Assembly: GCA_024698485.1 (NCBI GenBank) | Contig: JAILRC010000079.1 | Span: 1 to 64,000 of the forward strand | Direction of reading: 5' to 3' | DNA length: 64,000 bases | Origin: Lachnospiraceae bacterium | Lineage (GTDB): Bacteria; Bacillota; Clostridia; Lachnospirales; Lachnospiraceae | Shown here: one piece after another, positions 1 through 64,000 of the stretch | How positions within the stretch are numbered: the stretch's first letter is position 1 | Layout of the letters: each line of letters opens with the position of its first letter | The notes under the pieces: generated by a model | What the model was told of the DNA's origin: nothing | Databases searched by the model: none | Seen by the model: only the letters and a program-made list of their open reading frames with translations | Translations under genes and position numbers: made by a program

Positions 1-471
1 ATCCGTAAGACCGATGAACCCGAGTTGGAACTCACGGTTCAGGTGTTAAACGTAAACTACGGTCACAACAAAGAACTGATGGAAAAATGCATTCCTTTAA
101 GAGATTATGCGATCCTTAACGAGAGGGTAAGAAACAATCTAGGCAAAGGAATGTCCATAGAAGATGCGGCCACCGAAGCTGTAGACAGTTGCATAGCCGA
201 TCATGTAATGGAGGATTTCCTCCTCAGAGAAAGGACAGGTGTAATTATGTTACATGTACTTGATTTCAACGAAAAACTACATAACCAGAGCCTAAAAGAA
301 GAAGGATATGAAGAGGGATTAGAAAAGGGATATGCAAACGGTCATGAAGATGGCCGGTCTGAAGTTATACTTTCCATGCTCAACATCGGAAGAACCCCTG
401 AAGAGATCTCCGACTTTTGCAACATTCCCATTGAGCAAATCACAAAGGTACAGGCTTCGCAGAGAGTTTGA
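1..471 (+). CDS. Rpn/PD-(D/E)XK nuclease-family transposase-like protein, C-terminal part (5' end outside window)
   Basis: Frame is open from base 1; C-terminal motif EEGYEEGLEKGYANGHEDGRSEVILSMLNIGRTPEEISDFCNIPIEQI is typical of Rpn-family proteins. Confidence 0.75.
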   Translation: MRKTDEPELELTVQVLNVNYGHNKELMEKCIPLRDYAILNERVRNNLGKGMSIEDAATEAVDSCIADHVMEDFLLRERTGVIMLHVLDFNEKLHNQSLKEEGYEEGLEKGYANGHEDGRSEVILSMLNIGRTPEEISDFCNIPIEQITKVQASQRV

Positions 472-488
472 TCATATTGCCATTAAAA

Positions 489-515
489 AACACGGTAAGT
501 CTTACCGTGTTATTA
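489..515 (+). terminator. Rho-independent terminator of the Rpn-like gene
   Basis: AACACGGTAAG-T-CTTACCGTGTT followed by T-rich tract. Confidence 0.75.
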
Positions 516-580
516 TTTTATAAAAAATCCGTGCCTGTCAATGACCGCACGGAGTGTACAAATTCCCAAGTTTCCTTTCT

Positions 581-1009
581 CTATATATTCTCCCCGTAGT
601 TTCCTGTCTGCTCCAGCAGGTCGGCGAGAGTAATGCTTCCTAGGTAGTTATTTATGATATTGTTCAGGCCTTCCCAGATAGGCAGGGTCTGACAGGATTT
701 GGCGCGAACGCAGTTGTTGATCTCCCCTTCCAGGCAGGAAACAGGGGCGAGCCCACCTTCCGTGAGCCGAAGGATCTCCAGTACCGTGTACTCCGAAGGG
801 TCTCTGAAGAGCTTGTAGCCGCCGTTCTTTCCACGTTTTCCGTCCAAAAGGCCTTCCTTGGACAAAAGCACGATGATACTTTCAAGATATTTCATGGATA
901 TGCCCTGGTGCTCCGCGATGCCTGCCAGCGGAACGTAGTCCCCGGATTTATCGGAAGCGATGTCAAGCATGACCCTTAAGGCATATCTTCCCTTTGTTGA
1001 TATGAGCAT
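581..1009 (-). CDS. Rrf2 family transcriptional regulator
   Basis: MLISTKGRYALRVMLDIA...GISMKYLESIIVLLSKEGLLDGKRGKNGGYKL. Confidence 0.9.
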   Translation of the reverse strand: MLISTKGRYALRVMLDIASDKSGDYVPLAGIAEHQGISMKYLESIIVLLSKEGLLDGKRGKNGGYKLFRDPSEYTVLEILRLTEGGLAPVSCLEGEINNCVRAKSCQTLPIWEGLNNIINNYLGSITLADLLEQTGNYGENI

Positions 1010-1125
1010 ATAAAACCTCCCAAGCCACGGGCTGTTCTCTCGCGGCTTAATAATCGCATTTCAAATTCCTGTAACTTTGGTAGGTTTATTTAATCACACT
1101 TTTTTAAATTTGTAAAGCCTTTGCT

Positions 1126-1677
1126 TCACCTTAGTTTTCCAAACCTGTCTCCCATCTTTTTCACCGTAAAGGTTGCAAGCCACCCGGTAAAGGCTCCCGT
1201 AATCATCCCCGAAACCACTAAGACGGGAAGGTAACTGAACAGTTCAGGAGTCTGTGTTATCAAAACCGCCACCATGATCTGCCCCAGGTTGTGACTGATG
1301 GCTCCCAAAACACCGCAGACCCAGATCTGGCTTTTGGTAACGATCCTTTTTAAAAGCAGGGTCACCACGTAGCACAGAAGTCCCCCCGCCATACTGTAGA
1401 TCATAGCCATGATACGTCCCGAAAACATACTGCCCATGATGATCCTAAGGATCAGAACGATTAGTCCGTCTATGGGGCCGATCTCAAAGATCACGATCAG
1501 GGTGATGACGTTTGCCAGTCCAAGTTTGACTCCCGGAATGGGTACGATCTCAGGGATCTGCAGTTCCACGATGAATATGATAAGGGCAAGGGCCGTAAGG
1601 ATCCCGTCCAGGGTTATTCTTTTTGCATTCAGTCCGTTCTTCATCTTTTCACTTTGAAACCGCATCGGGCACATCAT
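1126..1677 (-). CDS. Gx transporter family / heptaprenyl diphosphate synthase component I-like membrane protein
   Basis: Multi-TM, ITLDGILTALALIIFIVELQIPEIVPIPGVKLGLANVITL signature. Confidence 0.8.
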   Translation of the reverse strand: MMCPMRFQSEKMKNGLNAKRITLDGILTALALIIFIVELQIPEIVPIPGVKLGLANVITLIVIFEIGPIDGLIVLILRIIMGSMFSGRIMAMIYSMAGGLLCYVVTLLLKRIVTKSQIWVCGVLGAISHNLGQIMVAVLITQTPELFSYLPVLVVSGMITGAFTGWLATFTVKKMGDRFGKLR

Positions 1678-2035
1678 CCCCGGCTTTCATTTCCTTTTCG
1701 ATCTTTATCACCAGCCTGTGGGGAAGACAGCATATGGGTGCGGCAGAATCCGAAATGCGTCCGGAATGTATGCAGACCTTGTCGGGGCAATCCGCATCCA
1801 CAACGCTTATGTACCCTTTTTCAACTCTTATAACATTCATGCCTCTGTCGGAACTCACGGTAAATTCATAGCTTTCCGTAACCGCGGAAAGGTCCACGGA
1901 ATGCACGCATTTTCCGTCAAGATAGACATTGGCCACATTCCCTCCCGTGGGTTTCAAAAAGATCCACAGGCTTAATCCCGCACACAGCGCCAGAAGGCTT
2001 CCGAAGATAATGATCCAGGTTTTAGTTTTGATCAT
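1649..2035 (-). CDS. NusG domain II-containing protein
   Basis: Signal anchor plus CPDKVCIHSGRIS...ICCLPHRLVIKI motif. Confidence 0.85.
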   Translation of the reverse strand: MIKTKTWIIIFGSLLALCAGLSLWIFLKPTGGNVANVYLDGKCVHSVDLSAVTESYEFTVSSDRGMNVIRVEKGYISVVDADCPDKVCIHSGRISDSAAPICCLPHRLVIKIEKEMKAGDDVPDAVSK

Positions 2036-3074
2036 GTCGGAGCACCTCCGGTTTCACATTTTTGTATCTTCCCAGGGGCGTAAAACTGCCCTCTGTTCCT
2101 TCAGTAACAAAGATCCTGTCGTCCGATGTAATGAACACCGCTTCAAAATCGTTGCTCTCTCTCCAAAACTCAAAAGCCTTCTCAGGTCCCATGGCAAAAA
2201 GGGACGTAGAAAGACCGTCACAGAGCACACCTTCCTCCCCTATCACCGTCACGGAAACAAAACCGCTTTCCGCAGGACAGCCGGTGGAAGTGTCTATGAT
2301 ATGATGGTAAGTGTGGCCATTTTCCTCAAAGAAGCGTTCATATGCGCCGGAAGTGATCACTGCTTTCCCTTCCATTGCCACAACTCCCGCATATCCTTCC
2401 CCGCCACCGGGATCCGCGATCGCCACCTTCCAAAGGCTTCCGTCGGGTTTGGTTCCCAGAGCCTGAACATTTCCTCCAAGATTTATGAGGGCAGAGGTAA
2501 TGCCGCAATCCCTGAAGAGTTCCATGAGCCTGTCTCCGGTGTATCCCTTGGCCACGCTGCCAAGGTCCGCCATCACTCCCTCGGGGATGGTAACAAGACC
2601 CTCATCACCCAAAGTGATCTGCCTGTAATCCACCTTTTTAAGAAGTTCTCCGATCTCATCCTCGCCCGGCACCCGGTACTCTCCCGTGGTAAAGCCCCAG
2701 GCCCGCACTATGGGATAGACCGTAAGATCCAGCACTCCTCCCGTTCTTTCGCAGATCTCTTTTCCTTTATTTAAAAGCTCATAACTATCTTCCGAAACCG
2801 AGGCAGAACCCTCGGAATTCAATCTGTAAATGTCGCTCTCCTCCAAAGTCACGGAGAATTTTTCTTCAAGATCCTTAATAAGGTTTTCCGCCTTTTTGAG
2901 GCTTACTTCGTCTCCATAGACCGTGATCTCCATCACCGTATCCATTGCAAAAACAACGGAGGAATACTTTTCGATCTTCTCTTTCTCAGATCTGCCGCAC
3001 CCTCCCGGCAAAAAGCAGCAAAAAACAAGGAGGATTGCCTGTACAATTAAGAATGTTGATCTTATCTTTTTCAT
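2022..3074 (-). CDS. apbE: FAD:protein FMN transferase (ApbE family lipoprotein)
   Basis: Lipobox-like PGGCG; VFAMDTVMEITVYG; DLGSVAKGYTGDR; ALINLGGNVQALG. Confidence 0.93.
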   Translation of the reverse strand: MKKIRSTFLIVQAILLVFCCFLPGGCGRSEKEKIEKYSSVVFAMDTVMEITVYGDEVSLKKAENLIKDLEEKFSVTLEESDIYRLNSEGSASVSEDSYELLNKGKEICERTGGVLDLTVYPIVRAWGFTTGEYRVPGEDEIGELLKKVDYRQITLGDEGLVTIPEGVMADLGSVAKGYTGDRLMELFRDCGITSALINLGGNVQALGTKPDGSLWKVAIADPGGGEGYAGVVAMEGKAVITSGAYERFFEENGHTYHHIIDTSTGCPAESGFVSVTVIGEEGVLCDGLSTSLFAMGPEKAFEFWRESNDFEAVFITSDDRIFVTEGTEGSFTPLGRYKNVKPEVLRHDQN

Positions 3075-3198
3075 TGCAATTCTCCTTGTAAAAATGTCTT
3101 CTATCTGTTTTACCCACCGTAAAAAGCATTATGATGCATCTTTCGGCAGACGATCCTGCCAGAAGGGATTATACCACGATTTAAAGGTTTTGAACATT

Positions 3199-5892
3199 TT
3201 ATTCCACATTTTTAAGCGCAACGTCCAAAGGGATGTGTCTGATCCTTATCAGGTCCAGGAGCGACACAAATGCATATCCGATCAAAAGATACACAACCGA
3301 CAGCACCATTGAGCTCCGCGTCATATAAAATGCAAAATAGCCGTCCATCTGAAGCATAAAGATGTGGAATATCCATACCATGAGGATGTAGCCCGCAACA
3401 AAGCCCACAGCGGCAGACAATACCACCATTACCGCCGTGGGAACGATGTAAAGGGATCCTATCTCTCCGTTTCCGAAGCCCAGGATCTTCACCATGGATA
3501 TTGCCTGTTCATTTCTTTCGATGATGATCTTCGCCAGAAGATAGATGAGTGCAGCTGTCAGCACAATGAGTGCATACCTGAAAACGCCGATGATGCCTCC
3601 CATGGAATGGTTCAGCTGATTTGTAACCTTCAAAATATCGTCCTTTGTGATCACAGTGGCGATATACCTCTTATCTATGTCCGTGATCTCATTTCTCGAA
3701 AAATATCCTGAAAACTCTCCCTCTTCCTTTTCGAAAGTGCGGTTAAAGTTCTCCATATCCGTAAACACCGCGATACCGCCTTCATATTCCACCCGACCCG
3801 CTATTCTGAAAGTGTAACTCTTGTTTTCATATTCCGCATTCAGTGTGATCGTGTCCCCGTCCTTCAGGCCGAACTTCTTAGCAAAGGCACTTGAGACATA
3901 TGCTCCGTCCTTCTTTTCACCCAGAGTCACATATGCGCTGTTTTCGGATATGCCGTACACAGTCACGCTCTCAGTTCCGCCGCTTCCCATACCTGAACGG
4001 AAAGAGCTCTCCTTTTTGGGATAAACGAGTTCCTTCGCTCCAAAGGCTTCCGCCGTCTTTTCCGAAGTTTTTATGTCCCGGTCTTCATCATCCTTATTTC
4101 CCATGAGAATGTATTGATACTCGGCAAACATCATATTCGGTGCTTCCTTTGCATAGTGATCCAGCGAGTCCGGGAGACCGAAAGCGAAGCACATCATAAG
4201 TTCGATGAATATGACTCCAAAGACCAGAATGGCGTAATTAGGCATATTCTGAAAGAGTATCCTGAGCCTGAACCGTCTAAAGAATGACCACTTGGGCAAT
4301 CTTCTTGCTTTCGTCCTTTTGCTCTTTGTAAGGTCGTGTCTCAGGAACCGCAAAGGGCTGAGTTGCAGTTTTCTTACTATTACCAAAAGATTTATGCAGA
4401 ACATGAGCACCAGAGGGATCACCGTGGTCTTTATGAGGGCAGTGTCGCTCCAGACGGGGTGACAGGTAGGAAGACTGTAACTTTCATAATACAGATCCAC
4501 CGCAACATCCTTGAACACAGTGTAACCCAGTACATTACCTATCACGGCTCCCAGGATCGTAACCACCACAGGCATGGACATATAATGGATCACCATCTCT
4601 CTCTTACTGTATCCCGAAGCCCTTAAAGTACCGATGACGGAAGCTTCCCGATCAATGGTGTTACTGATGGTGACTGCAAAGATGAAGGCTATGACACCGA
4701 TCAAAATGTAGCAGAGTATGGCTGCTCCGGCGGAATCCCCTTCAATGTCGGAAACCGCAAAGTTTGAAGCCTGGCGCAGATACTCAGGCAGGAAATCCCG
4801 GATCTCATTCTCATGAATAAGACTCTGTATTATCAATGTCTTCAAAAAGTTCTCTGCGTGATCCGCCTGCTCCGGCTTGTTTTCGGGGGCAGTAACGTAT
4901 TTGAAGGCATAGTTGTAATGAACCCTGGCAGTGAGCTTTTCAAATGCCTCCGGGGTGACCATCGCAACATCAAAGCCAAAAGCGTCAAACATCAGATCCG
5001 TGTTGGATTCATGAAGGGTGAGATAGTTTACGTAAGACAGCAGCCCCACCACTTCAAACCGTTTGCCTCCGACCGTTACGGTGTCTCCGAGTTCTATGCC
5101 CACGTTGCTTGCGTGCATCCTGTCCACGGCGATCTCCGAGTCGTTCTGCGGTGCTCTTCCTTTGTTGAAGGAAGCTTTGTCGATCTCAGAATCGCTTTTG
5201 AAGATCCTGACTTTGGCATCAGCAATTCCGTCATTGTCAAAGTCTTCCGTCTCATTTCTGTAGAAGTTTTCGTATATGAACGCAGGGATCACTTTTATCT
5301 CGTCTTTAAGGCCATATTTTGAGGCATTTTTATCCCACTCCTCGTCGACTTTTTTCACCACTGCCTCGTGGGCTTCTTTATATGCTTTCTCTTCTGCCTC
5401 TTTAAACTCTTCCGATTTTCTTGTCTCTGCGAGTGCGGTTTCAAGATTCTCTTTCAGTGCCTTTTGAACCTGCTCACCGATCGCCTTCTCGTCGATCATA
5501 CCGAAGGCGGCGCACTGTTCCCTGACCTTAGTTTCAATGGCGGCGGTCACATTTTCCTTGAGCTTTTCATCCAGGGCTTCCGCAACCTTCCTGTCAGCCT
5601 CTTCGTAGCCTTTAGTCAGAAAGTACTCCCTTACATCGGCCTTTTTACCTGTTTCGATGTCTTTCAGCATTTCATCCGGGGCGATCTCCGCCAGTTCAAA
5701 GCTTCCGTCTTCCAGGTTCAGTTCATCCCTTCCGCCGTAGACCGCTGCCAACATGCTGTCATGTCCCACATACATTCCCGATATGACACCGATCATGACC
5801 ACCATGAAAACGATGATCACAAGATACTTGTGCCATTCGGTCTTTATCTCTCTGGGAATGCGTCTGATAAGAGGATTTTTTACTCTCTTCAT
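3199..5892 (-). CDS. ABC transporter permease, FtsX/MacB-like
   Basis: Large membrane protein with two FtsX-like permease regions; adjacent to a LolD-like ATPase. Confidence 0.88.
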   Translation of the reverse strand: MKRVKNPLIRRIPREIKTEWHKYLVIIVFMVVMIGVISGMYVGHDSMLAAVYGGRDELNLEDGSFELAEIAPDEMLKDIETGKKADVREYFLTKGYEEADRKVAEALDEKLKENVTAAIETKVREQCAAFGMIDEKAIGEQVQKALKENLETALAETRKSEEFKEAEEKAYKEAHEAVVKKVDEEWDKNASKYGLKDEIKVIPAFIYENFYRNETEDFDNDGIADAKVRIFKSDSEIDKASFNKGRAPQNDSEIAVDRMHASNVGIELGDTVTVGGKRFEVVGLLSYVNYLTLHESNTDLMFDAFGFDVAMVTPEAFEKLTARVHYNYAFKYVTAPENKPEQADHAENFLKTLIIQSLIHENEIRDFLPEYLRQASNFAVSDIEGDSAGAAILCYILIGVIAFIFAVTISNTIDREASVIGTLRASGYSKREMVIHYMSMPVVVTILGAVIGNVLGYTVFKDVAVDLYYESYSLPTCHPVWSDTALIKTTVIPLVLMFCINLLVIVRKLQLSPLRFLRHDLTKSKRTKARRLPKWSFFRRFRLRILFQNMPNYAILVFGVIFIELMMCFAFGLPDSLDHYAKEAPNMMFAEYQYILMGNKDDEDRDIKTSEKTAEAFGAKELVYPKKESSFRSGMGSGGTESVTVYGISENSAYVTLGEKKDGAYVSSAFAKKFGLKDGDTITLNAEYENKSYTFRIAGRVEYEGGIAVFTDMENFNRTFEKEEGEFSGYFSRNEITDIDKRYIATVITKDDILKVTNQLNHSMGGIIGVFRYALIVLTAALIYLLAKIIIERNEQAISMVKILGFGNGEIGSLYIVPTAVMVVLSAAVGFVAGYILMVWIFHIFMLQMDGYFAFYMTRSSMVLSVVYLLIGYAFVSLLDLIRIRHIPLDVALKNVE

Positions 5893-5903
5893 ATCATCCC
5901 CTC

Positions 5904-6611
5904 CTACCATTCAAGGTCCGCTGCCGGGATCTTCTTTTCGTTCAGGTCGTTGTGTCGTACCACGCCATCTCTCAGTTTTATGACGTGATCCGCCATATAT
6001 TTGATGGCTTCGTTGTGGGTCACCATGATGACGGTGCTTCCGAACTTCTTGTTGCAGTCCTCGATAAGTGCCAGGATCTCCTTGGAAGTCTTGTAATCAA
6101 GGGCTCCCGTAGGCTCGTCGCACATGAGTATGTCAGGATTTTTAACAACCGCTCTTCCGATGGACACTCTCTGCTGCTGTCCTCCGGAAAGCTGGTTGGG
6201 ATATTTGTATTTGTGATCCTGAAGTCCCAATGTCGTAAGGACTTCTTCCACATCCAAGGGCTTGTCGGACAAATAAGCACCCACTTCGATGTTTTCTTTG
6301 ACGTTAAGATTGGGGATGAGATTATACATCTGGAAAACATAGCCCAGATGCTTGCGTCTGTAGATCGTGAGTTCCCTCTCGTTCATTTCCTCCAGTTTGT
6401 CACCGTTGATACATACATAGCCTTCATCCGGAGTGTCTATGCCTCCGATGATGTTAAGAAGTGTGGATTTGCCCGAACCGGAAGGTCCCAAGAGGACACA
6501 GAATTCACCCTTTTTCACCGTAAAGTTCATGCCTCGAAGCACTTCCTGCCTGGCTTCGCCCGTACCAAAACTTTTTTTCAGGTCCTTGATCTCAAGAAAC
6601 TCTTCTTTCAT
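5904..6611 (-). CDS. ABC transporter ATP-binding protein (LolD/MacB type)
   Basis: [29 protein letters not shown]; start placed at [11 protein letters not shown] with upstream SD. Confidence 0.92.
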
Positions 6612-6657
6612 AACTATTCTGCCTTTCTTCCCCTGATCTTTGTTTTCGGTTTTTCCC

Positions 6658-7839
6658 TTATTTTTCTGCCTTATCAAGAGCATTCTTCACTGCATCTATG
6701 ATGCCGCCGGAGGAAAAAGTCGCTCCGCTCACCGTGTCCACGTCAAAGCTGTTGGCTTCAAGGATCTTGGGTATCACTTCAAGAGCATCCGTGAAATAGG
6801 GCTCGTCCTCTTCCTGCTCCAGGATCTCAATGTTTGTTATAATGTCATCCTTTACAGTGACCGCTACAGTGATATCCCCGGAATTTCCGAAAGCTGTGCC
6901 TGTATAAGTCCCGTCTTCATAACCCGCTTTTTCCTCATTCTCCCGTATCTGATCGACAGTGTCTGCCGTTTCTTCCGTCATGGTATCATTGATGTCCCAA
7001 CTATCATCCCTTGCCGTCACAGCATCCACCACTGAAGCCTTCGCTGTCTCTTTTATAGAAGGCGCAAATTCCTCTTTTCCGAAAAGAGCCACCGTCAGGA
7101 TCATTATGCCTGTGGCGCAGAGAGCTACTGCTTTAAGCTGGTTCATGCCCAGTTTCGACTGATCCTTCTTCTTTACCGCCACAGCTTTGAGGATCCTGCA
7201 GATCCCATATGTCAAGAAGACATATGTATAGATCACCGCGTTCAGGCGATAGTTTTCCCTTCCCAGCAGGACATTCCTGTAGGTGAAGAAAAGTATGTGC
7301 CCGAGAATGAGGCCGTAGAAAACATAGGCTGTTCTCTGCAAGGCTTTCCATTTTCGCGGGTTCATCTTCCTTCTCACGGCTTTGAAAGAAGTCACAAAGA
7401 GAGGGAGCATAATGAGAAGAAGCAGCAGCGAGCATATGCTTGCCACAAGTACTGTTCCTTTGAGCTTCCCCGGGTTTGTGAACAATGACAGGATGTAGGT
7501 CCTGAAGGTCACCGCATGGGCAAAGACAAGGATGCAGGCCAGGATGGAAAGCTGACCTCTCACAGGCATAATGCATTTCAGCAGTTTGTGTCCGTTGGGA
7601 AGTGCTCCTCCCCACATGACCATCACAAAGATCGCACCGGAAAGCGCTCCCTTTGTAAGGACAGGCATGACCCATTCCGCCATAAACCCTTTTGCCCTGA
7701 TCCCCGCAAAATCCAAACCTATCACCCCAAGAGTCAGGGCCGCTGCTCCCAGATAATAAGGAACCGGGTGCTTTCTGAGCCTTTCCCCCGCAAAAAGTAC
7801 GAATAAAGCCGCTATTATAAGAGAAATAAGAAATATCAT
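6658..7839 (-). CDS. FMN-binding domain protein with ferric-reductase-like transmembrane region
   Basis: N-terminal multi-TM; C-terminal FMN-binding domain with VDTVSGATFSS flavinylation motif. Confidence 0.82.
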   Translation of the reverse strand: MIFLISLIIAALFVLFAGERLRKHPVPYYLGAAALTLGVIGLDFAGIRAKGFMAEWVMPVLTKGALSGAIFVMVMWGGALPNGHKLLKCIMPVRGQLSILACILVFAHAVTFRTYILSLFTNPGKLKGTVLVASICSLLLLLIMLPLFVTSFKAVRRKMNPRKWKALQRTAYVFYGLILGHILFFTYRNVLLGRENYRLNAVIYTYVFLTYGICRILKAVAVKKKDQSKLGMNQLKAVALCATGIMILTVALFGKEEFAPSIKETAKASVVDAVTARDDSWDINDTMTEETADTVDQIRENEEKAGYEDGTYTGTAFGNSGDITVAVTVKDDIITNIEILEQEEDEPYFTDALEVIPKILEANSFDVDTVSGATFSSGGIIDAVKNALDKAEK

Positions 7840-7858
7840 ATCAAGTCTTCCTTAAAAA

Positions 7859-7891
7859 GCGTCGGGAGGGTACTTCCCCCCTCCCGAACGC
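7859..7891 (-). terminator. Rho-independent terminator after the 7900-9084 gene
   Basis: GCGT.CGGGAGGG...CCCTCCCG.ACGC; minus strand continues CTTTTTAAG. Confidence 0.7.
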
Positions 7892-7899
7892 ACTTAATG

Positions 7900-9084
7900 T
7901 CACTCTACTGTGACTGTAATGTCTGCAAAGTTGTCAGATGAAATGGATGCGCTGAAGCTGCCGCCTTCCGAAAGATCTATGGCAGAAAGATCTGCGGTGT
8001 AGGTAGCCGTTCCGCTTACAAGATCCGCGGTAAGCACCACTGTCCTCTTTGCCTGCCTGCCCGAGCCCACGGTGTAGGTCACTGTAAGGACGGGCTTCTG
8101 CATATTCTTAAAATTGCTGTCGGAAAGGGTGAATGTTGCATCACTGCGCTTTGCGGTGATGGCTGCTCCTTTGTACTGAGGCTTCACATAAACGCCCTCG
8201 ATGTCATATTCATAAGTTGCATCGGGCATGATGTAGAACACCTTTGTAATGGTCTTTCCTTCAAGCTTCGCAAGTTCCGTAAGGTTGTCCCATCCGCTGA
8301 TACGTGTGTTGCGGGTGCTGTCCTTCGAAATGTTGAAGGAGAACTCATAGGGCTGTACCCATATGCTCTGGAGAGCTTCGAGGCCCACCTTCAGTCCGTC
8401 GGAAGTTTCCACGATGATACCGCAGATGGCTGAGTTGATGTCGAAGTCGTCCTCACGGCCGTTACGGAGATGTGTCTCGGAAGTGTCATAGAGGCATACA
8501 AGATAGTCGCCCCAGTTGCTGGAAGTTGAAAGTGATGTGGTGGCATCCTTTACAACCGCTGCTGTGTGGAAGGTCGTTTCAGAATAGGAAGCCTTGTCTC
8601 CGCTAATGCTTACCGTCTTGAACTGGGCGGGAGCTTCCTTTCCGTTAAGTACGAAACTGGGGTTGATCTTGGCATATGCATCTGCCTGATCCTCAGGCAC
8701 CGCAACATTAACGTTCTTTACGCCCAGGATGTGATAGCCTGCGGCATTTGTCTCAGCATCCACAAAGTCCGTATACATGTTGGACATTATGGCGTTCTTT
8801 TTATTTGTAGCCGATGTTACCGCGTCAAAGCCCTCTGTGGAAGTAACGTCGCCGGAGTAATACTCGGCATATGTGAGTGAGGCCGTTCCGTATACGTAGG
8901 TCACGGGTGTGGGAGTGGGTGTTGAAACAGTCTGGGGTGCGGACTCGCTGCTTTCAGAAGATGCTGCAACAGGTGTTTTAGTGTTCGTTGCAGCCACAGG
9001 ATCCTCCGCCGATTTACCGCAGCCCGCAAGTACTGTAGCGCAGGTTAAAGCCGCTGCGATAGAGAGTGTGATTAGTTTTTTCAT
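7900..9084 (-). CDS. Lipoprotein, Tp47/FMN-binding-like
   Basis: MKKLITLSIAAALTCATVLAGCG lipobox; TPTPTP linker; EGFDAVTSATNKKN; SD AGAAAGGA before this ATG. Confidence 0.6.
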   Translation of the reverse strand: MKKLITLSIAAALTCATVLAGCGKSAEDPVAATNTKTPVAASSESSESAPQTVSTPTPTPVTYVYGTASLTYAEYYSGDVTSTEGFDAVTSATNKKNAIMSNMYTDFVDAETNAAGYHILGVKNVNVAVPEDQADAYAKINPSFVLNGKEAPAQFKTVSISGDKASYSETTFHTAAVVKDATTSLSTSSNWGDYLVCLYDTSETHLRNGREDDFDINSAICGIIVETSDGLKVGLEALQSIWVQPYEFSFNISKDSTRNTRISGWDNLTELAKLEGKTITKVFYIMPDATYEYDIEGVYVKPQYKGAAITAKRSDATFTLSDSNFKNMQKPVLTVTYTVGSGRQAKRTVVLTADLVSGTATYTADLSAIDLSEGGSFSASISSDNFADITVTVE

Positions 9085-9100
9085 ATAAAATCCTTTCTGG

Positions 9101-9128
9101 TTAGCCATTGCTAATTAGCAGGCGCTAA
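9101..9128. promoter_or_regulatory. Two adjacent TTAGC-N4-GCTAA palindromes in the leader of the 7900-9084 lipoprotein gene
   Basis: TTAGCCATTGCTAA immediately followed by TTAGCAGGCGCTAA. Confidence 0.6.
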
Positions 9129-9138
9129 CTGAGGCATG

Positions 9139-9167
9139 ATTCTAAACCAAAGTTTATACTTTGTCAA
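9139..9167 (-). promoter_or_regulatory. Sigma-70-type promoter for the lipoprotein gene
   Basis: Minus strand TTGACA-17 nt-TAGAAT. Confidence 0.75.
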
Positions 9168-9241
9168 TATTTATTAAAAAAATGATCACCCGCGGAGATT
9201 TTCATTACTGTTCACACGGATTTTCTCCCATGGGTGACCGC

Positions 9242-9871
9242 TTATCTTTCATATCTTGAACAGATTACCAGTAAAATGCCCTTCTTCACCGATATCCTTG
9301 CCTCTTCATCCTCCCACTCGTTGCTTACGCCGATGGGAAATGAATTTGTAACGACTGCATCTTTAAGAGGATACTTCGTTCCCGTGATGCTGACGCCCTC
9401 GGACCTGTCGGAAATGCTGAAGACAGAAAGGGAAAAACCGGGCTTTTTCTTAAGGACAATTTCCCCGTCCTTAATGATCCGCATCTCTTCGTCCCGTCCG
9501 TATATGCCTGCCTTAAGGCCGTGTTCCGCAGCATAGACGCAGCTCTGGATGTTGGCATAGGCGTGGTCCGCCCTTCCGCCAAGGGCGCAGCAGAGCACCA
9601 CCTCGGATGCACCGTTCTCCACCGCATATTTGACCGCTGCCATGGTGTCCGTGTCATCCTTCTCGCAAGGATACTTCTTAACGGGTATGCCTTCGTCCAC
9701 AGCCCCGTCAAAGGAATCAAAGTCCGCTATCACCAGATCCGGACGCACATTTTCTTTTACGGCATATGCATAGCCCCTGTCGCAGGCTATGACGAAATCT
9801 TCATTTTGAATCTCAGGAAGGGCGTCAAACTCCCCTCCCGAAATGATCACACATCTTTTCATATCATTCAA
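9242..9871 (-). CDS. Thiamine diphosphokinase
   Basis: DFVIACDRGYAYA...PDLVIADFDSFD...KDDTDTMAAVKYA...LGGRADH. Confidence 0.92.
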   Translation of the reverse strand: MNDMKRCVIISGGEFDALPEIQNEDFVIACDRGYAYAVKENVRPDLVIADFDSFDGAVDEGIPVKKYPCEKDDTDTMAAVKYAVENGASEVVLCCALGGRADHAYANIQSCVYAAEHGLKAGIYGRDEEMRIIKDGEIVLKKKPGFSLSVFSISDRSEGVSITGTKYPLKDAVVTNSFPIGVSNEWEDEEARISVKKGILLVICSRYER

Positions 9872-10904
9872 ATCTCATTTTCACTTTGATGTTATCGTCG
9901 GCAGAGATCTCTGCCATAGCTCCCGTAACAAAAGGGATCGCAGGAGGAAGATGCCCCAGATCCGCATCCATGATGACGGGGACGTTGTATTTTTCAATGA
10001 CTCCCAGCACCGCATCATACATGTTCATCCCAAACATCTCTTCTCCGAAATGAAAAGGCCTTCCGATGACAAAGCCTTTGACATATTTAAACCAACCTGC
10101 TTCATCCATCTGCCAGAATGCACGTCTTAAAGAAATAGGGTTGAGATCGCAGCTTTCCAGAAACCATATGAAACCGTCTTCTCTGTACTTTTCAAGGAAG
10201 TCTGCAGTCTTGTCGAATCGTGTGCCCAAGAGCGTCACCAGACAATCGATGCAGCCTCCCAAAAGTCGTCCCGTAAAGGGAACGTTCCTCTTAAAACCGC
10301 CTCCGAAGACCAGTTTCTTTTCCCCGTTCAGGTTCAGATCGGCGCAAGGGTCTGTCTCTCCTTCCTTTTCGGAAAGTTCGAAGGAGGGGAAGCCGGTAAA
10401 TGTGATGCCGTTTCCTTCAAATCCCTCCCCCGTAAGAAGGCTTTCTGCCTGCTTTAGGCTCTCATGGAGTGTATGCATTGCAAAGCCCGAAATGCAGGGT
10501 CCGTATATGCTGGCTGTGTCACAGAGAGTGGTGAGGAGGTAGGTAAAGTTCGTATTGTCGGAGTAGCCCATGAACCACTTGGGATCCGCCTTTCTGATGC
10601 TGTCCCAGTCCACAAAGGACAGGTCTTCGCACATAGTCTCTCCGCCTCCGCAGGAGATCAGTACATCCACATCTTTTCTCCTGTAAAAATCCATAAACTC
10701 ATCGGCGCACTTTTCGGGAGTGTTGCTCTTTCCAATGCCCTTGTCCTCGTGGGCGTTGGGTCCTTCCTTTATTTTGTAGCCCTTGCTCTCAAAGAGTTTT
10801 TCCGCGAAGTCGGTTCTTGAGATGTAGGGTTCGGTGGAAGCCCCGAAGGAAGGGGCGATGAGGCCTATGGTACCCTTTGGGGGTAAAAACTTGGGATAGC
10901 GCAT
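9864..10904 (-). CDS. S66 family LD-carboxypeptidase / MccF-like peptidase
   Basis: KGTIGLIAPS...VDVLISCGGGETM...WFMGYSDNTNFTYLL. Confidence 0.87.
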   Translation of the reverse strand: MRYPKFLPPKGTIGLIAPSFGASTEPYISRTDFAEKLFESKGYKIKEGPNAHEDKGIGKSNTPEKCADEFMDFYRRKDVDVLISCGGGETMCEDLSFVDWDSIRKADPKWFMGYSDNTNFTYLLTTLCDTASIYGPCISGFAMHTLHESLKQAESLLTGEGFEGNGITFTGFPSFELSEKEGETDPCADLNLNGEKKLVFGGGFKRNVPFTGRLLGGCIDCLVTLLGTRFDKTADFLEKYREDGFIWFLESCDLNPISLRRAFWQMDEAGWFKYVKGFVIGRPFHFGEEMFGMNMYDAVLGVIEKYNVPVIMDADLGHLPPAIPFVTGAMAEISADDNIKVKMRFE

Positions 10905-10977
10905 ATGTGAGCTCCTTTTTGTAAACAATCGTGAACTTATTAAGAAGAGCCACGATCAAGTCATGGCTCTGTAAATG

Positions 10978-11934
10978 TTATCTGTTGTAGGATTCGGCAT
11001 CGTAATCGAAGGCTTTTATGCGGTCATATTCCTCCTCGCTGATGGCAAGGACCGTACCGTGTTTAAAGCCGTAGGGATAGGAAAAATCAGCATCCGCTCT
11101 TTTGAACACGGCTGTGGAGATGTCGCTGCTCCTGAAGGGCACATAGCCCTGTCCCTTCCCCTTTGCTCCGAAGAAATCCAGGAAAAGGTTGTAGCCTCCG
11201 TTTTCAAGCCTGCAGGCTGTGGGAGCTTCGTAAGCGGAAGGACCGCCGTTGAGGCCGTTCATTTCCTCGTCAAACTCATATCGACGCCTGAAAGGCCCCG
11301 TGATGCAGTCGGATTCCAGCATGATCACGGCGCAGGGTTCTTTGTCGCTCTTTACCCACAGGTAGAACTTGCCCTTCTCTTCCACCATGCAGGAATCGAT
11401 AACTCCGCTGTCTTCCTTTGCATACAATACTTCGGGCTTTGTGAAATGCTCAAAGTCCTTTGTTTTTGTGTAATAAATGGCCATGCGCATATCCTTGTCG
11501 ATCTGTGGAGATGACCAGTGAAGGATGAACTCTCCCGTCTTTTTGTCCTGGATCACATCAGGTGCCCAACAGCATCCCGAGCCGGGTTCACGCACCGGAA
11601 GGGCTTTTTCCTCGGACCAGTGGAGAAGGTCTTCCGATTCCCACATCATGAGACAGTTACTGCCTTCACGCTGCACCTTGCGCCAGCTGTTGTTGTACAC
11701 GTTCCTCATCATATAAGAAAGACTGAGATCCGTGGCTATGATATAGAACTTTCCGTTGTCGGCTCTTGCTATGGTGGCGTCACGGACGCCCTTTTCGTTC
11801 AGCATGGCCCAGAGTACGGGCTGCCCGTCATTTATGGCTTCCCATGTAAACCCGTCCTTGCTTACGGCAAAGTAGATCTGCTCTCCGTCAGGGGTTCTTT
11901 TTTCTTTAAAATGTACGAATAAAAAGTGCTGCAT
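10978..11934 (-). CDS. Glycoside hydrolase family 43-like protein
   Basis: VRDATIARADNGKFYIIATDLS, GCCWAPDVIQDKKTGEFILHWSS, DSGVIDSCMVEEKGKFYLWVK. Confidence 0.72.
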   Translation of the reverse strand: MQHFLFVHFKEKRTPDGEQIYFAVSKDGFTWEAINDGQPVLWAMLNEKGVRDATIARADNGKFYIIATDLSLSYMMRNVYNNSWRKVQREGSNCLMMWESEDLLHWSEEKALPVREPGSGCCWAPDVIQDKKTGEFILHWSSPQIDKDMRMAIYYTKTKDFEHFTKPEVLYAKEDSGVIDSCMVEEKGKFYLWVKSDKEPCAVIMLESDCITGPFRRRYEFDEEMNGLNGGPSAYEAPTACRLENGGYNLFLDFFGAKGKGQGYVPFRSSDISTAVFKRADADFSYPYGFKHGTVLAISEEEYDRIKAFDYDAESYNR

Positions 11935-11958
11935 AGATCCTCCCAAAAGCATTATATC

Positions 11959-13755
11959 TTATTTTGACATCCAACCCTGCCATTTGTCAAGGATTGCAAA
12001 CAATTCGTGTTCTCTTTCTTCGATCATGGAAATGTTGGTTCCGAATTCCATCACATCCGAAGAACTAAGGTTCTGCTCCCATGTGGGAAGTCCTTCGCCG
12101 TTGGGATCTCCCGTCTTTGCAAAATTCAGGAAGTAGCTCTTCATGATCTTGCTCAGGTTCCTGTCGGTTTCGTCATAAAGGTTCGAATCCCCGGGAATGT
12201 TACCGTAGAGGTAGACTTCCTCTCCGCTGTGCCAAGGCCCCAGACGGCCGTTTTCCTTCGTGAAATAGTACTGGTAAACGGGGATATGGTTTCTCACCGC
12301 CATACGGTTCAGACAATAGTGAGGATAGTCGAAAAACACCGCGCCCCAGATCTCTCTCCAGTTGTCTTTTGCTTCTTCGTCTGTGACGGCAGGGTAGAGT
12401 TTAAGGACCTCCTCGGCATATTTTCCGAAGTACCCCTTCACCATACCTTCGTAGTTCTTGAGTTTTGCATGTCCGAATATAAGGAACGCATCCGATTCCC
12501 TGCGGTTGTACCCGTGAAGGATCTCCGCCTCGTTCATCTCCCCTGCCAGATAGCTCTCGTAGGGTGTTTTTATAAGGGCATATCCGTCCACGGTGATATG
12601 ATGTTCGCTGTCCGCAGCCGAAACTATGTCTTCAGCTTTAATTTCCCTCATTTCGGAAACGTTTGAACATCCGTACTTTTTCTTTAATGCCGCTCCACTC
12701 TTCAAGGCATCCTTTAAGGAACGGAAAGAATGAGTGGGATTTACGGGTACTACCGTTGAGCTTTCAAGCACCGCACGTTTGAACAGTCCTTTTGCCAAAG
12801 GCGAAACACACAGTGCACTGACGGAAGCCGAACCTGCCGATTCACCCGCCAGAGTCACATTTGAGGGGTCCCCTCCGAAAGCCGCTATGTTTTCCTGTAC
12901 CCATCTGAGCGCTTCGATCTGATCCAAAAGGCCGTAGTTTCCCGTGGTTCCCACAGGTGACTCATTTATAAGTTCTTCATCGGCATAGAATCCGAAAACG
13001 CCCAGTCTATAACCCATGTTGACAACGATGACGCCTTCCCTTGCCAGGCCTTCCCCACTGTAATCGGCATACCAAGGCTGGCCTGTCTGAAGGGAACCGC
13101 CGTGGACATAGACTATGACAGGAAGATCTTCCTGCATTCCCGCAGGTTTCCATATGTTGAGATACAGGCTGTCCTCACTTACGGGAGGAGTAAAATTGTC
13201 CTTTAAAGAGATCTTGTAATCATGGAAACCTATGATCTGTGCCAGGGAATTGTAAATAGGAAGATGGGTGGGCTGCATGCTCATGGGTGCAAACTCGTCC
13301 GCTTCCAGCACTCCTTTCCAGTCTTCCGCAGGCTCGGGGGCTTTCCAGCGCAGTTCTCCCACAGGTGACTTGGCATAGGGTATACCCGCATATATCTCGA
13401 TAATGCCGTCTTCGCTCAGAACACCCCGGAGCTGACCGTTCTTAACGGTAACTATATCAGTCTTTACGGGGTTTTTGTGGTCCACTGCTTTGATAGCCCT
13501 GACAGGAGGCCATGTAAAAAACAGCGTCATGGCAAAAAGCACCAGCCAGGACCCCCAGAACATCGCCTTGAAGGGCCATCTCATCCTGCTGATCCGCTTA
13601 AGATAGACCATAAAAGCACTGCCGCTCACAATGATAATGGTGATAAAACCAACAAGGGTGTTTTTGTTGAGTTCAAGAACCGCAAGCATCAGTATGAACA
13701 CAAGGGCAAAAGCGATCTGAAACCCTATGGACAGGGATCTTTTCTCGTTTTTCAT
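11959..13755 (-). CDS. Type B carboxylesterase family protein
   Basis: LPVIVYVHGGSLQTG; VTLAGESAGSASVSAL; N-terminal TM segments. Confidence 0.9.
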   Translation of the reverse strand: MKNEKRSLSIGFQIAFALVFILMLAVLELNKNTLVGFITIIIVSGSAFMVYLKRISRMRWPFKAMFWGSWLVLFAMTLFFTWPPVRAIKAVDHKNPVKTDIVTVKNGQLRGVLSEDGIIEIYAGIPYAKSPVGELRWKAPEPAEDWKGVLEADEFAPMSMQPTHLPIYNSLAQIIGFHDYKISLKDNFTPPVSEDSLYLNIWKPAGMQEDLPVIVYVHGGSLQTGQPWYADYSGEGLAREGVIVVNMGYRLGVFGFYADEELINESPVGTTGNYGLLDQIEALRWVQENIAAFGGDPSNVTLAGESAGSASVSALCVSPLAKGLFKRAVLESSTVVPVNPTHSFRSLKDALKSGAALKKKYGCSNVSEMREIKAEDIVSAADSEHHITVDGYALIKTPYESYLAGEMNEAEILHGYNRRESDAFLIFGHAKLKNYEGMVKGYFGKYAEEVLKLYPAVTDEEAKDNWREIWGAVFFDYPHYCLNRMAVRNHIPVYQYYFTKENGRLGPWHSGEEVYLYGNIPGDSNLYDETDRNLSKIMKSYFLNFAKTGDPNGEGLPTWEQNLSSSDVMEFGTNISMIEEREHELFAILDKWQGWMSK

Positions 13756-13783
13756 AGAAATTACCTCTCATTCATGCATATTT

Positions 13784-13917
13784 TTTGCCGTTCACCCGCT
13801 CACACCCCATACAATGTGGTTGTGAGCTTTACTGCTACGCAGGATGCATAAGATGCTAAAACTCTTTGAAAGCAAGCTTTCAGAGTTGTAGCATCTTATG
13901 CATCTGTGAATGGCAAA
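13784..13917. repeat. Multi-stem inverted-repeat element (MITE-like or structured leader RNA)
   Basis: Outer arms TTTGCCGTTCAC/GTGAATGGCAAA enclose two hairpins (13798-13826 and 13843-13904). Confidence 0.65.
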
Positions 13918-13988
13918 GACAGATTTCTTCTTTACCAAGATACACTATCCATGTGTTCATATACAAATTATATTACTATAAACAATTA

Positions 13989-14025
13989 ATGTCCCGTCAG
14001 GGACAGCTCCCTGCGGGACATTTTT
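13989..14025 (+). terminator. Rho-independent terminator-like hairpin, plus-strand orientation
   Basis: ATGTCCCGtcAGGGAC..GTCCCT-gCGGGACATTTTT-type stem followed by T5. Confidence 0.6.
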
Positions 14026-14028
14026 CCG

Positions 14029-14820
14029 TCATCTGTTTTCGGTTCCGTACACTTCGATCTGTGTGAGAGCAGGGAATGGCGAAGGATCGTCAGCCTTTAC
14101 GAGACCGTCAAGGCTGACAGATGTGATACCTTTACGGACTATTTTGAACACATGAGGTTCTCCTATCCTCTTTTCCATCCTAACGGTCTCGGTGCTCCCG
14201 TCCGAGAAAGTGAAAGTTCCGGCGATCCACCAGTTGTCATGAGGGAAATCGGCTCTGGTGTATAGTCTGATCTCGTCGATATCAACTTTGCGTCCGAAAT
14301 CGACGGTGATCTTTGCATCATCCTGTCTGTTGATTCCCCAGGACTCATAAGGCCATTCGCCGTGGGACTTGACCGCTATGATGCCGTCGGTGGCGTTTTT
14401 TGCTTCAAACACCGACTCTCCTCTGGTTTCAACATTGGCATATGCATGGGGATAAACTCCGAAATCCTCGTGTCTGTCAAAAGTGTTCAAAGCCAGATTT
14501 CTGTAGGCGTTGATCTCGAAATCCTCAGCTTTCCTGATCATAATATAATGTCTGCTTCCGGAAAACGCCAAAGGATTAAGGCTTTCCTTTTTTTCATAGA
14601 AGGGAATGGGGAAGGTGACCTCACTGCGCTTTATAAGCACAAAACTTTCCTGTATGGCTGCATCCACCCGCACCACATAGAAATTGTCGGGCTCAAGTCC
14701 CGCAAACTCCAGTACATCGCCTTTTCTGTATTCGCCGTTCCATGCCAGAACAGCCATGTCAGTTCCTTCCGCTTCCGCCTTGGGAACATGATCCCAATCA
14801 TTGTAAACCGTGATCTTCAT
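14029..14820 (-). CDS. Protein with C-terminal F5/8 type C (discoidin)-like carbohydrate-binding domain
   Basis: NATDGI...ESWGINRQDDAKITVDFGRKVDIDEIRLYTRADFPHDNWW. Confidence 0.55.
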   Translation of the reverse strand: MKITVYNDWDHVPKAEAEGTDMAVLAWNGEYRKGDVLEFAGLEPDNFYVVRVDAAIQESFVLIKRSEVTFPIPFYEKKESLNPLAFSGSRHYIMIRKAEDFEINAYRNLALNTFDRHEDFGVYPHAYANVETRGESVFEAKNATDGIIAVKSHGEWPYESWGINRQDDAKITVDFGRKVDIDEIRLYTRADFPHDNWWIAGTFTFSDGSTETVRMEKRIGEPHVFKIVRKGITSVSLDGLVKADDPSPFPALTQIEVYGTENR

Positions 14821-14832
14821 ATACGTCCTCCG

Positions 14833-15837
14833 CTACTGCTCCGATATCTTATTCAATATATCCATATATTCACTGCAGTACTTTTCATATATTGGCTGGA
14901 CCTTCTCCCTAAAGCGGGAGATCTCCTTCTTGCTGAGAGATGTCACCACGACTCCGTTATCAATGGCTGTCTCTCTGGACTTCTCAACTCTTTCGTTCCA
15001 GACTTTCCGTTCATATTCCGCAGAAGCGTCGGCACATTCCCGGATTATGGCCTTATCCTCGTCGGAAAGCAGGTTCCAGGTGTGTATGGAGCAGATCTGC
15101 ATCTCCGGAACTCTGGTGTGCTCGTCCTCGCAGAAATAATGGGCCACCTTGTAATGATCCGTATCTTCGTAGGAAGGCCAGTTATTCTCTGCCGCATCTA
15201 TGCTTCCCAGTTCAAGAGCGGAATAAACCTCTTCGTAGCTTAAGGGAACTGCCGTTGCTCCGAGACACTCCACCATGTCTATCATGAGATCCGACTGCTG
15301 TACCCTGATCTTCAAGCCTTCAAGATCTTCCAGTTTGCGTATGGGTTTCAAAGAATTGTAAAAACTCCTGGCCCCTGCATCATACCACGAAAGCCCGTAA
15401 AGATCCACTTCACTCACAAGATTAAGGAAATAATCTCCGATCTCCCCGTCCAATACAGACCACATATGCTTTGCATCATTGTAAATGTAGGGCATCTGGA
15501 GCACATTGAGAGCAGGCGAGAACTCCGCCAGCTGGGAAAGGGAGACTCTTGCGAAATCCACGCCCCCGTATCTCATCTGAGTCACCACATCAGCTTCACG
15601 CCCAAGTTTTCCCGAAGTATACACCAGAATCTTGATGCGCCCGTTTGTCTTTTCCTCCACAAGGGAAGCAAAATAGTAGGCTCCCATGGATGTGGGATAG
15701 CCGTCGGACTGGTTTTCCGCATAAGTGAAAACATATTCCGGCTCAGGCTTTTTATTTATTGTTTTGATGACGATCACAATTCCTGCAAGGACCATGACCG
15801 CTGCCGCCAATATCAGGGCGATATGTTTTTTCTTCAT
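14833..15837 (-). CDS. TRAP-type solute-binding protein DctP, apparently membrane-anchored
   Basis: DctP signature; N-terminal TM without lipobox; overlaps the response regulator stop. Confidence 0.85.
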   Translation of the reverse strand: MKKKHIALILAAAVMVLAGIVIVIKTINKKPEPEYVFTYAENQSDGYPTSMGAYYFASLVEEKTNGRIKILVYTSGKLGREADVVTQMRYGGVDFARVSLSQLAEFSPALNVLQMPYIYNDAKHMWSVLDGEIGDYFLNLVSEVDLYGLSWYDAGARSFYNSLKPIRKLEDLEGLKIRVQQSDLMIDMVECLGATAVPLSYEEVYSALELGSIDAAENNWPSYEDTDHYKVAHYFCEDEHTRVPEMQICSIHTWNLLSDEDKAIIRECADASAEYERKVWNERVEKSRETAIDNGVVVTSLSKKEISRFREKVQPIYEKYCSEYMDILNKISEQ

Positions 15838-16601
15838 ATAAGTCCCCGTATGATCCTGTATTCCGAAGGCGTCATCCCTTCAGATCTCTTGAAAACCTTG
15901 GCATAGTAGTTGGAATCTCTGAATCCCACCTTCGCGCTGATGTCCTTCACATTCACCGTGATGTCTCCCAGAAGTTCCTTGGATTTTTCGATCCTGAGTT
16001 CCGTGAGATAAAGGGTAAAGCTCTTTCCGAAGCACTCCTTAAAGATCTTGCAAAAATGCGGATCCGAGTAGTGCATGGCTGAAGCCGCATCGGAAAGGGA
16101 TATGTCATTTACGTAATTCTCTTCAATGTATTCCGCGATCTGCTTTTTAATGGCAGCCTGGCGCATATTGGACTGTTCCTGCTTGTCCGGCATGGCGGAA
16201 TAGGGATCGTATCTGTGGGGCTTTCCCTCTTCCGTGAGCCTTATGGCGTCTTCCAAAACCGCAACCAGTTCGTCCTCATCCACAGGCTTCAAAAGGTAGT
16301 CCAAAGCCCTCACTCTTATGGCTTTCTGGGCATATTCAAAGTCGTCATATGCTGTCAGGAAAACTATAACACTGTTCTCGTGCTTTTTCCTGATCTCCTC
16401 AGCAGCCTCAAGACCGTTGATGCCGGGCATGGATATGTCCAGAAGGGCAATGTCGCACTTCTCCTTTTCATAGACTTCCATGGCCTCTCTTCCGTTGCAG
16501 GCAAGGCAGGTCTGCGCCTCGCCCTCAAAAGCCACATCCAGTATTTTCTTTACAACCGCTTTTTCGATGGGTTCATCGTCTGCTACAAGGATCTTTACCA
16601 T
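15834..16601 (-). CDS. Response regulator with AraC-type HTH
   Basis: Receiver domain (DIALLDISMPGINGLEAAE...KPVDEDELV) and AraC HTH (ISAKVGFRDSNYYAKVFKRSEGMTPSEYR). Confidence 0.93.
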   Translation of the reverse strand: MVKILVADDEPIEKAVVKKILDVAFEGEAQTCLACNGREAMEVYEKEKCDIALLDISMPGINGLEAAEEIRKKHENSVIVFLTAYDDFEYAQKAIRVRALDYLLKPVDEDELVAVLEDAIRLTEEGKPHRYDPYSAMPDKQEQSNMRQAAIKKQIAEYIEENYVNDISLSDAASAMHYSDPHFCKIFKECFGKSFTLYLTELRIEKSKELLGDITVNVKDISAKVGFRDSNYYAKVFKRSEGMTPSEYRIIRGLI

Positions 16602-16619
16602 TTTCGTCTCCAAACACTT

Positions 16620-18134
16620 TTACAGCATGTACGGGATACTGAACCGGGTGACGGTACCTTCGCCCTCGATGCTCTCGATATCCAGATTTGCGTTGCCGTA
16701 CAAAAGTTTAAGTCTGTTGTATATGTTGCTGATACCGATGGCAGATCTTCCCAGTCCACCTTCGGTCATTTCCTCTTTGATCTTTTCCAGCTTTTCTTTG
16801 GAAATGCCCACTCCCGTGTCGGAAACCACTACCGTAATTTTCTTGTCTTCCTCTTTTTCGTCAAGGTACACGTGTATCCTTATGTGTCCACCCTCTTCTT
16901 TCTTGGCCAGTCCGTGAATGATGCTGTTTTCGATTATGGGCTGGATCACAAAAGTGGGAACATTGGCTTTGTAGAGACTCTCTTCACAGTCGATCTCACA
17001 TTTTATGCGGTCTCCGAAACGCATCTCCTGAAGGTACATGTAGTCCCTGATCACTGAAAGTTCCTGTTCAAGGCTGATCTCATTGTCTTCGGTACGAAGG
17101 ATGTACCGAAGGAGGGAGCTCAAGGCCATGATCATCTTATCGGTGGTGGCAGCTTCTTCAAGTCTTGCCATTCCGCTGATGACCGTGAGAGTGTTAAAAA
17201 GAAAATGAGGATTGATCTGATTTCTCAGAACATCGTACTTCATCCGTACAAGCCGGTTTTCCGCGTCTGCCTTTTTGAGCTCTTCCGCATGAAGTTTTTC
17301 CAAAACCTCCCTGTTTTCCTCCAGGGTGGTGATATATACACAGGTGGCAAATTTCATCTTATTGAAGGCATTTACAAGATCGCCCATTTCGTCTTTGTTG
17401 TCCACCTGAACGTCGTCGATGTATATGTCATTGGCTGCTATCTTCTTGGAAGCTTCCACAAGCTTGTCTATGGGCTCCACGAAGGACTTGCTCATGACGT
17501 TTGATGTACGTGCCAATATGCTGATGAGCACACCGGCCACCGCAAGGATCACAGCAGGAAAAAAGAAAAGCACGGGAAAACGCTGATGATAGAAATCATT
17601 CACAGCCTTACTGGTAAGGGAGACCAGCGTACTTCCGTAGTTTTTCAGATAATCCTGCATCTGAAACAGTTTGTATTCAATAATAAGATAGTCCGGGGAA
17701 TTCGAGGACATTTTCAGGAAATCATAGCATTCCTGCCTGTAGACGGCATAGCTTCTGTCGATCTTTTCCGTCCATGCACGTCTTTCTTCCCCTATGCGAT
17801 GATAATCCCTCTGAAGGGCTCGCACCGCTTCATCTGTAATGTTTATTCTCGTATTAAGATCCGCCAACGTGGCGTTGCCCTTTGTAAAGTCAGTAAAGAC
17901 CAACGTCTCACTTTCAAGGCTTTCCATAAGGCTGCCCACACGCTCATTGCTCTCCAGAGAGTATCTGAAATCCCAGAGGGAGATCTTGATGGTCCATACA
18001 TCCAATAAAACCGTCATCAAGATAATGCTGAAGATGATGAAGACCAAAACGGAGATCTTCTGTTTCAAAGACCTTTCATTCCACTTCCGTTTGATCATTC
18101 CTTCCTTTGCTTTCTTTCCGACGGTTGAATTCAT
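16620..18134 (-). CDS. YesM-type sensor histidine kinase
   Basis: TM/HAMP, RNQINPHFLFNTLTVISGMARLE, VSDTGVGISKEKL. Confidence 0.92.
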   Translation of the reverse strand: MNSTVGKKAKEGMIKRKWNERSLKQKISVLVFIIFSIILMTVLLDVWTIKISLWDFRYSLESNERVGSLMESLESETLVFTDFTKGNATLADLNTRINITDEAVRALQRDYHRIGEERRAWTEKIDRSYAVYRQECYDFLKMSSNSPDYLIIEYKLFQMQDYLKNYGSTLVSLTSKAVNDFYHQRFPVLFFFPAVILAVAGVLISILARTSNVMSKSFVEPIDKLVEASKKIAANDIYIDDVQVDNKDEMGDLVNAFNKMKFATCVYITTLEENREVLEKLHAEELKKADAENRLVRMKYDVLRNQINPHFLFNTLTVISGMARLEEAATTDKMIMALSSLLRYILRTEDNEISLEQELSVIRDYMYLQEMRFGDRIKCEIDCEESLYKANVPTFVIQPIIENSIIHGLAKKEEGGHIRIHVYLDEKEEDKKITVVVSDTGVGISKEKLEKIKEEMTEGGLGRSAIGISNIYNRLKLLYGNANLDIESIEGEGTVTRFSIPYML

Positions 18135-18137
18135 TCT

Positions 18138-18605
18138 TTATACCATTTGTTCTTTTATAAAATCGAGAAAATCTTTTCTCCGGTCACCCAGGACACGGTT
18201 GAACAGGAAATAGCCGCTCTGTCCTCCGAGAGAAAGGATCACGCAGTCGCGCATATCAATGACCTTCTTGATCCTGTTGTAGCTCACCAGTTCGGACATG
18301 TCTCCCACTCTGACCATGAGACCGTTCTTTTCCGTTTCTATGGTCATATCCTTGGGAACCATCCCCGCCAGTCTTCTTGCTCTTAGGAAAACGCCTATGG
18401 GCTGGACCACAGGGATCAAAAGACACAGCATTATCAGCAGCCCTTTTCCTATGTCTCCCGCTTCGCCGTAGAATCTCACCGTGAGCATGACCGCTGCGGC
18501 AAAAAACACGATGTTGCACATTCCCGTAGGGGAGCTGTATGTTTTCCTCATCGACATTTTAAAAAAGTCAAACGCACTCGCTCTGACTTGAAACTTATAA
18601 TCCAT
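18138..18605 (-). CDS. YcxB-like small membrane protein
   Basis: FFKMSMRKTYSSPTGMCNIVFFAAAVMLTVRFY, two TM; homology by eye only. Confidence 0.45.
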   Translation of the reverse strand: MDYKFQVRASAFDFFKMSMRKTYSSPTGMCNIVFFAAAVMLTVRFYGEAGDIGKGLLIMLCLLIPVVQPIGVFLRARRLAGMVPKDMTIETEKNGLMVRVGDMSELVSYNRIKKVIDMRDCVILSLGGQSGYFLFNRVLGDRRKDFLDFIKEQMV

Positions 18606-18735
18606 TTTCTTCTCCCGAGACTCGGATATTATTTTACTCCAAAAAGGCTGTAAAGAGCAAGTCAAATATCTCCCTTTGACTCGCTCTTACAGACTTTCCT
18701 CCCCGTGTACCGCTGCGCATCCGTCGCAGTAACAC

Positions 18736-20031
18736 TTATTTCATAAACAGATTAGGTAAAAACATGCAAATGTCAGGTATAAACGTGATCAAAAGCAATG
18801 TGATGATCATGCATACATAGAAAGGAACCGTGGCTTTGACCACGCGCTCCATCTTAACCTTACCCACAGCAGAGCCGATGAAGAGCACCGCACCCACGGG
18901 AGGGGTAAGAAGACCGATACCGCAGTTCAGGACCATGATGATACCGAATTGAACGGGATCTATTCCGATCTGCTTCGCAATGGGAAGCAGGATGGGTGTT
19001 GCGATCAGAATGATGGGGGACATATCCATGATGCATCCCAGGAACAGAAGTATCAGGTTGATAAGAAGTGCGATGATGATCTTATTATCCGTTACACCTA
19101 CGATGGCATTTGCTGCCAGTGCGGGAACATGAAGTGCCGTAAGGCAGTAGCCGAAGGCTGCGGATGTGGAGATGAGGATCAGCACGATGGAAAGTGTATC
19201 CACACACTTTTCAAGGGATTTCCAGACTCCCTTCCAGTTGAGTCCCTTATAGATGTATACGCTTACGATCAATGAGTAAATGACAGCAATGGCTGCTGAC
19301 TCGGTAGCTGTGAACATACCGCCTACAACTCCCACCACTACGATGATGACTGCAGCCAGTGCCCAGAAGGATTTTACCAGCTGTTTAAGGAGAACTATGA
19401 TCGAGAACTTATCTCCTTTGGGATACTTTCTGATCTTGGAGATGATGAAGGATCCCACCATGAGCGAAACAGCCAGAATGGCTCCGGGAATGTAACCTGC
19501 CAGGAAAAGGCTTCCTACGGAAACACCTCCCGCCGCCATGGCATAGATTACCATGTTATGGCTGGGGGGAACCAGAAGTCCTTCACAGGAGGAAGTGATG
19601 GTGACCGCAGTTGAGAAATCATCGTCATAGCCCTGGTCCACCATCATGGGGATCAGAATACTTCCCAGAGATGCTGTGTCTGCGGCTGCAGAACCGGATA
19701 TGCCTCCGAAGAAGTAGGAAGCCACGATGTTTACCATGGCCATACCGCCGGTCATCCACCCCACAAAAGCATCAGCCAGGGCAATGAGTTTTTCGGATAT
19801 GCCTCCGGTACCCATAAGAACGCCCATGGTAATGAAGAAGGGCACCGCCATCAGCGAGAAGGAATTGATGCCCTTCACCATCTGCTGGCAAACCGTGGCA
19901 ATGGGGATACCCATGTAAAGAAGGCAGAATACGGAAGAAAGACCGACCGCATATGCAATGGGGAATCTCAGCATTACCATTATGAGAAATGAGATAAGAA
20001 GGATCAGGATCGCTACTGTTGTGTCGTACAT
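18736..20031 (-). CDS. dctM: TRAP transporter large permease (DctM)
   Basis: RFPIAYAVGLSS...VPFFITMGVLMGTGGISEKL...LLVPPSHNMVIYAMAAGG. Confidence 0.95.
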   Translation of the reverse strand: MYDTTVAILILLISFLIMVMLRFPIAYAVGLSSVFCLLYMGIPIATVCQQMVKGINSFSLMAVPFFITMGVLMGTGGISEKLIALADAFVGWMTGGMAMVNIVASYFFGGISGSAAADTASLGSILIPMMVDQGYDDDFSTAVTITSSCEGLLVPPSHNMVIYAMAAGGVSVGSLFLAGYIPGAILAVSLMVGSFIISKIRKYPKGDKFSIIVLLKQLVKSFWALAAVIIVVVGVVGGMFTATESAAIAVIYSLIVSVYIYKGLNWKGVWKSLEKCVDTLSIVLILISTSAAFGYCLTALHVPALAANAIVGVTDNKIIIALLINLILLFLGCIMDMSPIILIATPILLPIAKQIGIDPVQFGIIMVLNCGIGLLTPPVGAVLFIGSAVGKVKMERVVKATVPFYVCMIITLLLITFIPDICMFLPNLFMK

Positions 20032-20552
20032 GACTCTTTATCCTCCTTTTTAAACAATTTTAAAATATGATTGTAGATCGCTTCAAGTTCAAAAACGATC
20101 ATGGCAAAGCCTGCAACCGGAACAGGGAAATAGAGCCAGAATCTGGAGAGCCAGGTGAGGCTGACATATGTACCCTTGGATCCGATGTTGATGGCATATT
20201 TCAGACCCACCGTCAGCATGATGATGCCGAAGGCGAAAACTGCCACATCGGCTACAAGATCAAGGATCTTTAAAACGGTCTTGGGCAGAAATCTGTCAAA
20301 TGATGTCATTCGAATGTGAGCATCGCGTCTGATGGCAAGAGCCGCAGAAAGAACAGCCATGTATGCCATAAGGGTCAGGACAACTTCCTCGGTCCATGCG
20401 GGATCGGGAATAAAAGACACAAAACGACCCAAAACAGCGAAACATGTGATAAGGATATCCGCAATGAGCAAAATCTTGCAGACAAAAAGGACACCCTTGT
20501 AAACCGCATCATATACCGGCCTGATCTTGCCCAAAGATAAAAAGAATTTCAT
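20013..20552 (-). CDS. TRAP transporter small permease (DctQ)
   Basis: Four TM protein with WTEEVVLTLMAYMAVLSAALAIRRDAHIRM. Confidence 0.93.
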   Translation of the reverse strand: MKFFLSLGKIRPVYDAVYKGVLFVCKILLIADILITCFAVLGRFVSFIPDPAWTEEVVLTLMAYMAVLSAALAIRRDAHIRMTSFDRFLPKTVLKILDLVADVAVFAFGIIMLTVGLKYAINIGSKGTYVSLTWLSRFWLYFPVPVAGFAMIVFELEAIYNHILKLFKKEDKESCTTQQ

Positions 20553-20626
20553 TATGATCTTCTCCTTGGAAAAGTTAAGGCGCACAGAAGATCTATGCGC
20601 CTTGGAATTTTATTGTTGGTCAAGTT

Positions 20627-21631
20627 TTACTTGTTGAGGTCTAAGATCTTCTGATAAAGATCTTCATATCCCTTGGCGTTTTCCTCAACAACAGACTTTA
20701 CAGCGTTCTGCCAAGGAGTAACATCCTTAACTTCAACAATGTTGCAGCCGCTCTCTCTGAGTTCCTTAAGAACTTCGTCTTCCTTAGCCTGGGAGTTCTT
20801 CTTGTTGTTCTCCTGAGCATACTTACCTGCTTCGATGAGGATGTTCTGCTGTTCCTTTGTGAGCTTGTCCCAAACTGTGGAGGAAACAATGATCTCGATG
20901 GCACCGAGTGTGTGTCCGTCAAGGATCATGTTGTTTGCTACTTCAGGGAAGGAGTTGGACTTGTAGTTTGCAATAGGCTGCTCTGCTCCGTCAACAACGC
21001 CGGAATCGATAGCGGAATAAAGTTCTGTGAAGGAAACAACCGTGGGAGAAGCACCAAGGCCCTTAACAAGACCGTTCATAACAGGGTCGTTGGAAACTCT
21101 GAGCTTTAAACCCTTAAGGTCTTCAATGCTGTTAACGGGCTTCTTTGTGAAGAAATGACGGAAACCTTCCTCTCCGTAGAAGAGACCCTTAACGCCGAGT
21201 TTGTTTTCATAGGATTCGTCAAGGAACTGATTTGCAAGATCGCTGGTAGCGAACTTCCAGAAATGTTCTCTGGATGCAAATGTGTAAGGAAGGGAAAGAA
21301 GTACGGACTTCTTTGCACCGTAGGATGTAAGTGAGAATGCGGAGATTCTGGAGATCTGTGCCTGACCTGCGCCTGTGAGCATTGCGTCAAGTACGTCCTG
21401 TTCTGCTCCGAGAACACCGCTGTACTGAACATCGATGATGATCTGTCCCTTGGAGAGTTCTTCAACCTTTGACTTGAAGTCAGCTGCTACCTGACCTACG
21501 ATGGTGTCCTTGGGGTTAACTTCGGCGTATACGAGAGTAAGAGGTCCCTCATTTTTCTTACCGCAACCGCCTGCTGCGAGCGCAAGTACTGTAGTCAGTG
21601 CAAGTGCCACTGCCAAAAAACGTTTCTTCAT
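20627..21631 (-). CDS. TRAP transporter substrate-binding lipoprotein (DctP)
   Basis: MKKRFLAVALALTTVLALAAGGCGKK lipobox; DctP signature GLKLRVSNDPVMNGLVKGLGASPTVVSFTELYSAIDSGVVDGAEQP. Confidence 0.95.
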   Translation of the reverse strand: MKKRFLAVALALTTVLALAAGGCGKKNEGPLTLVYAEVNPKDTIVGQVAADFKSKVEELSKGQIIIDVQYSGVLGAEQDVLDAMLTGAGQAQISRISAFSLTSYGAKKSVLLSLPYTFASREHFWKFATSDLANQFLDESYENKLGVKGLFYGEEGFRHFFTKKPVNSIEDLKGLKLRVSNDPVMNGLVKGLGASPTVVSFTELYSAIDSGVVDGAEQPIANYKSNSFPEVANNMILDGHTLGAIEIIVSSTVWDKLTKEQQNILIEAGKYAQENNKKNSQAKEDEVLKELRESGCNIVEVKDVTPWQNAVKSVVEENAKGYEDLYQKILDLNK

Positions 21632-21711
21632 AATAAATACCTCCTCTGATTGAGTTGTAAATGTTTTTGCGTTTCTACGCAATTCCATTATATTTTGGGA
21701 TCAAAAAAAGC

Positions 21712-21756
21712 AAAACCGTAAATATTTACGATTAGACGTAAAACTTTACGGTTTTG
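21712..21756 (-). terminator. Hairpin terminator of the upstream ABC permease operon, overlapping twin palindromes
   Basis: AAAACCGTAAA...TTTACGGTTTT; minus strand continues GCTTTTTTTG. Confidence 0.65.
21717..21750. promoter_or_regulatory. Tandem CGTAAA-N2-TTTACG palindromes upstream of the TRAP operon
   Basis: CGTAAATATTTACG-ATTAGA-CGTAAAACTTTACG; minus-strand TATAAT at 21687-21692. Confidence 0.55.
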
Positions 21757-21794
21757 GTTCAAAACTCACCATATATGCACAATTATTGTGTTTT

Positions 21795-23417
21795 TCAGTC
21801 TTTTGCAAGGGAGAGGACTCTTCTGTAACTGAAGAAAGCCATAAGTCCCGAAACAAGGCTCAGAGCAGCCATTACTATATAGGGATTCAGTGTGGTTCCC
21901 AGAGCTATGGTCACGCCCATAAGGATCATGGTAACGATCATGTTGGGCAGCATATAAAGAGTCCCGGCACTTCCCTGTTTGATGACCTCCACCTCATTCT
22001 CCCAGTCAAGTCTCAAATGCTTGATACCGCAGACGCAGCCCCAGGCTGTGGAGAAACACAGCAGGAAAAATCCCGTGATCAGTGCCAGAAGCACGGCAGG
22101 CAAAGGCATATGGGTCGATATGCCGAAGCAGATCGTCGAAAAGATCATGAAAGGAACGGTAAGATACATATTAAAGAGCATCTTGCCTTTGTAAAGATCC
22201 TTTTTGGAAATGGGAAGACTGCTGACGATCCAATAGTACTTTCCTTCAAGGGAGGGGCTCATGTAGCAGGTGGAGACCATACCCAGCATGAAATATATGA
22301 TCAGAGGTATGGCACTGTACAGCCTTTCCACGCCGAACTCCACGCCGTTGGCCACCGCCCCTATCATGGTGACGGGATCAACGAACAGCGAAACTATGGC
22401 CAGAATGGCAACCAGCAGTTCGCCCACGCATGCATTGGTGATGTAGACGGGAGAACCCGTCATGCGTTTTAATTCCTTGTAGGCAACGGACCTTACAACG
22501 CTTTTGGTCTTCTGTTCCGTCATCTTGAACTTTTTCGCTGCGGCATGACTCTTGAGCTTCGAGTTGATCTCACGATAGGATCTGCCCACCACAAAGAACA
22601 CCGCTTCGAAAAGCAGAACGCATACGGCAACCAGCAGCAAAAGTGCCCAGAACTTTCCTGTTACAGCCAGTTCAAACCACTTGGCGGGAAGGTAGACGTC
22701 AATCGTCTTATGTATGGGCTCAGCAATGTTTTCAAGAAGTTCCAGACCTTTTTCGTCTTCAAAAAGGGACTGGATGAAAAATCTGGAAAACATGGCAGCC
22801 AATACTCCGATGAAGATCAAAACCGTCTGAATGATGTTCTTCTTTTTAAAGCCCGAGCTGAACTTGGCAGCAAGGAAACCGAAGAAAGCCGCCAGGAGCA
22901 TGGGGATGACGGGGATCAGAAGGCTCAGGAGCAGCCATATGATGTAGGTCCACCAGGCGGGTTTCGCAAAGACTCCGTAGGAGATCAGCATGCTGACAGC
23001 CACCAGCATGTTAAAAGGCAGACTCTTAAGGTACATGTATAAAAACTTACAGCCTGCCACAGTCTTCGCTTCCAGAGGAAGGGACATGAGCATGTCGAAT
23101 TCCTTGAAGTTAAAGAGATAGCCGTTGGTCTTAAGCAGCGTCAGGAAAAAGGACACCAGAGAAATGGTAAGGACACAGAGTCCCGGGATGATGTCCGTAA
23201 GTCCCAGCAACCCATAGCCCAGAGTCATGAGGGTAAGAAGCCCCAGGATCACAAGATCCAGAAAACCTATTCCGATGATCTGACCTATGAACTGACTTTT
23301 TTTCTTTTTGTCATGACCGTACCTGATGGCGTTAATCTGGCCGCCGGAACGCATCAGGGCTCTCAGGAGCACAAAACTACTGTTCTTCATCATGTACCTC
23401 CAGGAATACTTCTTCAA
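21795..23417 (-). CDS. ABC exporter permease (multi-TM, ABC-2-like)
   Basis: Many TM helices; overlaps the ATPase gene at 23377-24105. Confidence 0.8.
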   Translation of the reverse strand: MKKYSWRYMMKNSSFVLLRALMRSGGQINAIRYGHDKKKKSQFIGQIIGIGFLDLVILGLLTLMTLGYGLLGLTDIIPGLCVLTISLVSFFLTLLKTNGYLFNFKEFDMLMSLPLEAKTVAGCKFLYMYLKSLPFNMLVAVSMLISYGVFAKPAWWTYIIWLLLSLLIPVIPMLLAAFFGFLAAKFSSGFKKKNIIQTVLIFIGVLAAMFSRFFIQSLFEDEKGLELLENIAEPIHKTIDVYLPAKWFELAVTGKFWALLLLVAVCVLLFEAVFFVVGRSYREINSKLKSHAAAKKFKMTEQKTKSVVRSVAYKELKRMTGSPVYITNACVGELLVAILAIVSLFVDPVTMIGAVANGVEFGVERLYSAIPLIIYFMLGMVSTCYMSPSLEGKYYWIVSSLPISKKDLYKGKMLFNMYLTVPFMIFSTICFGISTHMPLPAVLLALITGFFLLCFSTAWGCVCGIKHLRLDWENEVEVIKQGSAGTLYMLPNMIVTMILMGVTIALGTTLNPYIVMAALSLVSGLMAFFSYRRVLSLAKD

Positions 23418-24105
23418 GAGACTGGTTGCCCACCATCTCTTCCATGGTTCCGGACTCGATTATCCTTCCGTTTTTGATGATGGCCACCTTGTTGCAGAGT
23501 TTCTCAGCCACGTCCAAAACGTGGGTGGAGAAGAAGATAGCCGTTCCCTTGTCGCACATTTCATGCATGATCTGCTTGAGCACGTAGGAAGCCTTGGGGT
23601 CCAGCCCCACAAAAGGCTCGTCCATTACAATGAGTCTGGGCTCGTGGATAAGCGCGGAGATCAGCGCGAGTTTCTGCTTCATACCGTGGGAATAAGCTCC
23701 GATGAGTTCGTTCAGAGAATCAGTGATCTCGAACATGTCGGCATATTTCTTGATGGCAGCCTCCCTCTCCTTCGCTCCGATTCCGAAAACATCGCAAACA
23801 AAGTTGAGATACTGTATGCCTGTGAGATTTTCGTAGAGGTCCGGGTTGTCGGGGATGTAGGAAAGGATCTTCTTGCATTCCAGAGGTTCCTTCTTTATGG
23901 AATGTCCGTCGATGAAGATCTCCCCCTCTTCAAAATCAAGAACGCCTACCACCGCACGGATGGTGGTGGATTTTCCCGCTCCGTTGTGACCGATGAAAGC
24001 GTAAATGTCTCCGCTCTCAACCGTGAGGCTCACGTTGTCCGCAGCTCTTTTCGTTCCGTAAACCTTGGTGTAACCTTTGATCTCAAGTATTGCTTTCTTA
24101 TCCAT
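23377..24105 (-). CDS. ABC transporter ATP-binding protein
   Basis: GHNGAGKSTTIRAVVG, YSHGMKQKLALI, LIVMDEPFVGLD. Confidence 0.95.
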   Translation of the reverse strand: MDKKAILEIKGYTKVYGTKRAADNVSLTVESGDIYAFIGHNGAGKSTTIRAVVGVLDFEEGEIFIDGHSIKKEPLECKKILSYIPDNPDLYENLTGIQYLNFVCDVFGIGAKEREAAIKKYADMFEITDSLNELIGAYSHGMKQKLALISALIHEPRLIVMDEPFVGLDPKASYVLKQIMHEMCDKGTAIFFSTHVLDVAEKLCNKVAIIKNGRIIESGTMEEMVGNQSLEEVFLEVHDEEQ

Positions 24106-24219
24106 TTTTTCTCTCCCTTATATTGTTAATGATGGGGGCCGGCAGTCATTTTCCGCCGTCTTTACCCCGCAGGATACACCTTCCATATGGTGGAAGGTCA
24201 ACAATTATCCTAAAAATAA

Positions 24220-24759
24220 TCATCTGATATGTATATGACATGCTTTCATGGCTTCAATGGCCGTTCTGTGGCTTTCGGGTGTAACTCCCGCGCAGCCTGC
24301 GGGATCCACATAGACGGGGACATTGGGTAAAGCAGCCTTTGCCAGAAGAGCATTGGAGATCACGCATATGTCTGTGCAGACTCCCACAAGTTCGATCTCA
24401 TCTATCCTTCCCGCATGCTCGCTTAAGAAAGAAGCGAACTGCTGCGAACCGAAGGTGTATTTGTCAAAGACGTATGTTCCCTTAGGCAGGGTCTGTCCGT
24501 TCTTTAAAGGGTTCAGTTCGTCGGTGATCTCCCAGCCGCGGGTTCCGTATATGCAATGCTTTACGGGAAGGTTCTTTCCTTCCTCCGTCTCCAAGTAGTC
24601 CTCGAAATGGGTGTCTCTGGTGAAGCAGATCAAAGTGTCCTTGTCCGCCTCCGCAAGTTTCTTCTTAATATAAGGAATAACTTTCACTCCTTCGTCGTTT
24701 TTAAGGGCACCTGTCAAAAAATCATTCTGCATGTCTACCACAACAAGTACTTTTGCCAT
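24220..24759 (-). CDS. Isochorismatase-family cysteine hydrolase (nicotinamidase-like)
   Basis: VLVVVDMQNDFLTGAL; VELVGVCTDICVISNALLAKA. Confidence 0.88.
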   Translation of the reverse strand: MAKVLVVVDMQNDFLTGALKNDEGVKVIPYIKKKLAEADKDTLICFTRDTHFEDYLETEEGKNLPVKHCIYGTRGWEITDELNPLKNGQTLPKGTYVFDKYTFGSQQFASFLSEHAGRIDEIELVGVCTDICVISNALLAKAALPNVPVYVDPAGCAGVTPESHRTAIEAMKACHIHIR

Positions 24760-24832
24760 ATAAGCCTCCTGTTTTGTCTTTTTGAAAATGTTGCCGCACA
24801 GATCAAGCTGTTTTGCCTCCGCTCCCTCCGGG

Positions 24833-25381
24833 TCAGACTTCCATGATCTTGCACTGAACAATACCGCTGCTCCAGAATTTTTCTCTGGGCAGATTTTTTC
24901 TAAGAGCGATTATGCCGGAATTCAAAGCGCCGTGAGCTACGATGAGCACATCCTTCCCCTCCGCAAGAAGAGGATCCGCCTTTTCCTTAAGGAAATCTCC
25001 GATCCTTGCAAAGAGTTCATCAAAGGTTTCTGCCCCGCCGATGGAAGTCTTGTATTCCTCGGGTTTTTGAAAGATCAGTTTTATGGGACAATCCTCTATC
25101 TCGAAGCAATTCTCCAGCCCTTCATAATCGCCGAATCCCATTTCCGTCAGCCTGTCGTCCTTGATGATGGGCACATCCCGCCCCTTAAGCAGGATCTCCG
25201 CGGTCTCGGCAGCTCTTTTCAGAGGAGACGCAAAACACACATCAATATGAAAATCTTTGTATTCCTCCGCAGCCGCAGCTGCCATCCGCCTTCCTTCTTC
25301 ATTCAGCGGGATGTCGCTTTTCCCTTGAAGCTTGTGCATGACATTCCAGTCTGTAAGTCCGTGTCTCATAATGTAAAGCAT
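24833..25381 (-). CDS. Histidine phosphatase family protein
   Basis: MLYIMRHGLTDWN (RHG) and VLIVAHGA. Confidence 0.93.
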   Translation of the reverse strand: MLYIMRHGLTDWNVMHKLQGKSDIPLNEEGRRMAAAAAEEYKDFHIDVCFASPLKRAAETAEILLKGRDVPIIKDDRLTEMGFGDYEGLENCFEIEDCPIKLIFQKPEEYKTSIGGAETFDELFARIGDFLKEKADPLLAEGKDVLIVAHGALNSGIIALRKNLPREKFWSSGIVQCKIMEV

Positions 25382-25408
25382 TGTTTGTTCCTCTCTGTTT
25401 GTGTATTT

Positions 25409-25430
25409 TTAAAATGAACCCTTAACCCCG
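25409..25430 (+). repeat. 22-bp direct repeat, left copy
   Basis: TTAAAATGAACCCTTAACCCCG; 21/22 identical to 34014-34035. Confidence 0.8.
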
Positions 25431-25484
25431 AGGGCGGTAGAAAACCATTATATGATGTAATATATCTCACAGTCATTTAAATGT

Positions 25485-25518
25485 CAAAAAAAGAATCCCG
25501 AGAACAATATCGGAATTC
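25485..25518 (-). terminator. Rho-independent terminator of the HTH gene
   Basis: Minus strand GAATTCCGA..TCGGGATTC followed by TTTTTTT. Confidence 0.65.
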
Positions 25519-25653
25519 CTTTTCTATTTGGGAAGGCATATTTTATACAACATTATCTTTTGGTATACAGCCCATGTTTTTTTCGTCAAAAAATCTTCAT
25601 GTACAATTTTGATAAAAGCCTTTGTATGATAAACACATATAAATATGAATTTC

Positions 25654-25866
25654 TTATTTTTCCGTACAATCTGAAACATACATCATGACAGAAGAAACGC
25701 TGCAGTTTAATATCCTGCATAACATATCGATCGTGTGTGTACTGACACTTTCGTTTCTTTTTAGCCTTGTAATCTGCCCAGGACTAACGTGATATTTGTT
25801 AATAAGTGCATATTGAGTTATTTTTTTCTTTTTCATGGTTTCCCACAGAGGATTGTATGTGATCAT
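25654..25866 (-). CDS. Small Xre/Cro-type HTH regulator
   Basis: MKKKKITQYALINKYHVSPGQITRLKRNESVSTHTIDMLCRILNCSVSSVM. Confidence 0.85.
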   Translation of the reverse strand: MITYNPLWETMKKKKITQYALINKYHVSPGQITRLKRNESVSTHTIDMLCRILNCSVSSVMMYVSDCTEK

Positions 25867-25887
25867 TGTTTTATCAGTCCCTTTTGC

Positions 25888-25917
25888 TTGACAGATTAAC
25901 CGAAATTGGTGTACATT
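25888..25917 (+). promoter_or_regulatory. Promoter of the zinc-ribbon/LRR operon
   Basis: TTGACA-18 nt-TACATT about 93 nt upstream of the 26010 start codon. Confidence 0.55.
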
Positions 25918-25936
25918 TGTATTAACCAAAATCGGT
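25895..25936. promoter_or_regulatory. Twin operator-like repeat in the divergent intergenic region
   Basis: ATTAACCGAAATTGGT and ATTAACCAAAATCGGT, 26 bp start to start. Confidence 0.65.
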
Positions 25937-26009
25937 CTATATTGAGAATGGGATACGGATCACTGAGTCCGGAACATCAAGACATATCCAGAATTTTGAG
26001 AGGGACAAT

Positions 26010-28163
26010 ATGACGACTTTTTATGTTTTGGGCGAAAAATTTCAGCTCAGAGAAATAGACGAGATCTACTGTATGCTTAGGAAAAAGAAGTACGACCTTG
26101 TCAAAAGAGAAATTACCGAGGCAAGATCTTCATTTTACAGCAAAGAAGAAAAATACCAAAATGAAGACTTTGAACAGAAGCAGAAAACACTGGAAGCAAT
26201 TGTAGATGAAGCAATGAAACGTACAAGAAAAGAATGTTTTAGCTGGGCATTCCTTTTAGATATTTACGATTTAGATGAAGATTCTTTCGATAAAAGAAAT
26301 AAGAATATAACTCATTCTGCAATAGATTCGATTTACGCCAGCAATATACAGATTGGCGAAATTGCCGATGAAACAAAGAAAAAAATGGCGCAGCGCGCTG
26401 AAAAATCTGCTCAAAAAGAAAAATATAACGTATTTGGCGGTTTCGGGATGCAAGGTGCCATCCGTGGAAGACTTCAATCGCAGCTTCTCAACTTTGGCTC
26501 GGATATGGGGGATCTTTTGATAAATACCATTTTTAATACGGGTGATTGTTTATCGAGCAGATCCAGAATAACAGATATAATAAAGAAACGTAAACTTCGA
26601 GAGGAAGGAATCCTAAACGCCCTAGAATCCGATATGGAGCATTATTGTGACGGAACCATTGACGTATTGATCTGTATTAAAGATCAAACAAATGACTTTA
26701 ATACACGAAAAGAAAATGCAATCCCAATCCTTCACAATATAGAAAAAGGAAACATCCCGAACGAAAAAATCGGAACCGTCTTTCGCGACTTGCTAAAAAA
26801 CTTTCCGATCTCCGAGGATTTATTTGCACAGATTTTACTATATTTTCCCGAAGATGGCGACAATATAGTAAAAAGCGTGGATACTCTTGGAATAGCATTA
26901 AAAGAGATCCTTTTTAGTTTTAAACACAAGAAAATAAACCCTGTTTTAAAAGAATTTACCCAACGGTATGAAAACCTCAGACAAAGAGATAGACTAACAA
27001 CAGAAGAAGTCAAAAATATTATTGCCAAAAAAGAAGAATGCAAAAAGGAGGTTATAAACCTTTTTGAAACTCTTCCCTCAGAATGGCAAACAGAAGATCT
27101 TAGGAATGCATTTATTGATTCTTTCGAGCGTTCAATCCGAGATGATATAGATTTTTATAATATTTTCAGAACCCGACACTTTATCAACACAGATAAAGGT
27201 ATCATATTCGGTGATACGGTGTTTAAGGTTGAAACCTGGGAAGAATTGCTTAACTACTGTGAAATATGCGAGCGGTATGATAAAAGTAAACTAAACCGGA
27301 TAATATCGGATTTTTATGCTGCTGTGGATAAATTCGGGGCTGCTGCGGAATCCTTCAAAAAACTGGACGATGCAGGATTGGTAAATGCCGATAATGTTAA
27401 AGAAATTGTAAGTCAATTCAATAAGTGCAAGCTGTTAGTCAACGACATAATCGAAGAAGTACATAATATTGATCCCAACGGCGTGATTTCCGATGGGGTA
27501 ACAAAAGAATATGAAAACTATATAAAAGAAGTTGATAAACAATTGCCCCCTGATGTTCTTTGTTCAGATATACATGTGAAAGAAGATCAAAGACAATTAT
27601 GGGAAAAACTTTACGATATTATCGCCGAAACTATGAAGGGAAGTAACTGCAGATCTCCCATGATAGGCAATCCTTTTATCACGGAATCGGAAAATCCAAA
27701 GATCGGAAATCTGAGAGTTGTTTGTAACATTCCAACCGGGGCAAATATTTTTTTTGCAAACGATGAAACTATACTTGGAAGTTGGAAAGCAGGCTGGGCT
27801 TTCTGTGATACAGGAATATACAGACACACAGCTTTTTTAACCAAGTCCCTGAGCTGGGAACAATTTATGAACTGTAAACTCACGCCAAATCCTTACAGTG
27901 CTTCCATATCTGTAGACGATGATACTATCGGTCTTTTGCATGACTGCGAAGCAGTTTGTAAAGCCCTGAAAAAATGGCAGGAAGTATTACATACAATTTC
28001 TCAGGTTAAAGGTACAGAGGCATTAAGGAACACTGCTTACGTTAAAGATCACAAAGCAAAGCAACCTAATAACTCTGAAGCAGAAGTAAAAAAATGCACT
28101 CATTGTGGTAAAGAGATCAAAAAAGAAGCGCATTTTTGTAATTTTTGCGGATCACAACAATAA
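26010..28163 (+). CDS. 717-aa protein of unknown function with C-terminal double-CxxC zinc ribbon
   Basis: Long ORF with SD; C-terminus KKCTHCGKEIKKEAHFCNFCGSQQ. Confidence 0.85.
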   Translation: MTTFYVLGEKFQLREIDEIYCMLRKKKYDLVKREITEARSSFYSKEEKYQNEDFEQKQKTLEAIVDEAMKRTRKECFSWAFLLDIYDLDEDSFDKRNKNITHSAIDSIYASNIQIGEIADETKKKMAQRAEKSAQKEKYNVFGGFGMQGAIRGRLQSQLLNFGSDMGDLLINTIFNTGDCLSSRSRITDIIKKRKLREEGILNALESDMEHYCDGTIDVLICIKDQTNDFNTRKENAIPILHNIEKGNIPNEKIGTVFRDLLKNFPISEDLFAQILLYFPEDGDNIVKSVDTLGIALKEILFSFKHKKINPVLKEFTQRYENLRQRDRLTTEEVKNIIAKKEECKKEVINLFETLPSEWQTEDLRNAFIDSFERSIRDDIDFYNIFRTRHFINTDKGIIFGDTVFKVETWEELLNYCEICERYDKSKLNRIISDFYAAVDKFGAAAESFKKLDDAGLVNADNVKEIVSQFNKCKLLVNDIIEEVHNIDPNGVISDGVTKEYENYIKEVDKQLPPDVLCSDIHVKEDQRQLWEKLYDIIAETMKGSNCRSPMIGNPFITESENPKIGNLRVVCNIPTGANIFFANDETILGSWKAGWAFCDTGIYRHTAFLTKSLSWEQFMNCKLTPNPYSASISVDDDTIGLLHDCEAVCKALKKWQEVLHTISQVKGTEALRNTAYVKDHKAKQPNNSEAEVKKCTHCGKEIKKEAHFCNFCGSQQ

Positions 28164-28183
28164 TTTTTACGAGGAAGAAAAAC

Positions 28184-30940
28184 ATGAAGTGTAAAAAATG
28201 TGGAAATGAATTTGAAGAGGGACTTTTTTGTCCGAATTGTGGTTCCAAAATTGAAGAAGAACAAGCAACGATAGTTAGCACCAATGCTCCCGTCCCCAAA
28301 AAGAAGAAGAAAAAACATATATTTAGAAATATTATACTGGCGATCATCGGTTCCTTTGTTCTTTTTATTATTATTGGTATTTTATACGAAGACGACGATA
28401 CTCAAAATTCCCCATCGCAAACTATTGCCTCCACAGATGAGGAAAAAAAGACCAATGTAGCCGCCGGTGGAAATGAAGTCATTTCCCAAAAAGCATATTC
28501 GGAACTAAAGAAAACAGACAAAAAATACTTTATATATTCTAAGTTAAACGAGACAGAAATTGCGATAACGGGATATGATGCAAACGGCCCGGTTGATGTG
28601 GTTATACCGCAAACAATTGACAAATATAATGTTGTGCTGGTTCGCGAAAATGCCTTTTCGAATAACAAAAAAATAAAAAGCATCGCTTTGCCAGGAACCA
28701 TAGACTACATTTCATCTAAATCTTTTGCAAATTGTACCTCACTGGAAAAGATTATTCTTGACGAAGGAGTAGATTCAATAGGAGCAATGGCTTTTTCGGG
28801 ATGTACTTCCTTAACGCAGATCATTTTCCCGAATTCTCTTTCATCTATTGACCCCGGAGCTTTTTATGGCTGTACCGCGCTGAAAAAAGTAGTATTTGGA
28901 AACAATATGAAGAGTATAGGCGAAGACGCATTTTGCGGCTGCAATGCCTTGCAAGAGATAGTATTTTCCGACAGCATTATCTCTATAGAGGCCAGAGCAT
29001 TTAAAGGTGCTACATCATTACTTAATGTCGAATTGCCCAAAAATCTTGAATCTTTAGGCGAAAATGTTTTCTTCGATACCGGAATAACAAAGCTCGCTTT
29101 TCCCGCCACAATAGAGGATATCGGTGATTGTAGCATTCAAGATATAACTATACCCGTTTCCAAAAATCCTCACATCGGAAATCTTGAAGGTTGTCAAAAA
29201 CTCACCTTAAATGGAACAACCGTTTATGCAATTGCCGCTCTTTCAGGTAATAGCACTATTAATACTGTCGTTCTCGAATCCGGTATCAGTACAATTGCCG
29301 AGGAGGCCTTTTATAATTTCACCGGCCTCAAACAAATAGATATTCCTGATAGTGTAACAGTTATCGAAAACTCAGCGTTTGAGAATTGTACTGCACTTGG
29401 TGATGTAACACTGCCCAAAGGTCTCTCAAAGATTGCCGAGAAGGCCTTTAAGAATTGCTCTTCCTTGACAAGCATATCAATTTCAGACAAACTTACCAAA
29501 TTAGGAGCTCATGCTTTTGAAGGATGTAAAAATCTTGAAACTGTATATTTGACAAATGGGGCTTTAAAAAAACTATCAGAATCCTCATTTAAAGATTGCT
29601 CTAATTTGACCTCAATAAATATTCCTGTCAATGTTGAATCCATCGGCAAAAATGCCTTTTCAGGTTGCTCAAAACTCGCAAAAGTAAATATAATGAACGG
29701 TGTAACAGAAATCGGCGAACGAGCATTTGACTCTTGTAAATCATTACAAAGTATTACATTGGGTGACTCGATCAAGAACCTAGGAGATTATACCTTTTTT
29801 GACTGTCAAGCACTCTCCGAAATTAAAGGCATGGACCATGTTGAGTATATTGGGGTGCAATGTTTCTTCAATACATGTTCTCTTAATGTAATAAGTTTTG
29901 GAGAAGGGCTTAAAGTAATAAAACAAAAAGCCTTTTTGAATTCAGGGGTCAAAAGTATGATAATCCCTCGTGGTATTCAGGAAATAGGTGATGAAGCCAT
30001 TTCATGTGCCACAGATATAACTATTTGTTTAAACATCGATATAAATAATAACAATTTTGACCGATGTGAAAAATTGACCCTTCTCGAAGGCACAACCGAA
30101 ATACCGGCAGATTTCATGTCAGATTGCTCCAGCTTACGCAGTATAACAATCCCGGAAGGTGTAATAACTATTTATGCAAGTGCCTTTTGTGATTGCAAAT
30201 ACCTTACAGATATACAATTGCCGGAATCGCTGATAGAGATCAAGCAAGATGCTTTTGCCAATACCGGAATCAAAGAACTCGTAATCCCTAAGAATGTCAA
30301 AGAAATAGATCCCGGCGCATTCGAAAACGTAAAAAAACTTATAGTTTCTGCCGGTTGTGAATGTTCGGCCCTTCCGCTCTCGGAATGTACCTCGCTCATT
30401 CTTGAGGGTCCATCAGAATTACCGGATTTCAGTTACGCACCAAAACTTCAAGATCTGGTAATAGGTGAAGGTTTAACAGAAATAAGAGAAAAAGCTTTTT
30501 ATTATCTCGATTTAAAAACCGTTACATTGCCTGATTCTTTGACCAAAATTGGTGCGCAGGCCTTTTGTAACTGTAAACATTTGAAGGAGATCAGACTTCC
30601 GGAAGGCTTGGAATATATCGGTGAATATGCATTCGAAAAATGTTATGCACTTAGTGAAATAACTATTCCTGAAGGCATAACTGAAATCTCGAAATTCGCT
30701 TTTATATATTGTACAGGGCTTAAGTCGGTTGTTCTGCCGGATACCCTTAAAAGAATAGAAATGGGCGCCTTTAACAATTGTTCGTCACTTGCAGAAATAA
30801 ACATTCCGAACAGTCTTGAATATGTAGGCTGGGCATCTTTTAAAGGGACAAAACTGGATGATAGCACCCGCCATCAGTTATATGAACTTGCAGAAGAATA
30901 TCAAAGTCCGTTTGACAGTGTAGTTTTTGTCACACATTAA
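28184..30940 (+). CDS. Zinc ribbon - TM - BspA-type leucine-rich repeat protein
   Basis: MKCKKCGNEFEEGLFCPNCGSK; single TM IILAIIGSFVLFIIIGIL; roughly two dozen LRR_5-type units (AFxxCxxLxxIxLPxxLxxI). Confidence 0.92.
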   Translation: MKCKKCGNEFEEGLFCPNCGSKIEEEQATIVSTNAPVPKKKKKKHIFRNIILAIIGSFVLFIIIGILYEDDDTQNSPSQTIASTDEEKKTNVAAGGNEVISQKAYSELKKTDKKYFIYSKLNETEIAITGYDANGPVDVVIPQTIDKYNVVLVRENAFSNNKKIKSIALPGTIDYISSKSFANCTSLEKIILDEGVDSIGAMAFSGCTSLTQIIFPNSLSSIDPGAFYGCTALKKVVFGNNMKSIGEDAFCGCNALQEIVFSDSIISIEARAFKGATSLLNVELPKNLESLGENVFFDTGITKLAFPATIEDIGDCSIQDITIPVSKNPHIGNLEGCQKLTLNGTTVYAIAALSGNSTINTVVLESGISTIAEEAFYNFTGLKQIDIPDSVTVIENSAFENCTALGDVTLPKGLSKIAEKAFKNCSSLTSISISDKLTKLGAHAFEGCKNLETVYLTNGALKKLSESSFKDCSNLTSINIPVNVESIGKNAFSGCSKLAKVNIMNGVTEIGERAFDSCKSLQSITLGDSIKNLGDYTFFDCQALSEIKGMDHVEYIGVQCFFNTCSLNVISFGEGLKVIKQKAFLNSGVKSMIIPRGIQEIGDEAISCATDITICLNIDINNNNFDRCEKLTLLEGTTEIPADFMSDCSSLRSITIPEGVITIYASAFCDCKYLTDIQLPESLIEIKQDAFANTGIKELVIPKNVKEIDPGAFENVKKLIVSAGCECSALPLSECTSLILEGPSELPDFSYAPKLQDLVIGEGLTEIREKAFYYLDLKTVTLPDSLTKIGAQAFCNCKHLKEIRLPEGLEYIGEYAFEKCYALSEITIPEGITEISKFAFIYCTGLKSVVLPDTLKRIEMGAFNNCSSLAEINIPNSLEYVGWASFKGTKLDDSTRHQLYELAEEYQSPFDSVVFVTH

Positions 30941-30954
30941 TCTCCCATAAAAAT

Positions 30955-31003
30955 CATCCTCTTGGATCTATGTTGGTAAAATATCGATCCAAGAGGATAT
31001 TTT
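30955..31003 (+). terminator. Rho-independent terminator after the LRR gene
   Basis: ATCCTCTTGGATC...GATCCAAGAGGAT followed by ATTTTAT; coordinates approximate. Confidence 0.7.
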
Positions 31004-31048
31004 ATAGTTCTTGAAGTTTCTGTTTGCAAGCTTATAACCATATGCTTA

Positions 31049-31927
31049 TCATACATTTTTCACGGAAGCATTATCTCCTCCACCCGGAAGTTGTTTCAAA
31101 CCTTCCAAGCTTACAAGTGACAACGTCTCCATCTGTTTCACCGCGAGCTCTCTCAATAAGACGATCCGTTCAGACATTATTTTTCCCTGACTTATAAGTA
31201 TCGCATTATAGCTTTCCATGTTTGCAAGCACCAACAATTGGTTAAGATCGGCATCGTCCCGAATATTCCCTTTTTTCTTGGGATTTATATCTCTCCATTG
31301 CTTTGCTGTCATTCCAAAAAGAACCACATTAAGCATATCCGCTTCGCTGGCGTACTTATATGAAATCTGCTCCGGAGTGAGTTCCAAAGGAATCAATTGC
31401 TTCTTTATAGCATCGGTATGAATGCGATAATTCAGCTTAGATATTTCACGGTTAAGATTCCAGTTAAGAGACAGACGGCTGTTTTCATCATACTTAAGCC
31501 GTCTATAGTCCTTCATGATATACAATTGAAATTCCGGAGAAATCCAAGAGGCAAAAGCTAACGCAATATCGCTATGGGCAAAAGTACCTCCGCCATACCT
31601 TCCGGCTTTGGACACAATGCCTTTGGCGTTCATCTGTTCAATCCATTTCAAAGGTGTCATAACAAAACGATTGAGACCGGCTTCATTTTTAACCGTATCG
31701 AATTGCACACGGTTAAAATCGGGATTATGGAGTGTCTCCCAAATTGCCAAAAATTCAATAGTATTTCTATTACGCATCCAGTTTTGTATAACAAAACGCG
31801 GGTCATCCACATTCCTGTATTTTGCTATATCTGTAAGAGAAATAAATTCGTTTTCAAAATCCGTTGTATAAATGCCTATATCAATACCTTTAGCATGAAT
31901 AGTCTCTTTTTTAACCTCTTTCATCAT
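31049..31927 (-). CDS. KilA-N domain-containing protein
   Basis: FISLTDIAKYRN...FDTVKNEAGLNRFVMTPLKWIEQMNAKGIVSKAGRYGGGTFAHSDIALAFASWISPEFQLYIMKDYRRLK. Confidence 0.88.
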   Translation of the reverse strand: MMKEVKKETIHAKGIDIGIYTTDFENEFISLTDIAKYRNVDDPRFVIQNWMRNRNTIEFLAIWETLHNPDFNRVQFDTVKNEAGLNRFVMTPLKWIEQMNAKGIVSKAGRYGGGTFAHSDIALAFASWISPEFQLYIMKDYRRLKYDENSRLSLNWNLNREISKLNYRIHTDAIKKQLIPLELTPEQISYKYASEADMLNVVLFGMTAKQWRDINPKKKGNIRDDADLNQLLVLANMESYNAILISQGKIMSERIVLLRELAVKQMETLSLVSLEGLKQLPGGGDNASVKNV

Positions 31928-31928
31928 A

Positions 31929-32081
31929 TCACTTTCCCTCCCCAACAAGATAATCGTATAGTTTCCCCACACTGCTGAAATCTATATCGTTACCTTCTTC
32001 ATCTGTGATCATGCCTGGTTCATACTTTCTCCAATAATCGAGTTCGTAAATGAAATAATCTTTCCGCGTGTCATAACGCAC
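31929..32081 (-). CDS. Unannotated 50-aa ORF directly upstream of KilA-N
   Basis: GTG start; VRYDTRKDYFIYELDYWRKYEPGMITDEEGNDIDFSSVGKLYDYLVGEGK*; stop 1 nt from the KilA-N ATG; below ORF-track cutoff. Confidence 0.55.
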   Translation of the reverse strand: MRYDTRKDYFIYELDYWRKYEPGMITDEEGNDIDFSSVGKLYDYLVGEGK

Positions 32082-32145
32082 TTCCTATGTTTTTCCATAG
32101 TACTATGCGTATGATGATTTGTCATTGGACGGATAGTCCAAAACG

Positions 32146-32487
32146 TCACGCCGCAACATTTATGAAATAAGCTTTCATTCTATTACATAATGCCTGACTG
32201 TCCGTTTTAAAGGTTGTTATTTCTTCATATAAATTGCAGGAATGCTCTTTAACCAGCAATTCCTCCATGTGAACACGAAACAGTTCACTAAGTCTGAGAA
32301 GGTTATCTACTGAAGGCAACATGGAACCCTTGTACCATCTGTAAACAGGCTGTGGGCACGAAAGGCACAAGTATTTCTGAATATCTTTTACACTATATCC
32401 GTTTTGTTTTGCAAATTTTTGAAGTCTAAGGCCTGTTCTTCTCATATCAATTGATGTTGTAATTTCATTCATTTTCGTATCCCCCAC
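32146..32487 (-). CDS. Xre-type HTH regulator
   Basis: LRLQKFAKQNGYSVKDIQKYLCLSCPQPVYRWYKGSMLPSVDNLLRLSELFRV. Confidence 0.85.
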   Translation of the reverse strand: MGDTKMNEITTSIDMRRTGLRLQKFAKQNGYSVKDIQKYLCLSCPQPVYRWYKGSMLPSVDNLLRLSELFRVHMEELLVKEHSCNLYEEITTFKTDSQALCNRMKAYFINVAA

Positions 32488-32489
32488 CT

Positions 32490-32620
32490 ATAGGCCGATT
32501 GCCATCAACGGTATAATCATGCCCGGTTCTCCGTCTTCATTTTTCACTGCCTCGGCATAAACTTAAGCGCCTGTTCGAATATCTCTTTAATATTATCAAA
32601 AACCGGCAAATTCATAGCCT
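32490..32620 (-). pseudogene. Possible frameshifted remnant of a small gene
   Basis: Minus strand reads NLPVFDNIKEIFEQALKF, then after a frame change AEAVKNEDGEPGMIIPLMAIGL*. Confidence 0.35.
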
Positions 32621-33546
32621 CATTTCAATTCCACCACCACTATTTCAGGTCTGTTATTAATGCGGATAGGAATGATACTGTTTCCTATTCCGCGACTGAC
32701 GATCATTTTGGTCCCATTCCGGGTATATATGCCGGCATCATATTTAGGGAATAATCCTTGATCAGGTGCAACTATTCCGCCTACGAACGGGAGTCTGATT
32801 TGCCCGCCATGCGCATGTCCGCTCAATACAAGATCTACACCTGCTTCAACATAGACCTCAAACAGCTCGGGACGATGAGACAGCAGAATACTATAATCTT
32901 CAGATACGAGCATTTGTTTCAACATTGTTTGGATACTGCGGTACACGTCAAGATTACTCCTCTCTGTAAAATCAGGATCATCCAACCCTGCGAGCTGTAT
33001 CTTTTGACCGTCTCTTTCTATTGAAATACACCGGTCATGCAGTATATGAACATTTTCAGCCAGTAACTTTTCCTCAAGTTCAGGGTATTGCGTACCTATC
33101 CATCCCTCATGATTTCCCGTAACGAAACAGCAAGGGGCGATACTCTGTAATTCGCGTACTGTAGCAACAGCCACCTGAACATCCGTTCTGTTTGAATCCA
33201 CCAGGTCACCGGTAATTGCTATAAGATCCGGCTGTTCTTTTTTTACGATCTGTATGATCCTGCTGTTGTCGTTACCGAATTGTGCATTATGTAAGTCCGA
33301 TATTACTACGATCTTATATCCTTCAAACGCCGTCGGCAGGCGTTCACTCGTAATACTATACCGAGTAACACCAACTGTTACATTCCCCCATACAGTCCAT
33401 AGCACTGACAACATCGCCAACATCAGTACGATCAAATTCTTATACTTGTTGTTGTTTTTCTTCTTTTCATTTTCAGTCTCTACTCTAACCATCTTGCTTT
33501 CAGTCACTTCACCCTCAAACAGATGTACTATTTTTCCTCTTATCAC
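32620..33546 (-). CDS. YkuE/YaeI-like metallophosphoesterase
   Basis: VVISDLHNAQFG, ITGDLVDS, VTGNHEG, LVLSGHAHGGQ; true start may be nearer 33492. Confidence 0.92.
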   Translation of the reverse strand: MIRGKIVHLFEGEVTESKMVRVETENEKKKNNNKYKNLIVLMLAMLSVLWTVWGNVTVGVTRYSITSERLPTAFEGYKIVVISDLHNAQFGNDNSRIIQIVKKEQPDLIAITGDLVDSNRTDVQVAVATVRELQSIAPCCFVTGNHEGWIGTQYPELEEKLLAENVHILHDRCISIERDGQKIQLAGLDDPDFTERSNLDVYRSIQTMLKQMLVSEDYSILLSHRPELFEVYVEAGVDLVLSGHAHGGQIRLPFVGGIVAPDQGLFPKYDAGIYTRNGTKMIVSRGIGNSIIPIRINNRPEIVVVELK

Positions 33547-33972
33547 TTTAATCTCTTCGGGTTTCTTTGCACTAAAATGGTGTTTCGCACTTTCAAGTCA
33601 AAAAATTTGACCGTATCGCCTTGATCTCGGAATTCTTTGACCCAAAATGCGTTTTCACATGTTTAAGTCAAAGTTTTTTATCCTTCTTCCCCTGATCGTC
33701 CACGAATCCTTTGACTCAAAATGCCATTTTCACATGTTTAAGTCAAAGTTTTTCATCCTTCTTACCCTTATCGCCCATGAATTCTTTGCCCTAAATGATG
33801 TTTCTGCCGTTTCAAGTCAAAAATTATCGTCCATTCCGCCTTGATTACGCATGAATTCTTTGGTCCAAATGCTGAATTAACACGTTTAGGTCAAAAGATC
33901 ATGTTCAAAATGCTTCTCGCGTCCGTAATTTCTTTGGTCTGAAACCTTGCAATTGAATATTTAGGTCAAAAA
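33524..33972. repeat. Degenerate tandem array, about six units of about 70-75 bp with internal inverted repeats
   Basis: AAGTCA/AGGTCA landmarks at 33595, 33665, 33740, 33814, 33888 and 33963; best units carry CTTTGACTCAAAATG...CACATGTTTAAGTCAAAG. Confidence 0.8.
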
Positions 33973-33992
33973 AAAGTGTTCAGTGGACCACA

Positions 33993-34046
33993 AACCCCGT
34001 CCTCGGGGGGGGATTAAAATGAGCCCTTAACCCCGTCCCCGGGGTC
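33993..34046. repeat. REP-like GC-rich hairpins and right copy of the 22-bp direct repeat
   Basis: ACCCCGTCCTCGGGG, TTAAAATGAGCCCTTAACCCCG (34014-34035), ACCCCGTCCCCGGGGT. Confidence 0.7.
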
Positions 34047-35454
34047 CGATTAGCGAAACTACGGTTTCCACATGCATGCTGTGGCAAAACTGATCTACTG
34101 CGCAGGCCCCGGTGAGGCGGTATCCGTGTTCCGTAAGGAATTTCACGTCGCGGCCGAGGGTGGCGGGGTCACAGGAGACATATATAATCCTGATTGGATC
34201 CATGGTTATCATGGTGTGAAGCAGTTTTTCGTCACAACCCTTTCTGGGAGGATCTACCACAATAACATCGCATCTTTCGGCATTTGTTAATTCTCGATTT
34301 AATCGAGGAACGGCGTCCTCTGCAGCTCCGCAAAAGAACTCTGCATTGGAAATATTGTTGAGCTTCGCATTCTCTTTGGCATTTTCCACGGCTTCCGGAA
34401 CGATCTCCACGCCGTATACCTTCTTTGCTTTCTTTGCCAGAAACAGCGAAATGGTTCCGATGCCGCAGTAGAGGTCCCACACCGTCTCATTTCCCGTGAG
34501 TTCTGCGTACTCCAATGCTTTTTCGTACAGTTTTTTTGTCTGTACAGGGTTCACCTGGTAGAAGGACAAAGGCGAGATTCTGAAGATCACATCCCCGATC
34601 ATATCATTGATGTAAGTGGGACCGTAAACCGGATACAGTTTATCTCCCAAAATGACATTGGTGTTCTTGGTGTTAACGTTAACGCAAAGAGAAACAAACT
34701 TAAATCCTGATTTATCTACTGCTTCTTTCAAGGCTTTCACAAGGGTTTCCATAGGTTCGGAACCGGCCTTCCAATTGTTCATTTCTTTCCCTTTGGCGTT
34801 CACCACAAGACACACCATGACTTCTCCCGTGGAAAAACCCGTTCTGATGAGACAGTGTCTCAACACTCCCCTTCCCAACTCTTCATTGTAGGGTTCTATG
34901 TCAAATCGTGATATAATCGCCCGCAATTCCTTTAGTATTAATGCACACAGAGGTTTCTCAATTTCGCATTCATCGTTCTCTATGATGTTATGAGAATGGT
35001 AGGAATAGAATCCGATGCGAGGATTTCCGTCCTTGTCGATGCCCACAGGATACTGAGCCTTGTTCCTGTAGTGCCAGGGTTCTTCCATGCCTATGATGCC
35101 CTCATAGCATTTTTCAAGAGTCTCGGGATCCACTCCGCCTATCCTTGTAAGGCAGTCAAAAACCTTTTTCTTCTTGATCTCCAGTTGTTTTTCGTACGAA
35201 AGCTGCTGGATCTGACAGCCTCCGCATCGATTTGCCGCGGTACATTTGGGTTCCACTCTGTCGGGAGAGGGTGAGAGGATCCTTTCGATCTTTGCATATC
35301 CCAGATTCTTTTTAACCTTCAGGATGTGGGCTTCGATCTCATCTCCCGGAACCGCACCTTTAACAAACAAAATGAAGCCATCGGTTTTTCCGATGCCTTC
35401 ACCGTCTGTTCCAAGATCTGTTATATTAACCTTTACAATCTCATTCTTGTTCAT
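34027..35454 (-). CDS. rlmD: 23S rRNA (uracil-C5)-methyltransferase, RlmD/TrmA family
   Basis: TRAM domain; CGGCQIQQLSYEKQL; VWDLYCGIGTISLFLA; VVDPPRKGCDE; YVSCDPATLGRD. Confidence 0.93.
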   Translation of the reverse strand: MNKNEIVKVNITDLGTDGEGIGKTDGFILFVKGAVPGDEIEAHILKVKKNLGYAKIERILSPSPDRVEPKCTAANRCGGCQIQQLSYEKQLEIKKKKVFDCLTRIGGVDPETLEKCYEGIIGMEEPWHYRNKAQYPVGIDKDGNPRIGFYSYHSHNIIENDECEIEKPLCALILKELRAIISRFDIEPYNEELGRGVLRHCLIRTGFSTGEVMVCLVVNAKGKEMNNWKAGSEPMETLVKALKEAVDKSGFKFVSLCVNVNTKNTNVILGDKLYPVYGPTYINDMIGDVIFRISPLSFYQVNPVQTKKLYEKALEYAELTGNETVWDLYCGIGTISLFLAKKAKKVYGVEIVPEAVENAKENAKLNNISNAEFFCGAAEDAVPRLNRELTNAERCDVIVVDPPRKGCDEKLLHTMITMDPIRIIYVSCDPATLGRDVKFLTEHGYRLTGACAVDQFCHSMHVETVVSLIGPRGRG

Positions 35455-36397
35455 ATCTGCCCGTTTTTCTGATGTTAGAATCAAAGTTTTTCTGGAATCC
35501 AAGCCACCCCTCATCACTGACCGCAGTATCAAAGAGTTCGCTCATGGTCTCCATCTTTGCATCGAGATCGTCTGCCATTGAAAGTGCAAAAGCTTCTGCA
35601 AGGGCAGGCTTCTTGGGACTTCCGAACTCCAGTTTCCCATGATGAGCCAAAATGCAGTGAATGATCTCATTGCGGAGTTTCTGAGGGAAATCCGGGATCT
35701 GATCGATCTTCTTCCCCACAAATTCTGCGCCCATATAGATATGTCCCAAAAGCTGTCCTTCATCTGTATAGTCATTTTCCGGCAGCGCGGAAAGTTCGTT
35801 GAGTTTTCCGATGTCATGGAGCATGGCTGCAGTCAGAAGCACATCGCGGTTCAAAATAGGGTAATTTTCCGCGAAAGCGATACAATTTCTTGTAACCGAA
35901 AGGGTATGTTCCAAAAGTCCTCCGCGAAAAGCATGATGAACGGTCTTTGCTGCGGAATGCTCGCTGAAAGCCTTTGCCACAGCCTTGTCATTCACGAAGA
36001 CATTCTCCAGCAAAGTCCTGAGTTTGGAATTCTTAACGCTTTTAATGATCTCCATGAGTTCTTTATACATGCTGTTCACGTTCTTGCTGGTGGAGGGAAG
36101 ATAGTCCTCGGGATCGTATTCTCCTTCGCTGCACTTTGTCAGTCGGTTTACTATCAGCTGTATCCTCTGATTGAAAAGATTGGTCACCGCTTCGATCCTT
36201 ACATAATCACCGGCTTCGAATTCCGCAACTCCGGGATTGTTGATGTTCCAGATCTTACCGTCAAGGGATCCTGTCTTATCCGTAAGGACAAGAGCGAAGT
36301 AATCCTCTCCGTTCTTCTTCTTTCCGATCTCCTTCTTTCTGCACAGATAAATGCTGCTAACGCTGTCGCCTTCGCGAATGTCTTTAATGTACTTCAT
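35441..36397 (-). CDS. 3'-5' exoribonuclease YhaM family protein (OB fold plus HD)
   Basis: GGLLEHTLSVTRNC...LTAAMLHDIGKL...HCILAHHGKLEFGSPKKPALAEAFALSMADDLDAK. Confidence 0.9.
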   Translation of the reverse strand: MKYIKDIREGDSVSSIYLCRKKEIGKKKNGEDYFALVLTDKTGSLDGKIWNINNPGVAEFEAGDYVRIEAVTNLFNQRIQLIVNRLTKCSEGEYDPEDYLPSTSKNVNSMYKELMEIIKSVKNSKLRTLLENVFVNDKAVAKAFSEHSAAKTVHHAFRGGLLEHTLSVTRNCIAFAENYPILNRDVLLTAAMLHDIGKLNELSALPENDYTDEGQLLGHIYMGAEFVGKKIDQIPDFPQKLRNEIIHCILAHHGKLEFGSPKKPALAEAFALSMADDLDAKMETMSELFDTAVSDEGWLGFQKNFDSNIRKTGRYEQE

Positions 36398-36414
36398 ATA
36401 AAACCTTTCAATTT

Positions 36415-37926
36415 TTATTTGCTTGTTAAGACCGCAACCCCGGACAATTCTCTGAGGCCCTCGGGACTTCTTCTGTAATACTTGATGCTTAAGGGCTGCT
36501 GCGGTGCCGATGCAGTCAGGATGTCCATGAGTTCTGCCATGCCTGTCATCCTGTTCCCGTTGATCTCAACGATCATGTCACCGATCCTCAACCCTGCCGT
36601 ATATGCGGGCGAAGCTGCCACTACCTGATAAACATACAGTCCGGTTACCTTTTCTTCCTTATCGTCTCCGTAACCCGAATAGCTGTTGGCATATATGCCC
36701 AGGTTCACCAGTTTACCGCCGTTCAGAAGAATGTTCAGCTCATCTTCTATTGCTGAAAGAGTGATAAAGCAGGGCACCTGACGATCCGTGGATGCGGGAA
36801 CGCTCTGAGTCAGCATTCCCACCACATAGCCGTCCATGTTGAACACAAAGCCGCTGGCGCCGGAGTAGATCTGCCAGTTGGTGGTAAAGTAACTGATCTC
36901 CGCGTCCTTGATGCCGTATACGTTGCCTCTGGAACTTATGATACCAAAGGAAAGAGAATCGGGATAACCGTTGGCTCTTCCCAGTTCGAAAACGGGAAGG
37001 CCGTTCTTTATATCTTCAGGTCTGCAGGTGACTCCGTAAACCAGGGAATCAAAGACCTCTTTTTCCATAGATGAAATGGGAACGCTCACAATGGCAAGTC
37101 CGAAATCCCTGTCAAAGTTGTAGACCTTAGCGGCATATACCTTGTCACTTCCTTCAAGTCTGACTTCAACCCTCGAAACCTCTTCCAGAGAAGCCAGGTC
37201 GGTAAGGATCAGCACATCCACACCGTCCTGCCCCAAAAGGAGTCCCGTGGTGTTGGTCCTGATCTCGTACTCCTCTCCCAAAAAACTGGTACCCGTGGAG
37301 ATGCCGTCAACGGAAGCTATGCTTCCCTTAACATTTTGTGCCACCTCCATCACTTCTTCCATAAATCTTACATATGAATAGACCGCCTTTTCCTCGGGGT
37401 CATTTCCCATGTTGCCGGGATCTTCTCCCGGGGTGGGCGTGGCGGTGACTTCGGGAATTCCCGTCACATCGGGTCCCGGAGTGATCTCCACAGAAGGAAA
37501 GGGAGTTACGGATAGGATTGGCGTAGGCTCGGGAGTGGTTTCCGGAACATCATCCGGCTTTTTCGTAGGTGAAGGAGTCACAGTCGCTCCGGGTACGGGC
37601 GTTACCGAAGCCTTGGCTGCCACCGTGGGCGAAGGTTTCGGCGTAGGAGCGGGAGTCTTCTCCGTATAAACATAGACTGTTTCCCTAACCACAGGGATCT
37701 CGATCTTAAAAAGCTTGATCAGCTCATCTCCCGAAACAAGGAAGAAGTATCTGGCAGTTACGCCAAAACCCGCAGCGCAGAGAATGACGAACAGGAAGGT
37801 GAACAGACGTCTGATCCATCTTTTTTTCCTTTTGCTCACTATCTTCTCGGTAATAAACTGCTGTTCTTCCAAAAGATCCGGATCATTGTTTTTTTGTTTC
37901 TCATCAAACCCTTTTTCTTCGGACAT
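36415..37926 (-). CDS. HtrA-like trypsin fold plus PDZ protein, probable pseudoprotease
   Basis: TM plus Pro/Thr-rich linker, trypsin-like core, C-terminal PDZ; expected catalytic His and Asp not seen. Confidence 0.75.
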   Translation of the reverse strand: MSEEKGFDEKQKNNDPDLLEEQQFITEKIVSKRKKRWIRRLFTFLFVILCAAGFGVTARYFFLVSGDELIKLFKIEIPVVRETVYVYTEKTPAPTPKPSPTVAAKASVTPVPGATVTPSPTKKPDDVPETTPEPTPILSVTPFPSVEITPGPDVTGIPEVTATPTPGEDPGNMGNDPEEKAVYSYVRFMEEVMEVAQNVKGSIASVDGISTGTSFLGEEYEIRTNTTGLLLGQDGVDVLILTDLASLEEVSRVEVRLEGSDKVYAAKVYNFDRDFGLAIVSVPISSMEKEVFDSLVYGVTCRPEDIKNGLPVFELGRANGYPDSLSFGIISSRGNVYGIKDAEISYFTTNWQIYSGASGFVFNMDGYVVGMLTQSVPASTDRQVPCFITLSAIEDELNILLNGGKLVNLGIYANSYSGYGDDKEEKVTGLYVYQVVAASPAYTAGLRIGDMIVEINGNRMTGMAELMDILTASAPQQPLSIKYYRRSPEGLRELSGVAVLTSK

Positions 37927-37939
37927 ACTTCCTCACTTC

Positions 37940-39358
37940 CTATTCCGCAGACTTTAAAGTGAAAATGAATTCCGTGCCCACACCCACGGTGCTGGCAACG
38001 GAGATGTTCTGATCGTGTGCCTTGATGATCTCCTTAACGATGGAAAGTCCCAGGCCTGAGCCCTTCTTGTCCCTTCCTCTTGAGGCATCGCTCTTGTAAA
38101 AGCGCTCCCAGATCCTGTTGATGGATTCTCTGGGGATCCCCATGCCGTAATCCTTAACGGTGATGTAAACCTTGTTTCCCTTGTCTTCCGTGGTGATCTT
38201 TATGCTGGAATCGGAGTTGGAAAACTTTATGGCGTTGTCCAGCAGGTTGTATATAACCTGCTGGATGCGGCCTTCATCTGCCTCAACAAAGGTCTCTTTC
38301 TGGGAGAAGACCAGGTTCAGAACCAGTTTTTTCTTTTTAAACGTTCCTTCAAAGGTGAGAGCGATCTGCCGGATCATCTTGTTTATGTCAAAGACGGTCA
38401 TATTCAGCATCAGCCCGTTGTCATCGATGTTGTTGAGCTGCAGGAGGTTGGAAGTGAGCTTGGTCAGTCTGTCCGTCTCGTACAGCAGGATGTCAAAATA
38501 CTTTTCCTGTTGTTCCACTCCTATGGTGCCGTCCTTCATGGCTTCAAGATAGCCGCGGATGGATGTGAGGGGCGAGCGGAAATCGTGGGATACATTGGAC
38601 AGGAATTTTCGCTGGATCTCATCTGAATTGTTGAGCTTGTCACCCATATATCGTATGCTTCCGCCCAATTCCTCCAGTTCCTTCGGGTAGCTCACCTTGA
38701 ACTCTCCACGGAAATTGTTCTCTATGTATCCTTTGGTCTGCTTTGTAAGCTTCGCCACGGGATAGACCGAGTAGAAATAAAGCAGAACAAAGGCTCCTAT
38801 AAGGAAGGGTATGAAGATGAGATAGCAAATATTTACAAAATCCGAGTAATAGACTCCCGTAGCATAAATGGAACTCATGGGAGTCATAACGCAAAGATGT
38901 GCTGCCGTATTATAGTTATATATTATTGGGACCGAAACACAGAGCATCTTTTCCGGAACATATTTTGTGATGACAAGGTCCTCTGTGGTCTTGCTCTCCA
39001 TAAGATCCTGACAGGCAGCTCCCAAAGCCACGGATGTGGCATTTATCCTTCTCACGGTGGTGGTGTCCGCTATTACCAGGCCGTTCATGTTAATGAGCAT
39101 GATACGGGTGTCGGTCATATCCGCCACCACAGAAAGGGTATTAAAAGCCTGGGCCTGGGCAGCAGTGGACATAAAGTACTCGGAAAGGTAGTTGGTGGTG
39201 AGGTCATTGGCTTCGGTATACAATTCCTGAGCCTTTGCTTCCACCAGCTTCTTCTCAGTAAACTTAAGTCCAACGGTGTTGAGAAGGACCATCATGAGTA
39301 TCATCAACCCGATGAGTATTAAGCTGTATTTTACAAGCACGGAAGATCTTTTCATCAA
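37940..39358 (-). CDS. HAMP sensor histidine kinase
   Basis: FLSNVSHDFRSPLTSIRGYLEAM; IQQVIYNLLDNAIKFS; GSGLGLSIVKEI. Confidence 0.95.
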   Translation of the reverse strand: MMKRSSVLVKYSLILIGLMILMMVLLNTVGLKFTEKKLVEAKAQELYTEANDLTTNYLSEYFMSTAAQAQAFNTLSVVADMTDTRIMLINMNGLVIADTTTVRRINATSVALGAACQDLMESKTTEDLVITKYVPEKMLCVSVPIIYNYNTAAHLCVMTPMSSIYATGVYYSDFVNICYLIFIPFLIGAFVLLYFYSVYPVAKLTKQTKGYIENNFRGEFKVSYPKELEELGGSIRYMGDKLNNSDEIQRKFLSNVSHDFRSPLTSIRGYLEAMKDGTIGVEQQEKYFDILLYETDRLTKLTSNLLQLNNIDDNGLMLNMTVFDINKMIRQIALTFEGTFKKKKLVLNLVFSQKETFVEADEGRIQQVIYNLLDNAIKFSNSDSSIKITTEDKGNKVYITVKDYGMGIPRESINRIWERFYKSDASRGRDKKGSGLGLSIVKEIIKAHDQNISVASTVGVGTEFIFTLKSAE

Positions 39359-40083
39359 TCAACCTCGAACTTATAGCCCACTCCCCATACTGTGGAAAGT
39401 TTCCAGTTACTGCCATCTTTTATCTTTTCTCTCAGACGCTTTACATGTACGTCAACTGTCCTGGTGTCTCCCGGATACTCATAGCCCCAGATTTTGTCCA
39501 GAAGCTGTTCTCTTGTGAACACCCGATTGGGATTGGCCGCAAGATAATACAGGAGTTCCAGTTCCTTGGGGGGCATCTCCAGCTTTTTGCCGTTGTAGAC
39601 CACGGTGTAGTTCGTATGATTTACTGTGAGTCCGTCATACTGTACAAATTCTCCCGCTGCGTCATTGGATGCGGAGGGCGCACCCGTCGCACCGGAAGAA
39701 GCGCCGCTGTCCTGTCCGAAGCGACGGAGAACAGCCTTGCAACGTGCCACCAGTTCCTTGGGATCAAAGGGCTTCATAATGTAATCGTCTGCCCCCAGTT
39801 CCAACCCCAGCACCTTGTCAAAGACCTCGCCCTTTGCGGAAAGCATGATGATAGGCACAGAGGAAGTCTTTCTGATCTCTCTGCACACTTCATAACCGTC
39901 TACGCCGGGAAGCATAATGTCCAGAAGCACAAGATTGGGCTCAAAACTTCTGAACTTTTCCAGAGCTCCCTCGCCGTCGGAAGCAATATCCGTGCTGTAA
40001 CACTCCTTCGTCAGATAAAGTGTCACAAGCTCAGCTATGCTCTCGTCATCATCAACCACAAGAATACGTTGTTTATCCGCCAT
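39355..40083 (-). CDS. OmpR/PhoB-type response regulator
   Basis: Receiver domain plus winged-helix C-terminus (RVFTREQLLDKIWGYEYPGDTRTVDVHVKRLREKI). Confidence 0.95.
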   Translation of the reverse strand: MADKQRILVVDDDESIAELVTLYLTKECYSTDIASDGEGALEKFRSFEPNLVLLDIMLPGVDGYEVCREIRKTSSVPIIMLSAKGEVFDKVLGLELGADDYIMKPFDPKELVARCKAVLRRFGQDSGASSGATGAPSASNDAAGEFVQYDGLTVNHTNYTVVYNGKKLEMPPKELELLYYLAANPNRVFTREQLLDKIWGYEYPGDTRTVDVHVKRLREKIKDGSNWKLSTVWGVGYKFEVD

Positions 40084-40116
40084 TGCTACCTCCCTGATCA
40101 GATCTTAAGCGATCTG

Positions 40117-42483
40117 CTATTTAAATGTTACGACAGTCACACCCTGATCGCCTTCCCCGAAGGCTCCAAGTCTGAACTCTTTCGCATATTTGTACTTTTT
40201 AAGGTACTTGTGTACCGCATCCTTCAAAGCCCCCGTGCCACGGCCGTGGACGATGGTGCACTTTTCAAGATGTGCAAGATAAGCATCGTCAAGATACTTT
40301 TCCAGCACAGGCAGCGCTTCGTCCACCCTCATTCCGATGAGATTTACTTCGGGGTGGATGGTCATCGCCTTTGAAAATGATGCCTTGGAACCGCTCTTTT
40401 TGTTCTCCGGTTCCTTTGCCGCCCGAGACAGCCACCGGACGTCCCTCTTGTTGAGTTTAGTCTGCATCATTCCCGCTCTCACGGTCATCATGCCCTTCGC
40501 ATCGGGAACCGTGACCACAACGCCGTCCAGATTCAGGCTCAGGATCTTTACATTGTCTCCCACGCGGAATTCAATATTTTCATCGGTTTCCTTCTTCGCC
40601 TTGGGCTTCACCGCAAGGGCCGCGGAGTTGCTGCCCATCTTGTCCCTGAGAGCCGTTCTTTCTCTTTCCATGTCTGCCATGGAGAAGTCCGCTCCCATCT
40701 TGTTGAGGCGCTTGATGGCCTCGTCGGCATATTCCTTTGCCTCCGATATCACTTCCCTGGCTTCCTCGTGGGCATCTCTCAGGATCTTGTCTCTGGAAGC
40801 CTCCAGTTTCTCATTCTTTTCTTCGTAGCGCTTTTTCAGAGCTTCTGCTTCCGCCAGAGCGCTCTGTATCTTTTCTTCGTCCTGTTCCATCTTCATGCGT
40901 CTGGTGTCCAGATCGCTGATGACGTCTTCAAAGCTCTTGTCCTTGGTGCCTATGAAACTTCCCGCCATGTCTATGACTTCGTCGGGAAGACCCAGTTTTC
41001 TTGAGATCTCAAAAGCGTTGGATTTACCGGGGATGCCGATCAAAAGCCTGTAGGTGGGACGCAGGGTCTCCACGTCAAATTCGCAGCAGGCGTTGGAAAC
41101 TCCCGGTGTGGTAAGGGCATATATCTTCAGTTCCGCATAGTGAGTCGTGGCTACAGTGCGGATGTTCTTTTGATGAAGGGTGGTGAGGACTGCCTGAGCA
41201 AGGGCAGCTCCTTCCGTAGGATCCGTTCCCGATCCCAGCTCGTCGAAGAGACAAAGGGACTTTTTGTCTGCAGCTTTAAGTATGCGGACGATGTTGGTCA
41301 TATGGGACGAGAAGGTCGACAATGACTGTTCGATGGACTGCTCGTCTCCGATGTCCGCAAAGACATCGTTAAAAACCCCCATCTTGCTTCCGTCCTGGGC
41401 GGGGATGTGAAGACCCGCCTGCCCCATGAGAGCGAAGAGTCCCACGGTCTTTAAGGTTACGGTCTTACCGCCGGTGTTGGGTCCCGTCACGATGAGCATG
41501 GTGAAATTGCCGCCCACGTAAACATCGATGGGCACCACCTTCTTGGGATCGATCAGTGGATGACGGCCTTTTCTTACGGAAATATATCCGTTGGTGTTAA
41601 ATTCGGGTTCCGAAGCCTTCATCTGCTTTGCAAGGGTGCCCTTGGCAAAAATGAAATCCAGTTCCGTCAGGGTGTCGATGTTGTATTTGAGGCTGTCGGT
41701 GTACTGCGCCGCATATTCGGAAAGCTCCGCCAGGATCTTCTCGATCTCCTTGGCTTCCTTTGTGTAAAGTTCCGAAAGGTCGTTGTTGAGTTTCACCACT
41801 ACCGCAGGCTCGATGAATGTGGTGGAACCCTTGGCGGACTGGTCATGGACAAAGCCGTCGAACTGCTGTTTGTACTCGGATTTGACAGGAAGGCAGTAAC
41901 GGCCGTTCCTCATGGTGACAATGTTGTCCTGAAGCTTGTCCTTGTTGTCTGCGCTGTTTACTATCTTGTTCAGCTGCTCTCTGATCTTGTCGTTGATCAC
42001 TGCCATCTGACGGCGGATCCTCTGCAGTTCCGGACTGGCGTCGTCGGCAATCTCTTCCTCAGAGATGATGCATCTTCTGATCTCGTTGTTTAAAGGTGAG
42101 ATGGGCTCAAGAAGGGAAAATCTCTCGGAAAGCGAGTCCTGTACGTCATCTTCCGTTCCGCTCCATCCGTAACTTTTGACCCTTAATGTGGCTGTCAGCA
42201 CGGAACTGATCTTAAGAAGTTCCGATGCCAGAAGGGATGACCGGACTTCCAGGAGTTTAATGTCTCCCCTGATGTCAGGAACGCCGTTAAAATTCAGGCT
42301 TCCCTTCTTGTATATGCGATTAAGGGCATCTCTTGTCTCTGCCTGGGCTTCTCTGATCTTCTCAATGTCGGTGACGGGAAGGAGTTCCTTCGCTTTCTTT
42401 CTTCCGCCTTCCGAGCCGCAGAGTCCCGCAAGCATATCCGTTATTTTATTGTATTCGAGTATTTTTATGGATCTTTCGTTCAT
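40117..42483 (-). CDS. mutS2: Endonuclease MutS2
   Basis: VTGPNTGGKTVTLKTVGL; LFDELGSGTDPTEGAALA; C-terminal Smr domain. Confidence 0.96.
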   Translation of the reverse strand: MNERSIKILEYNKITDMLAGLCGSEGGRKKAKELLPVTDIEKIREAQAETRDALNRIYKKGSLNFNGVPDIRGDIKLLEVRSSLLASELLKISSVLTATLRVKSYGWSGTEDDVQDSLSERFSLLEPISPLNNEIRRCIISEEEIADDASPELQRIRRQMAVINDKIREQLNKIVNSADNKDKLQDNIVTMRNGRYCLPVKSEYKQQFDGFVHDQSAKGSTTFIEPAVVVKLNNDLSELYTKEAKEIEKILAELSEYAAQYTDSLKYNIDTLTELDFIFAKGTLAKQMKASEPEFNTNGYISVRKGRHPLIDPKKVVPIDVYVGGNFTMLIVTGPNTGGKTVTLKTVGLFALMGQAGLHIPAQDGSKMGVFNDVFADIGDEQSIEQSLSTFSSHMTNIVRILKAADKKSLCLFDELGSGTDPTEGAALAQAVLTTLHQKNIRTVATTHYAELKIYALTTPGVSNACCEFDVETLRPTYRLLIGIPGKSNAFEISRKLGLPDEVIDMAGSFIGTKDKSFEDVISDLDTRRMKMEQDEEKIQSALAEAEALKKRYEEKNEKLEASRDKILRDAHEEAREVISEAKEYADEAIKRLNKMGADFSMADMERERTALRDKMGSNSAALAVKPKAKKETDENIEFRVGDNVKILSLNLDGVVVTVPDAKGMMTVRAGMMQTKLNKRDVRWLSRAAKEPENKKSGSKASFSKAMTIHPEVNLIGMRVDEALPVLEKYLDDAYLAHLEKCTIVHGRGTGALKDAVHKYLKKYKYAKEFRLGAFGEGDQGVTVVTFK

Positions 42484-42989
42484 ATCTCTTTCTTCAGGTC
42501 ACTCCACCTGTGTCTGTGCAGTTCTCCGCAGGTGTTCATGTCATGAAACCCGTTCTGACGGAGAGCTTCGTAAAGCAGGATGGCAACGGAGTTGGAAAGG
42601 TTCAGGGAACGGATGTCCCCGATCATGGGGATCCTGACGCAGGTGTCGGGAGAAGTCATGAGGATCTCCTCCGGGATTCCCGCACTCTCTTTTCCGAACA
42701 TTATGAACGCATCTTCTTCGTATTTTGTCTCGGTGTAGAGATGCTGTCCTTTTGTGGTTGCCATATAAACTTTGGGGTGGTTGTTCTTTTCGTTAAAATC
42801 TTCCCAGCTGTCATACACATGCAGATCCAGATCTTTCCAGTAATCCATTCCCGCACGTCTCACAGCCTTGTCAGAAATATCAAAGCCAAGGGGACGGATC
42901 AGATGGAGAGCTGTTCCGGTGGCTACACATGTTCGTCCGATATTTCCCGTATTTGCGGGGATCTCGGGCTCAAGAAGAACTATGTTCAT
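42480..42989 (-). CDS. trmL: tRNA (cytidine(34)-2'-O)-methyltransferase
   Basis: MNIVLLEPEIPANTGNIGRTCVATGTALHLIRPLGF...FGKESAGIPEEIL. Confidence 0.95.
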   Translation of the reverse strand: MNIVLLEPEIPANTGNIGRTCVATGTALHLIRPLGFDISDKAVRRAGMDYWKDLDLHVYDSWEDFNEKNNHPKVYMATTKGQHLYTETKYEEDAFIMFGKESAGIPEEILMTSPDTCVRIPMIGDIRSLNLSNSVAILLYEALRQNGFHDMNTCGELHRHRWSDLKKEI

Positions 42990-44152
42990 TTGTTGTTAAG
43001 TCCTTTTACAAAGATTTCTATTCTGTCCAGTGCGATCTTTAGGTTTTCCAGAGAGTAGGCATAGGATATCCTAAGGAACCCTTCGCCGCTGTCTCCGAAA
43101 GCATTTCCGGGAACAACAGCCACCTTCTGCTCCTTAAGAAGTCTTGTGGCAAACTCGTCGGAAGACATTCCGAACTGCTTTATGCAGGGGAAAACATAGA
43201 AGGCGCCTTCCGGCTCAAAGGTGTGAAGTCCCATTTCGTTCAGCCTCGCCACCAGATACCTTCTTCTCTCGTCATAGGCCTCTCTCATCCTCTCCACGTC
43301 GCCGTCGCCGTTTTTAAGTGCTTCGATGGCAGCGCACTGTGAGGTGGTGGGAGCGCACATGATGGCAAACTGATGGATCTTGGTCATCTGTTTGATGATA
43401 TTCTCGGGACCGCAGGCATATCCCAATCTCCAGCCCGTCATGGCATAGGACTTGGAAAAGCCGTTGATCATCACAGTCCTTTCCCGCATTCCCGGAAGAC
43501 TTGCTATGGACACGTGGTTACGTCCGTAGGTAAGTTCGGAATAGATCTCGTCGGAAATGACGAAAAGGTCCTTCTCCCGCACCACTTCCGCAATATCCTC
43601 CAGATCCTCTCTTGTCATGATGCCTCCCGTGGGGTTGTTGGGAAAAGGCATGATGAGGATCTTGGTCCTGGGAGTGACAGCGTCAAGAAGTTCCTGTTTT
43701 GTAAGCTTAAACCTGTCTTCTTCCTTCAGGTCAATGGTAACGGGAACACCGTCCGCCAGCTTAATGCAGGGAACATAGGAAACATAGCTGGGCTCCGGCA
43801 CCAGCACCTCGTCTCCTTCGTCCAGCATGGCGCGGAGAGCCGCATCTATGGCCTCGCTTCCGCCTATGGTCACAAGGGTTTCACTCTTGGGATCGTACAC
43901 CAGATCGTATCTTCTTGAAAGGTAATTTACTATCTCCTGCCTGAGCTCAATAAGACCTGCATTGGATGTGTAGAAGGTCTTGCCCCGCTCCAGGGCATAT
44001 ATGCCTTCCTCACGGATGTGCCAGGGCGTTTCGAAATCGGGTTCGCCCACACCCAGTGAGATGGCTCCGGGGATCTCGCTTACGATATCAAAGAACTTTC
44101 TGATACCGGAAGGCTTGATGCCGGTGACTTTTTTATTCAAAGGATCTCTCAT
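42986..44152 (-). CDS. PLP-dependent class I/II aminotransferase
   Basis: LGVGEPDFETPWHI; PFPNNPTGG; NGFSKSYAMTGWRLGY. Confidence 0.95.
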   Translation of the reverse strand: MRDPLNKKVTGIKPSGIRKFFDIVSEIPGAISLGVGEPDFETPWHIREEGIYALERGKTFYTSNAGLIELRQEIVNYLSRRYDLVYDPKSETLVTIGGSEAIDAALRAMLDEGDEVLVPEPSYVSYVPCIKLADGVPVTIDLKEEDRFKLTKQELLDAVTPRTKILIMPFPNNPTGGIMTREDLEDIAEVVREKDLFVISDEIYSELTYGRNHVSIASLPGMRERTVMINGFSKSYAMTGWRLGYACGPENIIKQMTKIHQFAIMCAPTTSQCAAIEALKNGDGDVERMREAYDERRRYLVARLNEMGLHTFEPEGAFYVFPCIKQFGMSSDEFATRLLKEQKVAVVPGNAFGDSGEGFLRISYAYSLENLKIALDRIEIFVKGLNNK

Positions 44153-44188
44153 TTTATTCCCCTGTCTGTGAAAATCAAGGTTTCATGG

Positions 44189-44674
44189 TTACGGAGTGAT
44201 GAGCATGCGCTCGTCGTCATGGGTCTCTCCCACCAGCGGCATACCGTTCTGCTTGTACTTCTTCAGAACGAAATTCGTCGATGTGCTGAGAATGGCCTCA
44301 AGAGGCGCCAGCTTGTCGGACACGAAGGCCGCTATCTCTCTCATGGACTTGCCTTCGATGATGATGGCCAGGTCATAGGTTCCGGAAACGAGATAGACCG
44401 CATTCACTTCATCAAAGCGGTAGATCCTCTCGGCGATCTTGTCAAAGCCGCGTCCTCTCTGGGGTGTAACCTTCACTTCGATTATGGCCGTAACTTTCTC
44501 TTCACCTGTCATATCCCAGTTTATAAGTGTGGGATAGCCGCAGATTATATTTTCTTCTTCCATGGCCTTGATCTCGGCCTTTACCGCTTCTTCGGTGATG
44601 CCAAGCATGAGGCTCAGGTCCTTGGCTGTGATCTTGGAATTTTTTTCAATGGCTCTTAAAATCTTATCTCTCAT
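44189..44674 (-). CDS. Lrp/AsnC family regulator
   Basis: HTH followed by AsnC/RAM ligand-binding domain. Confidence 0.92.
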   Translation of the reverse strand: MRDKILRAIEKNSKITAKDLSLMLGITEEAVKAEIKAMEEENIICGYPTLINWDMTGEEKVTAIIEVKVTPQRGRGFDKIAERIYRFDEVNAVYLVSGTYDLAIIIEGKSMREIAAFVSDKLAPLEAILSTSTNFVLKKYKQNGMPLVGETHDDERMLITP

Positions 44675-44716
44675 GATGATTCTCCTGTATTCAAGACCCG
44701 CGTCGCATCTGCGGGA

Positions 44717-45667
44717 TCAAAACTCATAGTATCCGTCGTATCTGTTGGGCTCCAGGAACCTTCGTTCCTCGCCGTTGACAATGACTCTGTCCGCCTTGTT
44801 GTCCACGGTGCCGATGACCTTGCCCAGTTCCCTGTTTTCCGGAGTGTCCTCCACAATGGCCAGAAGACCGCCGTCACCACGGATCTGATAGGGCGAAACG
44901 TCCAGTATCTCGCAGACTTCTATGGCTGCCTGCTTTATGGGTATCTCCTTAAGATCCACGGTACAGCCCGCTTTCTCTCTTTCAAGAAGTTCCCACAACG
45001 CTCCGAAGACTCCGCCTTCTGAGATGTCATGCATCGAAACGGCATTCCCGCATCTTTCCGCCAGCATTTCTGCCGCGGCTCCTATTCCTGTTTCTTCCGA
45101 TCCCCAAAGGGCTTTTTCAATAAATTCTCCCGTCAGCCTTTCGGCGAAAAGCTCGTATTTCTTTTTTGCAAGCATCGCCGCTCCCGCGTTTCCCGCATAT
45201 CCCGCCATAATGAGGATGCGCTGGGTCTCTTTGGAGGGACTTTTAAGGTCATGAACCTTTTCTCCCGTTGCTGTAACGGTGATCATGGGCTGTTCTGCCA
45301 CAAGGGTGTTGCCCGAAACAATACGCACGTTGCATTTTTCAGCTCCCCGCACAGCTTCATCCATGACTCTCTTCGCAAAATCTTCCGCCGCTTCTTCGGG
45401 GCAGCAAAGGGAAACCGAGATCCAGGAAGCCTTTCCTCCCGCAGCGGCCATGGAGTTCACCGCTCGTGTGACGCAGAGTTCTCCCATGCCTTCATCATTT
45501 CCGAAGACAGCAGCCGTGGACATGAGCATGGGTTTTCCGCCCAGCTCGAACAAGCCGGCATCAAAACCGATCCCGGCCGGGGCATTTCCGACATTTCCCT
45601 TTATTCTTTTCAGGACGCTCCTTTTCAGAGCGCTCTCAGGCATCTTACCTCTGTTCACCCTTGACAA
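44717..45667 (-). CDS. AIR synthase-related (HypE/PurM-like) protein
   Basis: MLMSTAAVFGNDEGMGELCVTRAVNSMAAAGGKASW; MHDISEGGVFGALWELL. Confidence 0.85.
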   Translation of the reverse strand: MSRVNRGKMPESALKRSVLKRIKGNVGNAPAGIGFDAGLFELGGKPMLMSTAAVFGNDEGMGELCVTRAVNSMAAAGGKASWISVSLCCPEEAAEDFAKRVMDEAVRGAEKCNVRIVSGNTLVAEQPMITVTATGEKVHDLKSPSKETQRILIMAGYAGNAGAAMLAKKKYELFAERLTGEFIEKALWGSEETGIGAAAEMLAERCGNAVSMHDISEGGVFGALWELLEREKAGCTVDLKEIPIKQAAIEVCEILDVSPYQIRGDGGLLAIVEDTPENRELGKVIGTVDNKADRVIVNGEERRFLEPNRYDGYYEF

Positions 45668-45689
45668 ACCCCCGCGGGAATCCTAAACT

Positions 45690-45782
45690 TTATAACAGTG
45701 AGCCAAGTATCGGGACAAGCATCGCAAGAACAAGCAATGCCACGATTATACCCGAAAAAAGCCTTTTATTTCTTTTGTTCAT
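45690..45782 (-). CDS. Unannotated 30-aa single-TM peptide
   Basis: MNKRNKRLFSGIIVALLVLAMLVPILGSLL*; strong SD AGAAAGGA 6 nt upstream of ATG. Confidence 0.7.
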   Translation of the reverse strand: MNKRNKRLFSGIIVALLVLAMLVPILGSLL

Positions 45783-45814
45783 TACATATCCTTTCTATTA
45801 CTGCGAGGCATACC

Positions 45815-46300
45815 ATGCATATACCTGTTTTTTTGGCTGTCACCCTTATACTGGTGGTTCTTGTGAACCTTGCTTCTTCAAAGAACAAGCGGGACCGCGA
45901 GTCTTCCCTCAATGCTTTCTGGGACAGAGAGATGAAAGCCAACACCACCAGAAAAAAAGACATTTCAAATATTGATTTTATCACAATACCCGACTTTTTA
46001 TCAAGTCCAACGGGCTCTGTTTCGGAAGAAATTCAGGATATTGAAGCCAGGATCTCGGAACTTAAAGAAAAAAAGATGGTGAATTTCTCGGGAAAGACCA
46101 ATACAGACCTTAAACTCGAGTACGGTGCCGCAAATTTTCCGCTGCTCTCCGAATGGGATTCAAACTACATCAAACTTGTTCAGCTTATGCAAAAATACAT
46201 CCTGGCTCTCCGCAAAGAAGGCTACGATGAAAAGGCAAGTCAGATCGTCACCTTTGCCAGAGAAATTGCCCCCGAGGTAAACATATTTAAACAGGATTAA
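45815..46300 (+). CDS. Hypothetical N-terminally membrane-anchored protein
   Basis: MHIPVFLAVTLILVVLVNLASSKNK...; GAGG SD; followed by terminator. Confidence 0.6.
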   Translation: MHIPVFLAVTLILVVLVNLASSKNKRDRESSLNAFWDREMKANTTRKKDISNIDFITIPDFLSSPTGSVSEEIQDIEARISELKEKKMVNFSGKTNTDLKLEYGAANFPLLSEWDSNYIKLVQLMQKYILALRKEGYDEKASQIVTFAREIAPEVNIFKQD

Positions 46301-46308
46301 ATTTTTAA

Positions 46309-46333
46309 AGCCCGACTCAGTCGGGCTTTTTTT
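46309..46333 (+). terminator. Rho-independent terminator overlapping the nth stop codon
   Basis: AGCCCGAC-TCA-GTCGGGCT followed by TTTTTT. Confidence 0.85.
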
Positions 46334-46949
46334 CTTTGCAATATTCCTTTAAAAAGCACTCTCCGCACTTGGGTCTCTGAGCGCTGCAGATCTCCCTTCC
46401 GAAGGTGATGATGTGAAGGTTCCAGAGGATCCAGTGGTCTCTCGGCAGAGCCTTTTCCAGATCATGCTCTATCTTTTCAGGTTCCGTATTGCCGGTGAGT
46501 CCCAGTCTTTTGCTAATCCTCTTCACATGGGTGTCCACCACGATGCTCGGAATATGATAGACGTTTCCCAGGATCACGTTGGCTGTCTTTCTTCCCACTC
46601 CCGGAAGAGCCGTAAGTTCCTCCATGGTGGCAGGCACCTCGCCACCGTATCTTTCCGTCAGCATTTGGGCACATTTAATGATATTCGCAGCTTTGTTATG
46701 AAAGAAGCCCACCTCGTGTATCTCTTCTTCCACTTCCTTAAGATCCGCCTTTGAAAGAGCAAAAGCATCGGGATAGTGTTTAAAAAGATGCCTCGTCACC
46801 AGGTTCACTCTTTTGTCCGTGCATTGTGCGGAAAGGATGGTGGCGATCAAAAGTTCATATGCATTTTTATATTCCAGAAAGCAATACATTTCCGTTCCGT
46901 ATTGCCCATCCAAAATAGTCAGTATCTTCTTCGTTCTTTCAGTAACCAT
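46317..46949 (-). CDS. nth: Endonuclease III
   Basis: ATILSAQCTDKRVN; LPGVGRKTANVIL; VDTHVKRISKRLGL; CX6CX2CX5C-type cluster. Confidence 0.96.
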   Translation of the reverse strand: MVTERTKKILTILDGQYGTEMYCFLEYKNAYELLIATILSAQCTDKRVNLVTRHLFKHYPDAFALSKADLKEVEEEIHEVGFFHNKAANIIKCAQMLTERYGGEVPATMEELTALPGVGRKTANVILGNVYHIPSIVVDTHVKRISKRLGLTGNTEPEKIEHDLEKALPRDHWILWNLHIITFGREICSAQRPKCGECFLKEYCKEKKPD

Positions 46950-47031
46950 AAGCTTTTGAGCCTCTTGTTAATTCATGATTTAATTCAGTGTTTTATGCGT
47001 TTTGCAAGTACCCGATCTTTCCTTACATAAA

Positions 47032-47060
47032 ACCGGGTCTCGTAAGACCCGGTCTTTTTT
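47032..47060. terminator. Bidirectional-type terminator
   Basis: ACCGGGTCT-CGT-AAGACCCGGT flanked by T-rich tract. Confidence 0.75.
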
Positions 47061-48804
47061 ACTTATTGAATTCTTCATCCGCCGCTTCGGCGATGGAAGC
47101 TTCCATGTTGGCTATATCTTCCTTTGAAAAACCGCTTTCGTTGGAATGATCTCTTCCTTCCTCAGTTACCGCCATACCGAGATTGATGGTCCCTTTTTCA
47201 AGTTCCGCAACAATGTTGGCGATGTCCGCCAGACGCTGGGATGTGATCTTTTCGCCCACCGCAAGGTTTGCACTGTAAAGAAGTTCCTCGATGGATTCAT
47301 GGATGCCCAGGATCTTGTCCCTGACAGCACAGACTTTTTCGTAATCCACCAGATCTTCTTCCGCCTCTTCGAAGGTCATTCCGCTTCCGTCCTCATTGGT
47401 GTCAACATCAGTGATACCATGGATCGGAACACAGTTAAATCCAAATTTATTTCTTATAAGACCTGCCAGATGGTCCTTGGCGTCGTCTTCTCCGTGTACC
47501 AGGAAAATATTGGTAGGACTCTGCTTGAAGCCTGATACCCAGTCAATAAGGCCGTCCATGTCGGCGTGTCCCGAGAAACCTTCCAGATTGTAGATCTCGG
47601 CTTTTACCGCCACCTTTTCGCCCAGAACGGAAACTTCCTTCTCTCCGTCCACCAGAAGTCTTCCCAGTGTTCCCGCAGCCTGATAGCCTACGATGACGAT
47701 ACTGTTTCTCTTTTCCCAAAGATTGTGCTTCAGATGGTGGCAGATACGGCCCGCATCGCACATCCCGCTGGCAGCGATGATGATCTTGGGTGAAGAGTCG
47801 GTGTTCAGGAGCATAGACTCCGCGCTGGTCTTGGTGAAATGAAGATTGGGGAAATCCAGCGGATTGTCGCCTTCCAGGATCTTCTTTCTCGTAGCCTCGT
47901 CAAAGTTTTGTGCGTTACGCCTGAACACCATGGTGGTACTGATGGCCATGGGACTGTCTATGTAAACATGAACGTCTTTAAGGAAATCGTGATAATGCTC
48001 GTTGTTCTCATAGAACTGATTGAGCTCATATATGAGCTCCTGAGTGCGTCCTACGGCGAAGGAAGGAATGATCACGTCTCCTCCCCGTTTAATGGTCCTT
48101 TCTATGATCTCCAGGAGCTCCGTAAGGCTCTTCTCGTTGCTCTCATGCAGTCTGTCACCGTAGGTGGATTCCATGATGACGTAGTCCGCTTTCTTGATCT
48201 TCACGGGATCTCTGAGTATGGGACGATCCTTGCAGCCTATGTCTCCGGTGAAGACCACTTTTATGACTTTGTCGCCCTCATCCACGAAAAGTTCCGTAAT
48301 GGCGGAACCAAGTATGTGTCCCGCGTCGTTAAATACGATCTTTATCCGTTCGTTGATGTCTATCTGCTGATCGTAAAGCACCGGCTTTACCAGTTTCAAA
48401 GTCTCATTTACATCATTGATGTCGTACAGAGGTTCCAGATCGGGTTCTTCACCTTTTCTGAGGGCTTTTCTGTTAGCCCACTCCGTTTCCTTTTCCTGAA
48501 TGTATGCACAGTCGGGAAGCATGATCTGTAAAAGATCCGCCGTAGCATCCGTGCAATAGATGGGGCCTCTGAAGCCTCTTTTAACCAGCAAAGGCAGTCT
48601 TCCGCAGTGGTCAACGTGAGCGTGGCTCAGTATCACGCATTCGATGTCCGAGGGAACGAATTCGAATTCGGCCTTGTTTTCCGCCTCAAGGGTTTTGCCT
48701 CCCTGATACATTCCGCAGTCAAGTAAGATCTTGTGTTCGCCTGTTGTGATCATGTGGCAGGATCCGGTAACCGAATTTACTGCCCCGTAAAACGTAATAA
48801 GCAT
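47059..48804 (-). CDS. MBL-fold metallo-hydrolase with beta-CASP/RMMBL domain
   Basis: ILSHAHVDHCGRLPLL; IIAASGMCDAGRICHHL; LEGFSGHADMDGL. Confidence 0.93.
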   Translation of the reverse strand: MLITFYGAVNSVTGSCHMITTGEHKILLDCGMYQGGKTLEAENKAEFEFVPSDIECVILSHAHVDHCGRLPLLVKRGFRGPIYCTDATADLLQIMLPDCAYIQEKETEWANRKALRKGEEPDLEPLYDINDVNETLKLVKPVLYDQQIDINERIKIVFNDAGHILGSAITELFVDEGDKVIKVVFTGDIGCKDRPILRDPVKIKKADYVIMESTYGDRLHESNEKSLTELLEIIERTIKRGGDVIIPSFAVGRTQELIYELNQFYENNEHYHDFLKDVHVYIDSPMAISTTMVFRRNAQNFDEATRKKILEGDNPLDFPNLHFTKTSAESMLLNTDSSPKIIIAASGMCDAGRICHHLKHNLWEKRNSIVIVGYQAAGTLGRLLVDGEKEVSVLGEKVAVKAEIYNLEGFSGHADMDGLIDWVSGFKQSPTNIFLVHGEDDAKDHLAGLIRNKFGFNCVPIHGITDVDTNEDGSGMTFEEAEEDLVDYEKVCAVRDKILGIHESIEELLYSANLAVGEKITSQRLADIANIVAELEKGTINLGMAVTEEGRDHSNESGFSKEDIANMEASIAEAADEEFNK

Positions 48805-48836
48805 ATTCAAGCCCTCCTTGCAAGTATGATATGGTA

Positions 48837-49721
48837 TTACAACTTTTTAAGGAAATTTCCTTTTACTTTGATGTTTTCATCAATGATAACGAATGCGTGG
48901 GGATCAAGGGAATTGACGATCTCCATGAATTCTCTTTCTTCATATTTGTTGATGCAGGAAACAAGGATATGCTCGCCGTCTCCGGTGTAGGCTCCTCTTC
49001 CTTCCCATTCCGTCACGCCTCTGTAGGTTTCTTTCATGATGCGCTTGTCAAGACCATCCATCTTGGTGAAGATCATACAACGAGCGGCAATGTTCTGATA
49101 ATGTATCCTGTCAAGGGTCATGGCAGATGCGATCATAACGATGACCGAATAGACCACGACTTCGGGGTCGTTTACGAACAAAATGACGGTGTAAAGTGTA
49201 AGGTTAAATACAAGGGAGAATTTTCCCACGGAAGCATTTGGCTTCACCTTTGAAAGATAAACTCCGATAACATCCGTTCCGCCGCTGCTGCCTCCCGCAA
49301 GCAGTATAAGGCCGGTTCCGGCACCTGTGGTGATACCTCCGATTATGGAAGCGGTGAGAATGTTCTCAATGATCGGGCTTTCGGGTCTGGGAAGAAGAAT
49401 ACCGAAAACTGCAATGCTGCCGACTCCCAGAAGAGTTCTTATAAAGAATCTTCGGTTTATCCCCTTAAAGGCCAGGATAAGAAGGGGAATGTTGAACATT
49501 ACGTAAATAACGGAATACAGATTAGTGGGCCTTCCGGCGATCTTTTCCAGGAGATACTCCACAAGCTGTGCCAGACCCACGAAACCGGCGTTATAGATTC
49601 CCAGGGGTCTCACAAATATGTTGGCACCGACAGAGTAGACAAACCCACCCAGAAACACGAGAAAATATTTAAAAACCACATTTTCCACAACGGTATCACG
49701 GGTCAGACGACCTTTTTTCAT
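48837..49721 (-). CDS. YitT family membrane protein
   Basis: Multi-TM plus C-terminal DUF2179-like domain. Confidence 0.9.
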   Translation of the reverse strand: MKKGRLTRDTVVENVVFKYFLVFLGGFVYSVGANIFVRPLGIYNAGFVGLAQLVEYLLEKIAGRPTNLYSVIYVMFNIPLLILAFKGINRRFFIRTLLGVGSIAVFGILLPRPESPIIENILTASIIGGITTGAGTGLILLAGGSSGGTDVIGVYLSKVKPNASVGKFSLVFNLTLYTVILFVNDPEVVVYSVIVMIASAMTLDRIHYQNIAARCMIFTKMDGLDKRIMKETYRGVTEWEGRGAYTGDGEHILVSCINKYEEREFMEIVNSLDPHAFVIIDENIKVKGNFLKKL

Positions 49722-49757
49722 TTCAAACTCCTTTTCGGCAGCTGTTCATGCCGATAA

Positions 49758-49788
49758 CAAAAAAGACTGTGCAATTCTTGCACAGTCT
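49758..49788 (-). terminator. Rho-independent terminator after diaminopimelate dehydrogenase
   Basis: AGACTGTGCAA-GAA-TTGCACAGTCT then TTTTTTG on the minus strand. Confidence 0.88.
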
Positions 49789-49841
49789 GATTTTACACCT
49801 ATTGCAATCCTTTAGCAATAAAGACTTTATTAAAGGACTTT

Positions 49842-50825
49842 TTATAACATTGTCTTTCTAAGTTCTTCGCCGGTCTTTTCCGAAAGATAAGCCGGAGCGA
49901 TATCAAATACCGTCTTGCATCCGGTCATGCCTTCTTTGCTCATCCTGTAAGCAGCTCTTACATATGCGGCAACAACACTCGAGGTGAACTCGGGATTGGA
50001 ATCCAGCTTCAGGCTGTACTCTATGGTGTGCTTATTCTCGCCGTTCCAGCCGGTCTTTCCGGTTCTGATGACGAAACCGCCGTGTGGAATGCCCTTGTGA
50101 TCGCGGTCCAGTTCTTCCTGTGAAATGAAGTTAACGGTGGTGTCGTAATCGGAGAAGTAGTTGGGCATGGTCTCGATCTCTTTCTCCACCTTTGCCGCAT
50201 CTGCACCCTCTTTAAGGACAACATAGCACTCTCTCGTGTGCTTCTGTCTGGTGGTGAGTTCCGGATTCTCTCCGCTCCTTGCTGCTGCAAGAGCTTCGGG
50301 AACGGGGCAGGTATACTGTCTTGCATCCTGCACTCCTTCAACTCTTCTGATGGCATCAGAATGGCCCTGACTCACGCCTCTGCCCCAGAAAGTGTAATCC
50401 TTGCCGTCGGGAAGAACGCAGTTTGCATAGAGACGGTTAAGGGAGAACATACCGGGATCCCAGCCCACTGAGATGATGCCGATCTTTCCTGCCTTCTTTG
50501 CGGCAGCATCAACGCCGGCAAAATGCTCGGGAACTCTCGCATGAGTGTCAAAAGTATCCACAACATTGAACATGGCGGCATATTTCGGTGTCTGTTCGGG
50601 AAGATCCGTTGCAGAGCCCCCGCAAAGAACAAGAACATCGATCTTATCCTTGTATTTTTCAATATCATTAACACTTGCCACAACGGCATTTGTTCTGATC
50701 TTTACCGTGGAAGGATCTCTCCTGGTGAACACTGCCGCAAGTTCCATATCGGGTGCTGCGCTCACTGCCCATTCGATGCCTCTTCCGATGTTTCCGTAGC
50801 CTAAAATACCAACTTTGATTGCCAT
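49842..50825 (-). CDS. ddh: meso-Diaminopimelate D-dehydrogenase
   Basis: KVGILGYGNIGRGIEWAV; VDTFDTHARVPEHFAGVDAAAKKAGKIGIISVGWDPGMFSLNR. Confidence 0.95.
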   Translation of the reverse strand: MAIKVGILGYGNIGRGIEWAVSAAPDMELAAVFTRRDPSTVKIRTNAVVASVNDIEKYKDKIDVLVLCGGSATDLPEQTPKYAAMFNVVDTFDTHARVPEHFAGVDAAAKKAGKIGIISVGWDPGMFSLNRLYANCVLPDGKDYTFWGRGVSQGHSDAIRRVEGVQDARQYTCPVPEALAAARSGENPELTTRQKHTRECYVVLKEGADAAKVEKEIETMPNYFSDYDTTVNFISQEELDRDHKGIPHGGFVIRTGKTGWNGENKHTIEYSLKLDSNPEFTSSVVAAYVRAAYRMSKEGMTGCKTVFDIAPAYLSEKTGEELRKTML

Positions 50826-50881
50826 AAAAAGCCATCCTTTCTTTCTTTGCGAAAACGGAGTTATCCGAAAAATTTTGTATA

Positions 50882-50910
50882 ATTGTATACAACGAAAAGC
50901 CGTTTGTCAA
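50882..50910 (-). promoter_or_regulatory. Promoter of ddh embedded in the upstream terminator hairpin
   Basis: TTGACA-17 nt-TACAAT on the minus strand. Confidence 0.7.
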
Positions 50911-50919
50911 CGGCTTTTC
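50894..50919 (-). terminator. Hairpin downstream of the sortase gene
   Basis: GAAAAGCCGTT-GACA-AACGGCTTTTC. Confidence 0.6.
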
Positions 50920-50952
50920 ACAATTTAAAGTGTCTTAAAATGTAACAAGGAT

Positions 50953-51999
50953 CTACTTGATCCTGACAGCAACAACCGCAAGTCTTCCGTTCTCATTTTC
51001 CTTTCCCGTCTCATCGGTGGTGTGGCAGGTGGAAAGTGTAAGAAACTCATCACCGTACTTTGCTGTGGCCGAGCATGTGATCTCGCTTCTGGACTTAATG
51101 TTTGAGTACCAGTAGTCAAAGTCGCTCTCGGTTTCCGCATTGTAGAAGAAATAGTACTTAAAGTTGTCATCCGTCGGATCTTCAAACTCATGGGAACGGA
51201 ACACGGCTATGACTTCGTAGACCCTGTGCTCGTAAAGGGAATCAAAGTAAATGAGCTTATGATTCCTGTAATAGGACTGACCAAGGTACTTTTTCAGGTC
51301 GCAGAACATGGTGGTGTTTCCCATGTTGTGTCCGAAGATCAGTATGTTTGTGGAAGGTTTTACGCCTCCCAGATAATTGTTTTCTTTTGTACCTATGCCC
51401 ACCTGTATCTCTTCAAGGGTGAAGAGCGTGCCGTTCTTGTTGTCCCCGCCTTCGAAGGCATGAGTCAGATAAAAGTCCGGATCACCCCATTTTTCCATGA
51501 CCACAGGATAGTTCACCTTACTGTCTGGAATGGTGAGCCAGCCGATGTAGTCGTTGTTGGTTTTGTAATTATCCACAGCGCTGGCCAGCATCTTGGGGGG
51601 CGGCGGTGTGGGAGTGGGTGTGGGTGAATTGGTAGGTGTGGGGGACGGAGTGGGGGTAGGTGCCACATCTCCGTTGGGTAAAGGCTCCCCGTCCTCCGGC
51701 AAAGGAGTGGGCGTGGGAGTGAAAGTGGGTGTAGGGGTAAAGGTGGGTGTAGGCGTCAAAATAAGAGCTCTGGCCTTATTTCTTTCATACTCTTCACGTT
51801 TCAACCCCTCTTCGCGGTTTCTTCTTGCCACCTCGTTCTCTCTCTCGTTGGCATATGCCTCGTAGGCATAGTTGCTGCCGTAGCCCACGAAGGCGCCCAC
51901 GGAAACGATGAAGAACAGGAAAGAAATATAATAGGTCAGGCCCTTTTTTCTTCTAAGTTGTACATTTCTGAAGGACGGACGTCGTCTAACCACTCTCAT
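50953..51999 (-). CDS. Class B sortase with Pro/Thr repeat linker
   Basis: IFGHNMGNTTMFCDLKKYL; EFLTLSTCHTTDETGKENENGRLAVVAVRI; TM then TPTPTFTPTPTF repeats. Confidence 0.93.
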   Translation of the reverse strand: MRVVRRRPSFRNVQLRRKKGLTYYISFLFFIVSVGAFVGYGSNYAYEAYANERENEVARRNREEGLKREEYERNKARALILTPTPTFTPTPTFTPTPTPLPEDGEPLPNGDVAPTPTPSPTPTNSPTPTPTPPPPKMLASAVDNYKTNNDYIGWLTIPDSKVNYPVVMEKWGDPDFYLTHAFEGGDNKNGTLFTLEEIQVGIGTKENNYLGGVKPSTNILIFGHNMGNTTMFCDLKKYLGQSYYRNHKLIYFDSLYEHRVYEVIAVFRSHEFEDPTDDNFKYYFFYNAETESDFDYWYSNIKSRSEITCSATAKYGDEFLTLSTCHTTDETGKENENGRLAVVAVRIK

Positions 52000-52107
52000 G
52001 CTGTTTCACTTTCATTGATATAATTATCGAATAGACGCTGACATCTTACCACATACTTGTTAAAATTCTGTGTCAAATAATAGTCAAAGAAGAGCCAAAG
52101 ACAGGCT

Positions 52108-53118
52108 TCAGCCCAGTGTGATCTCGTCGATCCTGATCCTCTCTTCTGCGGAAAACTTGGTGTTCTTCAGCATTCCGATGTTCTCAATGATCTGTGAAGG
52201 CTTGGAAGCTCCGATAAGCACACTGGTAATGTCTTCGTCTCTGAGGATCCAGGCAAGAGCCATCTCCGCAAGGGTCTGACCTCTTCCACTCGCGATCTCC
52301 TTCAGTGCACGGATCTTTTTAAGCACATCCTCGCTGATGGATTCCTCCTTCAGGAATCTTCCGTCGGTCTTCACTCTGGAATCTGCCGGGATGCCATTCA
52401 GGTATCTGTCCGTAAGGAGTCCCTGAGCAAGAGGGCAGAAAGTGATGATACCTATGCCGTTCTTTGCGGCATAATCCTTGAGACCGTCGTTCTCCATGGT
52501 GCGGTCAAGGATGTTGTACCTTCTCTGGTTGATAATGAAAGGAGTTCCCATCTTCTTTAACAGAGCCGCCATTTCGATGGTCTGTTCTTTATTATAGTTG
52601 GATATGCCCACGTAGAGCGCTTTCCCGCTTCTTACTACGGAGTCAAGTGCGCCTGCGGTCTCTTCCAAAGGAGTGTTGGGATCGAAACGGTGGTGATAGA
52701 ATATGTCCACGTAATCAAGTCCCATACGCTTAAGGCTCTGGTCAAGGCTGGCGATCAGGTACTTTCTGCTGCCCCAGTCACCGTAAGGTCCGGGCCACAT
52801 GGTGTAGCCCGCTTTCGTGGAGATGACCATCTCATCGCGATAGGGCCTGAATTCATCCTTCAGCATCCTTCCGAAGTTCTCTTCCGCAGCCCCGGGAATG
52901 GGGCCGTAGTTGTTGGCAAGGTCGAAATGCGTGATGCCCCTGTCAAAAGCTGTGGTGCACATAGCCACCATATTATCATAGTTTCCGTTGGAGCCGAAAT
53001 TGTGCCAAAGTCCGAGAGAAACCGCGGGAAGCATCAGTCCGCTCTTTCCGCATCTGTTGTACTTCATTTCGTCATAGCGTGTTTTATCCGCCACATAGAG
53101 CTTTGATCTGTATTCCAA
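52108..53118 (-). CDS. Aldo/keto reductase (YghZ-like)
   Basis: HFDLANNYGPIPGAAEENFGRML; YVDIFYHHRFDPNTPLEETAGAL. Confidence 0.93.
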   Translation of the reverse strand: MEYRSKLYVADKTRYDEMKYNRCGKSGLMLPAVSLGLWHNFGSNGNYDNMVAMCTTAFDRGITHFDLANNYGPIPGAAEENFGRMLKDEFRPYRDEMVISTKAGYTMWPGPYGDWGSRKYLIASLDQSLKRMGLDYVDIFYHHRFDPNTPLEETAGALDSVVRSGKALYVGISNYNKEQTIEMAALLKKMGTPFIINQRRYNILDRTMENDGLKDYAAKNGIGIITFCPLAQGLLTDRYLNGIPADSRVKTDGRFLKEESISEDVLKKIRALKEIASGRGQTLAEMALAWILRDEDITSVLIGASKPSQIIENIGMLKNTKFSAEERIRIDEITLG

Positions 53119-53141
53119 TGTATTCTCCTTTCATCGAAGCA

Positions 53142-53618
53142 TTACTGCTTCTTCCTGCAACGATTCTCGTTGAACAGGTCCATCATCTCCCTGAGGAGCT
53201 GTCCCAGCCTCTCAAGGCGTTCGGGATCTTTGATCCCCGTCAGACAGCCGCCCACCTGAGCAGGCACTTTGACCGCCTCTTCTTTGAGTTTTTCCCCTTC
53301 TTCCGTGATGCTCACCACCAGATCTCTTGCGTCTTCTGCGGAGCGTTCCTTGGTGATGTAGCCCTTTTCCTCAAGACGGTTCAAAACGGGAGTCAGAGTT
53401 CCGCAGTCCAGAAAAAGCCGGGATCTCAGATGCCTCGTGAGAACTTTCTTTTCTTCCCACATGACCATCATGGTGATGTACTGCGTGTACGTGAGATCGA
53501 GTTTTGAAAGCACCGGTGCATACATGTTCACGATCTCTTTAGAGCAAACATAAAGCGGGAAGCACAGCTGATTGTCCAAAAGCAGGCAGTCATATTTTTT
53601 TTCGTCCTTGTCTGTCAT
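53142..53618 (-). CDS. MarR family regulator, OhrR-like
   Basis: LLDNQLCFPLYVCSKEI with candidate sensing Cys; DLTYTQYITMMVMWEE; DCGTLTPVLNRLEEKGYI. Confidence 0.9.
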   Translation of the reverse strand: MTDKDEKKYDCLLLDNQLCFPLYVCSKEIVNMYAPVLSKLDLTYTQYITMMVMWEEKKVLTRHLRSRLFLDCGTLTPVLNRLEEKGYITKERSAEDARDLVVSITEEGEKLKEEAVKVPAQVGGCLTGIKDPERLERLGQLLREMMDLFNENRCRKKQ

Positions 53619-53687
53619 TCAGGTCACCTCTTGTATATCTTAACCCTTTAAGCCACAAGTGATCGAAAACCTTTTGCCTCTGTTTTC

Positions 53688-53730
53688 GATTTTGCAAAAT
53701 CAATTTAGCACGACCAATCTCGTTTGTCAA
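53688..53730 (-). promoter_or_regulatory. Promoter of the OhrR-like gene with overlapping palindromic operator
   Basis: TTGACA-17-TAAATT (53702-53730) followed by perfect palindrome GATTTTGCAAAATC (53688-53701). Confidence 0.65.
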
Positions 53731-53762
53731 CGGTTCAAATCTAAACATTTGGAAAACAAAAG

Positions 53763-53790
53763 ATCCCGACGTTTTCAACGACGTCGGGAT
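53763..53790 (-). terminator. Rho-independent terminator of the sugar transporter gene
   Basis: ATCCCGACGT...ACGTCGGGAT followed by CTTTTGTTTT on the minus strand. Confidence 0.82.
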
Positions 53791-53805
53791 GCTTGAAAAA
53801 TCGCG

Positions 53806-54774
53806 TTATGCAAGGCCACAGATCACAAAAGCCACCAGGAGCACAGCGTCTCCCGCCAGCAGCCATCTCTTGGCCTCATATTTGGTCCACTCCTTGAAGT
53901 AGAGTCCCCAAAGATTACTGATAAGAAGTGCCAGGGATGTGAAAGCGATCCATGCCAGTGTGGAGGATCCTTCTCCCATCACGCCCACAGCCACGGCATA
54001 GAGATAAAGGGCAAAGAACCATGCCAGTGAAGCGATCTGAGACTTCACGAGAGGAGCCGCGGTTCCTTTTTGGAAATACCCGCCAAAGGATCTGTTCTTA
54101 ATGAACAGACTGATGCAATAAAGAAAGCTGGGGATGCATCCGGTCAAAAAGATGGGCATCCAGCAAAGGAGTTTGTAATCATATGCACTGCCGCCAATGG
54201 CTTTGGCCGCTTCTCCCAAAGGAGCCGCGCAGGTGAAGCCCACGTTCATGGCTGCGGAGCCGAGGCCCGCACCGATGGCATATAATATGCCCTTGCCCAT
54301 CTTGCTTCCCTTTTCTTTATCGGGATTTTCGATGAGACCCGCCTTGGTGATGAGGATAATGCCGATAACGATGACCACCGCTGCCAGAATGAGGCAGGCA
54401 AGAGTGCGCCCCGGGATCTTGGAACCCGTAAAAGGCAGAGCCAGAAGGGTGCCGAGGGTTGCAGACATTCCGAAATTGATACCGTAGGTCATGGCCATGC
54501 CGCAGTTGATGATGGCAAGGTCGAACCATATGGCACTGACGCCCCAAAGAACGCCGCAAAATGCCGCAATGATGAAGGCCTTGGTGTCGGAAAACATGGC
54601 TGTAGTCCATCCTGGCATACGCACCGACAATATGATGACCGGCACAAGGAGCATTCCCGTGATGACGAAGGGAACCCTGAAGTTCTCCCATTTGTACGGC
54701 TTGTAAGTTTTCATTCCCACTCCGAAACTTCCCTGACAGACGCAGGCAAAGAGGAGGATAAATATTCCGCTCAT
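53806..54774 (-). CDS. RhaT-like L-rhamnose/H+ symporter family protein
   Basis: About 10 TM; WENFRVPFVITGMLLVPV...GVLWGVSAIWFDLAIINCGMAMTYGINFGMSATLGTLL. Confidence 0.85.
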   Translation of the reverse strand: MSGIFILLFACVCQGSFGVGMKTYKPYKWENFRVPFVITGMLLVPVIILSVRMPGWTTAMFSDTKAFIIAAFCGVLWGVSAIWFDLAIINCGMAMTYGINFGMSATLGTLLALPFTGSKIPGRTLACLILAAVVIVIGIILITKAGLIENPDKEKGSKMGKGILYAIGAGLGSAAMNVGFTCAAPLGEAAKAIGGSAYDYKLLCWMPIFLTGCIPSFLYCISLFIKNRSFGGYFQKGTAAPLVKSQIASLAWFFALYLYAVAVGVMGEGSSTLAWIAFTSLALLISNLWGLYFKEWTKYEAKRWLLAGDAVLLVAFVICGLA

Positions 54775-55025
54775 AGATTTTTCCTTTCAAAAACGTCTTT
54801 GGACAAAACAAGGGTATTATATCATAAAGAGCATTTTTGTCATCTTCTGTTTTTGGGAAATAAATATTTAATATTGTGAAACAATTGTTCGCTGTGTTTG
54901 AATTTTCATTTTATTGCAGACTTTTGTTGGACAAATTATTTATAATTTAATAAAGGTTCTTTCAACTGTTTTTTAGACAAGAGGAGTATCGTTTCACTGT
55001 GTTCCGTCACAAAAAGGGAGAGTAT

Positions 55026-56927
55026 ATGATATCAAGTGTAAGTACCGCCATACCAAGTTTCATCATTCTGATCCTGTTTCTGGCCTGTTTCTTTTCCGCT
55101 CCAAGGATCCCCATACTGACCAACCGTCTTTACATCCTTTTGCTTTTTGCCACTCTTGTGACTGCAGCCATGAATATTCTGGCTTCCTATGCAAACCGGA
55201 ATTTCTCTGTGGATCGTTTCATCGTGACCTATATTTTTAATACTCTCTTTTTTGTCGCCCTCCTTGTCAGGTCCTACCTCTTTTTTGCCTACTCAGCTTC
55301 ACTGGTGAATCTGAACCACTACAACACCAGAATGTTTGCCTGGGTGTTCCGTCTGCCCATGATCATCACCGCCGTTGTGGCTGTGACATCCTTTAAGACA
55401 AAGGCCTTGTTCAGGATCACCGATGCAGGTTTTGAGAAGGGTCCCTTCATGTACCTTCTGTATATGTGCCTGTATTTCTATCTCATCGTCTCAGTCTTTG
55501 CCATCATCATACACAAGAAAAACTTTTCCGGAGCTCGGGATTTTTGGGGTGCCATCGCTTTTAACGTTTTTCTCGCTTCAGGGTCGCTCTACGTCTCTGT
55601 CTTTCCCACGTCACTCATGATCGACACCTTCTGCCTCATGTCAGTGATCGTAATATTCCTGTGCTTTGAAAATCCTGATTTCAGGACCGAAGCCAGAACA
55701 GGTCTTTTCAACGGCAATGCTCTTCACGACTATCTTCAGGAAATGCACTACAAAAAAAACATCCTCCTTTTGGCTTTTGTCATCAAAAACTATCAGGACA
55801 TCCGGGAGATCTACGGTATTCCCAGTATGGACACAGGCATACGCCTCATAGGAAATTACCTGAAGACTTCCTATCCCGAGATCACATCCTTCTATTTTAA
55901 AGAGGGTCGTTTCATCCTTTCCGCCGATGCCGACACCGATGCAGACGAACTGTGTAAAAGCATTGCGGAGCGATTCGAAAATTCCTGGGATGCAAAAGGA
56001 GTGGAACTTTATCTGAACATATGTTTCGCGCGTATGGATCCCGGAACGGACCTTTCTTCGGCAGATCTTACACTGAACGCCCTGATCTCCGCCATGAACC
56101 GTGCTGTAAAAAGCGACGACGGTTTTGTTGCGGTGGTGGGTGACAAGGACATCACAGACTATATCAAGGAGATCTCCGTAAAGAAGATCCTGGAGCTCAC
56201 GGTGGAAGAAAACCTCATCGAGGTCTTTCTCCAGCCCATAGTTGAAACAGCTCATCTCCGCATAGTGGGAGCGGAGGCTCTTGCCCGCATACGCGACCGC
56301 GAGGGCAGATTCATCTCCCCCGAGGATTTCATTCCCATTGCAGAAAAAAACGGGTGTATCACCACCCTTGGAGAGCAGATCCTGGACAAGACCTGCAAAT
56401 TTATAAAAGAAAATTCTCTGGATTCCATCGGCCTTTCCTGGATAAATGTGAACCTCTCTCCTATCCAGTTCTTTGTAAACGACATAGCCGCCAGCTATGA
56501 AGAGATCATCCGCCGTAACGGCCTGGACTACAACATCATCCGCCTGGAGATCACCGAGGAATCCATGGTGAGCCATTCTCTCCTTCTTAAACAGATGGAA
56601 TCCATGACGGAAAAAGGGTTCCAGTTTGTACTGGACGACTACGGAAAAGGCTACTCCAACCTTTCCCGCCTCCACAAATGCCCCTTCGTCAACATCAAGA
56701 TCGACATGGAGCTTGTGTGGGCTTACTGCAACAATCCCAACCTTCTTCTACCCAGCATGATCTCAAGTTTCAAGAGCATGGGATTCACCGTCACAGCAGA
56801 AGGCATAGAGAACCGCGAAATGGCCGACGCCATGATCGCCCTGGGCTGCGACTACCTCCAGGGCTACTACTTCTCGAAGCCGCTGTCCATGCCGGATTTT
56901 ACGAAGGCGTTTGCGATATTTGCGTAA
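55026..56927 (+). CDS. Membrane EAL-domain c-di-GMP phosphodiesterase with degenerate GGDEF
   Basis: N-terminal TMs; EALARI, NVNLSP, LEITEES, LDDYGKGYSNL, KIDMEL, AEGIEN, LQGYYFSKPL; GGDEF position reads KEGRF. Confidence 0.9.
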   Translation: MISSVSTAIPSFIILILFLACFFSAPRIPILTNRLYILLLFATLVTAAMNILASYANRNFSVDRFIVTYIFNTLFFVALLVRSYLFFAYSASLVNLNHYNTRMFAWVFRLPMIITAVVAVTSFKTKALFRITDAGFEKGPFMYLLYMCLYFYLIVSVFAIIIHKKNFSGARDFWGAIAFNVFLASGSLYVSVFPTSLMIDTFCLMSVIVIFLCFENPDFRTEARTGLFNGNALHDYLQEMHYKKNILLLAFVIKNYQDIREIYGIPSMDTGIRLIGNYLKTSYPEITSFYFKEGRFILSADADTDADELCKSIAERFENSWDAKGVELYLNICFARMDPGTDLSSADLTLNALISAMNRAVKSDDGFVAVVGDKDITDYIKEISVKKILELTVEENLIEVFLQPIVETAHLRIVGAEALARIRDREGRFISPEDFIPIAEKNGCITTLGEQILDKTCKFIKENSLDSIGLSWINVNLSPIQFFVNDIAASYEEIIRRNGLDYNIIRLEITEESMVSHSLLLKQMESMTEKGFQFVLDDYGKGYSNLSRLHKCPFVNIKIDMELVWAYCNNPNLLLPSMISSFKSMGFTVTAEGIENREMADAMIALGCDYLQGYYFSKPLSMPDFTKAFAIFA

Positions 56928-56939
56928 ATTTGGAAAACC

Positions 56940-56963
56940 GAAATGGCCCTCGAGGGCCATTTC
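56940..56963. terminator. Perfect 24-bp palindrome between convergent genes
   Basis: GAAATGGCCCTCGAGGGCCATTTC. Confidence 0.5.
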
Positions 56964-56967
56964 GTAC

Positions 56968-58164
56968 TTACAACACCAAACCTCTTTCAATCACAAATTC
57001 TGTCTTTATTTTCTCTACCTTGATTTTTTTTAGGTTATATTCAGCCTTTCTAAGTTCAACTTCTTTCTCAAAGACTAAAAGTTTTGTTGAGAAACCCAGA
57101 CCATATTTCTTTTGTTCGATTTGTAGCCTATTTTTTAGAAATTCCACTTCTTTTTCCGCTGAACGCATCTCCCTCTCCAGTGTTTCATACTGTGCCAGAA
57201 GGTTCGACACATATGTTTCGATCATTTCTCTGCGTGTTTCCAAACTATACGTCATGTACAATATTTCCGCCTGCTCACGGTCTGCCTCTTTTTTGTATTC
57301 ATGCAGTACTCTCATATATCTCTCAAACTTATCCATGTGAGACTTATATTTTTCCAAATTATATTGCATCTGAACGTATGTAATGTCATTCTGCAAAAAA
57401 AATGTAATCGAATCATTTTTAGAGAACGAATGAAATTCATCATTTGCACAGCAAGCATTTAGACATTCAGCGTCCTTCATTTCAACGTTAGGGTATCTTG
57501 TAAAAAACAGATCATTGAATGTGTCAATATTCTTCTTTATCATGTCATTTTGTTTTTCACAATCTAATAAAACAACATTCATCTTATCAAGCAAATCGGG
57601 TGTAACCATATCAAGACTGGCTTTGATTTCCAAACATCTTTTCTCCAGCTGTGCTTTTGAAAGTTCAATATCGATATATTGCTTTTTTGATATTTCCAGA
57701 CTGTGCTCAAGCAAGCTGCTCATAGTATCATATAAAAATCGGTTTCTTGCATTAATATACACTTCATCTTCAAAATCCACAAAAAACTTTTTAACATCCG
57801 CATCCAATTTCAACTTTCCAAGATTTGCTTTCACTTCAGATGATGTATACGCCCCCCTATTCATCCGGTCATCATAATCATTATATGTTTTTTTTGCAAC
57901 CAAATAGTCCTCTTTCTTTTCACTGCCCAGAGTCCTTGCAACCGCTTCTTCTGTGCTGTTAATCCATATAGTCAAAAGGTAATTCTCAAACTCTTCAGGC
58001 AGTAATGTATTGTAATCTTCATAATTCGAACGGTCTTTCGAGGAAGATGTATCCTCAACTGCATTTGCAATTTCAGAAGGAGCACAAAGTATTCCCGAAA
58101 GCAAAACAAACATAAGTGTCATGAAAACCTTGGCTCTCATTATAACTATTTTTTTGTTTTTCAT
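56968..58164 (-). CDS. Secreted/anchored coiled-coil protein, TolC-like
   Basis: Signal sequence; long coiled-coils; C-terminal QKKYGLGFSTKLLVFEKEVELRKAEYNLKKIKVEKIKTEFVIERG. Confidence 0.6.
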   Translation of the reverse strand: MKNKKIVIMRAKVFMTLMFVLLSGILCAPSEIANAVEDTSSSKDRSNYEDYNTLLPEEFENYLLTIWINSTEEAVARTLGSEKKEDYLVAKKTYNDYDDRMNRGAYTSSEVKANLGKLKLDADVKKFFVDFEDEVYINARNRFLYDTMSSLLEHSLEISKKQYIDIELSKAQLEKRCLEIKASLDMVTPDLLDKMNVVLLDCEKQNDMIKKNIDTFNDLFFTRYPNVEMKDAECLNACCANDEFHSFSKNDSITFFLQNDITYVQMQYNLEKYKSHMDKFERYMRVLHEYKKEADREQAEILYMTYSLETRREMIETYVSNLLAQYETLEREMRSAEKEVEFLKNRLQIEQKKYGLGFSTKLLVFEKEVELRKAEYNLKKIKVEKIKTEFVIERGLVL

Positions 58165-58184
58165 TTTATCCCCATTAAAGTTAA

Positions 58185-59741
58185 TCATTTTTCTTTTACA
58201 AGCAATGAAAGTTTCTCAAGAACCCATCGTATCACGGTTTTCTCCCCTGTTATGATCTTCACATCGCATGCCATTCCGGATTCCAACGGAAGTCTGTTGC
58301 CCTCTTTGTCAATTGTTGTGTCAATATTTATATAAGCATCTGCCCGATAAAAGGCTCGGCCACTTGTCTGGTCAACTGTGATATCTTTTGCAACATCTGT
58401 GAGTTTACCCATGAAGTATCCGTATTCTGCGGAAGGAAATGATGCTATATTAAGCTTTACATCCATTCCCGCTTCAACATTTCCTCGATCGGCATTATTT
58501 AAATAAACAATTGCCTTATATTCTTCTTCATTCTCCGGAAGAACGACAAGGACGACCGTTCCACCTGCAAGAAAGTCTCCCTCGACAGGAGTTTTCACTT
58601 CATGTATGACGCCGCTTGTCGGTGCTTTAACAGTGCACTCTTTAATCGTCTCTTCGGTTTCGATAAGGCTATTCTTCAAATCCGTAAGAGTTTTCTCTTT
58701 TGATTCAAGAAGCTGTAAAGCAGATGATAATTCATCCTTTACAAGTTTTTCAACAGCGGAATACCTATACTGCGATGTTTCTGAAACTCCCAATTGTTCC
58801 TTTTTTATTGTCAGGTCTGCAAGAGATTTTTCGAGATTCTTTTTTTCTTCAATGAGTGATTTTTTTCTTGTTTCAATATCAAGTGTAAAGACTGTTTTTT
58901 GATTATCATAAGCAAGTAACGCATTATCATATGCCTTTTTGGATTCTTCGACATCATATGTCGAAACTGCCTCACCCTCCAAGAGAATGCTCATTTCATA
59001 TCTTTTCTTTGCACTTTGAACTGAAGAGAGTAATTCAGTTCTCTTAGAAAGATAGTTATCATATTGAAGAGTAAAAAAAGCCTCCGGGTCCGAAATATTT
59101 TCAAAACCTTCTTCTGCCACTTTTGAATGTAACCAATCATAGCCTACTATATCTTCTTCATTTTTCAAAAGCTGTTTCTTAACATGTTCAGTTTCTGTTG
59201 CTATACCTTTTTCTGTTGTCTCATATTCATTAATCAATGAATATAGTTTTATGCAAAAGACATCATACTGTGTTTTATATCTCCGCACAACACCTGATTC
59301 TCCGGGGAGTTCAAAAGGGTTTTCACCGTCTGAAACAGCTTTTATATATGCATTAAGTGCTGTTATCTCCTCTTCGGTGATAACTATTTGTTCGTTGTAG
59401 TAATCTTTTCTTGTAAGATAATCACTGTGATCAATTATATAAAGAGTATCTCCTTTTTTGACAAAGTCGGAAGGTTTGTACAAAACCTTCTCAACAATTC
59501 CCTGCCTTATATTGGTAACAGTACTGACAGAATCTGAAGGCTTGATCATTCCATCTGCATTCACGTAAACATCTATTTTCCCGATACACATCCATATAAT
59601 TGCAACGATCAACAGTCCAAGCACGGTAAAGACAAATGTCACCCCGACTTTGGATACTCTGCTCTCGTACATTTCCCTGCTGTCTGTCATTTCTGAAATA
59701 TCTGTTATTATCGGTTTCATTATTCGCTCACCTGCTTCCAT
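58185..59741 (-). CDS. HlyD-family secretion adaptor
   Basis: N-terminal TM; VNADGMIKPSDSVSTVTNIRQGIVEKVLYKPSDFVKKGDTL; APTSGVIHEV; C-terminal beta-barrel. Confidence 0.9.
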   Translation of the reverse strand: MEAGERIMKPIITDISEMTDSREMYESRVSKVGVTFVFTVLGLLIVAIIWMCIGKIDVYVNADGMIKPSDSVSTVTNIRQGIVEKVLYKPSDFVKKGDTLYIIDHSDYLTRKDYYNEQIVITEEEITALNAYIKAVSDGENPFELPGESGVVRRYKTQYDVFCIKLYSLINEYETTEKGIATETEHVKKQLLKNEEDIVGYDWLHSKVAEEGFENISDPEAFFTLQYDNYLSKRTELLSSVQSAKKRYEMSILLEGEAVSTYDVEESKKAYDNALLAYDNQKTVFTLDIETRKKSLIEEKKNLEKSLADLTIKKEQLGVSETSQYRYSAVEKLVKDELSSALQLLESKEKTLTDLKNSLIETEETIKECTVKAPTSGVIHEVKTPVEGDFLAGGTVVLVVLPENEEEYKAIVYLNNADRGNVEAGMDVKLNIASFPSAEYGYFMGKLTDVAKDITVDQTSGRAFYRADAYINIDTTIDKEGNRLPLESGMACDVKIITGEKTVIRWVLEKLSLLVKEK

Positions 59742-61903
59742 AGATTGGCATAATGCCCGTTAATTTTCAGAAGTTCTTCATGCGTACCCGATTCGATCAC
59801 TTTTCCATGGTCCATGAAATAGATCCTGTCACAATGCCTTATTGTGCTGAGCCTGTGCGCAATAATTATCTGGGTAACATTCGAGAGGTTGTTCTTTATC
59901 GTCTCCTCGATTGCTTTTTCCGTAACAGAGTCAAGGTTTGAAGTTGCCTCATCCATTATGAGTATATCCGGCTTTTTCAATATTGCTCTTGCTATGGCAA
60001 GCCTCTGTCTCTGTCCCCCGGAAATGTTCGCTCCGTTTTCTTCAAGTCTTGTTTCATATCTTAACGGTAATTCATTAATAAATGATGCAGCCTGAGCTTT
60101 CTCTGCCGCTTCAATGATCTGTTCGTTTGTAACATCAGGATTTCCGAGTTTAAGATTTTCCATAATGCTTCCCGAAAAAAGGAATGTCTCCTGAGGTATA
60201 TAACTTATTCTGTTGCGAAGAGTCTCAAACGAAATATCTTTTATATTTTTGCCTGCAATACAAATTTCACCCTCTTCGGGATTATAAAAATTTAAAAGAA
60301 GTTTTGCGATGGTTGTTTTTCCCGATCCGCTTTCTCCTACAAGAGCTATTTTTTCTCCCTTTTTTATATCGATCGAGAAATGTTCAAATACGGGTTTTCT
60401 TGTACCATATCTGAACGTTATGTCCTTAACCGAAATATCGCCTTGAAGATCATCGGATGTGATCTTTCCATTTTCCCTTTCCCTTTCAATCTCAAGATCC
60501 AGTATCTCACCGAGCCTGTCAGAAGCCACGACGGCTGTTTGCATTTGAGGTTGAAGGTTTATCAGGTTTTTAACGGGTCCCAAAAAATACCCGAGTAGAG
60601 CATTAAATGTAATGAGTTCACCCATTGTCATCCTGCCCTCGATCACATTAACTCCGCCAACCCAAAGGATAACAATCCCTCCCACGAGTTCAGCAAATGC
60701 AACAAGTGAACCCTGAAGATTTGAAATGCTCCCGAGCTTAAATATGCTTTTTAAAAGCGCAATAAACTTACTCTCTGTTTTTAAATGAACGCTTCTTTCC
60801 GCATTGAATGCTTTGACGGTTTGGATCCCGTTAAGACTTTCTACCATATATGACGTGAGCTGTGCATTACTTTCCATCTGTTTTTCATTCAGCTTCCGAT
60901 ATGTTTTGTTAAAGAAGAACACAATTACAAAATATATAACAAGCACAACAACACATACGCCAAACATCTTGGAACTCTGCATATACAGAATGATCCCACC
61001 GGCTACTGCCATGATCGAATCGATCATTATGGTCAGAACCGCTCCGGAAATAGCGTCTCTAACCTTTGATGCATCCTGGAACCTTGATATGATCTCACCG
61101 ACTTTTCTGCTGCCAAAAAAGTTCATGGGCAATTCAAGCACATGATTATAGTAACCAAGCAATAGTTTTATATCGAGTTTTTGTGAAAGATGCAAAAGAA
61201 ACTGTGAGCGAACCGCAGAGAACAAAACTTTAAAAAGATTCAAAAGGATCACACCTATTGAAACTATGTGAAGAGTTTTCCTCAGTCCGTTAGGAAGAAT
61301 GTCATCCATCAGCACCTTAAAGTAGAATGACCCGAGTATTCCTAGAACAGTCAGCAAAAGAGATGCAATAAAGACTTCGATCAGAAGCGCTTTCTGAGGT
61401 TTCAAAAGGTAGAGAAATCTCGAAAAAAGCCCTCCCTTTGTTTCATCGCCCTTTTTAAATGCTTCATTCGGAACCAGAAATATCAGTATCCCGCTCCACA
61501 TGTACTTTGGAGGCTTATTCTCTTCGTGTTTCTCCCCGAAGAATTCTTCGGGAGTCAGATTTACTATTCCTTTCGCCGGATCTGCGATCACAACCTTTTT
61601 CTTTGTAATCCTATGTATAACAACGTAATGCATAAGATTACCGTCTGCTACCACATGCGCAATACAAGGCAATGGAAACTCACTAAAAAAAGCGTCTTTG
61701 TTGCCTTTGAAGCCTTTTGCAGAAAATCCAAGGTTTTCTGCCGCCTGAATTACCCCGTACACATTTGTCCCCTGTTTATCCGTTCCTGCAATTTCACGGA
61801 TCTTGGTTATTGAAATCTTAAGACCGTATTGCCGCGATACTGTTGCCAAACAGGCTGCGCCACAGTCGGTTATGTCATGTTGTTTGATACAGTAAAAACG
61901 CAT
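59720..61903 (-). CDS. Peptidase-containing (C39) bacteriocin ABC transporter
   Basis: QHDITDCGAACLATVSRQYGL; MHYVVIHRI..ADP; GESGSGKTT; ISGGQRQR; ILIMDEATSNLD. Confidence 0.96.
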   Translation of the reverse strand: MRFYCIKQHDITDCGAACLATVSRQYGLKISITKIREIAGTDKQGTNVYGVIQAAENLGFSAKGFKGNKDAFFSEFPLPCIAHVVADGNLMHYVVIHRITKKKVVIADPAKGIVNLTPEEFFGEKHEENKPPKYMWSGILIFLVPNEAFKKGDETKGGLFSRFLYLLKPQKALLIEVFIASLLLTVLGILGSFYFKVLMDDILPNGLRKTLHIVSIGVILLNLFKVLFSAVRSQFLLHLSQKLDIKLLLGYYNHVLELPMNFFGSRKVGEIISRFQDASKVRDAISGAVLTIMIDSIMAVAGGIILYMQSSKMFGVCVVVLVIYFVIVFFFNKTYRKLNEKQMESNAQLTSYMVESLNGIQTVKAFNAERSVHLKTESKFIALLKSIFKLGSISNLQGSLVAFAELVGGIVILWVGGVNVIEGRMTMGELITFNALLGYFLGPVKNLINLQPQMQTAVVASDRLGEILDLEIERERENGKITSDDLQGDISVKDITFRYGTRKPVFEHFSIDIKKGEKIALVGESGSGKTTIAKLLLNFYNPEEGEICIAGKNIKDISFETLRNRISYIPQETFLFSGSIMENLKLGNPDVTNEQIIEAAEKAQAASFINELPLRYETRLEENGANISGGQRQRLAIARAILKKPDILIMDEATSNLDSVTEKAIEETIKNNLSNVTQIIIAHRLSTIRHCDRIYFMDHGKVIESGTHEELLKINGHYANLWKQVSE

Positions 61904-61920
61904 TATCTTTCCCCCAAAGC

Positions 61921-62649
61921 TCAATTAAGAATAATTTGTTTTCTCAAACTCTTTGGAATAAGTCCCATATATTTCAATACTTTTTCCTTCTCAAAATCTG
62001 CAAGCCCGTCATCTTCTTTCTTTTGGGCAAGAAGATACAATAAATAGTGCATGTATACAGCCGAAATCGCGGTATCAAATTCCATTTTAGAAAAAGATAT
62101 AATTTCCTCATATGGAATTAAATCAGATGAGTATAATGCCAAAGAAACCAGCATTTGATTCACTTCTTCTGTTCTTGTCTCCTCTGAACTAACTATTCTA
62201 TAATAGCGATATCCATCCGTATAAGTAAACCCTGTTCTGATAGGAACTGGAATCGAACATATAATCCCGATTCCAAGGCTCATTGTGCCAATAATAATGA
62301 TGTTTATATTATTCATTATCACGCCAAAAGTTAATACTATGCATCCAAACAAGATAGAGAACAAAGGTCCCCCTAATAACAAGAAAGCAAAATCTTTATC
62401 AAAGGTATCCGTTATTTTTCGTGGGATAAGCAAACTTATCCCACCCCAATAACGGACATCAAGAGATAATTTGATTTTATACTTCTTGATATCACGATAA
62501 ACAATAAATGGGCCTACTTCAATATATTCGAATACCCACTTTTTGATTTTGCCAAAAACGACATGCCCCAGTTCATGAATCGTAATACAACAAAAAAAAC
62601 CAATGCCCCCGGCAAGAAAAGCTTGAAAGAATACCTTTAAAATACTCAT
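61921..62649 (-). CDS. M50-type membrane metalloprotease-like protein
   Basis: CCITIHELGHVVFGK; multiple TM; FLLLGGPLFSILFG; overlaps the transporter ORF. Confidence 0.75.
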   Translation of the reverse strand: MSILKVFFQAFLAGGIGFFCCITIHELGHVVFGKIKKWVFEYIEVGPFIVYRDIKKYKIKLSLDVRYWGGISLLIPRKITDTFDKDFAFLLLGGPLFSILFGCIVLTFGVIMNNINIIIIGTMSLGIGIICSIPVPIRTGFTYTDGYRYYRIVSSEETRTEEVNQMLVSLALYSSDLIPYEEIISFSKMEFDTAISAVYMHYLLYLLAQKKEDDGLADFEKEKVLKYMGLIPKSLRKQIILN

Positions 62650-62730
62650 CTATTCCTCCCATACTATCATGTTGTTCCAAACAGTATTATCATTTCTTGA
62701 ATACCAACAATTTTTGTTTTTTATCATTTC

Positions 62731-63018
62731 TTATTCACTCTTTATAGAATCAATAACTTCTTGGAAAGATTTTCTTTCAACCAACCCGTTATTTATCCAA
62801 TAACGTTTCTCCGCCGTATCCCGTTCCTGATACAAATATGTATTTTTCATTGTTTTAAAGTAATTCTCTTGTAAAGCGGAACTACTATATTTAATCTTAC
62901 CATCCAACAATCCACAAATTGTAGGAATATGCTCTTGTTTAATCCTTTCTTGAAGTGAATTGTCTCCAATTTGCCTTGGATAATCTGTCATTGCCATAAT
63001 CGAAAAGGGAATGTCCAA
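62731..63018 (-). pseudogene. Possible 5'-truncated/frameshifted ORF in the bacteriocin locus
   Basis: No convincing start; upstream in another frame reads ENLLSIIDSYDWTFPF, continuing as FSIMAMTDYPRQIG. Confidence 0.35.
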
Positions 63019-63052
63019 TCATAAGAATCTATTATCGACAGAAGATTTTCTT

Positions 63053-63091
63053 AAAAAGTGTATCTTGCCACCTAAAGTGACAAGATACACT
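63053..63091 (-). terminator. Rho-independent terminator/attenuator separating structural and export genes
   Basis: AGTGTATCTTGtCAC...GTGgCAAGATACACT followed by TTTTT on the minus strand. Confidence 0.8.
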
Positions 63092-63111
63092 AAATAAACA
63101 AGATAACAAAC

Positions 63112-63612
63112 CTACAGATTTAAAACGTAGTGAAAACAGTACATATACCAGTATATTAATGCCGCACCGACTGCTATTTCACAAATAAAAACAACTCTCC
63201 ACCTACCTATATGTTTTGCTCTATTTTTTTCGATAAACAGGACGTTTATCAGTGAAATAGCTGCTGCGAAAGGAATTAATGCAATTAGAAATAAAACTGT
63301 GCTTGATAACTTTACTGATAAGATGCCGAGCAAAAATGCACATATTGCACTTACACCGAAAGCAATCGGATTTGTGTTTTCCTTTTTTAAAAAAGCCATA
63401 AGAGCAGTATCTCTCCCTTCATTTTGATCAATACTCGAGCGCTCTATTCTACACATATGAAAATATATCGCCCCGGAAACCATTGTGGCATATATTATTC
63501 CTTTAGGCACTGACCATTCTCCCATGCCCTTTACCAGAAAAAAAACAACTGTGAAAAATAGTGCATACGCTAAATAAACCAACCATTCTATAATCTGTTT
63601 ATTCTTGTTCAT
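63112..63612 (-). CDS. Multi-TM protein, candidate bacteriocin immunity protein
   Basis: Start MNKNKQ with SD AGAGGA; several TM; immediately follows the precursor gene. Confidence 0.55.
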   Translation of the reverse strand: MNKNKQIIEWLVYLAYALFFTVVFFLVKGMGEWSVPKGIIYATMVSGAIYFHMCRIERSSIDQNEGRDTALMAFLKKENTNPIAFGVSAICAFLLGILSVKLSSTVLFLIALIPFAAAISLINVLFIEKNRAKHIGRWRVVFICEIAVGAALIYWYMYCFHYVLNL

Positions 63613-63625
63613 TTTGTAAATCCTC

Positions 63626-63850
63626 TTATAAAGTAGGTGCCGTAAATCCAATACAAGCGCCCGTTACCAGCCCGCCTAAAACACAGTCTTTTGTGTTTTC
63701 AGCTGACCAGCTCTCACTGGTAAATGCCCCTACCAGAGCTACGACTAGCCCTACAGCTGCTCCATCAAGAGCTCCAAGGATAGCTCCACCAATGCCTCCG
63801 CCATTAAGAACCTGCTTTTCTTCCTCGTTGAGCATTTCAAACCTGTTCAT
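63626..63850 (-). CDS. Double-Gly leader bacteriocin-like precursor
   Basis: MNRFEMLNEEEKQVLNGG/GIGGAILGALDGAAVGLVVALVGAF...KDCVLGGLVTGACIGF; SD GGAGA. Confidence 0.88.
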   Translation of the reverse strand: MNRFEMLNEEEKQVLNGGGIGGAILGALDGAAVGLVVALVGAFTSESWSAENTKDCVLGGLVTGACIGFTAPTL

Positions 63851-63863
63851 TTTCACATTCTCC

Positions 63864-64000
63864 TTAATCTAAGATGATTTTTGCTATAACAAACCCTGCA
63901 ATGCCACCTACAACAGCGCCAACTATCGGGTGTCCACAAATCGCACCGACCGTTCCTCCGACTTCTGCACCTTTTTTCATTGCATATCCTGTAGCAACAG
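63864..64000 (-). CDS. Second bacteriocin-like peptide, C-terminal part (start outside window)
   Basis: Minus strand: VATGYAMKKGAEVGGTVGAICGHPIVGAVVGGIAGFVIAKIILD*. Confidence 0.8.
   Translation of the reverse strand, partial: VATGYAMKKGAEVGGTVGAICGHPIVGAVVGGIAGFVIAKIILD

Follow-up and report, generated by a model that had tools for sequence, protein, structure and literature searches.

Does a bacteriocin operon in an apparently Gram-positive Lachnospiraceae bacterium encode a third, TolC-like export component beside its transporter and adaptor, and what might such a protein do in a cell with a single membrane? To address this, we analyzed a 64,000-nucleotide stretch of the genome, referred to here as the window, and followed the genes at its right-hand end into other Clostridia.

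Gene order and transcription units

The minus strand carries, in the direction of transcription, two double-glycine (GG) peptide genes, a multi-TM protein gene, a hairpin, an ORF of about 90 aa, and genes for an M50-like peptidase, a peptidase-containing ABC transporter (PCAT), an HlyD-family adaptor and a 406-aa TolC-like protein. The features, listed from the highest coordinate, are:

63864..64000 (part within the window), minus strand: double-glycine peptide, leader ...FAELDSEEMFMIDGG
63626..63856, minus strand: double-glycine peptide, MNRFEMLNEEEKQVLNGG followed by GIGGA..., class IIb-like (leader motif; PF10439 below cut-off)
63112..63651, minus strand: multi-TM protein, four hydrophobic segments
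63053..63091, minus strand: hairpin with U-rich tail, terminator or attenuator (RNA fold -23.0 kcal/mol, z -7.8)
61921..62649, minus strand: M50-like membrane peptidase with HELGH motif (PF02163)
59720..61924, minus strand: peptidase-containing ABC transporter, C39-TMD-NBD (TIGR01193, PCAT1)
58185..59741, minus strand: HlyD-family adaptor with long coiled coil (PF13437, TIGR01843, TIGR01000; hydropathy; sequence)
56968..58188, minus strand: TolC/OEP-like secreted coiled-coil protein (PF02321; RND-TolC-like profile with shuffle control)
56939..56964, minus strand: operon-end terminator-like hairpin CGAAATGGCCCTCGAGGGCCATTTCG (RNA fold -21.7 kcal/mol, z -5.2)

Every gene of the minus-strand series described in an earlier note was found in its place, and the tight packing that it had ascribed to the export genes is visible as overlaps: the likely HlyD start (ATG 59720) shares TAATG with the ABC stop codon, and a possible start of the last gene lies in ATGA. 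The note had also counted two Gly-rich peptides. Both are present with GG leaders, although the window end truncates one of them, which is complete only in the 64771-base contig (63864-64127, start at 64127).

Read against the published double-glycine leader rule (PMC8277102), the two leaders, whose last residues are ...LNEEEKQVLNGG and ...LDSEEMFMIDGG, have Leu in position -12, Glu in position -8 and a hydrophobic residue in position -4. The peptide at 63626..63856 scored 23.4 bits against PF10439, under the cut-off of 27.1. Both peptide genes sit upstream of the M50, PCAT and HlyD genes. The PCAT matched TIGR01193 (706 bits), PF03412 and the PCAT1 structure 4ry2 (798 bits), has the active-site block QHDITDCGAAC and likely starts at ATG 61903. 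A C39-ABC transporter with two GG leaders nearby is the combination that marks a double-glycine bacteriocin exporter. The adaptor, with one N-terminal TM segment, matched PF13437 at 45.9 bits as well as TIGR01843 and TIGR01000. ABC transporter, adaptor and OEP component are encoded together, a feature of type I secretion systems.

The M50-like peptidase passed the PF02163 cut-off (28.9 bits against 27.2). A DUF3267 zincin peptidase gene follows the TolC-like gene in genome G054 (L063 10523-11137), paralleling this peptidase, and two M50-like relatives with 35-38% identity to it lie close to contig ends in G092 (L168, L169), with no PCAT within the fetched stretch. Family searches with the multi-TM protein gave no significant match; from its position, it is possibly an immunity protein.

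The hairpin at 63091-63053 divides the peptide and multi-TM unit from the export unit, while the operon-end hairpin, with 11 pairs, starts 3 bases past the last stop codon. Neither was picked up by an automatic terminator scan, and both were found by reading and folding the sequence. Between the upper hairpin and the M50 gene, the ORF at 62731-63018 (~86-95 aa) is a candidate gene that gave no significant match in a family search. GC content is 36-42% at 56000-64000 and 26000-34000 of the window, compared to ~48% in the remainder, and these low-GC stretches are possibly acquired regions.

Sequence and predicted fold of the TolC-like protein

Translation of the TolC-like protein may begin at 58188 (406 aa, with ATGA overlapping the HlyD stop) or, as taken in the earlier note, at 58164 (398 aa, after GGGGAT). 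A signal peptide spans approximately residues 1-44, and an adaptor-tip motif, KKYGLGFSTKLLVFEKEVEL, lies near residue 365. We saw no wall anchor on the protein. Residues 299-390 matched PF02321 (OEP) at 28.4 bits, above the curated threshold of 22. This was the single OEP match in the genome, so the protein is probably a dedicated one.

Two profiles were used for more distant comparisons: A3, for which 18 TolC-like proteins within the same bacterial family were used, most encoded beside RND pumps, and A2, the PCAT-linked TolC-like family with eight members. A3 scored 43.6 bits against the window protein, compared to a maximum of 22.2 for heptad-preserving shuffles (n=2000). The reversed protein scored -1.1, and the coiled coil of the window's own HlyD scored -0.9. 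Plain coiled-coil similarity was ruled out by these shuffles. The matched region centers on the hairpin whose tip faces the adaptor in TolC. A PDB sequence search with the TolC-like protein or the PCAT-linked alignment gave no direct TolC match. A2 matched A3 in a profile-profile comparison (prob 96, E 3e-9) and A3 matched VceC (1yc9), OprM and TolC in the PDB; the sequence path to TolC structures runs via the RND-linked relatives. The resemblance to TolC that the earlier note had read in the C-terminal half thus holds up, and judged by profile matches, that half alone is recognizable as TolC-like. The second repeat is clear, while the first half was not recognized by the profile. In relatives from family f10 and genome G054, the tip motif is present in both halves; a first repeat in the window protein is weakly supported.

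The spacing of the tips bears on the beta-barrel. Tip glycines are 218 residues apart in E. coli TolC (169 and 387), compared to about 150-170 in related proteins (~150 in RND-linked relatives and 169 in f10 PCAT-linked relatives), and residues 234-362 of the window protein, where the second beta-hairpin of TolC falls, contain no Gly or Pro. Single-sequence AlphaFold models of the precursor and the mature protein were all helix, with pLDDT of 50-53 and only the C-terminal hairpin confident. Foldseek searches with these low-confidence models returned generic coiled coils and MacA hairpins but no TolC. The earlier note had named a predicted structure without TolC-like hairpins as counting against its proposal; the C-terminal hairpin is predicted, in models too weak to establish the TolC fold. 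Spacing, the Gly/Pro gap and the models suggest that the beta-barrel has gone in at least the second repeat; since it seems absent there, the protein would not be a classical TolC channel.

These features would also fit an OEP-derived accessory that sits on the HlyD hairpins, acting as a clamp, as a spacer or in self-protection, without forming a continuous channel. One hairpin alone is clearly TolC-like and the second repeat, at least, seems to have lost its part of the barrel, whereas the paired tip motifs of the f10 and G054 relatives are as expected for a two-repeat protein.

Recurrence of the gene beside HlyD and PCAT

HlyD searches covered 299 genomes of the family and 288 of the class, with matches inspected together with their flanks. 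An A2-type gene directly follows HlyD in eight genomes: the window's own, G054, G356, G429, G493, G533, G395 and G563. Searching 388 Clostridia (class) genomes with the A2 profile added G652 and G661 and gave nine genomes with 10 loci, the gene standing immediately after HlyD in all of them. These nine include A2's own members, so the count reflects linkage rather than independent discovery. One further Lachnospiraceae-type genome carries the gene. When the single protein was used as query, no relative turned up in genome contigs, in the 299 genomes of the family or in plasmids, which indicates that the TolC-like protein diverges fast.

Co-occurrence with HlyD and PCAT spans three Clostridia families. 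Absence of such linkage elsewhere had been named beforehand as the outcome that would count against the proposal, and the survey contradicts it. On the PCAT tree, carriers were clustered, with four changes and 13 of 500 shuffles equally low; one carrier group falls in f10/f29. The PCATs of the window and of G054 lie among those of family f1.

Approximately 14 of the 22 nearest PCAT-HlyD operons lack a TolC-like gene, as does a Paraclostridium plasmid, so the mechanism does not depend on the gene. Loci of both kinds have GG peptides, and in some loci lacking the gene these are similar. Because it is missing from most related operons, the TolC-like protein would tune export rather than be required for it, for example by aiding release through a thick wall or by self-protection.

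Other TolC-like genes were seen in different settings. TolC-like proteins are common in the family of the inspected loci L075-L101 (mostly f1 genomes), and an RND pump lies beside tandem TolC-like genes in 19 of these 27 loci, usually with an adaptor gene. The single TolC-like gene of the window operon differs from this RND-linked tandem pair, which is common in the same bacterial family. HlyB-like ABC and HlyD operons were found in G147 (L064), G188 (L065) and G323 (L136), with RTX-repeat proteins adjoining in G147 and G323; a short OEP-like third gene (261-275 aa) is present in G147 and G188, and none in G323.

The optional nature of the gene, and the retention of just a 261-275 aa version in some RTX-type relatives, fit an accessory without a channel. 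The position of all class-search family members directly after HlyD argues against that explanation, which we consider somewhat unlikely but the strongest of the alternatives.

Cell envelope and a possible export path

The genome assembly is 79% complete, and absences of envelope markers are thus suggestive only. With that completeness, neither Omp85 nor LpxC was matched, giving no sign of the outer membrane that a type I system would cross; Spo0A was likewise not found. Diderm Firmicutes do exist (Negativicutes and Halanaerobiales; PMC4793230, PMC5007114), and in a cryptic diderm these genes would encode a conventional type I secretion system that crosses an outer membrane. However, in addition to the missing markers, which are no proof, the TolC-like protein seems to have no room for the second beta-hairpin before the tip and the window PCAT clusters with those of its own bacterial family. 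We regard this scenario as highly improbable.

Placement in an S-layer, proposed for TolC-like proteins of other monoderm Firmicutes (PMC8809574), is a further alternative. SLH and CWB2 domains were unmatched in the 79% complete genome, which does not place the organism among the S-layer species of that study, although S-layer types outside SLH/CWB2 exist. This location seems improbable to us. The earlier proposal of a third export part in a Gram-positive stands in part, in terms of profile resemblance, co-occurrence with HlyD and PCAT and lack of outer-membrane marker matches; the conduit is a putative one and, with the barrel apparently absent in at least the second repeat, would not be a classical TolC channel.

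The gene order, C-terminal resemblance, signal peptide, recurrent linkage and lack of outer-membrane marker matches are observed. Our preferred reading, to which we lean without great confidence, is that this single-membrane bacterium exports double-glycine bacteriocins through a type I-like apparatus of three parts, ending in a barrel-less helical duct into the wall. By its close homology to PCAT1, the PCAT would remove the GG leaders and pump the peptides, and HlyD, also by homology, would carry the path onward beyond the membrane. The TolC-like protein would leave the cell by the Sec route, may dock with its conserved Gly-containing tip on the tips of the HlyD hairpins, and could prolong the duct into or through the peptidoglycan as a helical tube lacking an outer-membrane beta-barrel.

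TolC-like proteins in tripartite efflux operons of monoderm Firmicutes have been published, including a C. difficile protein with an omission in the beta-barrel domain (PMC8809574). Like those proteins, the one described here is a secreted OEP-family member encoded with an adaptor and transporter in the apparent absence of an outer membrane; the window operon differs in its bacteriocin PCAT pump and GG-peptide cargo, and in that an S-layer domain was not found. With PCAT1 of Clostridium thermocellum and class II bacteriocin exporters (TIGR01193/TIGR01000), it shares the C39-ABC transporter, HlyD-like accessory and GG leaders; what it has in addition is a secreted part of the OEP type and a gene for an M50 peptidase. 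Gram-negative microcin V and RTX type I systems have the same set of ABC transporter, adaptor and OEP-family component, whereas the window operon comes without outer-membrane markers, has its OEP gene within the operon and apparently lacks at least part of the beta-barrel. In the searchable literature, which leaves most subscription journals outside, we found no report of a dedicated TolC-like protein in PCAT bacteriocin operons, and the recurrent pairing of such a gene with double-glycine bacteriocin exporters looks new.

Other Clostridia have this set of genes too, which suggests that some single-membrane bacteria may extend an exporter into the wall. More tentatively, and with our doubts somewhat outweighing our confidence, some monoderm Clostridia could secrete bacteriocins with a genuine tripartite machine, a wall-spanning counterpart of type I secretion whose helical tube across the peptidoglycan would be made by a TolC relative that lacks the barrel. 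If the duct exists, some Gram-positives would have a guided export step through their thick wall, and the TolC fold would need neither an outer membrane nor a complete beta-barrel in order to function. The operon bears on the role of TolC-like proteins in monoderms, for which it offers a compact case with a defined cargo.
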